Part shown: one piece after another, positions 1-64,000 of the stretch
Numbering within the stretch: position 1 is the first letter of the stretch
How the letters are laid out: each line of letters begins with the position of its first letter
Assembly (NCBI RefSeq): GCF_000002865.3
Contig: NW_001865040.1
Span: 940,954 to 1,004,953 of the forward strand
Source: Monosiga brevicollis MX1
Lineage: Eukaryota; Opisthokonta; Choanoflagellata; Craspedida; Salpingoecidae
Direction: 5' to 3'
DNA: 64,000 nucleotides
The notes under the pieces: model-generated
What the model saw: the letters and a program-made list of their open reading frames with translations, nothing else
What the model was told of the DNA's origin: nothing
Databases searched by the model: none
Position numbers and translations under genes: made by a program

Positions 1-2
1 CG

Positions 3-982
3 GACAATAATCGCAATGCTAACGAGGCCTTGTTGAGCGGAGGTAAGCTCTATTTCAGAAACCTGGCCAGCCCATTGGGTTTGTCTCAGCTGCTTAAAGA
101 TCAGCAAGCGTGGTGGACATGCTCCGACAGCCTGATCTTTCCTGATGGTGATATGTGGGCCTGTAGGCTTTTTGCCAGATGCGCAAGATTCTTCAAGCGT
201 CATGTCCATTGTTGCTGCCCAGCGCGATCGCTTTCGGAGCAAAAATTTGCAGCTCGAAGGGGAGATACGCCATTTGGAAACGCTCAACAAGCAACTGCGG
301 GATGAAGTGGATGGCCTGCGCTCCGATAACATCAAGCTCTACGAACGGATCAAGTTTATCGAAACATACAACGATTCAAGCCGGCGAGGTGGCGATGAGG
401 TGCTGGCACGCTATGCCGACGGCTATGAGGAAGGCCTTAGCCCCTTTCAGCAGTTTAGCACCAACGAGCGACAGCGCAAGCTGACCACTATGCACCCAGC
501 AGACAAAGTCTTGTACTCAGTGGTAAGTGTCTACGTGCCACACGGCGCGGGCTGGATGTTCAAAGCGTCAAGAAGAAGACGACGACGACCCGGCTGTACT
601 TGTGTAGAATAAACTGCTGCTGAATCAGATATCTTGAGTTGTCTCACTACGCTATGCGTGTAGGGTCGATTGGTATTGGGGAACAAGATTGCTCGTCTGG
701 GCTTTCTGGGCTACATCGTCATCTTGCACTTTTTGACGTTTTTCGTAAGTGTTTTGCGCAAAATGGAAGCTTGTTTAGACTTGGATCATGACTTTTTATG
801 GCTGGCGTATGTTTGTCTTGACGGCAACCTTTTGGGCATGTGTGCAATAGGTCCTCTACAAGTATTCCCATTCTCAAATGGCTGACATGGACTTGGCACA
901 TCGCTGCCAGCAAATGGTCCCCCTGCCCCGAGCGGCGCAGGACCACATCAATTTTGACAGCGCTGGTCTGGAAAATGCATAA
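3..982 (+). CDS. CASP: CASP golgin, C-terminal part (gene enters from the left edge)
   Basis: This is the 3' end of the Golgi membrane coiled-coil protein CASP, which in animals is an alternative product of the CUX1 locus and acts in intra-Golgi retrograde tethering. Exons: up to 42, 179-522, 664-744, 851-982; all joins keep frame (phases 1, 0, 0). Seen directly: MSIVAAQRDRFRSKN opens the conserved CASP_C region, followed by LRSDNIKLYERIKFI, the SPFQQFSTNERQRK box, and GRLVLGNKIARLGF leading into a single C-terminal membrane segment (LGYIVILHFLTFF) and VLYKYS. This order matches human CASP closely. Before the conserved block the fragment shows only a short hydrophilic stretch (DNNRNANEALL); the long coiled coil lies outside the window. 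The tail after the membrane segment is about 40 residues, longer than the few luminal residues of human CASP. The gene converges on the DUF7869-like gene. Very likely correct. Confidence 0.9.
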
Positions 983-1382
983 GGAAGCACCATCGTGTCA
1001 TTATTGACTGTCTGCCCCTGTTCATGGTGTGTGAATTTTGTTTGTTGATTTGTTGGGCTGTGAATGAGCTTTTATTCACCCAATGGTGCGAGCCTCATAA
1101 GCCGCAGCGCGGCACAGCCGTTTAACTGCCCTCAAATTGATCCCTAGTTTCAAACGGCACTCAAATTCAAACAATGATTACTATCGTGCAGGAAAGCGAA
1201 AGACTTATTTTTTTTTTTTGTTGTGATTGTATGAAGTGGAAAACGATTTTGAAACAGGTTTTCAAGTTTCTGACGGTCCAATCCCCACAGTATGGTCACT
1301 AAATTTTCGAGTTACAATCGATAAGCCGTGACGCTGTTCTTCCTCAGACAAAGCAAGCGACTTTGATAAGAGAGTACCGTGC
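983..1382. other. Convergent intergenic spacer between CASP and the DUF7869-like gene
   Basis: About 400 bases between two converging stop codons. It holds a short T tract near 1208-1220 and no open frame with codon bias. It probably contains both 3' UTRs. No canonical AATAAA signal stands out. Confidence 0.5.
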
Positions 1383-3492
1383 CTACTCTGCAGCGTCTCC
1401 AAAAAACTCGCTTGCCATATGGTCGTGGTCGTCGTGCCGATAGCGCTCGAGAATATGTCGCTTAAGGTACTGTCGACGGGTCAGGTCCTTTTTCTTATCA
1501 ATGAAGCATGCGTCGAGGGATTTAATGTCCAGCTGCCGGATGGGTGCCGATGGCACAAGGTTGGAATGGTCTATACCTTGCTTCATCAGCGTGTAGAGCT
1601 TGGGCTGCCCCGTCGGCCTGTGACGCACCAACACGCAGCCTGGAATGTCTTTCCGGAACTCAAAGTGCGCGAAAGTGGTGATAGAGGGCACGAGGCCATC
1701 GAAAAACCCCTCAAGGTATCCTTTCCAGTCTCGCCAATCAACCATATTGCCGGGTACACACGCTGACGACGACTTGGTGCTGGTCGCCACGGCGTGCTCG
1801 ACATCCAACGGGGTCCAGATGTCTTTGCTCTTCACAGCTCGCTTGATGAGACTAAAATGAGCATCACAATGATTCTTGGTGTGCCCAGCCACCATAAAGT
1901 GAAGACGAATGGAGTCATTGCGCTGTGTCGCGACTCTCCATGCGAGGTACCAAAGAATCCATCTATTTTTATTCTGGCCATCGCAGTTGTCGGCGTGAAG
2001 CTCCAAGTTGCGAATACCGGGCAGACTCTTCACGCGCTCGGATGATAGCGTATGGTGAAGCATGGCACATACTACGTTGGCGTCGTTTGCCATTGGCCAA
2101 TGCCCCTCGACGAGGGGGAAGGTGAATTGCGTTTTGATGTTGCTGATTAGTACGCCGAAAAGGTCCACATGGAGTCCATTTAACAAATACATCTGGCCTG
2201 GCTGTTTCTGAAGACGCGGCAGAAGAAGTTTCTCGGCAAAGTCAAACGTCACGTGGACATACGGCACGCTGGCTTCTTTGGTATTGCTCCGCAGAAAGTG
2301 GTAAAAGTCACGCTCTTCAAGGTAATGAAGGCGGTGAGCAGTGAGGCCATCCGCTGCGGTCTCGTTCGTGGGTGCTTCCTGCTTCAGTCGGAAGCAGAGG
2401 TCGCAAAAGTCGCTTCCAGTCCTCTGAATCCGAATATTAGGCCGGCTTTTGCTCCACAAATCGAGAAATGACTTTCGTGCCAAAGGGGTGGCTCGAGGGC
2501 TTGCTGCGGTTGGGTTCTGGTTTGCCTTCTCAAGCTCGGCCATCCCCGCATATGCCTCCTTGTATGCGTCATAGACATCCTTCTTCTTGGTGTGTGATGG
2601 TAGAAGAAGCAACGGCGCGCCCCGTCTACTGCCTCGTCCAGTGGGACAACAGTCGGCCTCTCGCGCTGCAAAGGCATCGAGAAAAGCGAGCGCAATGCGC
2701 GTATGCGCTCTCTGACTGTCTTTGGTTCCTGGTTTGTTCGAGACGTAGGGGGTGAACAGCATGCTACCGGCGACCTGAGCGTGGTGAACAGCCAGTGTCC
2801 TCTTGCTGAGCTACAACCACAGAATTTTGGTTCGCATCATGAGAATATCAACAAGCATCATGGAGGAGGGGAAGGGAGATAGGGGGAGGAGATGAGAGGC
2901 CAACCTGCGTGAAGGCGCTGAATCCACCCGGGCAAAGCCTTTGGCCGCGCATGGTATAAGTCATGATGGAGTACCTTTTCTGCGTCTGCCCGCCTGTCGG
3001 AAGTACACCGCCGACACCTTCGGTCGCGGGCTCGTTCTTGCGACGTTTGGGCGGAGGGCGTCGCGGATTGGCCACCAAATTAGATTCTGCACCTGGGGCT
3101 GCCGCATTGGCGAACATGATGGCCCTGACATAGCCAATGCGCTCTGCCTCTTTGAGCTGCCGGAAGCTCACAGCAGTATCCACGTGCTCCGTGTTAGCAC
3201 GATCAAAGCATGGCTGGCATGAAGGGGCGCATGTGCATTTGCAGTCCGGGCTCATGGTCCAGCTGAGAACCTTTGAGCGAAGTTGCTCTATATCGCCAGC
3301 GGGCGCCACTTCCACTGCTGAAGGTGGGCTTTCTGGCTCATCGTCGCTCTCATCAAAATCACTCTCCTCTTGTCCATGATCGCTGCCCCCTGCAACATTG
3401 CTGCAGGGATCGTCGTCATCTCTCTCGGGGGCTGCCGGGATGCTGTCATACGCGTCGGCCACCAGAGCGGCATCACCAGGATCGCCGTCCAT
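1383..3492 (-). CDS. DUF7869-like protein of unknown function, possibly transposon-derived
   Basis: Two exons, 3492-2905 and 2810-1383, joined in phase 0, give 671 residues. The first exon encodes an acidic N-terminus, a cysteine cluster (CKCTCAPSCQPC), a basic patch (PPPKRRK) that looks like a nuclear signal, and a segment ending CPGGFSAFTQ. It joins LSKRTLAVHHAQV in the second exon, which restores the helical block seen before the core in this family. The second exon holds a CxxC pair (FCDLC), then HADNCDGQNKNR and GHTKNHCDAHF, the signature blocks I associate with proteins annotated DUF7869. Such proteins occur as scattered multi-copy genes in animals, fungi and protists and behave like mobile-element genes. 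The spaced Asp residues could form an RNase H-like nuclease centre; that is inference. The ATG lies 8 bases from a long (CA)n tract. The frame is intact. Confidence 0.6.
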
Positions 3493-3498
3493 GAATAA

Positions 3499-3499
<1 letters not shown>

Positions 3500-3585
<86 letters not shown>
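3500..3585. repeat. (CA)n microsatellite, about 43 units
   Basis: An uninterrupted CA tract between the start codons of two divergent genes (DUF7869-like on minus, TNFR/C1q gene on plus). It creates artificial His/Thr and Val/Cys open frames in both directions, which were ignored. Confidence 0.98.
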
Positions 3586-3590
<5 letters not shown>

Positions 3591-3681
3591 TGACAATTGA
3601 CGTCATCCAAGCACAAAAAGGTGAATCTGTGTATGGTGTGTCATCGACACATCACTTTGCCACTTGTACGGATTGATCGCC

Positions 3682-6481
3682 ATGGCGCGACGACCTCCGA
3701 CGTGTGGGCCTTCAAGCCTGTGGAGACTCTTTGCAGTGTTGTGGCTGCTAGCGTCGTTTGCGTTTGCTGCCGAAGTTGTCGTTCACAATGGCAACTTAGC
3801 CCTCGTGGTGGAGAGCTCCAAGAAAGTTGTGATTGCCGAGCCCAGCGAGAGGGAGGCGGACCTTTTTACCGATGAAGATGCGCGGCTTCTGACACAGGTG
3901 AGCGATTGTTCACCCTTGGCCCCGCTGCTTGAGCACGCTGCTTGGAAGCTGCTGTCAAAACAACTTATGCTTGCCTCCGTCCCGTGCTCGCCACCCTGGC
4001 GCCATGACATAGGGTGAGGTTCGGAGCTTGTTGGCCACCATGGAGGCCGCCTTTGCCGAGCGGCTAGCACAAATGCAGGCCCAGCTCAATGCCAAGCTCA
4101 ACGTCACCGAACTTGCGGCCACCGTGGATGCCATGCTCGTAGACACAGCCAATGCCTCGGCCCTGCGCACCCGCCTGCAGGGCGCCGAGACCCTCGCCGC
4201 TGATAACAGCCAGCGTGCTTTTGCAGCTGAGGAGCGCCTCACCGCCCTCGAGCAAGCCAATAACACCCTGGCTACGGTCGTGGAGTCGTTGGCTTCAACC
4301 AAGGCCGATGCCACGGACGTCCGCACTGACGATCAGATCCGGGCGATCATGACAGCCATGGTCAACAACGAACCCGCCAACAACGCCGTGCGTAACGCCT
4401 TGGATGCCAAGGTGGATGCAGTTACCCAATACGCTGACGAGGACGCGCGTGACCTCCTCAACGACATTGTCAACAACCCGGAGGGGGACAACAACGCCCT
4501 GCGTCTGGTGCTGGATGATTTGGCGACGCGCCTGGGCGCGGCAGAAGCGAGCCTGGGCACGGACTGCGGTGCTGCCTGCGCGGCCGGTACATACGAGGCG
4601 ACGGCATGCAATGTCGGGGCTGGGACCGCACGCGTGTGCTCAGCATGCGGTACCGGATCCTTTTCCTACGGTGGATCCGTTCCCAGCTGCACCAACTGCG
4701 AGTCGTGCGCTGCAGACGATTATGAGGTGCACGGCTGCACGGCTTCCTCGGATCGTGTCTGTGCGCGCTGCACCACGTGCGTGCCTGGGCGCACCTACGA
4801 GACGACGGCATGTACGACGTCGACGAACCGTGTCTGCTCAAGCTGCGCAACGTGTGCCAGCAACGAGTACATTGCCAGCGAATGCACGGTGAGCAGCGAG
4901 CGTGTGTGCAACGCGTGCACAACCGCATGCGCAGCCAACGAGTGGATGGCTGAGCCGTGCAAGAGTGATAGCAACGCCGTGTGCCAGACCTGCACGGTCT
5001 GTGAGGCTGGATTCTACGAGGCTCGGGCCTGCTCAGCAACCGCGGACACACTGTGCCTACGATGCACCGACTGCGGAGAGGATGAGGTGCTGACGGCTTG
5101 TAGTGCTTCAACGGACACGGTCTGCCTCGCTCCCAACTGGGGCCTCAACGTCGACCTCAACGCCTCATTGGTCGTGGAAAACCAAATCGAGGTGCGCTTC
5201 CCCATCAGTGGCTTTGATCTGGAAACATCGAAACTGCACAGCACCTTTGTGCGTGCTGGCACCATATTCGATGGCACGACCATGACAGTGACAGATGCAG
5301 GCTTCTATTTTTTGGCCTACAACATTCGAATCGACCACATGTCGGAGGAGTGGGTACATTGCAACTACATCTTCGACGGGGTGAATAATCCCACGGTCAA
5401 TGGTATGAGCTTGGTGCGTGGCACAATGAATTATGAGCAGTGGACCTTCTCCAATGCCGGAATCGTCAAGCGGGCTGCTGGCTCCAACATGACCATGATT
5501 GCGCGTGCGGTTTCTGACACCAACTTTACCGTCCATGAAGATTCTGGTATCTCAGCGTATCGCGTTGAACCCACAGAGGGTCTTTATGCCTTGTTGTTAG
5601 AAGATGTGGCGGTGACATCCGCAAATACTTGGTACAAAGTCAACGGCTGGACTGCTGAAAAGCCAGAGAGTTTGACCAACTACCTCTTTGGCGGTACGCT
5701 CGAGGACTCTGCATACGTGGTCAAGGAAAGTGGCATTTTCCTCCTCGGCGCCACTGTTCGCTTGGACCAACCAGGTAATGCGGCAGCCAACTCTCTCGAC
5801 TATCATCGCCTTGTCATTGCCATCAATGACCAGCCGGAAATTGCTTCGCCACTGCATATTGTGCAAGGCATGCCCTTTCCCGATGACTATGTCGTCAATT
5901 ACGTTGGTGGTTTGGCCTGGCTCAACGCCGGGGATCGCGTCCAGCCCTATGGCTTTAACAACGTGGCGTTTGATTTCCGCTACCGACCACAGTCACATTT
6001 CACGGTGGCCAGACTCGAAACCAGCTACGCTTTTAGTGCCACCATGACGAACCATCAGCACGTGACGACGACTGACTTTTTTGAAGTGACGGCCTGGACT
6101 GTCACGCCCGCCACTGCTGCCTTTTGCTTCAATAAGGGCGGTGCATTTGATGTGTCTACCGGACGCTTTACTGCGCGTGTGGCTGGGTATTACTATGTTG
6201 CAGCCAACATTCGCTTGGATGATGTCGACGCAGCCACCCAGTTGATGGTCGTCATCAAATCCAGCGCTGACGAGACATTCACAGATGCGGGCCTGACTGC
6301 CGTGCGTTCTCCTTATGGGGGAGCCAATCCGCAATACCAGAGCTTATCGCCGGTGGGTGTTTTGCACCTGCGTAAAGGCGATTACGTCTCGATTCACGTC
6401 AGAGTGACTGGCTTTACCGACTCATATATTGTCCAAAGCGAAAGTGGTTTCAGTGTCGCCCTCCTCGACGGCCCCAAGTGA
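3682..6481 (+). CDS. Secreted TNFR-type cysteine-repeat protein with three C1q/TNF-like domains
   Basis: Exons 3682-3897 and 4013-6481 (phase 0) give 894 residues. The chosen ATG opens a typical signal peptide (LWRLFAVLWLLASFAFA). Residues about 73-255 are Ala/Asp/Gln-rich and probably coiled coil. Residues about 256-444 carry a run of TNF-receptor-type cysteine repeats built on a CxxC...Y...C...C unit (for example CARCTTCVPGRTYETTAC). The remaining 450 residues form three similar jelly-roll-like modules, each ending a strand with a motif such as GFYFLAYNIRID, GIFLLGATVRLD or GYYYVAANIRLD, as in C1q/TNF-type domains. No C-terminal membrane helix or GPI-like tail is visible, so the product is probably secreted or in the extracellular matrix. 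TNFR-type repeats are known from choanoflagellate gene models. The role is unknown. The domain reading is firm for the cysteine repeats and moderate for C1q. Confidence 0.8.
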
Positions 6482-6903
6482 CTGCGTCTCCCGTTCCTCC
6501 CGTAAACGTGCCGTGCCGTCCATTTTCTGACTAAAGAATTGATTAACAACGCGAGATGGTCGGGACTTAGGCTCAACGTGTACCCACAACCGTGTACCTG
6601 AAGTCTTCTCTTGCGCTATGTTTTTTTGTTTTTGTTTTTTGTTTTTTTTTTTACATGTAAATTTCCAAAAGAAACAGAAAACAAAACAACCTAACAGTCC
6701 CCTAAAGGGATTGATTCTTGACACCTCCCTGGCCCCCGCCCCCCGTTTTTTTTTCTCTGCGTCATTCGATCGTATTTGCGCTGTCGCGACGGGTTGGCCG
6801 GTTTTCTCCGTTCTCAAAAATATGCAGCATAGCCAAAGTTATGAATTATCTAAGCTACACCCCGGCTGGGCCTACTGCTCGGCTCCTGCCCCCTCCATGC
6901 ATG
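6482..6903. other. Convergent spacer between the TNFR/C1q gene and the transposase
   Basis: Roughly 420 bases with T-rich and A-rich tracts around 6619-6690 and a C/T run near 6737-6756. No coding signal. The right end probably lies within the transposable element, but I could not recognise terminal inverted repeats. Confidence 0.4.
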
Positions 6904-8667
6904 TTACTCGTCCTCTGCGTCGCTTGCAGACGCGTCGTCGGACACTTGGGTGCCGTCAGACTGCCCCGCCGCGTGGCCAGGTGGAAAACCCTCCTCGGCC
7001 TCGCTGTCCGACACGTCGTCGCTGTCACTGTCACTTCCGGCACCCTCGGCGTCAGCGATGCGCTGGAGCAGGTGGTTGAGCTTCTCGAGCCTTTTCCACG
7101 AGTGGTCAATGCAGGCAGCCACGTCGTCATTGCTCAGGTCCCGGAATGACGCCTGTAACGCCGCCTTGACCTGAATAAAGGTTCGCTTTGTGTGGTACGT
7201 CCGGCCTACCCGGCCTTTCACCTGAGCCCAGATCAGCTCCATCGGCTGAAGGTCCGAGTAGTGTGGTGGAGAAAAGAGCACCTCATGTCCCGCTGCGACG
7301 GCCTTGGTCACGGCCACGGGCAGGATGTTGGCTCGGATCCAAGGCTCGACCTGCGCCCAAATGGCCTGCTTGGTCTGGCTACCATCCACGTCCAGGCCCA
7401 ACTGACGGCAGGCAGCGACTAGATCGTCCTTCTTCTGCGACCGTCGCGGGGTGGATGCTGGCAAGGACTTGTGGTATTTGGCATTGTCCATAACGATGAT
7501 GGCGTTCTGAACCCCCATGCGCGCCAGCTCTGCAAGCAGCACATCCATCCACGTCGCAAAATAATCAGCATTAAACGTGTCGTGATAGTCCTTGGTCTCC
7601 TCGCTCTGCTTCCCACCGGTGAAGATCTGGACTGTGTTGCTGAGCAGTTGAGCGTGGTGCTCCTCGCACCGCTCGGCCTCGGGCACGTTGGGGTCGGCGC
7701 CAATGATGGCGCCGATGAAGCAGTAGCGTTGGCCCTTGTGCAGCAAGGGTGTTGTTTCACGTGTCTCCTCGGGGTCGTGGAGTGTGTCGTGTTGGGGTCG
7801 GTAGTGGTGGTGGATATAGCTCTCATCCATGTACACAATGCGGCGGTGTTTCCTGTTGGCGAGCATGGTCTCAACGTATTTGTCGCGGAGGGCGATGTTC
7901 CGCTCTTTTTCCCTTTACTTGATGGTGCCTTGACGCCGACCGCGTAAGCCCAGATCGTTGATGAGGCGCTGCACGCAGCGCTGGACAGCGAGCCGCTGCT
8001 TGCCGCCCACTTCGCGCAGGTGCGGTGGCATGAAGCCGTTGTCGCAGAGGAAGCTGGTCAGGGTGTCTGCAACCACCCGTTCGCCCCGGCTTTCCTTCTC
8101 GAAAAGGAAGTTGCGGATCGCGACACGCAAGGCTTTGGTGCGCGGGATGCGTCGGGGCTGATACCCACGCGGTCCAGTGAGTGCGGATGGAAGATAGAGC
8201 TCCCGAGTCTCCACAAAGGCTTGCCAGGCGCGGCTGCAGAGGTTGCTTCGGCGCCCGAGGGCTTGTCCGACTTCGCGAGCCCAATCGTGCTTGGGCGGTC
8301 GGCCTGGCCGTTTCGAGGCCAGCCATGCCTGATGGCGCAAGAGGAGATGCGTGGACACGACGTCCAGGACTTCCACAGCCAAGGTTTGGCGCCCAAGTTC
8401 GCGCCGCTTCTGTCGTACCCACGCACGGCCCTCCTGCAGCAGCTCAGCGTCCACATCCACCTGCTTGACGCGCTTCTGGCGTTTAGCGGCGGTCTGCCCA
8501 CTGGACGGCCGTGTGCGACGTGGTGATCCAGGGGGCGGTACACTGACGGCTGACAACGTGACACTGTCCATTTTGTCATATACTCCTCGGGATGCAACCT
8601 CGTTCGGCGGCGGCCGGCGTGAGGAGCGGCCGGTGCGCGGGGAGCCAAGCGAACCTGACCCAGACAC
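6904..8667 (-). pseudogene. DDE transposase (IS630/Tc1-mariner-like, DDE_3 type) interrupted by one in-frame stop
   Basis: One reading frame runs from 8667 down to 6904 and is broken only by a TAA at 7917-7915; the two halves are in the same frame. The first in-frame ATG is at 8571. A splice-acceptor-like CTTCCGCAG just upstream of 8667 suggests another 5' exon. The N-terminal half holds helix-rich DNA-binding sequence and a KRPGRPPK motif. The C-terminal half has the catalytic blocks RIVYMDES (first Asp), IIVMDNAKYH (second Asp) and HYSDLQPMELIWAQVK (Glu). About 82 residues separate the second Asp from the Glu instead of the usual 34-35, because a segment resembling a SAP helix-extension-helix (QKKDDLVAACRQLGLDVDG) is inserted. 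An acidic Ser/Asp tail follows. One stop and no frameshift suggest a recently inactivated copy, a strain polymorphism or an assembly error. Confidence 0.8.
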
Positions 8668-8767
8668 CTGCGGAAGGCAAAAACTGATGAGCCTGAAGAA
8701 AAAGCACAGAGCGAAACAGTGAAGAGGGAGTTATGAATGAAACAATCACTAAAGTTGTCGGGGACTG

Positions 8768-8770
<3 letters not shown>

Positions 8771-8810
<40 letters not shown>
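8771..8810. repeat. (CA)n microsatellite, about 20 units
   Basis: A pure CA run between the transposase and the MESD start codon, about 75 bases upstream of the MESD ATG. Confidence 0.97.
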
Positions 8811-8812
<2 letters not shown>

Positions 8813-8886
8813 TTGTCATCATATCTCCGAGTTTCCAGAAGGGGCACTTTTGCTCCTTCATCCTCCTCATCCTCGTCATCACCAGC

Positions 8887-10016
8887 ATGGGTCGCCTTCA
8901 TCGTGGCATCGGGGCCATGGCCGCTGGCGCTGCCTTGCTGATGCTCATCTCCCTTATGGGCCTTGGCAGCGTTCATGCACAGATGGTAGGGGGACGAACG
9001 AGGATCGAGCTTCAAGAAGGCTTCACTCACTGCTTCGCTTGCGTGGCCTGCCTGTCCATGTGAATGCACCATGGTCGGTGTGGATCTGGATGCTCATACA
9101 TAGGAGGGCTTGACCCCTGAAATGATGCAGGGAGGTCAAATCTCACCCGAGGTAGGAAGCTTTACACACGGCCTGCGGCCCATGTTCTGGTGTGTCTCTT
9201 CTTCCCGTCGCGTCCACCACCTGATCCAAGCTTCGGATCGGAGGGGTGTGTAGATGCTCAACATGATGCAGAAGAAGAACCGTGAGGGCAAGCCTGCCAT
9301 GTTCTTCCTCACTTTCGTAGCAGATGATCGAGAGACAAATGAGCGACTTTCTGGGTCCGTTTTTTTTTTTTTTTTACCTGGCGTGGGAAAGGGGGAGGGG
9401 GGTGAGAGAGAACCCACGCTCGGTCCCCCTCAAGTGTACAAGAATACAAGTGCTCACCGCTCGCTATTTGCTGCTCTGGCTCGTGCACAGTGATTATGTC
9501 ACCGCTCTGCGCCAGGCTCATCACGAGATCCAAGTTTATTTCATTGAGGATGACAAGGCCCTCTATTCGATCCAAGACGGCAAGCACCTCGACGAGATCC
9601 TGGACTACCTGAAGGCACAAGACAACATTGCGCAGGTTCGACTCTTCCCCGAGCGCTTCTTTTTTCTTAGGTTTGGAGACTTTTGCGCAGTGGTGCAACT
9701 GACATGCTGTGATTGCCAACATGTAGATTGAGCTAGATAGTCAGAAGCTGATGAAACCTCACCCAAAGGACGAGTGCGTCTTGCTTGACGGGCGTCCGCG
9801 TCGATTCTGCTCGCAGCCGATACCTGTCACTCGTTCGTAGTTCTCACGTGTTGGCAATGATCCGCAACTTTCAGGGTATCAAAGACCAAGGTGGACCAAG
9901 CAGACTCGGAACGTCGTGCCAAAGAAGAGCGCTTGCGCAAAGCTCAGCGCCGCATCAACAAGGCCAAGGCCAAAAAAGCCAAAAAGGGCCAAGTAAAGGG
10001 CAAGACAGAGCTGTGA
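8887..10016 (+). CDS. MESD: MESD, ER chaperone for LRP-family receptors
   Basis: Six exons: 8887-8985, 9131-9151, 9254-9354, 9491-9635, 9727-9773, 9875-10016, giving 184 residues. MESD (Boca in flies) helps beta-propeller/EGF modules of LDL-receptor-related proteins fold in the ER. The first exon is a signal peptide (MAAGAALLMLISLMGLGSVHA). The core matches animal MESD in order: GKPAMFFLTFVADD (the MMFVTV strand), then YVTALRQAHHEIQVYFIEDD, ALYSIQDGKHLDEILDYL, and a Lys-rich acidic tail. The protein ends KTEL, a plausible variant of the KDEL/REDL retrieval signal. The second exon is a 21-base microexon; it is required to keep phase but is the least certain part. The LRP partners are not in this window. 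The gene converges on the CAP-Gly gene. Confidence 0.85.
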
Positions 10017-10364
10017 GAGCTGCGAGCGTGCAACTGATGTACCTTTAACCAACCAACTTGTCTTGGTGGCACAGCCACAGGGGTGTTCTCAATCCTCAAA
10101 TGGCCCAAGCACCAATAATTTAGCATCTGAAACTTCTCATTCCTGCAGCGCTTGGCGTCACGAACGTTTTTTGTTTGTTTCCCTTCACGCTTTATTCAAG
10201 GAATCTTCAAAACGAAGCATCAATCCATCAAAATTTGATAGTCCATGGTCATGTGAAAGTCAGTGCATAGGTGGATAAATTAACATGCATGTGATCACAT
10301 GAAGCAAGAAGATAACGTTCGTATAATTATTTATGGTAGCAGAGCTTGATAGAACCCTCGCCAA
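10017..10364. other. Convergent spacer between MESD and the CAP-Gly gene
   Basis: About 350 bases, AT-richer than its surroundings toward the right end (near 10270-10340). It contains no coding exon that I can support and probably holds both 3' UTRs. Confidence 0.45.
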
Positions 10365-13300
10365 TTACAAGCTATGGAGCGTGGCGTAGTGCTTGGGTGC
10401 GTCGTCGCGCGATTCGCCGCTCACGCGATGATAATATTTGACACCAAAATCATCTGAAATGACATGCACCCATTCCGGCCCGGGTGGCGCGTGACTCAGA
10501 TAGACACGTGCACAAACTTGCTTCAAGAGCCAGGCAAACACGGTGTAGTCGAGGTAGCCGCTATCAGCGATACCACTTGCATCGTAATAGTATTGTTCCT
10601 GCATGGCAGATAAAATTATCATATTATGCCTTGTGAGCAAGGCAACCAAAAGGTCCTGCTTCAGTTTCGGGTCGACAGCACGCACCTCTTCGCGAGATAG
10701 ACCGAGGCCCAGCTCAGGGGCTCGAAGGATACCAACAAACTCTTCAGGCAGGAGGTAACCACGGCCCAGGCGATCAGCAGCCAAGAAAGTAGTGAGGGCA
10801 AGCCGCTCAAAATCGTCGCGCGGCCGTTGGTAAATGGACGGGTAGTAAAGCGTGGCGCTGGGCGGCAACTGGACTTCCACCCGGCCCGTCGCCCGCTCCA
10901 AATAGATCACGTCCCCGCGCTCGCGTGAGTAGATTTCAACCCATGATTCCGAAGGCGCTGAAAGGCGGAGGTATTGGCAAGGCAAAGCGAAGCAAAGCAG
11001 GCAGCGCCAAAGAGGACCAAGTAAGAGTAGCAAGGGCCACGCAAGCGGGGCTGCTTTCGGGGCTGCTTTCGGGGCTGCTTTGAGCTGCATGGACGTCTTG
11101 AGTCAGACTGACCTTTATCGGCAAATATGCGCGTCAATAGAGGGCGCATCAAGGGCACAAACTCAGCCCATTCCAATCGGCCATTATCGTCCAGGTCAAC
11201 GGCCTGCATAACCTGAGCAGCTTGCTCGTCGTCCAAGACCAAGTTGAGAGCTGGCGAAGCCATAAGTGAGGCAAACTCCATCGCGTCCAGCGACCTATAC
11301 GGTCAGTCAATTTGCCCAGCGCAGATGAAAACAAGCTGCTCGCACCACCACTTGGAAACGAATCGGCATGCAGCACAGCATGTGGAAACATCGAGATCTC
11401 CTTACCCATCGCCATCCAGGTCGGCCTGTAAAAACGTTTCCTGGATCAAACGGTCAAAGATGGCATCGGCTGCATTGGCATGAGCGCCGGCTTGCCGCAG
11501 AACGTTATCCAGCTCCTCGGTTGAAGCAGCATCTGCCTTGGCGGGGCTGGCCAGCACCGAAGAGAGAGGTGCTGCATTTTCGTCGTAATTTCTGGAGAGA
11601 TGTTTGCGTGCTCGATAGCCACGAAACGCCGCCTGAATCTTGGTGGCATTGGCCTCCAACAAAGACAGCGCAGGGTCATCTGGCCAAACTGGCTCAATCT
11701 GTGATGCGCGTCGCGCTGCACGTCGTCGAGAGGCTTCCTTGCGCGCTTGATGACCGCGATAGGCAGCCTGAATCTTTATGGCAGACGTTCGACGCTGGTT
11801 TTCGAGACTCGGCTCCTGCCCTGGCACCGCTGTGGACGAAGAGGCGTTTTCGTTGCCAACAGGGGAAGTTAGCGCACAAGGAAACCCACAATGAGGTGGT
11901 GAGTAAAGCGATGGCCCTGTCATACGCCCCTGTTTTTGTCAAGCAGGATGCAACTCACCAGCAATTGCTTGGTCCGGGACCGGAGCAGGCGGCTCCGCGC
12001 AGCGTGGCTCGCTGACGCCTGATGCTTCAAAAAAAGTGGCACCAGTATCGTCTGCTGCTGTGCTGTGCTGCCGTGAGGCCAGTGCCGAGGCGTGCGGCGT
12101 GTAATCGACAGGTGTTTGAACCAGGGCGCCGGGTATGTTGGCAGGACTTGGACCCGAGGATGGCTTCGACCTGGACCGTGAGTGAGCCGAGGACGGTTTT
12201 GACGCGAACTGTGAGTGGGCTGGGGTGTGAAGGGAAGGCTTTGCTGACGCCAGCGAGGAATTTGTCCACAACTCGTGAGGACGGCTGGTTGGGAGGCGCG
12301 TGAGAATTTCTGGATCTTCTGCCAAGAGTTCTTGGCCCCTTCGATAGGCATCAAGGAGCTTCTTGGTGGTTTGCAGGCGCTGTGCCGACGCTGCTGATGG
12401 AGGGTGGGAAGCGCGGATACTGCTTTTCTCCTCGGCAAATGCAAACAAGCTGGGAGGACGCGCGCCTCCTCGCGTAGAGCGTGACGCATTGACGCGGGCA
12501 GACGAAGACATGCGCTTGACAGATGCGCCGCTGAGCGCACGCGATGATGCAATACGAATGTGATCGGCATCTTCACCCGCCAGACTGAGCAGCGAGAGTG
12601 TGGAGGGGTGGCTCGGAAGAAGATGGCTTTCTTGTCGTTCTTTGCGCCGTGCTGAAGCTTGACGTGGAGGAGAAGCAAATGGGGAAATGTCCTTGGTGGG
12701 GGATGGGGATTCGCTCACGTGCAGCGTGCCGACTTGGGCTAGGCCTTCCCGATTGATGATTCTGAGCAAGAGACGGAGCATCAGAGTACAAAACGCAATA
12801 GCGGCCTCACAATCCCGCACATTGACGACTAAAGAGAAAAGGAATGGATCTCAAACCCCGTAAAGGTTGGTTGTTTCTGCCACATTCAGCCCCTTACCTG
12901 TAGTTGAAAGCAAATCGGTTCTTCGCTAGAAGGACGTCTTTGAGTTGTACAAACACGCCGTGGTTGTGGGGGCAGCGAAAGTAGCGCTTGCCCCTGATAA
13001 TGCCGTCATGAGTGCCAATTGCCTCGTCGAGGTGCACGCCGACGTGCACGGGCGAGCCGGTATAATCACTTCGAAGACGCCCAATCCACTTCACCACGCC
13101 TGTGCGGTCCTCGGTTAGCAAAACGCGCTCGCCTACGCGGAACGGGGGCTCATCGATTGAGGCCTGGGCCGTGCAAGGTGAGGGTAAAATGCGCAGCGAA
13201 GGGTGGTGCAAATCAAATACGGGGGTAATTGGGACGAGCCCGAAGTGCTCACCAGGAGCTGATGCTGGTGCTCGCGGGCCTTATTCTGACGGGCGATCGC

Positions 13301-13669
13301 GATGCAGGAGGCACATCGACAGCCATTGCTGTTGACAATTGGCCCATTGGGTGAGGCACTATGCAAAGAGGTGGCTGGCTCCCAGGCAGGCAATTCGAGC
13401 GACTTTGAACGATGGTGCCGCCTGATGCGTGAGGTGTTGCCGCGGCGCAGACTGGGTAAGGTGCTGGAGGAATTGAATTTGCGCATTGTGCCCCGTGACG
13501 TGGGTAGTGATCTGAAGGAGGCCGGGAACATGGGCAGTGACACAATCGCATGGTGAGGTATAGCATCCAACTTGGAATGGCTGGCTGTGATGGCGTTTGG
13601 CAAGCAACTCGGAAGCATTGACCTTGACATGGCCCCCATGTCCAGGGTCGTGGGCGGCAAGGGATCCAT
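10365..13669 (-). CDS. CAP-Gly / IQ / EF-hand / WW-like multidomain protein
   Basis: Exons 13669-13253, 13163-12898, 12761-11959, 11829-11406, 11294-11113, 10957-10365; every junction keeps phase. A basic Ser-rich N-terminus precedes a CAP-Gly domain in exon 2 (TGVVKWIGRL, VHVGVHLDEAIG, then GTHDG in place of the usual GKNDG). A long low-complexity region follows. Exon 4 has two IQ motifs (IKIQAAYRGHQARKE and TKIQAAFRGYRARKH). Two good EF-hand loops follow; one is split by an intron (DLDGDG|SLDAMEF), the other is DLDDNGRLEWAEF, and a weaker third is AADRLGRGYLLPEEF. Two WW-like segments (SWVEIYSRERGDVIYLERATG and EWVHVISDDFGVKYYHRVSG) complete the tail. This suggests a microtubule-associated protein controlled by calmodulin and calcium. 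I do not recognise the combination. The start is uncertain: the frame is open upstream to 13759 (YAPILLADYLAFF), so a further 5' exon is likely. Confidence 0.75.
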
Positions 13670-14300
13670 CAGGCCTTGATGTTGACTGAAAAATTTCTCA
13701 ACATCGACACCCAGTAGGAAAAAGGCCAAGTAGTCCGCCAGCAGAATAGGAGCGTACACTCAGCCCCAGCAGCGCCCTGAGGCTTGAAAGTCACTACAAC
13801 AGCGGCAGCGGCGGCGGTGGCTGCCGTCAGCGTGCTCAGCTTCTTCTTGTTGTTGTTCTTGTTGTTGTTGTTGTTAGGGACTTAACGTCTCATAAAGTAA
13901 AGGAATTGTCAGCATTTTTGGGTTTTGGCAAAGGGAAAGCAAGCAAAGAAATTGGTTGAGTGATGGACACACACAAGGCCGCTGGCGCGCCACACGTCTG
14001 CTTGGACTTGAACGGGAGGTGAATGCAGCAAGTGATAATTTAATTAATACTGAGAGAGAAAAAGGAAAGGACGTCTTAATATGAGGCAAGGACAGGTATG
14101 CGGACAATACAAAAGCATGCCGTGGGGCCCGTTCGACAGGCGCAGAAACACAGGCGCATACGCACACGCACACAGGACAGTCTCTCAGAGCCGACGGGCC
14201 ATGACAAGAAGGACAAGCACAACAAAAGAAGCCGTTTGCTACAATCAAGGGCAGGTGGGGCGGCTTGACCAACAACCCGAGCTCAAATCGATGAAACATA
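13670..14300. other. Spacer between two minus-strand genes, with a GTT-rich tract
   Basis: Contains the unresolved 5' end of the CAP-Gly gene (open minus-strand frame to 13759) and a (GTT)n-like tract at 13850-13876 next to a GCG-rich stretch. The longer minus frame at 13874-14506 has no recognisable domain and overlaps the arfaptin 3' exons, so it is not called. Confidence 0.4.
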
Positions 14301-16301
14301 TCAGCTAGAATCTCCTGTGGCGCGCGACACCAGTTGGTGCACGCCGTCCATAAGCGATGAGAACACATCTGACGTGGCACGGCCTTCGCTGCTTGGCATC
14401 TGCATTGATAAAGACAGGCAGAATAAGACCAGCAGAATTTGACCCGATTAGTGTGTGACGCAGCGCGCCCAGGAAGGAGACAGGGCAACGAATGAGACGA
14501 CACCAAGACACATACGGCGCGTGCACTTTGAACCAGCTCGACGAGTTTGGCCTCGTCCCCAGAGTTGGCGAGCTTGACAGCTTCAGTTAAAAGGATAAGC
14601 TGCTTTTGCAGTGTCTTGACCTACAGCAGACGTGGTATTCAGTTTCTGCGAGATATGGTCAACACAAGTCCAAGGTCACACCACCACATGCTTGCTCGCG
14701 GCCCAAACCTGGTGAATCTGAAGCATTTCAAATTTGGCCAAGAAAGTAGCGCGCTTGTGCTGCATTTCAGCCGCACGCTCACTCAACCGCTAGGGTACAC
14801 ATTCGGATTTGAGATGGGATCGCGTGAAGGAGACAAAGGGGGTTAAGCAAGAGCCAGGGGAGATGTTAAAGCTCAAGTGATAAAGCACATTTTCATGCCG
14901 TTCACTTTCCGTGACCGCCTCGAAATAGCACAGTCCTCACCTGTTCTGTTGCACCATGCCGAGCACCGTTGTGGCGCTGTAGTTGACGGGCACAGGCGTG
15001 ATGCACGACGCGTGCTCTGTCATATTCATAGTAGCTATCCATGGTATCCTGGATGACCGTCTCCACCAAGGTGTTCATGCCTTGCAGGAAATGACGCAGG
15101 CAGCCAGACAAGTAGGCGCTGCGATAATACTGGCGCTTGAAGGCGGTGGATGAATCCTCAAGTTCATCCAAGAGGGATACGGAACGCACTGCCATCTGAC
15201 CTGTAAGATGTGATTCGAGATTGATCGAGTGGTCAGACTGTTATCAGCGCACAGTCCATTGCACGAGGAAGCAGACGGCCAGCGCACCGCGACCAACATG
15301 TCAACGGCAGCAACAACTTACCAAAGTGCAGGCTAAGTTGTTGCTCAAGTTTGCTCACTGATTGATACTGTTGCAAGAGAAGGGTACAGATGCGCACGAC
15401 CTCGGTCAGTGACTGCTGCACCCCTTGAACCTCTTTCATCTTCTCATCCACCTCCTGGGAAAATGCAGGTGATTTGGTATGGGCATAAGGCCGTTAGACA
15501 AGGTATTGTGGTACAAACGGAACCTGAGGCTAAAAGCGGTGGGTGGTGATCACAAAAACAGCAGCAGCAGCAGCAGCAGCAGCAATAACAGCAATAGCAG
15601 CAATAGCAGCAATAGCAGCAATAGCAGCAATAGCAGCAATAGCAGCAATAGCAGCAAACCGGACAAACCTGATCCAGTTCTTCTGTGGGAATGCCAGAAA
15701 TACGCTGTCGCACGCGTTGCTCGGCCATGAGAAACTGTTCACCCGTCCAGTTCAGAAATGTATTGAATTTGTCCACCAAAGGTTGAGGCGGCTTGCTTGG
15801 TAGATCAGCCACATCACTTGAGATGGGATTTGTGAGTGGTTGTCGTGACCCTGGTAGGGATGAAGCTGGTGCTGCCGGCTCGAGAGCCAAGCCAGCCTCG
15901 TCTGATGCAAAGGCGGTGGGCGGTAGGGGCGACGCCGGACCTGATGCCAGCACAGCAAGATTGAATGGAGCGTCAGGGTGTAGACATCGGCCATAGACGA
16001 AGAAAGAATTCATACAGTGGACTAGGAAATCATGGACCAACAGGCATCCGTCGTACGCACCAACGGGAGACAAGGCGCTGCCTGTGTGATGGTCAGCTTC
16101 GGCTTCAGCTTCAGCTTCATGAAGCTGGCGCAGGGGCGGCATCGGCTCTTCCAGAGCAATGCCAGCAGCTAGGTTGGGCTGGTCTTCTTTATCGCTGTCG
16201 AGCGGGGCGTCAGTCAGAGGCACATCCATGGTGGGGGCGGCAGCCTCGTCCTGTGAGATTTCTGACGGCACTGTTGCGTTGGGCAGTGGGGAATCATCCA
16301 T
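14301..16301 (-). CDS. Arfaptin-like AH (BAR-type) domain protein
   Basis: Seven exons: 16301-16061, 15940-15669, 15454-15322, 15200-14941, 14789-14709, 14620-14516, 14399-14301, giving 396 residues. Arfaptins bind Arf/Arl1 GTPases and curved trans-Golgi membranes through a crescent-shaped AH domain. The N-terminal 160 residues are acidic, Pro/Ala-rich and unstructured. The AH domain starts about VDKFNTFLNWTGEQF and continues with EVVRICTLLLQQYQSVSKLE, GMNTLVETVIQDTMDSYYEY (compare [20 protein letters not shown] in human arfaptin), HKRATFLAKFEMLQ and VKTLQKQLILLTEAVKLANS. The order and helix lengths match arfaptin 1/2. The intron at 16060-15941 is inferred: the frame stays open through it, but both splice sites and the phase are good. 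ICA69 or PICK1-type AH proteins are alternatives; neither has this C-terminal helix pattern. Confidence 0.82.
15559..15656. repeat. (CAG)n followed by an (AGCAAT)n hexanucleotide array
   Basis: A CAG run of about nine units passes into about ten AGCAAT units, mostly perfect. It lies inside intron 2 of the arfaptin-like gene, just downstream of the donor in the minus orientation. If retained it would encode poly-Cys/Tyr or poly-Ala/Ile, which supports an intronic location. Confidence 0.95.
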
Positions 16302-16849
16302 CGCGAAAGATGATGCAGCCAAGACCGACAGGCAAAGACAAATAATGCCTTGGTCTCCTTTCCACCGCAATCGAGGGTCTTTGTCTGCCGAGTCAACGGG
16401 CGCTCTATCGTGGGACAGGGGACAGCGATGGATGAGAGACAGACTGGTACACGGAACCCTTGAGAAGAGCCGTGGTATGTCATCACAGATTAGCAAGTGC
16501 TGCAATTGTCATGCCGTACACCCTTGGCCAAGCTGACAAGAGCGAACGGTGCCTGAACCCAATTGCCCCGGACACCGGCGTGCGGCAAACGGAACGTTGG
16601 CAGTCCAAGAAGACCGCCAACGCTGCTATTTTCTTTGGGTTTGTCCCGTGTATGTGTGCTGACCAAGGCATGCGTGCGTACTTGCGAGCTTCACGGCGCC
16701 AAGATCTACACGACCAACCAGTGTTGCCTGTCTAAAAGCTGTACAGGCCACAGCCACCCTTGTAACATCCACGTCAAGGGCGAACGGCCACTTGAAGCGC
16801 GATACTCGTGCACGATCCTCAAAATTGGAAACTGTTCCAGCGCGCGCAA

Positions 16850-16912
<63 letters not shown>

Positions 16913-17511
16913 TCAAGAGCGCGAAATTTTAAGGAGACAAATATTTGTATACTTAAAGTTAAATTGTTGAAAATGGAGGGGTATTCGGTGTTGTGTGAAG
17001 AAAAAGGGCAGCCACGGCGGGCTGGGGATGCCGGAGCAGTGATGGTAGGTAGGCAAGGGGGGGTAAACAAGCACAGCCGGGGCTGGCACAGGCACAAGGA
17101 TTTCACAAGAATGGCAGCGGGATCTCGCATGTCAACCACTCAAAACGAATAGAGCAGCTTCTCGGCTCATCGCCATCGGATCAAGAAAACAGCAACAACA
17201 ACTCCGTGAGCCAGTGGCACTTTCTTCCATTTTCATTTCAGTGGTCCATCGCATCGTTTCTGGTGTGTGAGGTAGCGCGTCGGGCAGTGGGGTTCAAGGG
17301 CTCGAAGTCAGGATTAGAACACACGCGGATCGGTGTGTCCTGTTGCTACCGAGGTCGTTTTTGTTCTCGTCATATCGACACGCGAGAGATCAGCGCATGA
17401 TTGGACGGTGCATGAGCACCGATAGCCCTCATCCCACGTCCCTCGGCTACCCAAGGCACCTTGACGTAGGCCCATTCCCATTGAGCATCCCCACGGTCTG
17501 ATCCCAGCAGA
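16302..17511. promoter_or_regulatory. Divergent intergenic region (arfaptin-like / GALT) with a (CA)n tract
   Basis: About 1.2 kb between two divergent start codons, so it must hold both promoters. It contains a 58-base CA tract at 16851-16908. No TATA box or further exon can be supported. Short frames such as 16563-16970 are created by the repeat. Confidence 0.5.
16851..16908. repeat. (CA)n microsatellite, about 29 units
   Basis: Perfect dinucleotide run in the divergent spacer. Confidence 0.97.
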
Positions 17512-20263
<2,752 letters not shown>

Positions 20264-20810
20264 TAATTTTACCAACGCACCTAGCCATTCATACATGGCC
20301 GCTGCACATGGTATCATGCGTAGCATGCGAGCAGCTGCATCTTTCCCTTAGAGGAAGCTTAGGAGCTTCCGTTGTTGTTATTGCTGTAGCTGTTGTTGTT
20401 TTTGTTGTTGTCGTCGTCGTAGTTGTCGTTGTCGTTGTCGTTGTAATATTTTTTCGCCTTTTTGATATCTTCAACGACAAAGCAGTTGGGTGATTTGAAC
20501 CGATGCCCTCAGCCAAACACGCGCCCTGGTTTCAACACACAAACAGTCATGGTTTTGTCTTGCCTGATTGGAAGATGTCAAGCAAAAACCTTCAAAAGAT
20601 AAATTTGGAGCAGGGGCGTACGAACTGTGCCCTCAAAACAGAGGCACCCAGACGGACCAGGTGCCTGGGACGGACAACACAAAGAAAACACAAGTCGATC
20701 CTGCCTGCACTTCTGTCAACCCATTCACAAACATGGGTCATGGCACAAAAAAAAAGGGTTTTCATACCGACGATGACTGCCATCATCAGGGCGGGAGCAG
20801 AAGAAAAAAC
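20264..20810. other. Convergent spacer GALT / NIFK with a (GTT/GTC)n tract
   Basis: Holds an imperfect trinucleotide array of GTT and GTC at about 20368-20444. No exon found. A sequence near 20486-20515 resembles a tRNA T-loop on the minus strand but has no matching stem. Confidence 0.5.
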
Positions 20811-22322
20811 TTAGTTGCGCTTCTTGGTAGGACCAGTTTTCTTGCTCGGGCGGCCGCGCCCACCAGCTGGGGCAGTCGAAGGCCGAGCAGGGCCAGTCTT
20901 GGAGGCTTGTGCCTTGGCAGGTTTGGCCTTTGATTCGGAAGCGGGGGCCTTGGCTTGATTCTTGCGTGTTGACTTGGGCGTGGCTGCATTAGACGCAGTC
21001 GTCGAGGTCGCACCCTTGGAGGGAGTGGTGGCCTTGGCCTTGGCAGGAGAAGCCGTGGTTTCTGATCCATCGACCGACTTACTGCGCTTGGTAGGCTGCC
21101 ATGATGGAGGCAATAAGGTTGAGGCACGGATGAGCACAAGTTGTCACTGAAAAGAAAAGGCGACTCAGGTACGACTAGAATCACGATAAGTGGACGCACG
21201 AGCTCAAAACTGTAGTCAAAACCAGCCTCGGCCAGCTCCTGGTTTCGCTTATGCATGGCTGCGCGCAAGCGACTCTGGCGGGCTTGGCGGCCTTCTTCCG
21301 TGCGCGTCTGATGAACAAATCAAATGGAATGAGCAAGGCTTGACGTTTATGAACAAAGGAGGTGTGCACTTCGAAGCGTACAGCATTGCGCTTTCGAGCA
21401 TCCATGCGACGCGTGTTCATGCGACGTGTCTGCTTGAAAAGTTTGGGTGGCACCTTTTCCGGTGGAACGACGGTGCCTGAACAAGGATTGTTAAAAGTGG
21501 TCGTGAGTGCAGCCATTCCAAACAGCAAACGAATGGGCTCGAGCTTTGAGCAGAAGGAGGATGACGACGTACAAACAAGGAGACGGTCGAACAGCAGGTA
21601 GTTGTTCATCGTTTCAGCGACAATTTCAGCGACTTCAGGCTCGAGAAACTCCACAAAGGCATAGCCACGAGGGCGGCCGGTCTGGCGTCGGCATGGGGAA
21701 GCAGGGCAGGGTGGGTGTTGAGTGAATTGCGGACCTGGGCTGTGTGAGAAGGATCGTGGGCGGCCTGCTTGCTCATTGAAGCCAGAGAGACGAAGAAGCA
21801 GACCTTGGGTGAACGAGAAACGCGCACACGAGTTACAGAGCCAAACTGGGCAAAGTAGCTGCGCATCTGTTGCTCGTAAAAACCAAATGGAATGTGGCCG
21901 ATGTACACGACGCCGCGCTTTTCAGCCTCGGGCTTGACGGAAGCCTTGACTCGCGTGTTCTGAGGCAAAGTCACAGACAATAACATGTGAATGAGAAAAG
22001 CACGGGCGTCAATGCCAAGCAGGTGAGCGATGTGATTTTCGCCTTGTCGAGACAGATCAACGCTCAAAAAAAAAAGTTTTGGGGGCCCATATGCAACGTT
22101 AAGCTGTTTGATCTCGAAGAAACTAACCCGCTTGGCGGACGAAATCTTGCGCAGCATAATCTGCTCAGTCTTGGTGTCAAGTGCCAAGTCCTTAGGTTCT
22201 TCGGCGACGGGCTTCTCGGTGGTGTTGGTCACGCCGGCGGCCTCTTGCAGCTTGGTCATGGCACGCTTGGCGCCGGTGCGCTTGCCAGCGCGTGCTTTGG
22301 GTGTCGTGGAAGGCTTGGGCAT
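20811..22322 (-). CDS. NIFK: NIFK-like nucleolar RRM protein (yeast Nop15 relative)
   Basis: Six exons: 22322-22128, 21959-21804, 21681-21573, 21476-21370, 21307-21200, 21095-20811, giving 319 residues. NIFK/Nop15 acts in 60S ribosome assembly; the animal protein also binds the Ki-67 FHA domain. A basic N-terminus leads to one RRM: RNP2 is [10 protein letters not shown], then [16 protein letters not shown], then RNP1 GYAFVEF. After it come [17 protein letters not shown] and [13 protein letters not shown], which match human NIFK almost residue for residue ([23 protein letters not shown]). A conserved short helix, [12 protein letters not shown], parallels KLAKKGIDYDF. The last exon is a Lys/Ala/Pro-rich tail. 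The Ki-67 FHA-binding motif of vertebrates is not obvious. High confidence. Confidence 0.92.
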
Positions 22323-22526
22323 GCTGGCGGAGAAGAAGCAAGCTCTGGTTGGCAAGTTACTCAACGTGCAAGAACCTGTGTAATCAGGCTCTTTGGAAGG
22401 AAGCGAGAGCGTGCCTGTCGAGCGACGCGAACGGGCAAGAAAGGCAACCTGTTGGCACCTGTATCGCCAATCACTTTTCGCCGGGCCCTTGGCTCGCACT
22501 CGTGCAGCCGAGCTCGCGAAAGGAGA

Positions 22527-22565
22527 AGAAGAAGGAGGAGGAGGAGGAGGAGGAGGAGAAGAAGA
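22527..22565. repeat. (GGA/GAA)n trinucleotide tract
   Basis: Purine-only run about 200 bases upstream of the NIFK start codon on its transcribed side. Confidence 0.9.
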
Positions 22566-22758
22566 ACGGCAACCACCAAGATCACCGCAGATACTGATCG
22601 ACCTGCGTGCGCAAAAAAAAGGCAGAGGGAGCGAATCAGAGAGAGAGACACACACACACGTGTGCGACCAACACACAAACACACACACTCCCAAATGTGC
22701 GTGATAAGCTGACAATTTCATCTGACAGTATTGTCAGCTTATTCGTTCATTCCACAGA

Positions 22759-22761
<3 letters not shown>

Positions 22762-22847
<86 letters not shown>
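22762..22847. repeat. (CA)n microsatellite, about 43 units
   Basis: Perfect CA tract in the divergent spacer, about 430 bases upstream of the SH2 gene ATG. Confidence 0.98.
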
Positions 22848-22850
<3 letters not shown>

Positions 22851-23280
22851 GCTCGTGTGATTGACTCGAAAGGCAGCGCGGACGTCGTTGAGATCAATCG
22901 ATTGGTGCCGAGGCAACAAGGAGGTGGGAGGTGGAGAGGAGTCAGAGCTGACGGCCAGGGCGACGCAAGGTTCCACGCTTCTGTCGAGTTTGGATCAATT
23001 GTGATTGACTTTGTTTTGGAAACAAAGCCCCTGCAGGGAGCTGGTACAAAACGGCGCCGGTTGGGCAGGGTGAGGGCTGTGCTCGTGCCGGCCTTCGTCA
23101 CTGCCTTCAGCGCTGTACACCCCTTTGCTTCCTTCTGATTGAAGCCGCTCTTTTTTTGGTGCATGCTTCAACAACATCGTGCTGGCGATAGCGTGTGCTG
23201 GACTTCACTCCAAAGCAGGACCTGCCCACAAACCAGGGTATTCTGACCTTTGCTCTTCGCAATCACCGGCCCCGATCACC

Positions 23281-24455
23281 ATGGATCGGCACTACAAGGG
23301 CAACATTTCACGACAGCAAGCTGAACAGCTGCTGGCCTCGCGTGGTACAGTCGTTGGTGATTTCGTGGTGCGCGATACCACCAAGCAGCAAGGCCGGTAA
23401 GTCAGTCATCCACCCGCTGAGCTGTTGCCCCGCCCCCCTCTGGACTTGTGTCACTTGCTGTTGAGCAACGACGAGTCGCGGTGAGCACTCACGGCGCCCA
23501 ATCGACTTACCTTGCACCTTTTTTCTTTGACTGTGTTGGGATCAGATATGTCATCACCTTCGTGTATGGTCAGCCACAGGCGACGCAGATGGGGCACAAC
23601 ATGGTGTGGGCCACCAGCCGTGGCTTTTACATCATGGATGTTAAATCCTTCTTTCAGACCATGGATGAGCTCCTCGACTATCTAGCGCAACAAGTGGTAC
23701 CAGGGTTCACCGTCAAACTTCAAGTGGCGCCACCCGCGCCTGCACCCGTGCTTGCTCCAGGCAAGCCCAAACGCAACGCATACGACGAAATGGAAATGCC
23801 TTGGTCCGGGCCCAAGCATGAATACGAGGAGATTGAATTCAAAGACCCCAAGGCTCAGACCACGCAAGCTGTTCTTCAGGCAGACGAATATGAGGTTATT
23901 GACGTGGTGAGCGCACGCAAGGCTTACGAAGCCACGCGATCTCTTCGGCATCAGCCCAATCCCACGGCAAGCCCGGCGCCGCGCCTCCCGGCAGCCACCG
24001 AGACGAAGCCGCCGCAAATTAACCGTACGCGCAAACCCACCATCACCACACATTCAGCGTCACCTACCACGGCGCCACAGCCTGCTCCCCTATCTCAGCC
24101 GAGCTCGGCCTCGAGCTCCCCCCAGCAGCCGTCGCGCCAGCCGGTACAACCGGCGACTCACCGCGCAACTCCAGCGGGTAGTACATCGGCGCCCGTCGCC
24201 ATCATGGCCGAGTACGCCACGGTGGATGAGCTGCGGTCTGGGCAGTCATCGGCTGCCGTGGCACCAAAAACCGATGCATACTCACAACTCAAGACCATGG
24301 GTGTACCCAAATCCCTTCGAGATGCTTCGTGGCAGGTGGGCGGTTCACCCAGCGCTCATCAACAATCGTCCAATGGCGCAATGGATGATGATTTTGAGGA
24401 CCTGGACCTGGATGCCCTGGCAGCCACCCTAGTTTTGGATGGCGACGACTTTTGA
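23281..24455 (+). CDS. SH2-domain adaptor with several phosphotyrosine-like motifs
   Basis: Exons 23281-23396 and 23546-24455 (phase 2) give 341 residues. The SH2 domain begins at residue 3 (HYKGNISRQQAEQLLA) and contains GDFVVRD, with the phosphate-binding Arg of the FLVR motif; it ends about residue 90 (DELLDYLAQQ). No kinase or other enzyme domain follows. The rest is disordered, Pro/Ser/Thr/Gln-rich, with five tyrosines in SH2-ligand-like contexts: YDEM (118), YEEI (132), YEVI (154), then YATV and YSQL near the C-terminus. YEEI is the classic Src-family SH2 ligand. The product therefore looks like a docking adaptor that both reads and offers phosphotyrosine. Large SH2 sets of this sort are typical of choanoflagellates and animals. 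A direct animal orthologue is not recognised. Confidence 0.85.
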
Positions 24456-24999
<544 letters not shown>

Positions 25000-26164
25000 C
25001 TACCAACGGCCGGCTGCGACTAGTTCCTCGCGCATACCAGCGCGAAAAGTGGCATAATCGGCATGGCCCGTGACGGGCGTAACGACTTTGGCCCACTTGT
25101 CGCGAATATCGGACAGAACATCCGAGGGGATGGCAGCCTTGGCAGCCCCTACTTGGCCCTGATTCACCTTACCGCCGCCGAGTCCTGCCTCAACAGGCAA
25201 ACCGCAGGCTGGGTTTCGCTTACGTTTGGTAATGTGCTCATCAAACTGCGATTCGTGAGTCTTCATAAAAGCAAAGGAGGAATGCTCAACGGCGGTCTGA
25301 ATGACGTCGTCGGGGGAGTGAAGGCCCAGAAATCGGTCCACCCGGCGCACGGTCTCCTCAAGATGCTCTTTCATGTCCTCGAAAAACACCCACAAAACAT
25401 TGTCGTCCAGGCGGTGGTGGTACCAGCTGGTGAGATGGTGGTGGTAGCTGGCGTTTTGCATTCGAGACGCCGGCTCGCCGCGCTTCAGCCAGAATTCACG
25501 CAAGAAGGTGGTGATATCGATCTCGCCGGGCTCGAAATACCAGCCCTGGAAAAAGTTGAAAAAAGAGAGCGCCACGTCCTCGGGATGACGCACCACAACG
25601 ATGTATTTACCACCCTTGGGACAGTGGTCGTACCAGCAATGTGTTTTGTAGACGCGCGGCGCCGCCACCTGGGGAGCGTCAAGGGGGTGATCCAGGTCGT
25701 GGGCCAGCTCGATCCAGGGCACCACCTCACTAATCTCATCAAAGTCCATCGAGCCGCCCGTGCGCAGTTGATGGCAGATCTGCTGCATCCATGTCGTTCC
25801 TATGCCACGGTGGGTTTCCAACCAAGGCGAAGGATCAGATTGAAATCGCGACGACAGCAATCCAGGTGGTCCTTGAGAGTGACTGAGGGAGGACGACCGC
25901 CTGCCATACCGGCTTTGGGGGTGGTCACCACGAAGCAATCCGTGGGCTGGGGCTTGAATTCGAGGCCCTGAAAGAACGCGCGTGAGCCTTTGCAACGAGG
26001 AAGAGGGGTAGAGAAGCTCACCCACCATGGTGATTGGTGAGGCGTTTCAGCAGGCAGGGCTCTGGCCTCACCTTGGTCCGGCCTTCCTCCGTCTCCAGCC
26101 CACCGAGCCGCTGCTTGAGAAGCTTCATGGCTTCGGAATCCTGGTGCTCAGCCTCGTGTGGCAT
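25000..26164 (-). CDS. Cytosolic-type sulfotransferase
   Basis: Three exons: 26164-26072, 25967-25910, 25799-25000 (phases 0 and 1), giving 316 residues, the usual length of the Sulfotransfer_1 family. These enzymes move sulfate from PAPS to hydroxyl or amino groups of small molecules. The ATG sits in GCCACCATG. The 5'-phosphosulfate loop is split by an intron: TTPKAG|TTWMQQI. Next come VYKTHCWYD, the 3'-phosphate-binding block YIVVVRHPEDVALSFFNF and WVFFEDMKEHLEETVRRVDRFLG. The family's C-terminal region is present as AFMKTHESQ...K...G...KVNQGQVG, close to the KxxxFRKGxxGDWK site but altered. No signal peptide or membrane segment is seen. The substrate cannot be predicted. Confidence 0.88.
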
Positions 26165-27277
26165 GGTGGCGGAACGGGACCAAGTTCAAGATGGTATCAA
26201 AGGGGCTAGAGGAGATGAGGGTGCCCGCTATTGCTTGAGTCGAGCGTCGTGTGCGTTGTGTGGGTGCAGCGTTGTTCGCTGGTTCGCGATCTGACCTATG
26301 ATTGGAATCAAGCACCCTTTTGCGTATCGCGCAGAAAAAAAAAAAAAAAAAAAAAAAAAAAGCTGACATCAAGGGGGGGCAGGGAATGGGCAGAAAAACA
26401 ATCAAGTTTTCATAAATACGCTATTTATAGAATTGGCTTTGAAGCCGCACACAACACGAACAGCTGGGGCCTTGAAACGTCGGGTATACTGTAACGGTAT
26501 AGCACACTTTGAATTAAATTCAGTGTAACAGCGTCATGCTTTTTGGGCGTCATATTGTCATCATCAGGCGGAAAAGCCTCCATGGCGTCCACATGGGCAC
26601 AGCACGTTACGTGTGTACGTCTTCAGCCCCTTTTGTTTTATTGCACCTCCAAATTTGCTTCAACAGCAACAGCAACAGTGACGATCCCCTTCCTTCCTCC
26701 AATGGGGTTTTTTTCCAGACCCATAATTTTCCACTCGCCCAAGAGCTTAAGCCAGGCAGGCGTGACCTTGACCCCCAACACACCACCACCACCACCACCA
26801 CACCTTTTGTAGTCCCCTCTCCAAAATCCTTCACACACACACACACTAACCACTACAGCGTACACCCGCGGTACCAGTGTATCACTATCACCCTCTCTCC
26901 TCTCTCTCCACCACCACGAGTTGAGAGCGATACGGTCCAAAGCGGCATTCCCTTCCTCCAGCCGGTACCGTCATCCCTCTCGCTCTCTCGCTCTCTCGCT
27001 CTCTCGCTCTCTCGCTCTCTCGCCGGCTCCCCTCGAGTGGTTGTTGTCCTTCGTGTCCTGTCTCTGTCGTTATGAGCCCGCCACGCCGCCATATTCTTTC
27101 CCTCCTCCTGGTTGGGGTGAAGGCGTGGTGGACTGCTGCTGGTTTTGTTATTTTTCCAAGTGTGGTTGTAGCTCGCGCCGCCAACTGATAAAGTCAACTT
27201 GCATTTTTTGTTCGACTCGCAGCTTCTATTGCCCTTTCTTCCGGTTCGACACTTTGTCAAACACACAGACCAGCACC
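26165..27277. promoter_or_regulatory. Divergent intergenic region sulfotransferase / V-ATPase c with pyrimidine repeats
   Basis: About 1.1 kb. It holds a 27-base A tract (26335-26361), a CCA run near 26785-26803, a short CA run near 26833-26846, and a (CTCTCTCG)n array at about 26976-27023 some 250 bases upstream of the V-ATPase ATG. The C/T-rich array on the sense strand may be part of the core promoter or 5' UTR of this expected high-expression gene. No intact extra gene was found. Confidence 0.5.
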
Positions 27278-27978
27278 ATGTCGGCTACCTATTGCGATGC
27301 CTCGACCATGAACATCTTCGACACGACCCCTGAGGGTCTGATGTGCCCCATCTACTCGTCGTTCTTCGGCGTCATGGGTGCCTCCGCCGCCATGGTCTTC
27401 AGCGGTACGTACAGCTGCTCGTTTACCGCAATACAAGATAAAACTCGCTCGTCCCGAGCTTGCCTGTTCTGTTCTGTTCTGGTGGTGTATACCACTCTCG
27501 GGCATGTCTGGGGATGAATACCTTGGCACCAGGAAGTGGTGGTCCGAACAGGGTCGAGGAGATTTTGACGCTCCTCAGGGGATGTTAGACGCGAGCGAAC
27601 TTGGCACTCGCCCTGGCTGGCTTTTGCCACTTTGTCGCTCTTGTGTCTGTCGTGTGTCACGCTTCCATGGGATCATGATTGTCGGCAGCCTGGAGTCGGG
27701 TCAAAGTTGTGTGACGGAACATCCTCATTGCTTATTATTCTGTACAACTTGTTACAGCTCTTGGTGCTGCTTACGGTACCGCCAAGTCGGGCACCGGTAT
27801 CGCTGCCATGTCCGTCATGCGCCCCGAGCTTATCATGAAGAGCATCATTCCCGTCGTCATGGCTGGTATCATTGCCATTTACGGTCTCGTCGTGTCCGTC
27901 CTCATTGCCAACAACATTGGCACTGACTACCCTCTGTTCAAGTATGTGATCAACCACTTGTTAGGAAAAACGAATGGT

Positions 27979-28014
<36 letters not shown>

Positions 28015-28502
28015 CACAACTCACGTGGTCACTTGCTTTTGTTCTTGTGCTCCGTATCAACTTTCTCTAGCGGCTTCATCCACCTTGGTGCCGGTCTCGC
28101 CGTCGGTATCTCCGGTCTTGCCGCTGGTTTCGCCATTGGTATTGTTGGTGACTCTGGTGTCCGTGGTACCGCTCAGCAACCCAAGGTTTGTTTTTTTGCT
28201 CCCCTCGTTATACTTTGTTGGACTCTCGCTCTTTTGATGCTTTGGACGCTGCCTCCCTTCCTTGGCACGCGATGACGCTCATTCATTGCCTTCGTCGTCT
28301 TTCTTTGCCCCTTCTCGACCAACAGCTCTTCGTCGGCATGATTCTGATTCTCATTTTCGCTGAGGTCCTTGGTCTCTACGGTCTCATTGTTGCTCTCATC
28401 CTTAACACCAAGGCCAGCAAGGGTGACTGCCATGCCTCTTGCTACAACCCCTGCTGCCCCACTGGCCAGTGCTACGACACCGACAAAAACCAGTGCGCTT
28501 AA
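27278..28502 (+). CDS. ATP6V0C: V-type ATPase 16 kDa proteolipid subunit c
   Basis: Four exons: 27278-27404, 27758-27941, 28071-28185, 28326-28502, giving 200 residues. Subunit c forms the rotating proton-carrying ring of the V-ATPase in endomembranes. Four membrane helices are visible: the first from [16 protein letters not shown], the second around [20 protein letters not shown], the third [20 protein letters not shown] and the fourth [20 protein letters not shown], with the essential proton-binding Glu in [25 protein letters not shown] and [18 protein letters not shown] match the family at high identity. Unusually, the usual C-terminus (about LNTK) is followed by roughly 25 residues with seven cysteines ([17 protein letters not shown] and CA at the end). 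In the yeast enzyme the c-subunit C-terminus faces the lumen, so this tail would be luminal. Confidence 0.95.
27982..28014. repeat. Poly(T) tract, about 33 bases, in a V-ATPase c intron
   Basis: Uninterrupted T run in intron 3, about 55 bases upstream of the acceptor, longer than a normal polypyrimidine tract. Confidence 0.95.
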
Positions 28503-29393
28503 GCCTGTGCACTTTGTGCGTGCGCTGAACAGTCGCATCCCATCTTTTTTCGCCTGCATCGAAGATTGGGGTCGCTGCTGTCTCAGTCGTGGCTTGGTAC
28601 ACAAAAAATGAAGAGCGTAATATGGACACACATCAATGCGTTTTTTTCAACTTTGGCGAATGCTTGGGTGTTCTTTTGTTTATGTTTTTCTCGCTTTTTC
28701 ATGGCGTCCGCTAGCGCTTGAAGCATATGGCTATCTTTGTCTTGTTTCTACGCCCGTGCGTGACGCTCTCAAAACGAGCTAGGTGACTTTGTATGGTCGG
28801 AATATTCTTTTCCCTTTTCTTTTCTCTTTCTTTTCTGCTTTGAAAGCACGAACCGATGACGTGTCAATGAGCATGGGCTTCCGGTTCAGCCGCTTGCGTT
28901 ACGGCTTTGTCGTTCGGGCTCTCAATGTTGTGAAGCTCCCGTCATGCGGGCTGCGCGTTGGCGAAGCTTAACTTCTTTGTTCATTGTTTCTGTGCTTGGG
29001 CTTTTTACCAGCTGCTCCCGCAATTGACTCTTGTCTTCGACTAATGTCCCGTCTCGATTTGCTCATTTGGGTTTCTGGGTCGTCACGACACTGACACAAA
29101 GCTTTCAAAGTCTTTTCGTGCACACAATGCGTGAATGTCCAATCAAGAAGAGTCTTGCAGTAGTCGGCAGACCGCTTCATGGGCCGCTTGCACCCGACGC
29201 TTCTCAGAAATGGGCACGTGTAGTCCTTGGTGGTACAAGGCACCTGAACCCACGTCCAAGGTAGCCCACCACCTCATAATGTGCAACCAGCCGTCGGCGC
29301 CCGACGTGTGTGCCTGCAGCAAAGCCTCAATGGCCCCAGGATCCCTTTGATGCAAATGAGCGCCCCCGAGTCGACGGTGAGATGATCCCGTGC
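28503..29393. other. Convergent spacer V-ATPase c / DEPDC5
   Basis: About 890 bases without a coding exon that I can support. Short frames on both strands lack domains and codon bias. It likely includes both 3' UTRs. Confidence 0.5.
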
Positions 29394-31015
29394 CTACAAC
29401 GCCTCATCAACGCCACAATAGCAGCAAAGGTGCGAGTCATACCGGGAGAGCTGCACTAAGCGCGCGATGACTGGCACTTCCGAGCTGATGGTTGCAAGAT
29501 GCTCGGCCCAGGCATGCCAGGCCGCTGCGTGGCGTCCCGTGATGCGCAGCTTGGCCGTCGTTGAAGCTATGAACGGAGGCAGCGCAACGTCAGCTCGCCG
29601 CGCGTGTGACAAGAACGACAACAAAAGAAACACTACAGCCAGGGCGTAACGAGCTCTGCTTGGCAGGCGTAGGAGGGACGAAACAGCACTCACCACCACT
29701 GAGGTGATTGCTGACGAAAGCGACCGAGTTTTGCTCGGGTAGCCATTGGATAAAGCAGCTGCCAGACCGGTGCAAATATTGGCGTGCCAAGACCGCAGGT
29801 CGCTGACGCGGCCCCACGTCCAGCTCCGCCAGTTGCTGCGCCAAGGAGAGGCATCATAGAACATGATGGCTTTATGTAAGCGACAATGCAGCACGAACGA
29901 GCCACAGGGAATAACGCATCCCACACCCACGCACCACCTCGTCATGTCGCACATCCAGGATCAGGTCAAAGGCATCCTCCAGGGCTTCGAGCACAACACG
30001 TTGCCTACAGAGCACAAACCAAAATCCTTCAGGCGCTGTTCACACAAGCTGTGCCCTCGGGCCAGCACACGGTTACCATTGTCGGCCGGGGCAGATCGTT
30101 TCTTGGGGCCACGAACCGCTCTGGCGTGTCCATGGACACGGCTAAAGGGAGGACGAGCGGGGCACGCAGTGGGTCTGACAAACTCCGGGAAGCTGCCAAT
30201 TGGGCAATGGGCATTTGAACACAGAGCATACTCCGCGCCTCCTGAGATGTACCGATCGTGTATTGAACAACACGCCCAGGCAGACCAAGGTGATGAGTGC
30301 TGCAAAGCAAAACTGTTCGGAGCTAGAACGAGATCCGAGGGCACTCAATGTGTCCACATGTTGTGCCGAGAAGAAGTGGCAGTGAACGGGGAGCTAAAAA
30401 AAAGCCTTACAGCACGTTTGATGATGCGCGCAAAGATATCTTGAATCACGCAGGCCGTGGCGACAAGCCACTGGCATTCAAAGTGAAACACACGATGGGG
30501 GTGGAATGTGCTGAAGAGTTGCAATCTTTCGGTAAGCTGTGCCCACTAATTACACCAAATCATCAGGCATCCTCACCACAAGCACAAGAGCACTTACGTA
30601 TCCGCGTAAAGACCAGCCCATTCATCACGACCGCTGATGCCCTTGGGATCCACGTTGAGCCAAGTTACTTGTGCGAGAACATGTCTGCACCCGCCAACCG
30701 CCGGTCAGCGCACGGGATGCCATGCACTCGGTCGTGACAACACCAAGGGCATGGCTTACTTATCAGAGGCAGCAGCAACTTGGCTTGGCTGCAGGTCGCT
30801 CAGGCAGCGCTCGTCTGTGGGCTCCACCATGGATGTTACTGCAAAAGCCCCTACTTGCACGGGCTCAGCCGAACTGTCCGACGTTAGGGGCCCAAATTGC
30901 AGCGGCACCGCCTCCAAGCTACCGGATTTGCCTGGCTGCGCAGGCAGGACAAAACCACTGCGTGAGGTTTGATGAAACAAAAGCACTACACACGTGTACT
31001 TCTTGCCGCATGCAT

Positions 31016-31053
<38 letters not shown>

Positions 31054-34000
31054 ACAGAGGGCAACGACAAAGCAGAGGTAGAGACCGACCCGATAGGGCT
31101 TGAGAACGCGATGCACATCCTCAAGAAAACGGCCAAAGTTGCTCACGGCCTCGGCCACTGTCATGAAACGATGGGCTGGCACAACGCCAAAGCGCACGCG
31201 CCAAAAGCGAAGCGAGTCAATTTCATTGGAAGACAATGGCTCCGTCGCCACCTCACGATTCGACACGAGATTATCCGCGGCATTCCTATGACACAGGCAG
31301 TAGGTCGAATGATTGTATCATGATACGGTACAACGCAAGGGGTGGATAAATAACCCCCAAGCTTTGGCAACAGCCACGCACCAGTTGTACCCATCCAATG
31401 CCGAGGGGCTAAACTTGGTTTCCATAGCAATGGCCTGTGGATTGGTTACACACAGAAGTAAGCTTGTTTCCCGCAGGCCAGTATCGCAGAGAAGTATAAG
31501 TAAAAAAAATAAAAAAATAAAAAAATAAAAAAATTAAAAAAATTAAAAAAAAAAAAAAGCAGAATGGGCAATAATGGTACACATACGTCGGAGCGTCGAT
31601 ACGGGATGAGACCGTAGGAATAGGACAACGGCCGTGGGTGTAAGTGATCCAAGGGACTATTTGCAAGGTTGCGCACACCACGAGGCAGTCAGGCAGCGGT
31701 GGTAGGCGAACCAGGCTTGCAGCCCCCAATGAGGTGAAAACACGCAGAGCTCGAACCGATAAATGTCCACAAACACGGCATTCTCGTGTTGCTTGTATTC
31801 GAGCTTGTGAAAGTGGCTCCCAAAAGACATCCAATGAGCAACGTCCAAGTCGGACTCAGGGCTGTCGACGCTGGCCACGGCATTCAGGGGCATGTACAAG
31901 ACATCGGGTAGAACGTTGGAGTTGCTTGACTTGACACGATTGTTCGTCGGCGCAGACGCGCGAGCCATGGCTGCAGACCGCGAATCGGTTTGCGATCGAT
32001 CAGATGATTCCTCCAACACACCCCCTCGTCCACCTCGTCGGCTCCGCGACACACAAAGCTGAAATCCTTGTGCCATACGCTGCGCTTGGAGGAGCACAAA
32101 CAGCTGCCGCATCATGGTGGCATTGCCTGTCAATGAAAGCGTTGATGGGTGAGTCCAGCAACACTCGTATCAAGTCGAATGAATGCCCACTCTACGGAAT
32201 CGCCTATCCAGACACCCCAGCAATCAGAGCAGAGGGGAGGTCGGGCTTACCGGCTGGTCCTGGCCGGCCATCCCAATGACTGACAGCGTTGAGTTTGTAG
32301 TGGCTCACAACGCGATGCGTTTCCGTCAGCTCGACTACCATCGCCACACATCGCACATGCCGACAGAGAAGCTTGGGGTGAGCAACATGCAGGTGCAAAT
32401 TCAAATGCTTCGCTATTCCAATAGTGGTACAAAGATCGGAAGCGCGGCTTACCTTCACTTGGCAGTTGGTCCGTGGTGAGCGGCAGGCAGGCTGGTCGGC
32501 AAATGCTCTTCCATGGTGGGCCTGCACAATCACGCGGGGTTAGTATTCGCACTATGCATCAACCCCATCAGCGACTGCAACCCAGGAACAACGCAGGTGG
32601 GTGAAGGCTCATCACTGAAACCGAATAGCATGGAGGCTGCTGCCCTCACCAAAAGGCGTGCTCGAGTTCAAGTAGGCGGGGGGAAACACGTGTTTCCAGT
32701 TGTGATTGCCACCCACAAACTCGTTGTATGCATCACGCAAAAGGTATGGATTGACCAAGGGGTGTCCACTCAACCGATCGCAGGCCCGGCGCTCCTGTTC
32801 CGACAACTACGAATAAGTAATGGATTCACAAGAAACAGTAGGGGGTTGAGTCGAGAGTGTCATGAAACAACATGGCCGTATACTTGCACACACACACACA
32901 CACGCACCAACAAGTTGTCCTTGACGGCATAGCGGCGCCATGCGCGTGCCATGCGACGCACGCCGGCGTTGTGAAGCAAGCTTGGGTCAATGGGCGATTC
33001 ACTCAGCGATGCCCCTACTGTGTACGAGGGTGGAACTGCAGATCCGGCAATCAGTGAGGCCCGTGGCGGGTGACAATCTACTATAAGAAGACCACGAGTC
33101 CTGGCAATAGCTAGCCAAGGCAACAGCTGCCACTTGTGTGCTGATTTCATGTTGGCCTCACCCGTTGTGCCCCTCAAGTTCGGAGCGCGAGTCACCAACG
33201 CTTGCTCGGGCGGCGGGATTTCCAAGGCCATGGTCGCTGCGGGGTCGGTGATGAGATCACGCACAGACTTTTCGCTGGTAGGCGGTGAGGCTGCATCTTT
33301 GACTGTATCGCCTTTGTGCAAACGATCGACTGTGAGGATGACTAGCAACACTCGCGCAAAGATTCACGCAAAAGGCAGCGCCATATGGAGAAGAGGCTAT
33401 GTACACAAGCTTACTCGATGTGGAAGCGAGTTTGTCCGCAGTGGCAGCACCCAATGCCGTGGTAGGTGCGTCACGGACTAGTGGGGAATTGGCAGCTTGA
33501 AGGGTTGCCTGAGAAGGAACAAAGGATCCTTTGCTTGCATGGCGAGAAGCCTGCCAGGTTGAAAGACACGAGTCAGGTATGATACTTAACACATGAGCCG
33601 AAGCAGGAAGACAAGGGTAGTAAACGTACGCGCTGTGCCATTTCCCGCACAAGACTGTTGTCCCGACCAATGCTCACACTACGCCCGTCGTTCAGTGCAC
33701 GTAAGGCTTGAGTCCCATCGTTGACTTGGTTCTCACGGGTTGACGACATGGCATCCTCGGCAGTGAGCCAGATGAGGCGATCGTGCTCTTCCATTTCTGC
33801 AAGAGTTTCTGGAGTGGTTTCATGGCGCGGTGCGGGCGCAATACGCCAGCGTTGACCTTCTTCGGCGCTGAAGACGGCCGACGTCTCCATGAAGCGCGCC
33901 GGCACATGTGGTTCCTCTTGCCATTGTGGAGTGAGGGCCTCACGAAGAATAAAGTCTTGGTCGTACAAGAAGGTGTGGATCCAGGTTGGGCGCGCATAAA

Positions 34001-36554
34001 AGTAAGGGTGGTCACCTCCGTGGCGTCGACGATCGACAAGGGGTGAAAAGACGCTCTCGCCCGTATCACTGCCAGTCCAGCCGGGTAAGCTGCTACTGCT
34101 GACCATGGGGGTCAGGCGGGTGGAGGCGTGGGGTGACCGATGCTCTGCGGTATCGTCCCGGGCTTGCCAGCGGAAGATGACAGCATCGTGGGCGCGTCGC
34201 TCAGCCAGGCACACGAGGTCACAACCAATGCCGTTGTCGCAAATACGCTGCTGGGATAGCTTGAGCAGCTCGGGTGACGACTAAGGAGTGGCAAAGATGG
34301 GTGTGATGAAAAGCAGCGTCCGCCCATCATTGACATTGCAATGTCATGGGGGGTGGAGCACCGAGCCACACGGGGGAGGGGAGAAAAAGAAAAAAAAAGT
34401 CCACACACATCACGTCTAGGATATGGAGAAAGTGCCAAGACAAAGAACGTGTTGCACCTGCCATTGCAGCGATTTGCAAGTGGAGCGCACCTCGAACAGC
34501 CCGCCGCCTGGGGAGATGATGAGAACGCCGAGTCCAGTGCGTTGAAAGACGCGATCCAGGTGATGTCGATCAAACACGTTGAGAGAGAGATTGACAGCCT
34601 CAAGCACGTTACCATGCAAGGCGCGGCTCAAGTGGCCGCGTGGCATTGAAGTTCTGTGAAGGGTGACATGACCCGAGGATAGCGGCAGCAGAGGCAAGGA
34701 TAGGCGCTGAGAATAAGTCGCGAGCCAAAGCTTTGCACAAGAACCGACAGGTGATAGCCACCGTGACTTTGTGAGATCGATGTACGCACTCGAGTAGTTC
34801 GATCTTGTCAAGAAAATTGTTGAGGTAACCTCGAATGGTCGTGAGTTGCAGAAGAAGATCGACGCCGACTTCGTTCTGCAGAATCACCTGGTATAAGTCT
34901 TGGCATAATCGCCCGGTGCATGTACGTTGCAAGCGCTCTGCAATCGCACACGATGAAGCTCGTGAGTGTAAGTCGCGAGGATAGGTAGACTACCAGAAAG
35001 CGCGCACGAGCTGCCGCCTGTTGGCCTGTGCTCGAGCCGGTGCAGGAGCGAGGGTCGCAGATAGAGAATGGAGTGTCCTGTGGAGCAGCTGACTGGCACG
35101 TACGTTGGATGTGCGGCGGGAAGGCATCCACATCCGTTTCGTCGTAGAGAATGCGCGCAAAGAGGGTCACTGAGAGTTGATGCGCAGTTTTATGGTCGCG
35201 CCATTGCCCAAAGAGGTCGGATAAAAAGCGAAAGGTGCGTTCAATGTACTGATCCCCACTCCAATCGAATTCTTGCATTTCTGCGTGTAACGATAGGCAA
35301 GGATATGGATAGGACGGAACAGTGGCAGGCGCAGTAGCAAAATCCACCCGTTCATTGTCGCAAAGCCATCCGATGTCAATCGCCCATGATTGTGTGCGAG
35401 AAGAACATGAGCGTGCAAGAACATGAGGAGCAACTGGGGCCGAGAAGCTCGAGGCAACTGACCGGCTGACATTTGAATGAGCATGTGAATTTGGCATGCA
35501 CTGGATCGATACACCACTTTGGTGCTGGCCGTGGCGTAGCCGCTCGCGACCTGTAGGGAGGGTGCCGATCCCAATAGATATGTGATGAATGGGGGTGGCG
35601 GGGGTGGCGGAAGGAGACGATCATGAGGATCTCCAGCAGCGATGGATAAGTGCAGTGGCGTTGGCGAGACTACCTCCTTGCCGTTGCTCTTGAGCCACAG
35701 CTGGCTGATCTGGCAACGAATGCCGCCCACTTGCACAGATCGCCCAACGTAGAGGCACTGTTGTTTGAGGCTGGAGGTGAGACGAAACATGTCGTTTCGC
35801 CCGATGTATTGGCCTAGTGAGGTAACAGTCGTTGTGAGCAGATTGCTGCAAGCGTTCGAGGCAACAGATTGCCAGTCCGGGTGCAAGACCTAGACTAACC
35901 CCGAAAGGTAATTTCGACGACGTCAAGAGCCACGGCTTCGGGCGCGACCTTAACAACATGAACCTCACGCAAATTGTCCAGCTTGAAGAGCTAGCCAGAG
36001 AAACACGCGCACAAGGCAAGAGGACAGGCGGGTGATGGATACGGCGACAGTCGAGTACAGCTGCCCAACGCACACAGTGTCGATCCGTACAGAAGCGATG
36101 CTGCCATGCAGACTGATCTGTCCCCCCGATGCCAGGCTGAGCTGCTCCTTTTGCGTGGGAATCTATGTGCAGACACGGACAAGAGGCGGTCTCAAGCCAT
36201 GAGGATAAGGTGAACATCACAAACACCGGGCGTGCTCGAGTTTGTTCACCTTAACAACGATATGGCAATCCAGTTGCGATGAGGGTTGGTGCAGATCCAC
36301 CAAATCTCCCTAAGATTGTTTGCAGATGGGTGTCGGCGGCCAAGAGCATGTCAGCGGGCCAAGACCGACCAGTCGCACACCGCTGGCAGCTTTGCGTGGG
36401 GGCATGGAACGAACAGGATGTAAATCGTGGAGGGCTGAAAGGTGCACATGACATCAGGCGCGTGCTCGTTGCCATCCGTGTCATGCACCCAGAGACGGTA
36501 GGAGTGATAGTTGGACAAACTGCCACTGCCATGGCTCAAGCCGGTGGTGGCCAT
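29394..36554 (-). CDS. DEPDC5: DEPDC5/Iml1, GATOR1 subunit, apparently without the DEP domain
   Basis: GATOR1 is the GTPase-activating complex for Rag GTPases that restrains TORC1 when amino acids are low. Twenty-seven exons rebuilt: 36554-36381, 36309-36250, 36162-36043, 35990-35900, 35813-35674, 35550-35463, 35280-35104, 34937-34790, 34653-34491, 34280-33630, 33550-33415, 33329-33162, 33035-32908, 32806-32650, 32521-32453, 32334-32251, 32126-31757, 31656-31587, 31434-31382, 31285-31090, 30935-30760, 30684-30598, 30510-30411, 30241-30117, 30004-29935, 29835-29694, 29566-29394; about 1371 residues (human about 1600). Matching blocks: GDLVDLHQP, QYIGRNDMFRL, FLSDLFGQW, EAVNLSLNVFD, GVLIISPGGGLFE, QQRICDNGIGCDLVCLAER, CRPACLPLTTDQLP, HWMSFGSHFHKLEY, SLRFWRVRFGVVPA, LNVDPKGISGRDEW, QWLVATACVIQDIF, DPLRAPLVLPL and RQYLHRSGSCFIQ. 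Only about 60 residues (exon 21) lie where the DEP domain should be. Some weak donors (GTTCGA, GTTCGT) are inferred from phase and homology. Confidence 0.9.
31021..31057. repeat. (CA)n microsatellite in a DEPDC5 intron
   Basis: About 18 units with one TA interruption, between exons 20 and 21. A second, shorter CA run lies at about 32888-32903 in intron 13. Confidence 0.93.
31501..31558. repeat. A-rich (AAAAAAAT)n-like tract in a DEPDC5 intron
   Basis: Runs of six to fourteen A separated by single or double T. On the gene's sense strand this is a T-rich tract upstream of the exon 19 acceptor. Confidence 0.9.
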
Positions 36555-36651
36555 CCTGCTTGGTCTGAGATGGAGCGGCCAGATTCCGCACTCGAGCACA
36601 AGTCGGCACGCACACACTTGCACACACCCTCACACGCCTTTACACACACAC
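36555..36651. promoter_or_regulatory. 97-base divergent promoter between DEPDC5 and the 2OG oxygenase gene
   Basis: Only 97 bases separate the two start codons, so the transcripts must share or overlap promoter sequence. On the plus strand it is rich in CACA and CACAC blocks; no TATA box is present. Confidence 0.6.
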
Positions 36652-36742
36652 ATGAATACCCTCTTTGATGTGGCCGAAAGCCACGACGGTTTCCCCGATG
36701 ATCCCTTTACTGCCGCGGCGGCTGGTCAATGTCGCTGAGGCA

Positions 36743-36834
<92 letters not shown>

Positions 36835-38637
36835 AAGTGTCCAAGAGAAAGTGTGTCAATTTTCACTGTATCTCTTACGAGGATTTTTTCGGTTTTTTTT
36901 TTACACGTTCAAAAAACTCAACTTGTGGGGTGTCTGTGGCACTGGGGTCAGCTGTACAACAGGGCCGAGGAGATCCGTCAGCCATATCTCGGGAGGAGTT
37001 GTCGGTGGTGGGGATGCAGCGCATACTTGACTATGCAATTGTGGCAGCTGCAGCTGCCATCGTGGCGGTGCACATTGATCGGTCTCTCCTGACCTCCCCA
37101 CCCGCTACGGCGGATCGTGAGGTGGTTGATTTCAACTGGCAGGGGAAGCCTCTTGGCAATGGTCAGTTTTGTCAGGCTGGTCAGCTGCGGGGAGGGGAGC
37201 GATGGCGTTCTGGCGTGCGGCAATTGGCCTGCTTGTGACACTGGTGCGGCTGGGCCTCACGTTGGGTGTGTCATCGTGGCGTGGCTCAGATCGAGGAGAT
37301 GGGGCGCAGCTGCCCCCCTTTGGTGTCATGCGAATGGAGTGGCAGACACCGATTTATCGGTGCGTGTGGCAAGACATGGCACATGCTGCGTACGCAACGA
37401 GATGAAGCGTGTCTTGCTGGCTGGTACACTCACTTGATTTACTCTACTGTGTTCTTTTGGGCAGCGTCAACTTTGCCAATTTTGAGCCAGGGGCGCATGA
37501 CCTACTCCAGTCTGTTGCGGCTAGCATTGAAGAGAGTTTTGCTGCGTTTCGTGCGGCCAATCCAACGCTGCCCGAAGTATCATATACTCGGTGCGTGACC
37601 AACCAGCCAGCACCTGTTGAGCTTGTCTGAATCTGGGAAGAACGCGCGCCCTTGTCCCGGAAGACTAATGAACCAATCGTCACACCCAATGCGTAGGGAG
37701 GGCATCAATGAAGCTTTCTTCCAGTGGCAAAGCCAAGGTGGTTGGGCTGGCATGCGGCGAAGTAGCCATGGTATCCGCAAGTTGGAATCATGGTTCAATT
37801 TCATGACGGACGTCTTTCTGAATCAAGTCGGCATGCACGAGGTGTGTCGCGTCCCCTGTGATGAGACCGGGGTGCTTCCCCCCAAAGGGGGCGTGCGTTG
37901 TCTGGTGTTGCCCCTTAATAAAGTGTTCTCTGAATTTGCCGCGCTTTGCGTGCCCTTGTTCGACCTGTTCAGTTATTGACGTGTTGGTATGAATGCGTAG
38001 ACTGAAATTGCGAGCCGGAACCGAACACTCCACGCTTGGGCAACATATTTGCGGGCTTGTAACAGCCATGCGCTGCATACCCATCCAAACCATCTTGTGT
38101 CCGGCGTGCTTTACTTGCAGGTGCCAGAGGGAGCGGGGCCTCTTCAGTTTCATGATCCCCGGTTGGTGCGGAGCACACTTGGAGCGAGGGTCGTTGGGTG
38201 CTGCGCCTGCCGTGTGCCGCGTGTGGTCTGAGACAAACAGTCATGACCGATGCTTTTGTCGTTGATGTAGGGGACCATTGCCCCCCTTTGATGGAGTGGT
38301 GACCATCCAGCCTGAGGTGGGCGACTTGATCCTTTTTCCTTCGTGGCTGCCGCATCAAGTCGTGGCCAGCAGCAATGTTGATCTTGCGCGCATCTCCATC
38401 GCCTTTAATACCGCCGGTGAGTTGAGCGCGCAGCCTGGCTGCACGGTGTTGGACGTTGACGGCCACCATGACCAGTTGTCTGTCACTCGGGCTGGGCTGG
38501 TCGTGCACACCCTCGTGCCCCCCTTGTTTTCCCCTCTCTACCCAACCAAAACAAAACCCCCCGACCTGCCCGCTCGTGCTGAGGTGCGGCCACCACTTCT
38601 TCTTGAGTTGGTGTGGGTCATCAGGGAGAAGGGGTAA
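36652..38637 (+). CDS. Membrane-anchored 2OG-Fe(II) oxygenase (TIGR02466/2OG-FeII_Oxy_5-like)
   Basis: Exons 36652-36724, 36952-37161, 37290-37359, 37465-37590, 37697-37841, 38001-38161, 38271-38637 keep phase throughout (383 residues). A short cytosolic N-terminus precedes one membrane segment (ILDYAIVAAAAAIVAVHI), giving a type II topology. The catalytic region reads ATYLRACNSHALHTHPNHLVSGVLYL, PEGAGPLQFHDPR, LILFPSWLPHQV and RISIAFN. This is the order found in the putative 2OG-Fe(II) oxygenase family TIGR02466: HTHP supplies a metal ligand, LPHQ the distal His, and RISIAFN the Arg that binds 2-oxoglutarate. The substrate is unknown. A strong donor-like GTGAGT follows RISIAFNTAG, so the last 75 residues of this model may be replaced by a further exon. 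Intron 1 contains a long (GA)n tract. The start could instead be the ATG at 37014. Confidence 0.75.
36747..36833. repeat. (GA)n microsatellite, about 43 units
   Basis: Perfect GA tract in the first intron of the 2OG oxygenase gene, about 100 bases after the start codon. Confidence 0.98.
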
Positions 38638-41427
38638 TGAAGGGGATGCTCGAGCTGGTGTCTTGACTAGACAAGTCAACTGTCGTGCCGCGTCGGGCGT
38701 TGTGGCATTCTTGTGTGCTCTGGTGCTTTCCGGGTCCTTACTATCTGTCGAGCCTCTTACCCCACACTTTTATTTTATTACGTGTTTGTATTGAAAGGCG
38801 ACTGGGCAGCGACTGGCTCCATCTCCGTCTCGTTTCCGTTGGAGCAGACCTGAGGCCGAGCCAATAGGTTGTCTCAGCTTGGGGCCAGAGTAAGGCTCGG
38901 CAAGTCGACAAGGGGTCGGAGCCAGGTGCACGGACGGCCATCGAGCACGTTATTGGGTTTCTTCCGTTTCACCTGTCAAATTCATAGCGTTCTGACGATC
39001 AAGAAGAATGAATGGTCATCTTGTGGGTCTTGTGGGATATTTTGGGTTTCTCGTGGAATGTACGGTTGCTCACTTCCATCAGCTTGGGCAATGGTGCCGC
39101 TGGCACGGAACCTGCGCACAAGCCTGTGCGTCACAATGGCGGTGTGCCCTGCAGCGTGCCACCAGGCGCGCAACGGATGCAAGAGGCGTCAAACGCTAGT
39201 GGACGGCGTTTTAAGCCCTGGTTTTCGTTTTTACCTTCAAATACGCCGCCCAAGTTGCTTCAGGCTACGCTACGGCTCCAGCTGGAACGTTGGGGCGGGG
39301 AGGAGGAGCAAGTGATTGGTTGAGCTAGGTTCGGCTTATTGTTGCTCATGGCCTGGCAAAGCAAGAGCGGCTGGTGTGGGCACCAGGCACGTTGCCATTC
39401 CCAAGCATGATCTTTTTGGGGGGCCCCGAACCATCCTTTTGGTTACTAATGGCTCCTGATGGGCAGAAGGCAGGTGCAGGGGTCTTCTCAAGCTTTAAGG
39501 TCGTTCCCGAAGTCAATGCGTGGCGTCAATGCGCGTTTGGCGGTTGCGCCTCAGATTTCTTTTTTTTTTGGCTGCTGTTTCCATATGGGGCTTGCCTTGT
39601 CAAGTCCTGTGCAGCTTGATGTCCCACCACTTGGTGTTGGTGTTGGTGCCAATCGTGCAGGAGCAGCCAAAGTACGCTGACACGACAGACTGTCCGTACG
39701 AGTCGGGGATGGTCAAAGCCCCCAAACCGGGCACGCGCTTGCCGCTTCCGCAGTAAAGCATCGAAAACATGGGGTTTCTCTGCAATGCATGACGTGTCGA
39801 CGGTACGTCGTCAATCAAAAGATACCTTCCACCCTGGGTAGAATCTTTGGCACCCAAGATCACGGAGCCACTTGGTATCCCACATCAACAGTACAACGGC
39901 AGGTGGGTAGTGGGGCAAGCTCATGAGAGATGGCTAGGCGTCCCAAACGCCACCCCCTTGAACGCGTGGTCGGCTCGAAAGTCATGTCAAACGCGCGAGC
40001 GCCAAGCGCTTGGAAGAGTCTCGCAGCACTAACACCACGTAAACTCACTTTGGTGTGGTTTGGTGCTGTTGCAAAACGAGGGAAAGAAAAGGCACCGATC
40101 GACGCACAGTCGGAAGTAATCGAAAGGATTTCATCTGAAAAGGTGGAGCCCCACCACGCCGTTTCAAAATAGGATACCCATGACGTCAGGAGCAATCGTA
40201 CGGTGCATGGCTGTAATGTCAGAACGTCAAGTTGTGATGTTTTGTGAGAAATCATGGGTCTGTGGGATTTTTGACTCTGGCTAAATGTTGATGAAGTGCA
40301 GGCGATACGGTCAACGCCAACACCAGGCCGCCCTACGCTTGGCGGTGTGGGTCACCTTGCCGTTGACCAAAGCGTCGAGTGGGCGGAACCATTCATCATT
40401 ACTTACGTACGTGGGGGTTTTTTTTTATGACGAGGCTCGACGGGCCGAGTCACACCCCTGATGAGGCAAGGTCAGGTCTCGAATTGAGGTGGCGCGGGAC
40501 TGCACCTTACCCACCCACCCCTATTATTGATTGCTTCACATCATCATGTCCTGGATCTGGAGAAGGACAGGAAAGCAAGAACGCGAGCCTGTGTGGATGA
40601 CGGAGATGTCAGAATCAGCAAACCCTCTTGCACGCCTCATCGTCATCATCAGCTATTCTCACCCGTCAAAAAGCACGCGGACCGGGCACACTCGGCGCAG
40701 CTCGGCGCAGCTCGGCGCCATCAAGATGAAGAAGACACATCGCCTGCGCCTGGCTCTCTTCGTCGCTTGCTGGGCACTGGGGCAACTCAGTCAACAGCTG
40801 TCAAAGCACCTCGTCGTGCCCTCCTTGCTCCATGAAGACAAGGACTTGAGAGTTTGTGACGACTCTCTTCACCCAAGACCCGGAGGCAGCCAGCCACCCA
40901 AACCACGACCTCCCCAACAAGACGTGCCGAAGGGGTATAAGCAAGCAAGGTGGGGGGGTGTTCGACACGCGCGTGCTTACAAACCCCTGCTTCCCCCACA
41001 CCCCTCCACCCCTTCTTGCGGTCCTTGCATATCTTCCCCTTCTGTACCTTCTTCATCTTTCTTCTTCGTGTTGTTCATGTGCTTTTGTTCTTCATCCACC
41101 TCGAGTGACCTCACCAACCCCCCAATCCACACCCATCAACCCACATTCCACCCACAATATTTTGTGGATGCATGCACACCAGTCATCATCACTTGGTATA
41201 TCCACACCACACCCTCAAAACTCATCCAACAACCACTCGCGGCAACCACCCACCACCACCTCCTCTCCATAGCATTACAGTTCCGGTTTCGTGTCGAGTG
41301 GTATTTTTTTTCCACCCTTTCTACGTTTTCACAAATACCGTTTACTTCCCTTGTTCGTGGTGTTGTGAGCATTTTTTTGCTTGCAGCTCCGACCACATCC
41401 ACTTTGACACACACACACACCACGAGC
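38638..41427. other. Unresolved 2.8-kb stretch with no assignable gene
   Basis: Several short open frames occur on both strands. The best candidates are a minus frame at about 39605-39755, ending in an Asn/Thr-rich tail (CTIGTNTNTKWWD), a minus frame at about 39860-40255, and a plus frame at 39012-39323. None joins into a recognisable protein by splice signals. The last 900 bases before the kinase are C/T-rich and free of stops in the kinase frame, but the composition (Pro, Ser, Thr, His repeats) looks like leader DNA. At least one unrecognised or decayed gene may be here. Confidence 0.4.
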
Positions 41428-42327
41428 ATGGACCTGCAGCTGTTAGCAGACCGCTACCTCTTGCAAGAGGAGGTCGGCTTTGGTGCGACTGCGCGTGTGT
41501 TCCGGGCCTTTGATCTCTCCTCGGGTGAACCAGTGGCCATCAAGGCCATGACCGCTGACGCGGCCGACGCTGCCAACCACGAGTACACTGCCATGCAGCT
41601 CATGTTTGGTACACCCAATGTCGCCAACGTCCGCGATGCCTTTGTCGAGGGCAACAAATGCTATCTCGTCCTCAAGTACATGCCCAATGGCACCTTGTAC
41701 CAGCGCATCAAGCCCTGTGCTGAATCTTCCGTGGCCAGCCTATACGACCTCCAGCGCTGGTTTCGCCAGCTGGTCGGTGCCGTCGAAGCCTTTCACCAGC
41801 GTTGCCTCATCCACGGTGACATCAAGCCTGAGAACTGCCTCATTGACGAACAAGAGAACCTTGTCCTTCACGACTTGGGCACGACAGCAGCCGTTGGTCA
41901 CGTGCATAGTGGGCGTCTGATTCCCGGCACTGAGTACTACATGGCCCCCGAACTCTTGCAACGGGCTCCCTGTGCCCCGGAGCAAGATGTTTGGTCCCTC
42001 GGCATTGTGCTGCACGCCATTCTTCTCTCGGATCTGCCTTGGCGTCGTGCTGATCCTTCGGATCCAGCGTTTGCCGCCTATCTCAAATCGGGCCGCCTGG
42101 CCCTTGGACCCCGCGCTTCTTTGCTGAGCCATGAGCTCCGCGAGCTTCTTGGCCGCATGTTGGAACCGGAGCCTCGTCACCGTGCCTCTCTGCTGCAAGT
42201 GGCTCTCTTTCTGGATGCCGGTGTGCCTTGGTTTGAACACGAAACTTCTCGTGTTCTCGTCAACAAGCCCAGCCCGATTCCCATCCACCTCAACCCCGCT
42301 CACTGTGTTCGTGGCCTTGTTCTCTGA
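41428..42327 (+). CDS. Single-exon Ser/Thr protein kinase
   Basis: An uninterrupted frame of 299 residues containing a complete kinase domain and little else. Seen: glycine loop GFGATARVF (about residues 18-26), VAIK with the ATP-anchoring Lys, catalytic loop HGDIKPEN (HRD changed to HGD), DLG in place of DFG (LHDLGT), GTEYYMAPE as the activation segment end, and DVWSLGIVLHAIL. HxDxKPEN with Lys after Asp indicates Ser/Thr specificity. Overall it recalls the fungal Vhs1/Sks1/Ran1 group and CAMK-like kinases, but no subfamily is certain. The chosen ATG is immediately ahead of the domain (DLQLLADRYLLQEEVGFG). The frame stays open far upstream, but that part is low-complexity. Lack of introns is unusual here and could mean a retrocopy. 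Confidence 0.88.
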   Translation: MDLQLLADRYLLQEEVGFGATARVFRAFDLSSGEPVAIKAMTADAADAANHEYTAMQLMFGTPNVANVRDAFVEGNKCYLVLKYMPNGTLYQRIKPCAESSVASLYDLQRWFRQLVGAVEAFHQRCLIHGDIKPENCLIDEQENLVLHDLGTTAAVGHVHSGRLIPGTEYYMAPELLQRAPCAPEQDVWSLGIVLHAILLSDLPWRRADPSDPAFAAYLKSGRLALGPRASLLSHELRELLGRMLEPEPRHRASLLQVALFLDAGVPWFEHETSRVLVNKPSPIPIHLNPAHCVRGLVL

Positions 42328-43444
42328 GACCAAGGCCCAGTGAGACGAGGCTATTATTATTATATGGGTCATGGTCTTCGCGGCATGACCTTTTTTCTTT
42401 CTTTTTCTTCAGGCTCGTTTTCTGTACATAGCCTACGCTAGCTGATTTTGCCCGGCGCCCCGTCTTCTGTTCAAAACAGATGGTGGAGCGTTGTAGCTGA
42501 TTGACCAACAAGGCATACCTTGCCCTTGTAGTTTGCTCTAGTTTTTTTTATCACCTTCTATAAATGTTCCATTGCTTTCCAAACTGGAACGGACTCTCCG
42601 ACCCTCAGTAATTCTGATCGATCTCATGCGCTCTTAGTGCGCATCTGCGACTGCGTCGCCCTACTCTCTCCTTTTTTTTTTTTTTCTTTTTTTTTCTTTT
42701 TTTTTCTTTGGTTTGACTAATCTAATCGAAAGCCAACACCAACATTTTCCTCTCTTCTTCTTTCTCTTTTTGTCATCCTCGAATCCGATGTCAGACAAAT
42801 AGTCGGATTGGGCAGTGGGCGAGCGCAGTGAAGTTCGTACATTCAGCCAAGTCAAACAAGCAAACCGTTCGTGTTCGTGTTGTTGTTGTTGTTTGGGGAC
42901 ACACTCTGCTTCTGCCACATAATCTTGTGCGGGCCCGCTCTCTCGAACGCGCCCCTTATGCTCCTTCACTCCCTCTTGTCAATGAGGAAAACACAACACC
43001 ATATCCTGCCAATTCATACTTCACCCCTCTCCTTCTCTTGAAATTTTACCCGCACACAGCATCCTTCTCAGATTCGGATCCCTTCTCTGCCCCATTGGAT
43101 TGGCCCCGTCCCGTCTGTTTTTCGGACAGCGCCGACCGTTTGAAGGGCAGCTCGCATGACGGGGACACGCAACGACTTGCTTCCGACTCGCCGCGGGGCG
43201 GAGTGCGAGCCCCTTTCGGGACAAGGGAGAAAGACCTGCCAACTCTTTTTTCACCCCTCTCGCGCACGGCATCGAACCTGCATCCGCTCCCAGGGTCCGG
43301 CGTGAGCATCAGGGCGCCAAACCGCTTGACGCTCATGCCCCGACCCAGAGGATAATCACGCCCTTGGACGCATATCGCCGAGTACACATCTGCCCAGCGC
43401 CTGGCAAGGTTGTCTTATTTCCGCGCCGTGCGCGACCCTGAGCC
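42328..43444. other. Spacer between the kinase and the IQGAP-like gene
   Basis: About 1.1 kb between two plus-strand genes. It contains a (TTTTTTTTTC)n-like tract at 42672-42709, GTT-rich sequence near 42877-42892 and pyrimidine-rich leader-like DNA toward the right. No exon could be supported. Confidence 0.45.
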
Positions 43445-46400
43445 ATGGCTTCGCGACGCTCGTCCCGGTCTTCCATACGGGTATGTGCCCTATTTCAAAA
43501 TCGCCCGCTCCCGAACCGACGCCCACCCCCTCGGTCGATCGACCGAGTCCGCCCTTCTACCCTGTCGTCCTCGCACGTCTGGCATGAATTGAATTCAGTC
43601 CTGCTCACACACGCACACTTTTTTCCTTCCTGTCGACTCTCCTTTGCAATCTCGCCCTTGCCTCAGCACCGAGCTTCCTTGCGCCTGTCCAAGGATGAGA
43701 AGAGAACAGGCCTTGCTTTAGACCGCATGCGCGACAATGCTCGCGCCTATGAGTATCTTTGCCACCTCGAAGAAACCCGACAATGGATGGGTGCCATCTT
43801 TGACGACGAACTGCCTCCAGCCGATGAGCTGAGCCACCGCTTCGCCAACGGTGTCGTCCTGGCCAAGGTACGCTCGTGCTCCCCCTCGCTCTCTCGCACC
43901 CACTCTCAATGACCACCAACCACTCCGTGCATCCCCTTCCTTACGCACTGCCATGGCACCACCCACTGCATGCACCCCTCCACCGCAACAGCTCGCAGCT
44001 GCCATCTGTGAAAAGGGCAACCTGACCCGGCGCATACGCATTTTCGACCGTTCCGAAGAAACATACCATGTTTGTCTCAAATCCGCGACATAGCCGTGCG
44101 CTGCACCACTGTCCCGCTCTTCTTCTACTCGTCGTTTGTGCACCTCGCCAAGAGTGCATTCCGTTGGCTCGGTGGTGCAGCGGAAAAAAAAGTCTTGGCT
44201 TAACAGGACCCCGCCCCGTTTTTTCTCTTGCTTTTCTCCTCCTTTTGGCTTCTGACAGGAACAAGGTCTCAACTTTCGACATGCTGATAACACGCTCCGC
44301 TTCCTGCAAACCCTGAAGGATCTCAAATTTCCAGAGGTTCGAGCTTCATTCTCCCCGCTCACACTTTGCTAGCTTCATGCGGTGTGTGCCCAGAAAGTAT
44401 ATCGATCCAACTCACGCCCACTACCGCCATAGACCTGGCAACCCGAAATTACCGATGTGTATGATCGGAAGAACATTCCCAAACTCGTTTACTGTCTTCA
44501 TGCCCTCAGGTATGGTCAAAATTTCTTCTTCTTCACCCCGTCGACAGCCGGCGAACTGGCTCCCTCCCCCTCCCCCCCCCCCTTCTTCTCCCTTCTGGGC
44601 ACGATACCGCTGTGGAAAAGTCGTTCATGCCCAAACCTGCCCTTCATTTTTGCCAATACTTGTGGCCTCTGCGGCCTGGCTGTTCCACGACTATTTAGCC
44701 TCTTTTTGTTTGAAATGGGCCTGGCCCCCGCGATGCCGGACCTGATGGGCGTGGCCGAGTTCTCTGACGAACAACTGCAAGCAGCGGATAAAGAAATCGA
44801 GCAGGCCGGCCCTCGCATGCCTTCTTTCGGCAAGCTGGGAAAAGCACCCTCAACGGCTTCCTCCGCATCTGCCCCAGCGCCACCGCTCACCATCATGGAA
44901 GAACCGGCCACGGCCCACACCAGCGACACAACCCCTCCCATTGGCTATCACATCACCTGGCCTTTTCTCGTCGACGATTGGACCCATGCCCCGGACACCG
45001 CCTCCCAAAACACCGCCTCCCAAGACTGGATTGAACAAACGGCGCAAATTCAAACCCACAAACCAGACTTTGGTGTACGTCAAACCGGACCGTGTGCCAC
45101 TCAACAACGCTTTTGCGCGCTTGGCCTCATCGCCATGCTCCGTGCCACTTTTTTTTTAGCGTGTTGCTCAGGAAGCCCGTGAGCAAGCCCAGGAAGAGGC
45201 ACTTGCCCAGTTTGATATGCTTTCCATTCTAGATGACCTTCCTGCGATACAAGCCAAGGTTTGAAAGCCCCCACTCACTCGCCGCTTTGCATCTGTACCT
45301 TGATGTGACGCACCGCGAGCCTAGCCCTACACACCGCGCGCCTGTCCTCATGCTTTGAGTGCCCGTCTTCATCGCACCAATCCTTTGACAGCTGAGAGAA
45401 TGCTTGAACACCCCGAGCGCACAAGAACCAGAGCTTTCCATGGCAGATGAACAAACGTACCTGTACGTGCCACTCACTCCCCTCCGCCCCCAACCCTTTT
45501 TCTCGTCTACATTCGCGGCATTAAAGCAACCCTGCTCGAATGACCAGCAAAGCGTACATCGTGCCTGGAGACCCACACTCAGCTTGCTGAGCCACAGCTA
45601 GCCGCACACACAACCTCCCGACCTCCCGGCTTCTCTCACCGGTGCCCCTTGTCTGCGCAAAATACACTCGTGCGCGCGCGCGTAGCGAGGCCCGGGCTGC
45701 CTATGACCAATTTTCGAGAGACCACTTTTGGGACTCCTGCTATGCAGGAGTGCCTCGTCCGTACCGCGTTGAATGGCCCTTTTATCTTGAGGTAAGTTTT
45801 TTGTGAGACCTGTTCCCTTCTTTTCCGCCACGTCTGATGCCATTCCGATCTTGCTCGCCTTTCATTTCTCTGCCGTGGCTTCGTGGCTTCATTGGCACAC
45901 AAACGCCAGGACGTGGTTCTGCCCAAAGATCAAAAGGAGGTAGCGTTTTATGATCAGTTGTACCAAGCCAGTCTGCAACGTCTTGCCGACCAGACCATGG
46001 CACTCTTACATGCTGTCAATGCTGAGCATACAGACGTGGTGCGTGCGTGCAACAGCCTGCAACCAACGTGCTGTCCTCGTTTCCTGGCTGGTTTTTTTTT
46101 TTTTTTTTCTTTTTTTTTTTTCCCTATTCGATCCGTCTACCTTTCTCTGCTTTTTCCATCTCACGAAGCTGCTATTGAAATTCGTGAATGAACTTTTATC
46201 GCTCATGCCCCTGTTTGTTCTCTCTCTCGCGCGCACGCGCGCTCTTATCTATCCCTTTTCTTTCCTCCTTTCTTTAGAAAGTGCTCGAGGCCACAACATT
46301 TGATGAGCTGGTCGCCGCAGCCTTTCCAGACCTATTTGAGCGCTTCACTGAACCTGGCGACACCGCTGATCCCGTGGAACCATGGGACATTGAAGTTGAG

Positions 46401-47552
46401 GTCGAGGCTGATCTTCTCGAGGAAGATGACTTTTTGAACGCTGATGAGTTTTTCAGCACCTTTGTGGAGAACCCAGGTGGGTCTGTCGTCAATCTGCGCA
46501 TCGGATAGCCCAACAAGCACGACGGTTGATCCACCGCCTGAACACTCCACATTGATGCGACGTGAACACGCTCATCGCACCTTTCCTTCCTCTCCGCCCA
46601 CAACCCCCCTTTTCCTCTCCCGAGAACAGAGTATGAGTGGTGTGACGATCTGTCAGCGCAGGACCTGAGTTCAAGTCGGCTCTTCGACTTTTCGCGACGC
46701 TTAGAGTTTGTCGTCCCTAAAAAGCGCCGCCAACTGCCCGCTGTCATTGAGCGCCATCGCACCGTCTGCGTCGCGCTGGCCGAGCGAGCGCGGGCCATGC
46801 GTGAAGCCATACGCCCTCGTGCAAACAGCACCGGTAGACTACTCGAGTCTCGTCGGCGCTCTGGAAGCTTCTCAGATGTGTTGCGCACGTTACGCTTGGA
46901 AGCCAATCCGCAACTGCTGAGCGTGCAGCAATCCTCGCCATGGTTGCGGCGCAAGAGCGAGCTCCAGCAAGAGCAACGACAACAAGCCCAAGACCTCTCT
47001 CGCGCCGCAGCCACCATAGTCAAGCAATCACCCCGCCAGTCCTTGGCTGATGAAACACGCACACCTGCGCATGCAGCCTCAGCATCTACCTCATCCCCCA
47101 CAGCCCCATCCACTCCTCAGCCTCGCTCAGATGATAACACTACGACTCCGCGCCGTCGGCTCCCCAATGCTCCCTCGATTCCACCCAAACCCAACCCCCC
47201 GACTGGGTCTGCAACAGCCGAAGACCCCGATTCGAACACGCCGCATTCAGAGAAAGGCGTGTCTGTGACCAAGGCACCCATCGTGCCTCGTCGCCGCCTG
47301 CCCGACGCAAGACGGAAACAGCTGCCTCAGCCCAAGCAGCTGGCAAGCGCCTCAATCGTGACTCCACGTGCACCCAGCCCTGGCCAACTGATGGAGCAGA
47401 ACACAATTCATGCCACGCCAGCTGAATCGACAACCCCGGTGGCCCCCGTGCGCAACGGACTTGTTATTCCTTCCAATAACGTCTGCCACGAGCCTTTGAG
47501 TTCACCATTGGTCCAAGGTCGCGGCGACCATGTCACTGTCGGCGACTCTTAG
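43445..47552 (+). CDS. IQGAP-type CH-domain protein lacking IQ and GAP regions
   Basis: Twelve exons: 43445-43480, 43667-43867, 43992-44069, 44259-44336, 44433-44509, 44699-45074, 45160-45258, 45392-45462, 45686-45791, 45910-46038, 46278-46476, 46630-47552, giving 790 residues. The first 200 residues are a calponin-homology domain of the IQGAP/Rng2 kind: YEYLCHLEETRQWMGAIF, ELPPADELSHRFANGVVLAK, GLNFRHADNTLRFLQTL, EITDVYDRKNIPKLVYCLHA and GLAPAMPDL, then MPSFGKLGK as in IQGAP. CH domains bind F-actin. The middle (about 200-480) is acidic and helical with no known domain. The last 300 residues are Pro/Ser/Thr-rich with repeated RRRLP and PxxP motifs. No IQ motif, WW or RasGAP-related domain appears before the stop. 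It may be an actin scaffold that lost or never had the GAP part. Confidence 0.85.
46092..46121. repeat. Poly(T) tract with one C in an IQGAP-like gene intron
   Basis: Two T runs separated by a single C, inside the intron 46039-46277. Confidence 0.9.
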
Positions 47553-47884
47553 GCCCTGACCCGGGTTCAGATCTTGCAAGTCTGACAACTTTTTATCCTT
47601 GGCATCGCCTCTTGTTGAAGCGTAGGACCTGGCGTTTGCCCTTGCCTTTCTTCTTGAGTTTTTATTGTCGTTGCTGTTGCATCAAGCATATCCAGCAGGG
47701 CCCGTGCGTGACTAGACTGCAAACGGCAACGTCTCTTCCGTCTCTTTTCTGACCACGAGGAATTGATCAGAGGCAGACACAGTCAATTTTTCCTTCACAT
47801 GGTGATACCAATCATGTTCTGTTTTCAAGTGTCTTGACTTTCCTGCCGCACAGCGGCGACACCTCTGTACTTTTCCAGCCAGCT
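47553..47884. other. Convergent spacer IQGAP-like / TTC23
   Basis: About 330 bases between the two stop codons; no coding signal seen. Confidence 0.45.
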
Positions 47885-50295
47885 TTAAGAACGCTGCACA
47901 GCAAGACCATCCACTAATTGTCGCAGCTCAATGGTTTCGGCATGGCTCTTGCCTACGTCGTGCAATTCATCCATGTGAGCAGCGCGCTGAAGGAACACAC
48001 TTAACATGCCCGCCGCTGATATACCACGACGCCCAGTGAGCGCCACGTCTTTGCCCCACCTTGTGCGCGCAGAGAGTTTTGAAAAGCGGTTTCAAGCGCC
48101 TCGCGCGCTTCTTTGATTTGACCCTACACCACCAAGCAACCGCGCGCTTCATGAATACAGGAAAGTCATTCGCGCGCTTCGCCTGCTTGTGGCTTCCTGA
48201 CGGTATCATTCTCTTTTGAGTCCAGAACGGCGATTCCTTGCCTTGGCCAAGAGAGCCAGGCCTCGAAGCTTGTAGAGACGGCCCACTATGACACTGGGTG
48301 TCCCCAAGGCATCTTCGGCCTTAACAACTAGGGCCTCTAGCTGCTGCAGAGCAGCATTGTGTTGCTTGCTTCGGAGAGCAAGCCGCACCTGCTCCTCCTG
48401 GGTCACATAGTGCGGATCCGCAAAAGACCATGAGGTGTGAGTGCCAGGGTCACATCCCGTCAACTAACTACCCTCGTCCCAAATGGTACCTCGATTTGAA
48501 GACTGGCGTCAATGTTGTTCACGGCCTCGAAATACTAACAATTACAGCAAGTAAGCACACTCAGCTCGGCAAAAGACGCACGGGGCTGGCATGACAGAAA
48601 AGGAGCTGAAAGCTGTCACGAGCATTACCTCCAAGGCTTGGTTCAAATGTGGGAGTGCCCGTGTGGATGATTCCGTCTTCATGAGGGCTTTGGCAAGCAT
48701 CAGGTGACACTCGGCGGCGACGTGTGCGTTTTCCTCGTCTGTCAGCCCGGCCTAATCACAGTGTCACGGTTAGGAGGAGCAGCACAATAGCAATGCGAGA
48801 TGAACAAGAGCCAAGGTCTGTGATCCGAGTCAATGAAACATATGAGTGCAAGCGACGCCTACCTCAGCCAATTCATCTAGAGCCTGCTGGTAAGTACGAC
48901 AAGCTCGCTCAACCTGCCCCATTGCCACCAGAACGTCACCTGAAGTTCGAGTCAGCGGGGATCGAAGCACGTGTGAAATAAATGCACAAACGCGGGTGGC
49001 TGGAAACGAGACATTTCCACCTACCAAGCTGGCATTGCATCAAGACGGCGGCTTGACCCCAGCGAAAAGCCTCGGGCGAGCGCTCCAGATGCTCGTCCTG
49101 GTTCAAGGGTCGTGACGTACGAGCGGGAGTTGCAGATGTTGTCGACGTAGACTTTGCTCGAGCTGGCCTGACCACTGGCGCAGTGCCGGTCGAGGCTGTG
49201 GATCCATGCGCAACGTCGCCTTTTGCCTGGGTAGCGCTAACAACAGTGGCCCGATGCAACAACACGGCATTTGGTGATTGTCGCTCTGAACTTAGCCTCC
49301 GTTCCCCCGCGCCCCCCCCCTCGCCACCCCCACCTATATAGCAAATCACGCACCCGCCTTGTGCAATGGCCAACGCCCGCTCTGCCAGCTGCAGCGCTGC
49401 GTCATGCTGACCGTCGCGCAGGGATAGCTGGCTCAGTGCTTGCGCCACGTGGTAGTCCCAGAGGCGTGCCTGTGATGATGACGAATCAAGTTCATTCTGC
49501 GACCTGCGACGCTCCTCCATCATGAGAAAGCAGGCTTTGGCATCGGTATACTGCTTGGCGTTCAGGTGAGCCCGGCCCAGGGTACAGAGCACGCTGATTT
49601 CGAGTACCATGAGCTCGTGAGAAGAACTTTGTGATGACGGCTGGGTGGTGCTCGGGGTGGGCGCTTGCTCTTCGCGTGTCATGCTGTCGCGAATGCGCGC
49701 CACGTCCTGCCGTGCAAGTTCGGCATGGCGAATGGCAGACGCACCCTGGTTCAACAGATCGAGATAGCCCCGAGCAATGGATTCTGACGCACGCGCCAAC
49801 TCGACACTTCCATCTCCCACCACCAATCGCAACATCGCTCGTCGTGCCACGAGCACGCGAACGGCATCTGCATAGCGTCGTTGTTGAAGAAGCCGCACGT
49901 ATTCCTATGGCATGGCCAACAAAACGCGGGTCAGCCCACACCTGTCAGGCACTCAATCGTCCATACTACGGTGCGGACCCATTCAAGCAGTGCACACTAT
50001 TGGTTGACTTTTCAAGAGTTGAGCGCACAATCCCATCCACATGTACGAACCTGTTCAGCTGCTGCCAAGCGCACATGGGGCGGGCGCATGTCAAGTTCAC
50101 GGCCACTCTGGGGGTCCATCAGGTGGTCCTCGAGGTCATCGGGCATCCGATGACCATTCTCCAACAGCTGGGTCAAAATTTGAGCTACATGTACAAGCAC
50201 ATCGGCCCGTCAGCATCAAGCCAGGCCAGCATTGCAGTTCATACACACACCGTGAAACCGTCAGCTTCAGATGCGAGCTGTGACGTACAAGCCAT
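47885..50295 (-). CDS. TTC23: TTC23-like tetratricopeptide protein
   Basis: Exons: 50295-50289, 50184-50051, 49904-49354, 49236-49025, 48939-48863, 48751-48629, 48534-48490, 48397-48242, about 48123-48060, and a last exon ending at 47885. TTC23 is a TPR protein of the ciliary EvC zone in vertebrates. Matching stretches: YVRLLQQRRYADAVRVLVAR with SIARGYLDLLNQGASAIRHAELA, VLCTLGRAHLNAKQYTDAKA, YHVAQALSQLSLRDGQHDAAL, AMGQVERACRTYQQALDEL, ECHLMLAKALMKTESSTRAL, and IVGRLYKLRGLALLAK|GQIKEAREALETAF, closing with a TLxxxxxLxxL-type helix (ETIELRQLVDGL). Two weak points: the 7-base first exon (ATGGCTT) and the last junction, where no GT donor in the right phase was found. The intron after 48242 begins GC (AAG|GCAAGG). 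A GC-AG intron fits both phase and homology. Confidence 0.8.
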
Positions 50296-50776
50296 TGTGT
50301 CGTTGCCTCCAGTTCAAACAGACAGCTGGTCAACAATGTGTCAGCCAGGCGGACCATCCAAGCCCAAGCAACAGCAACATGCACACCGATCCCTCTTGAA
50401 ATCGTTGTCGACCACCCTTCATGTGCATGTCCATTCAAAAAAAATTAAATTTTTATTTTCACTTCTGTGTGCTGACCAAACAAACAAACAAATGATGACA
50501 TTTTGATTGTCTGACAAATGTTCTCCAAACCCAATTCATCTCTCTCTCGCTCTCGCTCTCCCTCTCTCAATGTGTTTGACGCGCACGGCGGTGGCGGGAC
50601 GAGCGACGTTTTCGCCGGTCCCACTGGATGTGCGAGCCGTAAAAGCCCCGTGTTGAGCACAGGCGGTCTTGGATCTGACTGGTAGCTGGTGTAATTCGTT
50701 GCATTTTAGCGCCTCGCATTTGGAACTGGTTCGATCCAATAAGCAAGCCCCAGCACGTGGTCAATCACCATCGACA
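50296..50776. promoter_or_regulatory. Divergent intergenic region TTC23 / PEX19
   Basis: 480 bases between divergent start codons, with a CT-rich run at about 50538-50570. Both promoters must lie here. No other signal. Confidence 0.5.
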
Positions 50777-52408
50777 ATGAGCCAAGGTGACGATGACTTT
50801 AACGACTTGCTGTCCGGTGAGTAACGATCAACGCTGCCATATCCTGAACGATGCGTCCGTCCCAATTGGGCATGTGCGCTCCGGGCTTCATTTTCTTCGT
50901 TCGTTTTTTTGTCCTTTGAGTGTCGACTGGCTGCACTGGATGCTACGGTTCTCTCACCCGTCTTTGCGTCGCGTAGATGTCCTTGAGGACTATTCGCGAC
51001 GTGAGGAGGCAGCACGATCTGAAAAGCAAGAGCAAGCGCACACTGCCGCCTCCGACTCGACAGGCGCCTCGTCTTCGGCTGGTAGCGCCGGTGCACCCAA
51101 GGGGGATCTTGATGCCTTGGCGGATCAGTTAGCCGATGACTTCCTTCGAGACCTGCAGGTCATGGGTGATGGCGAGGCTGATGTGGAGACAATGGTGCAG
51201 CGCCTCATGACCTCACTCGGCCAGATCAACCCCGACATCGATTCCTCAGCACCGGTACCCGAGAAGTCAGCCTCATCTCCGAACACACCCGCTACACGGT
51301 CGGCCCCGTCCAACGCACCGAGGGCAGCTTCAGAGCCAGCTGCGTCGGCAAGACCTGGTCCTGAAGCGCAAGAACCCGATTCGTTTGCCAGCTTGCTTCA
51401 GGATTTGAACGCAGCGAGCTCGGTCCGTATGTGCAGCGTTGTAATGCTGCACTTTTGGTGGGCAGGGCTGGTATCGCTCATGTGACGGCGTTTGCTATTG
51501 TATTTCTGTGCCAATGATAGGCCGATCAGCCAGACTTGGGGGAGTTGGATCACCTTGTGCAGTCCCTCCTGTCCCAGCTTGGTGGCGACGCGTCTGCTGA
51601 TGCTGTTGATCCTGCCGCTGCCTCCACCTCCGCTGCTTCCGCCGCGGGTGGTGATTCCTCGAGTTCGGATGATGGTGCGTCGGCATTGTCAACCTCGTGT
51701 TTCGCGTGGGTTTTCTCTTCAGCTTTGCTTGAGACTAAGGCAGTGATGTCGCGCTTATCACTCTATCTGAATGCGGGGCTGTGTCGAATAGATGGTGTTG
51801 CTGGCATGTTTAATGCTCTAGTGTCCAAGGACGTACTGTATCCTAGCATCCAAGAACTGTGTGACAAGGTGCGAATGTAACCAAGCTCCGTTACACGCGC
51901 CTGCGCTCGCGCTCGTTGCCTTGCGTTCTTCTCACTTGCCTGCTCCGGCTGATTCTGCGTGCTGTACACATATGCTCCTTGTGTCTAGTACCCCGAGTGG
52001 CTGGCTACCCGTGGAAAGGACTTGGAGGCCAAGGACCGTGGTCGTTATGAGCACCAGCATTCGTTGCTTTGCCGCGCCCGTGTGATCTTCGACGATCCCA
52101 AGCAGACCGGCAATGACGAGGCACAGCAGGTCTTCGTTGTCCTTACCCAGGTGTGGCTTCTCGTTGGTTTACCACCTGCTCCTGTTGCGTGGCTGCCTGC
52201 GTGCTTGTTCGTATTGGTGGTATCCGCCTCTTGATCACGTCTTACCGCTCGCGTGGCCTCTGTCTACTTTCAGATGGCGGAGACTGGCCCACCACCACGG
52301 GACCTTGTCGAGGAACTTGGGTTGGAACTTGGGGAAGATGATCAGCCAAAATTACCGGGTGACTTGGCCAATCTTTTGAACGCCAGCGGCTCGTGTAGCG
52401 TCATGTGA
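50777..52408 (+). CDS. PEX19: PEX19, peroxisomal membrane protein receptor
   Basis: Six exons: 50777-50816, 50977-51422, 51521-51674, 51792-51868, 51989-52150, 52274-52408, giving 337 residues (human 299). PEX19 is a farnesylated cytosolic chaperone that delivers membrane proteins to peroxisomes. The N-terminus is acidic (DDDFNDLL, as in the PEX3-binding helix) with a second acidic/hydrophobic segment (LADDFLRDLQVMG). The C-terminal helical domain is well conserved: LVSKDVLYPSIQELCDKYPEWL, then QHSLLCRARVIFDD, a linker, and MAETGPPPRDLVEELG. The protein ends CSVM, a CaaX farnesylation box that is also common in animal PEX19. The Ala/Ser/Pro-rich middle is longer than in humans. The gene converges on dolichol kinase. 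High confidence. Confidence 0.93.
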
Positions 52409-53055
52409 TGATTTGTCGTGTTTTCTTGTCCGTGTTCGGTCATGCCAGAGTGACACGTTCCGTTGGTGCCGGCTGCGCCGTCATATGTATGGTATGCTTC
52501 AAAAATTGATATGATCGTATTATCGCATGCCTCGTGCGTCAATGGCTTCCTGAGCGACAACCTCGTCTGAGGCTTCTCGCGTTCTCTCGTGTCGAGCCTT
52601 GAAGTGTATGTGTGAGCGTGCGTCGCCGCACAAGTGCTCTAATTCAGTTTCTGACAGAGCTCACACATTTCGCTCATTTTGTCGGCGCTATGAACTCATG
52701 TCATCGGTTTTGAGCATCAAACATGCTACGTTGGCGGAACGCGTCGAATAACTGGTGTTCATCGAATCGAGTTGGACCATTTGTGCTACTCACCCGAGGC
52801 AGTGAGATGCAAATCCACTATCAAGCCCACCACCGGCGCACATGAAGGCAACAACGACAACCACAACGAACGCAAAAGGCACTCTTCTCGAATCGCTTTT
52901 TTTCTTCAAAAATTCAATTAAAAATAACGAGAAAAGGAGACAAAATTCAGTCGAAATTCAGATTAATTGATGTCGTCCCACAAGTCAGTTACTGTACAAC
53001 CTTTCTAAGTCATTGTGTCACGGCACTGCATCATGCACAAAAAGTTCAAACTGCT
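52409..53055. other. Convergent spacer PEX19 / DOLK
   Basis: About 650 bases, AT-rich between 52895 and 52975. No coding exon supported; 3' UTRs expected. Confidence 0.5.
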
Positions 53056-55308
53056 CTAACCTGTCCAAGAAGACAGTGCGGCCACAACAAACGCCACGGG
53101 CAGCACGAGATTGTCAATCTGAGTGGTCGAGAGCTCAAGTCCAGCCACTGTCACGCAGGCAACCAGAGCCCGATGCCAAGGCACACCGTCTATTAGGCCA
53201 CCCCAGTTCTACACCACAAAAAGCAAGGCGAGCACACAGGTCGTGACGGAACAATGCAGTGCATGCAGCAACGCAGTAGCCCGCGCTCAGGGCCAGGCAC
53301 ATACCAAGAGCCACAAGGCAACCAGCTGCGAAACAACGCAAGCCAAAAAACCTTCAAGGCTTTTCTCTACCACTGGGAGGCGCCAGCGACCATATCTATC
53401 CAGAGAAGTTCAACAATGTGGGTTTTGCGGCACTCCAAAGCACACACAAATTTTGAAAGTTGCGCGTTGCAGAACAAGTCCGCAGCCAAGCAGGGGCACA
53501 GCAGGGTAGGCGAGCTGTACCGACCAACAACGTACCGTCGCCCAACGAGCGATGCAAAGGTATCACCGATGCCCACGGCCAGCACACCACCATAGGCCGC
53601 CCAAAAACGAGCGCGCGGAAGGCACCAGAATGGAGCCAGAGTGCCAAGCAGTAGATACAGTGGCGTGACGGTCAGGAATCCCTGATCGCGCGCATCGCGC
53701 AGCTGGGCCTGCACCAATTCAACTAAGCAGCCCGAGAATAAGGGGGTGGTGGTGAGTTACCAGAGCCAGACTAGAACACCCGAAGGCCAAAGACGGGCGC
53801 AGGAGACCACTCAAAGGCATACCCCATGTCGCAACTGGCTCGATACCGCAAGCTCGCACAAGTTCCAGGGAGACATAAAGCGCAACCGCACCAGCTCCCG
53901 TCACGATGAAGACATCAGAGTGCCACGCCATCAACTAAAGGCAATCACATCAAGAGTTAACCAAAGTCACACAGCATGAGCGCCGGACACCAGGTCCGAG
54001 TGGAGGCACGAGCCAGAGTCAAAGCGTACAGGAGCTAGTAGAAGAGCTGCGGCCACGTGATAAACTTTGCGAAGCTCAATCTGCCGGAGCCCACTGCTGG
54101 CGTGAAAGCTCAAGAACGTGGCCAAGCCTACTGCAACTCCAGTGAAGAGCAGGGCCATGGCAAATATCGGCCACTCACGCAGGACCAACCGGAGCAGGTA
54201 CAACAGTAGATCCTGCACACATGACACACGCGCTATGAGAGGGCGAGCCAATGATCGACGACGGTGAGAATCAAGAGCATGCAGATGAGCTGAGAGCAAA
54301 CCTGCTGCATCAGACTCGTGGCCACCACATAGCCAAGAGCGGCATGACCAGCAACCAGACCCGAGAGGACAGTCGGCAGCGTCACCGGGGGCAGCCAACG
54401 GCGTGCAGCCCCCGCACAAAAGAGCAAGGCCATGATAACCCCAAGGACAGCCTGTTAGAACCAGCGAATCACTCGGCCACCGTGAGCAGAGGCATTGCAT
54501 AGGAAGAGCAAGCATGCCCCGTCCATGGATCAGCACCATCTCACCAGTAGCACTGCCCAGGGAGCGGCCACAGGCTCAGTCGACTGGGCGGCCTGAGCCA
54601 AAGCCAAGAGGGCAGCCTGCCAGCCTAACCACGACAACAAGCACCGATCCGTAAGACATGGCGTGCTCTGGACTGAAGCGCGAATAAACAACCGTGGGCT
54701 GCTGGTGCGCTCGGCGCACCTGTTGTCAGAAGGAAACTTTCACCGCGCGTGAATGATGCTGGGGCACACCATCGCAGCAGGGCAGCAAGGACCACGGCTA
54801 TAGCACTGTTTACAAGCGAGCTCGCACTGGGAACATGGTACGCATAGACTGGTAGTAAAAGGAGCCAGGCGCAGGCGATCTGCGGCTCCCAGACACGCCA
54901 TGGAAGTCCGAGAAGCAGAAGCGTGACAACGCTGTCTGGAGCGAGCGAGCGCCACGCTGGCGGTGCCACGTGGCTCCAAAGCGGCTCTACAAGCAGAGTC
55001 GAGAGAAGGCCAGCCCCTGCCAACGGTCGTTCCCAGGATGACCTCTGTGCCGGCTCCCAGAAAGCACCTCGTTCCAAGAGGATGGCGGCACTTACTACAA
55101 CCCCCATCAAAGTGAGGACAGGCCGTTTCAGTGAGGCCTGTGACGTTGATATAAAGCGCGAGAAATCTACCAGATGTTGCATACCTAAAGTGCCAGATAG
55201 CACCACGCCGATCCAGTTGGCTGGACCTTGCACAGTGCTCAGGATGGCCCAGGTGGCCAAACCTTCCAGGCTCGCCCTCAACCCGAACACGGGTCGAGGT
55301 GACATCAT
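53056..55308 (-). CDS. DOLK: Dolichol kinase
   Basis: Eight exons: 55308-54720, 54672-54545, 54451-54302, 54212-53991, 53934-53761, 53708-53536, 53395-53305, 53208-53056, giving 559 residues (human 538). DOLK (yeast Sec59) makes dolichyl phosphate with CTP in the ER membrane for N-glycosylation. The product is highly hydrophobic with a dozen or so membrane segments. Family landmarks are in the second half: LRKVYHVAA (the RKxxH block), VALYVSLELVRACGIE, RDQGFLTVTPLYLLLG, GGVLAVGIGDTFASLVG (the CTP-binding GxGD loop), RRYGRWRLPVVEKSLEG, and TTQIDNLVLP close to the C-terminus. The first half has no motif but the right hydrophobic pattern. The gene is in tandem with the FYVE-kinesin gene and converges on PEX19. 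Confidence 0.92.
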
Positions 55309-55675
55309 GTCGTCTCGTGTGCAAACAGCAGTCAAACGTCTGACAACAACAAGAACCCCGATTTGCCTTTGAAATTTTGGTCGTGTTGACGATGAGTGGT
55401 GGCTCTGTGTGCGTTTGACGCCTTTTTGTTTTCTTTGGAAGGGTCATGCGCATTCGGTTGATGGTGGAATGAATGATCGACAAAAGGAATCAAATACATG
55501 CGGATGTATCAAAAAGCCAACGCTCTGGGCACCTGTCCCGAAGAGCGCACAAGCACGACAAAAAAAACAAAACAAACAACGACAAACCAAAAAGAGGACA
55601 GCCAAGGTGCCATGGTCAAGATGGTGGTCGAACATTCAATAGTTCGTCGGTGCTCCCTAAGGGCGACACCTCTAT
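55309..55675. other. Short spacer between two minus-strand genes (FYVE-kinesin and DOLK)
   Basis: 367 bases containing the DOLK promoter and the kinesin 3' UTR. An A-rich stretch lies at about 55560-55590. No gene. Confidence 0.5.
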
Positions 55676-58600
55676 TTACTCATAAGCAATAAAAGTGGCC
55701 GAGGCCATATCAGAGGCTTGTTGAGCCTGTTCCATGCCCTCCCCCAATGAAGCCAAATCCCGCTCTACAATGCTCAAAAAGGCGTGACACTCGGCACAGG
55801 CGCGGACCGGCCGCTTGGAAGAGCCCGTGGTCACCCGATCGGCACAGCAGTTGCCGCAAAAGGCCTGTCCGCAGATTCGACAATGATGGCGCCGGTTAGT
55901 CAGCGTGGTGAAGGTGGCGCTACACGCTTGACAGGTTGCTGACGCTGCATCCCATTTGGTCAAAAATTTGCTGCGGAAAAATTCGAGCTCTTGGCGCCAC
56001 TTGGCCATGAGCTCCTCCAGCTCCTTATCCTTCTCTGCCATGGCCTTTTTCAATGCTAGAATTTGCTCATCGCGTTCATCCAGTTCTTGCTTGCGGCGCG
56101 CGAGTGTGGCTTCGTAGGTATGTCGCGCTTGAGCAAGCGTGTTTTGCTGATTTTCCAGACTAGTTCGCAGACGAAGCGCATCGGCTTCAGCTTGGGCTTG
56201 GGTTTCTGCCAAGCGGGCCTCCAGGCGAGCCACCTGCTCCTCAAGATGCTTCACCTGAACCTCCATGGTGCGCTGGAGCGTGGACATGTCACCCTCCCGA
56301 GCCGCTAGCTCCGTGTCGTGCTGAAACTCGAGCTGTTGAATGCGCGCGCGTTGCTGCAATGTTGTTTCCTCGAGAACGGTGGCCCGTGCTGTTGCTCGGG
56401 CCAGCTCTGTTTCAACCTCCTGCAAACGAGAAACGAGGTGTGCTTGTTCATCTGCGCTTTTACCAGCTGAAGCTGTGAGCTGCTCCTGCAAAAGTCCAAG
56501 TTGTCGCTCCAAGTCAGCGGCGTTCTTGCGCTGTTGCTCCAGATGAGCATCGCGATCAGCAATCTGCTTGCGCAGATCATCAAGCTGAGACGTAAAAGCG
56601 GTGCCATCATCCGTGGCCTGGGCTCGGGCCTGCTCCAGCGCGCCACGCAGTTCAGTTATTTCCTTCTCCAGCTCCGCAGCATTTGCAAGCGCCGCCTCAC
56701 GCTCTGCCTGAGCAAATTTTAAATCCGCCAGTACGTCGCTTTCAGACGGGATGGAAATGCCTTCCATGGTCACCGTCACCAACTTCGGGCGCTCCGTCTG
56801 CGTGCCAAAGTGAGTCTGATCCACCACGGGACTGAGTTGCAGAGTTCAAGCGACAGCGTGAGTCCCACAGACGGGCAAGGATCAATACAGATAAAGTTTG
56901 GGCTGCACCATCAATGTCTCGCATAATCACAGCAAGACGAACAACGCTATATTATATTTCAACAGAAAACGGCAAAGACTGCACGCAACAGTTGTCCGTA
57001 CCGCTGTCCACGACTGCGTTTGAGAGCCGCCTCCAGCCTGTGGCGTGGTCGGAACCCGACCAACAATGCCAAGGTGAATTGTGTGGGGAGAAAGATACGA
57101 AAAAAGGCAGATGAGGTGAGAGTCATGCATCATCTGACGACTCGCAGCCCACATCGGCTACGAACGACATGATACTGACCTTGCCACCTCAGCTCGAAGA
57201 GAGTTCATTTCTTCAGATGAGCGGACCACGTTCACGACAGGGCGGGTGACAATGCGCTTGGCCCGGTCAGCTGTCGTTCAGTTGAGCAGTGACGCGGTGC
57301 ATAGTCCAAGGAAGTAATAGAAAGAGCGGAGACACGGAGAGGGAGACGGAGGTGTTGGAAGTGAGGGCTCTGAAGCAGGTGGAGATGATCATCTCTTGGA
57401 AGCACGAGTTTGAACAGACATACCATATTGCAAAGTGCTGAAGGTTTCGCGAAGGGATGAAGCGGTTGGGCTTACGGTGCCAATCATGTAAGTTTTTGCG
57501 TTGCCTCCCAAGGAGTCCTTGAGCAACCACGTCAGCTGAGAGTCACGGTATGGCACGTGCTCCTGAATTGGTGGGTCAACAAGAGGAAGAGCGGGAAGGC
57601 ATGAGGAGTTGGCGATACGAATGGTGGCCACAGTGCAGAAGTAAAATATTGTGATGCCAAGACTGGCTCAACTCATGATGACTTTGTGGGCCAACATCGG
57701 AAGAGCGCACTGACCTTGTTCGATTTTTTTGTGGAGGCCGAAGAGGACGAGGCAGAGGAAGTCGGCTTTGCATTCTCAGCCAAAGAGCTGAGGCAACGAC
57801 CAAAGAAGACGAGGGACTTGTTGGTGATGCCGCCTTCCTGGATGCGAGCCTCGTTGAGGGAGTCTGTTGCGCTGATGCGCTCAAAGCCAGCCAAGTCGAC
57901 GAGATTGATGCGGCTAGTAGTTTGAACTTCCAAGCCGTTTTTGACGGTAAACTGGCGTAAGACGAGAGTGAAGATGGCATGACCGCGGTTGGAACTGTCG
58001 TTCAGATCCACGCTAGCTGTTCGACGGTGTTGCTGGCCCCGAAACACGAGATGCCGTATATTCTCTGCAGTACTAGCGTCATGCTGTGATAGATTCTCCA
58101 CAAAAGGCCCCTCTGTCGGATGCTCGCGGATTCGCAGCTGTGGCCGCTCCTCGGCGGGGGAGTGCAGGAGATCGCGCACTTTCTCATTGTAAAGCTCGAG
58201 GTAGGAGGCGGTCAGAGAAATCTCTCGGCCTTCCAATCGTGCACGCTCAATCAAGGCTTCGCAAACCGTGATAATCAGCCCTGGCTCCTGCTCTGTGCCG
58301 ACCATGGTGAAGGTCTTGCCCGAGCCAATCTGACCAAAAGCAAAAAGGCAAACGTCTAGAAGCGAGCATAACAGCAATGCCATGGCAAGGGGAGGCAAGC
58401 CTTAAGAACTGCAGCCCCAAGGAAGTTACTCAAAGAGGCCAGAGGGGGAAAGAGGAACATACTGAAGCCATGAAGGGCATCTTCAACGATGCTGGGGCCT
58501 ACGGCATCAAAGCACCGGGTTTGATTACCCGGATCAGCCTCTTCATCAACAAAGGCATTATTATAGCGGTACGTCTTCACGTCCTGAACCCCCGACGTGT

Positions 58601-58856
58601 TCTGTTTGCATCAGAGGCCGGCAGGTGACCACAGCGAAAGGTGAGTGCAAGGCGGCTTGTGCCGGGTCGTGTGACTTGTTGTGCCAACCATGTGGGTACT
58701 TGGGTGTTTGCATGGCCATGCAGGACGCCGCACCGTGTATGCGACACAGAGTCGGTCCTCGAGGGCCTGAATGGCAACATCCTCGTCGTCATTGTCATGG
58801 GCATTGGGAGGACGCACACGTACAGCCACGTGAACATTGCCTCGCAAGTCACTCAT
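55676..58856 (-). CDS. Kinesin with C-terminal coiled coil and FYVE domain
   Basis: Seven exons: 58856-58734, 58583-58463, 58355-57715, 57562-57424, 57270-57180, 57037-57002, 56831-55676, giving 768 residues. The motor starts at once ([11 protein letters not shown]) and shows [18 protein letters not shown] (P-loop, Ile instead of the usual Thr), [28 protein letters not shown] at switch I (usual SSRSH altered), [14 protein letters not shown] at switch II (DLAGSE altered), [17 protein letters not shown] and [16 protein letters not shown] neck and about 250 residues of coiled coil follow. The last 90 residues are a FYVE finger with WDA, RRHHCR and RACAEC, the PI3P-binding set. The six junctions from motor to FYVE all keep phase, and no stop or start lies between. 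Predicted role: motor on PI3P endosomes, analogous to PX-bearing KIF16B. Confidence 0.88.
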
Positions 58857-59431
58857 GGCCCGATGGTGATGGCTGGCTAGGAGCACCGCTGCACCTCAGG
58901 ATAATTGCTCCTGTTAATTGAATAGGACTGATTTCTTGCCTCAGTGAGCTAAGTGAGGAGCAGCCACCCGCCAAAGGGTGAGAGCCATGAAAGAATATTG
59001 CACGTTGGAGCTCACCCAGCTCGGACCAAGCCCCATGTTCGGCCAAATGCGAGCTGGCGGATTATCGATGCTGCCAGCCTCAAGCACGTGCTCGCCAGCT
59101 TCAGCTGTAGGCTCAGACAGCAAACAACCGCCCGCTCCACCGCGCTTTGAACAACACCACAACCCCTCTCTCACCTGAATTGGAATTGAAGCGCTGCCGC
59201 CCCAAAAATCAAAGACAATGATCAACCCAAAGCAAAATAAGCAGGAAGGGTGGGGGAAAAGTGAGTCCAAGTCACAACAACTGCCTCACAACACAACACA
59301 ACACATCACAACACAAGAGAGATATGTATAAGTAAAATACTTACGTTTAAACCGCGTTGGTCGCTTGTCAGATGAAAATTTAAAATGTTGGTGGTGGTGA
59401 GTCACAGTTTCACCACCGACACCTGCTCACC
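58857..59431. promoter_or_regulatory. Divergent intergenic region FYVE-kinesin / DHX57-like helicase
   Basis: About 575 bases between divergent start codons. An (ACAAC)n-like stretch lies at 59284-59320. Both promoters must be here. Confidence 0.5.
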
Positions 59432-62400
59432 ATGGGGCGACGAAAGCAGGGACGGCACATCCAGAACAGGTTGGTGGTGGTGGTGGGGGGAAGGGGGGAA
59501 GGGGGTGCCTGCATGCCTCGGTGGCCATCTGGGGTGGGATTAAGGCAGAGTCGTTCAACATGCTGGGATTTTGGCTGATGATTCATCTTTGATTTGCCAC
59601 TACCCTTAGCGGTAATGCTGGGAACAGCAAGAAAGCGTCCAAGGATGAGGTGAAACAGCTCCAGGCGACACTGAAGAAGCAAGGTGAGGCCAGCCTTGGT
59701 AGCTATTGCCGTGCCCTGGCCGCTCGCCATCACACGCTCACTTGCTATCCCAAATTCTGGCATGCTTGCTTCAGCCGATGAGCGCCGCGAGGCAGTTGAG
59801 GCTGCCAAAGCCGAAAAAGCAGGTACCCGTTCCTGCCTGCCGCCATGGTTTTCTTGGCCCCTGCTCTTCTCATCCTATCTTCTGCCTCATCTCCCCAGCT
59901 CGTTATGGCGGGGCATCCAGTGCCCCTAAACAGGGCGCCGCTTCTTCGGCCACCGGCTCTGGTTCAGGTCATCCAGGGTTAGTGCCGTGGCCCGTCGCTC
60001 CTCCGTCCCATCTGTTCTCTCACTGAAGCGATCAACTGTCAATCTGGTGTTCGTGTGTGCCTCCAACTTTTGACCACACCAACCTTCCTTCAATCGTGAC
60101 AACCAATGCAGACGAGGACGTCAACCAGATGCTTACGCTGCTGCCCATGTTGCTGCAGCCAGCCGCTCTGCCGGTAAGCCCTATGGAGAACCCATATGCT
60201 GGCGGAAGCTTTCGAGGATACATCTCTAACACCTGCTGCCCGCCGTTGCCGCCGAAACCCACCGCTACCTATTAAATAGCGTCTGCACCAAAGAACGCAA
60301 GTGCCAGTGACCACGCATCTGCTGTGCCAGACAATGTTGCCGGTAGCCCTTTGCAAACGCACCTCGTTTCGGTACGTACCGGCCCAACCAAAGTCCGCAT
60401 GTTTGTCTGCTGCTTGCCTTGTTATGCTCACTTCCTCCCTCTGCTCCGCTTGCTGATGATTCAGTCGGACTGTGACTTGACCAAATGGACAGGCAAAACG
60501 CCATCACAGTTGCTGTACGACCACTGCCGCAAGAAAAAATGGCTCAAACCTGGATTTTCGGTGAGCCTCATCCTCCCGGTGGTATGCGGCCAGATCGAGC
60601 CGAGACCCGAACCTGATGCCGAGGCGATAACGGCTCATCACACATCTGCCATGTTTCACTCTTTTCTCATGACCTGTCTGGTCTTGAATAGATCAAGAGC
60701 GCAAAGGGTGGTAGTGTTGTCACCGTACGTGGCCATCAACTGCATGTGAATGGCGCATCAAGACAATTGCTTGAAAGTTGTGCAGTCATCTCACCCTTCG
60801 CCTTGCATAACTCAACCAGGTCTTTTTGAATCGCGAAGATGAAAAAACCAAGGAGCGCAAGACCATCGTTTGCAAAGATCCTCGAATTTACGTCGACAGT
60901 ACCGAGGCCAAGAATTTTGGTGCCGTATACGCTTTGCATCGCGTTGCTTATGATCTGGTAGGCCTCATTTCCATGCTTATTTCAGCGTCCACTGGCCTCG
61001 GTGTCCTCTTTGTCTTCTTGCCCTTCTGCTGACATCGCCCTGCCTTTGTGCATCCCAATCGGTCGCTGCGCCTTCTCAGCAAATCAATCTTGTGCTGCCA
61101 CCGGGCTATCGCGATTACTGGAAACAACTCGAGGCTGAGCGAAAAGAGCATCCAACCCGAGGCAAGACATCCTGCCCGACAGATCCCTTCACGGTTCAAG
61201 AAGATCATGTGAGTGCTTCCTTGCCAGCCAAAAAGCGGTTTCCCCAGCTTCTGTTGGCTTGCAGCGTCATGCTCAGCTTGCCTTTTTCTTATGACACGTA
61301 GGAGCGTGAGCGTCAAGCGCGGGATGCTGAGCGTAAACGCCGACAGCGTGCCAAAGAAGTGCGTACTGAGGTCCATCGACCCGACAACCCCCCCCCCCTT
61401 TTTTTTTTTTTTTTTTGCCTTGCTCGTACTTAATCTTACTATCTCAACTCTATGTCAGCTCAACCCCAAGTACCAGCACGAAACCGTGATTATGGAGGAC
61501 GCTCATCGCCAAGACGCTGAGGTGCGATGCGACCATGGTTTTCTCATGTGTCCAAGCCCTCTTGAGCTTGGCTTCTCTTGTTCTCTTTTTTTGCTCGTCC
61601 AGGCTCGTTTGCATTAATATGAACGTTATGCTTCCGCGAGGTGCAGGAGGCCATCAAGTCTTGCATGGTTTACGCCTCCACCTTTGGCATAGGGGGCACC
61701 CGAACCAGTGGCAAAGATCAAACCATTTTGCCGAGCTTGTGTCGCAAAGGCTTTTTAAAAGCACATGTCAAGGAGGCCATGCAGTATACTCACACCGAGT
61801 GCGTATCACAAATCGCTGTTTGCGCGTGCTTATTCGCAGAGTTGGTCTGCCCTCTAACTTCTCTTTGCTCATCTCTCACAGGAAAGAGGCGCAGTCGTGG
61901 TTGCTCTTGCACTTGCCGGAGCGCGATCTTCCAAAGCAATTTCAACACGTTCACTCTGGTGTATCCGTCGGCAGCTCCACACAGGTTGGTTGGCCGAGTA
62001 TGTGGGCCGTCCCTTTCTGCGCAATGGCAACCACATGCTGGGTCACCACACGTAGGACTGCCATGGGTTGAAGGACTTGTCTCACACATGTTCAATGCCG
62101 TCTTAGGCTGAGCTTAGCCGAATTTACAAGGCTGACAAGCTGGCCGAGTATGGGTTTGCCCATCATGTCATTGTGCAGTACGTTGTTGCGGCGTGGTGAT
62201 CGCGAGCTCGCGTGCCCTTGATGCTCTTGTTTTCTGCTGTGGCAAGCTCAAAACTTTTGTTCCCTCTTCACATCACAGGGAACTCGAGCGCAACGGTGAC
62301 AATGTGTTTGCAGCGCTCGTCACGTTGGTCATGGACCTGCTCGATCAGAAGGATGCCAGCTCATATTTGTACGTGTGTGTGCGCCCACAACGCAGGGTGA

Positions 62401-64000
62401 ACTGCGGTGCGCAGTCGTAGGTTGCGACTGACTTTGAACATATTTCCTGTTTGATTGCTAGAACGCCGGCCGAGGATGAAGCAAGACACCGTGATTGCTT
62501 GGAAATTCGCAAAAGCGAGCGCGAGGTGCTCTCAAGCGTAAATCCTGATGCTTTTCAAAGCAACGTGGAGGAAGGCTGCTGCTGGTTGCAGATTGCGGTC
62601 GACATTGAGGTGAGCCTTCACATCCCAACTAACGCTAGGTATCTCTAGCTGCTTCATCCTGGGAGTCACATGGCGTTCTTTATGTTGCACCGGTGTAGGG
62701 TCTGGCCGAGCCCATTACCATGGTGGTGCTTTATGATCAGCGCAGTGCCTATCCTCATTCACCGCCGTTGGTACTGGTGAGTCTGCGTCGTCAGTCATGA
62801 TGCGCTCAGTGACTTGCTGCACGTCTCACATCTAGGCGCCCCCTCCGACATTTCCACTTGACAGACCAAACATGACAGCTTGCCAGGTGTTATACTTCTT
62901 GGTATCACGAAGCACCTCAACAAGTTTGCGCTGCAGCACACGTTTGAAGACGGCGTATGTTATTGTTCGAGCCCTCCTTCACCTGGGTCGTGGTTGCCTC
63001 GACCGACTGGACCTTTGACCTTTCGAATCATGCATCATTGTGTTGGATAGGCCATCTTTGAGCTGCAAATGGAAATTCAAGATGCGCTTCCAAAATTGTT
63101 GGCCAATCCACCGCCTTTGGCTTCACTGCACCTGCAGGTTTGTCGTCACTTGCATTGCTGTGCGCAACCTTGGAGGTGGCTGAGCCCTTGCAGCACACAC
63201 TTTGTCACGTGCGTTTACGTGAGAAATCATCCGCTCTTGCATGTGGTATTGGACACATAGAAAGATAAGGATGCAGCGGCCGGCCCTGTATCAGTCCGTT
63301 TGGGACAAAAACTAGGTGAAGAAGACTTGCTCGCTGCCTCCGCAGCAGACCGTCAAGGAAAAAAAGGGCGTAGCAAAGGCAGCGCTATGCCTGCTCTCCG
63401 CGACAACACCGGGGTCAACGCCAAGCTGCAGGCCTCAGAGACGGCACTCGTCGCTAAAAATGCCTACCAAAAGGTGGGTTGTTCAACCTGCTTCAGTACA
63501 AAATGGGTCACATCTAACACTCATCAGATATTGGGACGCTTGTCAATGGTAATCGGGGCTGCTCAATCGTGATAGATGTTGGGCAAGCGTCAGAAATTAC
63601 CCAGCTACAAGGAGCGTGCCGAAATCCTGCGCTTGGTGCAGAGCAATCAGGCAGGTCTCAGGTCTCAGCGCTTTTACACCTTTGGACGCAGCACTTGTTT
63701 GTCACCAAACCACAGCTGACCATCTTGCTGGGTCGTCCAGACCGTCATTATTGCTGGAGAGACGGGTTGTGGCAAGACAACTCAAGTTCCTCAGTTTATC
63801 TTGGAGGATCTACTCGCCAGTGGCAATGGGAGCGCGTGCCACATTTATTGCACTCAGGTGAGGCATCCCGGGGCAAGCTGTTTGATGGTCAAGTGTCTGA
63901 ATGACTAGACTGACATTACCGCATACTTCTGAGCGGCTTGGCAAACCTCACCGCATCACGCCCTCTTTCTCAACTTGCGTAGCCACGTCGGTTGTCAGCC
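59432..64000 (+). CDS. DExH RNA helicase with UBA and RWD domains (DHX57/DHX29 group), 5' part
   Basis: Exons: 59432-59469, 59610-59683, 59775-59822, 59899-59977, 60112-60173, 60280-60371, 60465-60560, 60692-60724, 60820-60957, 61080-61208, 61302-61358, 61459-61521, 61647-61798, 61882-61984, 62107-62177, 62279-62368, 62462-62609, 62699-62776, 62865-62954, 63051-63137, 63261-63473, 63576-63650, 63741-63857, then 63983 to the right edge. A basic low-complexity start is followed by [16 protein letters not shown] and [17 protein letters not shown] with LPPGYRDYW, as in DHX29 and yeast YLR419W. A UBA-like segment ([19 protein letters not shown]) and an RWD domain ([16 protein letters not shown], then a conserved helix) recall DHX57. 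The helicase core begins [15 protein letters not shown], motif [18 protein letters not shown], then motif Ia TQ|PRRLSA at the edge. The intron after 63650 starts GC. Family confident, orthology not. Confidence 0.87.
61388..61416. repeat. C-run followed by poly(T) in a helicase-gene intron
   Basis: About eleven C then eighteen T, in the intron 61359-61458, about 40 bases before the acceptor. Confidence 0.92.

Follow-up and report, generated by a model that had tools for sequence, protein, structure and literature searches.

A kinesin-3 with its own C-terminal FYVE finger and an altered nucleotide pocket in the choanoflagellate Monosiga brevicollis

The window analysed here, a stretch of 64,000 nucleotides of the Monosiga brevicollis MX1 genome (contig NW_001865040.1), encodes a kinesin that carries a FYVE zinc finger of its own. 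Seven predicted exons on the minus strand (58856-55676) are spliced into a single protein of 768 residues, in which a kinesin motor is followed by a coiled coil and a C-terminal FYVE domain (Table 1). The account that we prefer, with modest confidence, is that of a homodimeric kinesin-3 from the KIF16B lineage that would have lost its FHA domain and replaced PX by FYVE, would grip PI3P, and would act as a slow or tethering motor with a possible LC8 clamp.

All six introns are of the GT-AG type and 107-170 bases long, the frame is preserved across every join, and, going upstream from the start codon, the frame reaches a stop without a further ATG. The exon coordinates proposed in an earlier note on this DNA, including the two junctions it singled out (57180-57037 and 57002-56831) and the phase at the joins, all proved correct on splicing. 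Pfam recognizes both a kinesin domain (residues 34-348, 6.4e-89; PF00225, 298.6 bits against a cut-off of 29.3) and a FYVE domain (2.3e-14; PF01363, 53.7 bits against a cut-off of 27.8), and these matches, together with the heptad pattern of the tail and a paralogue of the same layout, back the note's claim that motor, coiled coil and FYVE finger belong to one kinesin. None of the four open reading frames neighbouring the gene has a Pfam match. Just downstream of it lies a 272-codon open frame (window 54628-55443, minus strand) with no Pfam match at 0.001.

Table 1. Exons and sequence features of the FYVE kinesin gene (window positions)
Feature	Position	Strand	Remark
Exon 1	58734..58856	-	start codon and first motor strand
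Exon 2 (motor)	58463..58583	-	GTTCAG/.../GTATGT, phase kept
Exon 3	57715..58355	-	motor core: P-loop, switch I, switch II
Exon 4	57424..57562	-	end of loop 12, HVPYRDS, end of motor core
Exon 5	57180..57270	-	ADRAKRI and neck
Exon 6	57002..57037	-	neck exon, 36 bases
Exon 7	55676..56831	-	linker, coiled coil, FYVE, stop
P-loop GQIGSGKT, residues 89-96	58312..58335	-	
Switch I NDSSNRGH, residues 200-207	57979..58002	-	usual NxxSSRSH; Asn204 in place of the Mg2+-coordinating serine
Switch II DLAGFE, residues 235-240	57880..57897	-	usual DLAGSE
GTQTE, residues 393-397, candidate LC8/DYNLL-type linker site	56792..56806	-	GTQTD in L043
Coiled coil (predicted), residues 425-668	55979..56710	-	heptad analysis and AlphaFold2 helix
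FYVE zinc finger, residues 678-734	55781..55951	-	Pfam

A Sec1-family exon of the assembly (L041) agrees at 47 of 47 aligned residues with PDB 2xhe (UNC18), which PMC3693963 gives as M. brevicollis Munc18, so that by its own sequence the genome belongs to this species or a very close strain; of two further Sec1-family exons, L039 matched Vps45 and L042 had no match. Profile scans of the M. brevicollis assembly (39.5 Mb, 57 contigs) returned at least 26 FYVE matches and at least 131 kinesin exon matches, the latter grouped by position into 39 loci. At least two of these loci, as judged by eye, are followed on the same strand by a FYVE match at a distance of up to 10 kb, namely the window gene and a locus at C56:2872-2875k (L043), and this count is a lower bound because the scans proceed exon by exon and score only the best candidates. 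Spliced, L043 encodes 863 residues in 12 exons with its parts in the same order (Pfam: Kinesin 2.5e-84, FYVE 8e-14), and the two motors are identical at 158 of 347 positions. Three of the six introns of the window gene, those after exons 2, 4 and 5, match L043 in position and phase; the tail introns of the two genes differ. Both proteins also carry GTQT[E/D] in the linker and EFFRxKFLxxW before the FYVE finger. The L043 protein starts with ~70 additional residues (L043:1443-1652), a stretch with abundant Ala, Glu and Gln to which the window gene has no counterpart, and downstream of the L043 gene lies a long AC-type dinucleotide repeat (~5955-6110) that translates as (TH)n whichever forward frame is used. 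Among 59 pattern matches in viral contigs, no relative was confirmed.

By its sequence, the window motor is a kinesin-3. Among the best 60 of 158 PDB matches its closest relatives are KIF13B (255.7 bits), KIF14 (254) and KIF1A (231.1), all of which we take to be kinesin-3 members, followed at lower scores by 7wrg (labelled "Kinesin-like protein", presumably KLP-6; 202.5) and by the best chain labelled kinesin-2 (188). In a tree of 38 M. brevicollis motors plus KIF13B, which included no KIF16B motor, the window gene and L043 form a pair (UFBoot 100) that is joined by a further M. brevicollis kinesin, k11 (C54:342k), at 99, and the enclosing clade (UFBoot 100) also contains KIF13B and the kinesins k07 and k34, which have FHA matches just downstream. 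An FHA domain after the neck is typical of kinesin-3. The tail of the window kinesin has no FHA match at E up to 10, and its C-terminus has no PX domain, the FYVE finger occupying that place.

The k11 gene (L070, G000:C54:334800-344700, minus strand) encodes a motor, an FHA domain, a coiled coil and a PX domain. Pfam finds FHA (2e-5) and PX (2.8e-12) in the spliced protein; the PX domain is matched best by 2v14 (labelled C20ORF23, which we take to be KIF16B) and 6ee0 (KIF16B), and the FHA stretch matches KIF1B and KIF1A chains. A genome-wide PX scan had found no match within 10 kb of the kinesin matches, as judged by eye, and the view that the genome holds no PX kinesin was overturned by splicing k11, whose PX domain had escaped the scan because introns split it and it becomes visible only in the spliced sequence. 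Both FYVE motors have k11 as their nearest relative among the kinesins of this genome, with 50.4% and 51.2% identity versus 41.9% to each other. The simplest account of these data, favoured though not proven, would be a KIF16B-type ancestor of which a copy lost FHA and swapped PX for FYVE.

Both FYVE kinesins are altered at the nucleotide pocket. Switch I reads NDSSNRGH in the window gene and HPTSHRGH in L043, and switch II reads DLAGFE and DMAGIE, which places Asn and His, respectively, at the Mg2+-holding serine of switch I, and Phe and Ile at the serine of switch II. The window motor thus does not match NxxSSR, the switch I form typical of active kinesins (NDSSNR lacks the second serine), and retains the DxxGxE pattern of switch II as well as the GxxxxGK[S/T] P-loop; L043 in addition lacks the switch I Asn (HPTSHR). 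At the other 37 kinesin loci of the genome, the second serine of switch I is Ser in 34, Thr in one (k32) and Asn in one (k10) of the 36 that are readable, and at the altered position of switch II, 36 of the 37 carry Ser and one (k23) Asn; some rows of this census carry intron spill at other positions, and switch I of k37 and switch II of k26 were checked separately. The P-loop Thr is Ile or Val in the FYVE kinesins and Thr in 31 of 36 readable others, a difference of little weight given that some rows enter introns. The segments NKSL and PYRDS, which presumably lie near the microtubule face, are retained in both FYVE kinesins. The one other readable kinesin with Asn at the Mg2+ position, k10 (L063, G000:C55:573500-579500, minus strand; NKWSNRAH), falls outside the kinesin-3 clade and has no FYVE match nearby. 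According to the accessible text of PMC5498027, this switch I serine coordinates the catalytic Mg2+, and the accessible part of PMC5076506 describes the switch I motif as strictly conserved within the alignment sample displayed there.

The FYVE finger of the window gene contains RRHHCRICG and eight cysteines in four pairs that align with the zinc ligands of EEA1, and that of L043 contains RPHHCRICG, RAC and likewise all eight cysteine ligands. WxxD and RVC are motifs of PI3P-binding FYVE fingers. The former reads WDAA in the window gene and WEPN in L043, and the latter is RAC in both, which leaves the earlier description of the finger as canonical valid for its basic motif and cysteines and too strong for its WxxD and RVC motifs. 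As judged from its sequence, the degenerate WxxD could weaken PI3P binding. The best matches among solved FYVE structures are 1hyi (3e-12) and 1joc (EEA1, 3.5e-12).

Between linker and finger, the predicted coiled coil contains no proline and five glycines. In its best register, the hydrophobic fraction at heptad positions a and d is 0.548, compared with 0.380 +/- 0.023 in shuffled sequences, and none of 500 shuffles reaches the observed value. A single-sequence AlphaFold2 model of the fragment encoded by 55676-56110 (mean pLDDT 66.4) contains a helix at about residues 628-674 (block pLDDT 76-91), and in the same model the FYVE part is unfolded (block pLDDT 45-68), with the helix continuing into it. 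In the linker, GTQTE matches the core motif [T/V/I]Q[T/V][D/E], flanked by coiled coil, and at the same position L043 reads RGTQTD. The accessible text of PMC3078936 gives [D/S]KX[T/V/I]Q[T/V][D/E] as the natural LC8 consensus and VSRGTQTE as the phage-selected one. By chance, a shuffled protein would contain the core motif 0.15-0.20 times, and further matches are ATQTE in the L043 motor (residue 197) and the only match of k11, which lies within its FHA stretch, so the candidate site rests on the linker position common to both copies. A Dynein_light gene of the LC8 family is present in the genome.

That the two ends of the window protein might be separate genes joined in error receives some encouragement from the shortness of exon 6 (just 36 bases) and from the FYVE part residing within one long exon with internal methionines. 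The frame is, however, preserved through all six GT-AG introns, and since L043 repeats the same layout we give this explanation hardly any credence: the order motor, linker, GTQT, coil, EFFR, FYVE is kept there despite different tail introns, and the intron after exon 5 agrees in position and phase. Harder to dismiss, albeit still improbable in our judgement, is the origin of the fusion from another kinesin-3 motor without any PX-bearing KIF16B ancestor, in which case the grouping with k11 would reflect the slow evolution of the latter. In the tree, no kinesin-3 of this genome has a shorter terminal branch than k11, the FYVE kinesin tail lacks FHA, and moving k11 to other kinesin-3s was not rejected by the AU test (p=0.106). 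Against such an origin, trees of 18 sequences unite k11 with both FYVE kinesins at UFBoot 97-98 whichever of three models is used, in line with the 99 of the larger tree, and with a single FYVE kinesin the support for its grouping with k11 is 96 and 86, the latter for the window gene when L043 is left out; the identity of both FYVE motors to k11 moreover exceeds that to every other M. brevicollis kinesin by 6-9 percentage points, and two motor introns, after exons 2 and 4, are common to the window gene and k11 as judged by eye. The earlier note had seen in the fusion an independent way of coupling a motor to early endosomes, and this needs to be revised: because the FYVE motors group with the KIF16B-type k11, with the reservation of the AU result, the FYVE kinesins and KIF16B appear to have a motor lineage in common, and the difference would lie in the lipid reader alone.

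The same evidence on the nucleotide pocket can be read in two ways. The FYVE kinesins might be ordinary, fully active endosomal transporters, functional twins of KIF16B with PI3P-bound FYVE and fast plus-end motility, in which the switch changes are compensated. This would fit the retention of the Walker residues of the P-loop, of the switch I Asn and Arg (in the window gene), of the Asp, Gly and Glu of switch II and of the microtubule-facing segments, and Asn at the Mg2+ position may be tolerated, because k10 has it too. Yet both FYVE kinesins depart from the usual residue at the same two sites, which are rarely changed elsewhere in the genome, and L043 has also lost the switch I Asn. In Kif5A, according to the accessible text of PMC5498027, switch I change S203C reduces gliding about 30-fold (15.4 versus 486 nm/s), S202N, R204Q and R204W abolish it, and with S203C and S202N more motor stays on microtubules in the presence of ATP; these disease mutants belong to a kinesin-1, and the substitutions measured differ from the Asn and His found at the Mg2+ serine here. 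We consider a fully active transporter unlikely and favour, by analogy, FYVE kinesins that would be slow or tethering linkers between PI3P and microtubules, because both copies are changed at residues of the nucleotide pocket. Less probable again is a finger that does not read PI3P at all and serves for dimerization or protein binding: the degeneration of WxxD in both copies would agree with it, but both have kept RRHHCRICG or RPHHCRICG, RAC and the eight cysteine ligands, and the best solved matches, at ~3e-12, are EEA1-type chains.

The gene model, the domains, the paralogue, the substitutions, the LC8-family gene and the PX kinesin are read from the sequence, and from them we infer dimerization, PI3P binding, a slow motor, LC8 binding and the replacement of PX by FYVE. 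In a kinesin-3 of the KIF16B lineage, the FHA domain would have been lost and the C-terminal PX domain exchanged for FYVE. Because the coiled coil leads straight into the finger (EFFRxKFLxxW in both copies), a dimer would have two FYVE fingers, and these would grip PI3P membranes with avidity as the paired heads hold the microtubule. The outcome would probably be that endosomes move slowly or are simply held to microtubules, instead of being transported fast, because the Mg2+ serine is replaced, switch II carries Phe or Ile, and the microtubule-facing NKSL and PYRDS are kept. An LC8 dimer on GTQT[E/D] may furthermore clamp the kinesin dimer or connect it to dynein. More tentatively, the swap of PX for FYVE, a crippled ATP cycle and the LC8 clamp might together form a PI3P-triggered microtubule tether, maintained as two diverged copies beside an intact PX transporter, a combination about which we are rather doubtful.

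If the preferred account is correct, one motor lineage would recognize a single endosomal lipid by means of two unrelated folds within the same cell, a natural case of this kind, and the interchangeability of PX and FYVE would become testable. The switch substitutions likewise raise the question of whether a kinesin can be retained for tethering and not for stepping. Because animals and choanoflagellates are sister groups, these results are also relevant to the evolutionary assembly of the endosomal motors of animals.

A search of the main text of openly accessible papers for the phrase "FYVE kinesin" gave no match. The publications that join Monosiga, FYVE and kinesin describe no FYVE kinesin in their accessible text, nor do the accessible parts of PMC1322226, PMC7706067, PMC13070254, PMC2375034, PMC8885694 and PMC10380299. 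A survey of FYVE and PX proteins from 2010, which also covered Monosiga, mentions kinesin once in its accessible text, in a table, under PX-associated domains (PMC2837644), and a kinesin survey covering 105 architectures in 45 eukaryotes does not name FYVE in the accessible main text, although its supplements may list one (PMC2867816).

Among known systems, KIF16B/Klp98A shares with the FYVE kinesin a kinesin-3 motor, a long coiled coil and a C-terminal domain of the PI3P type, whereas the FYVE kinesin has FYVE in place of PX, no FHA domain, altered switches I and II, and GTQT[E/D] in its linker. EEA1 has a dimeric tail in which a coiled coil runs into a C-terminal FYVE finger. The likeness to EEA1-type proteins lies in this arrangement and in the best solved finger matches, and the differences in the N-terminal kinesin motor and the degenerate WxxD. 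A cytoskeletal motor with its own C-terminal FYVE domain is also described, in the accessible text of PMC2375034, for the class XXXIV myosins, which differ in the motor family and in having an IQ motif and ankyrin repeats. Finally, FYVE adaptors of the FYCO1 and RUFY type link the membranes of endosomes or lysosomes to microtubule motors, according to the accessible text of PMC10472876 and PMC8938451, but do so as separate proteins that are not fused to a motor.
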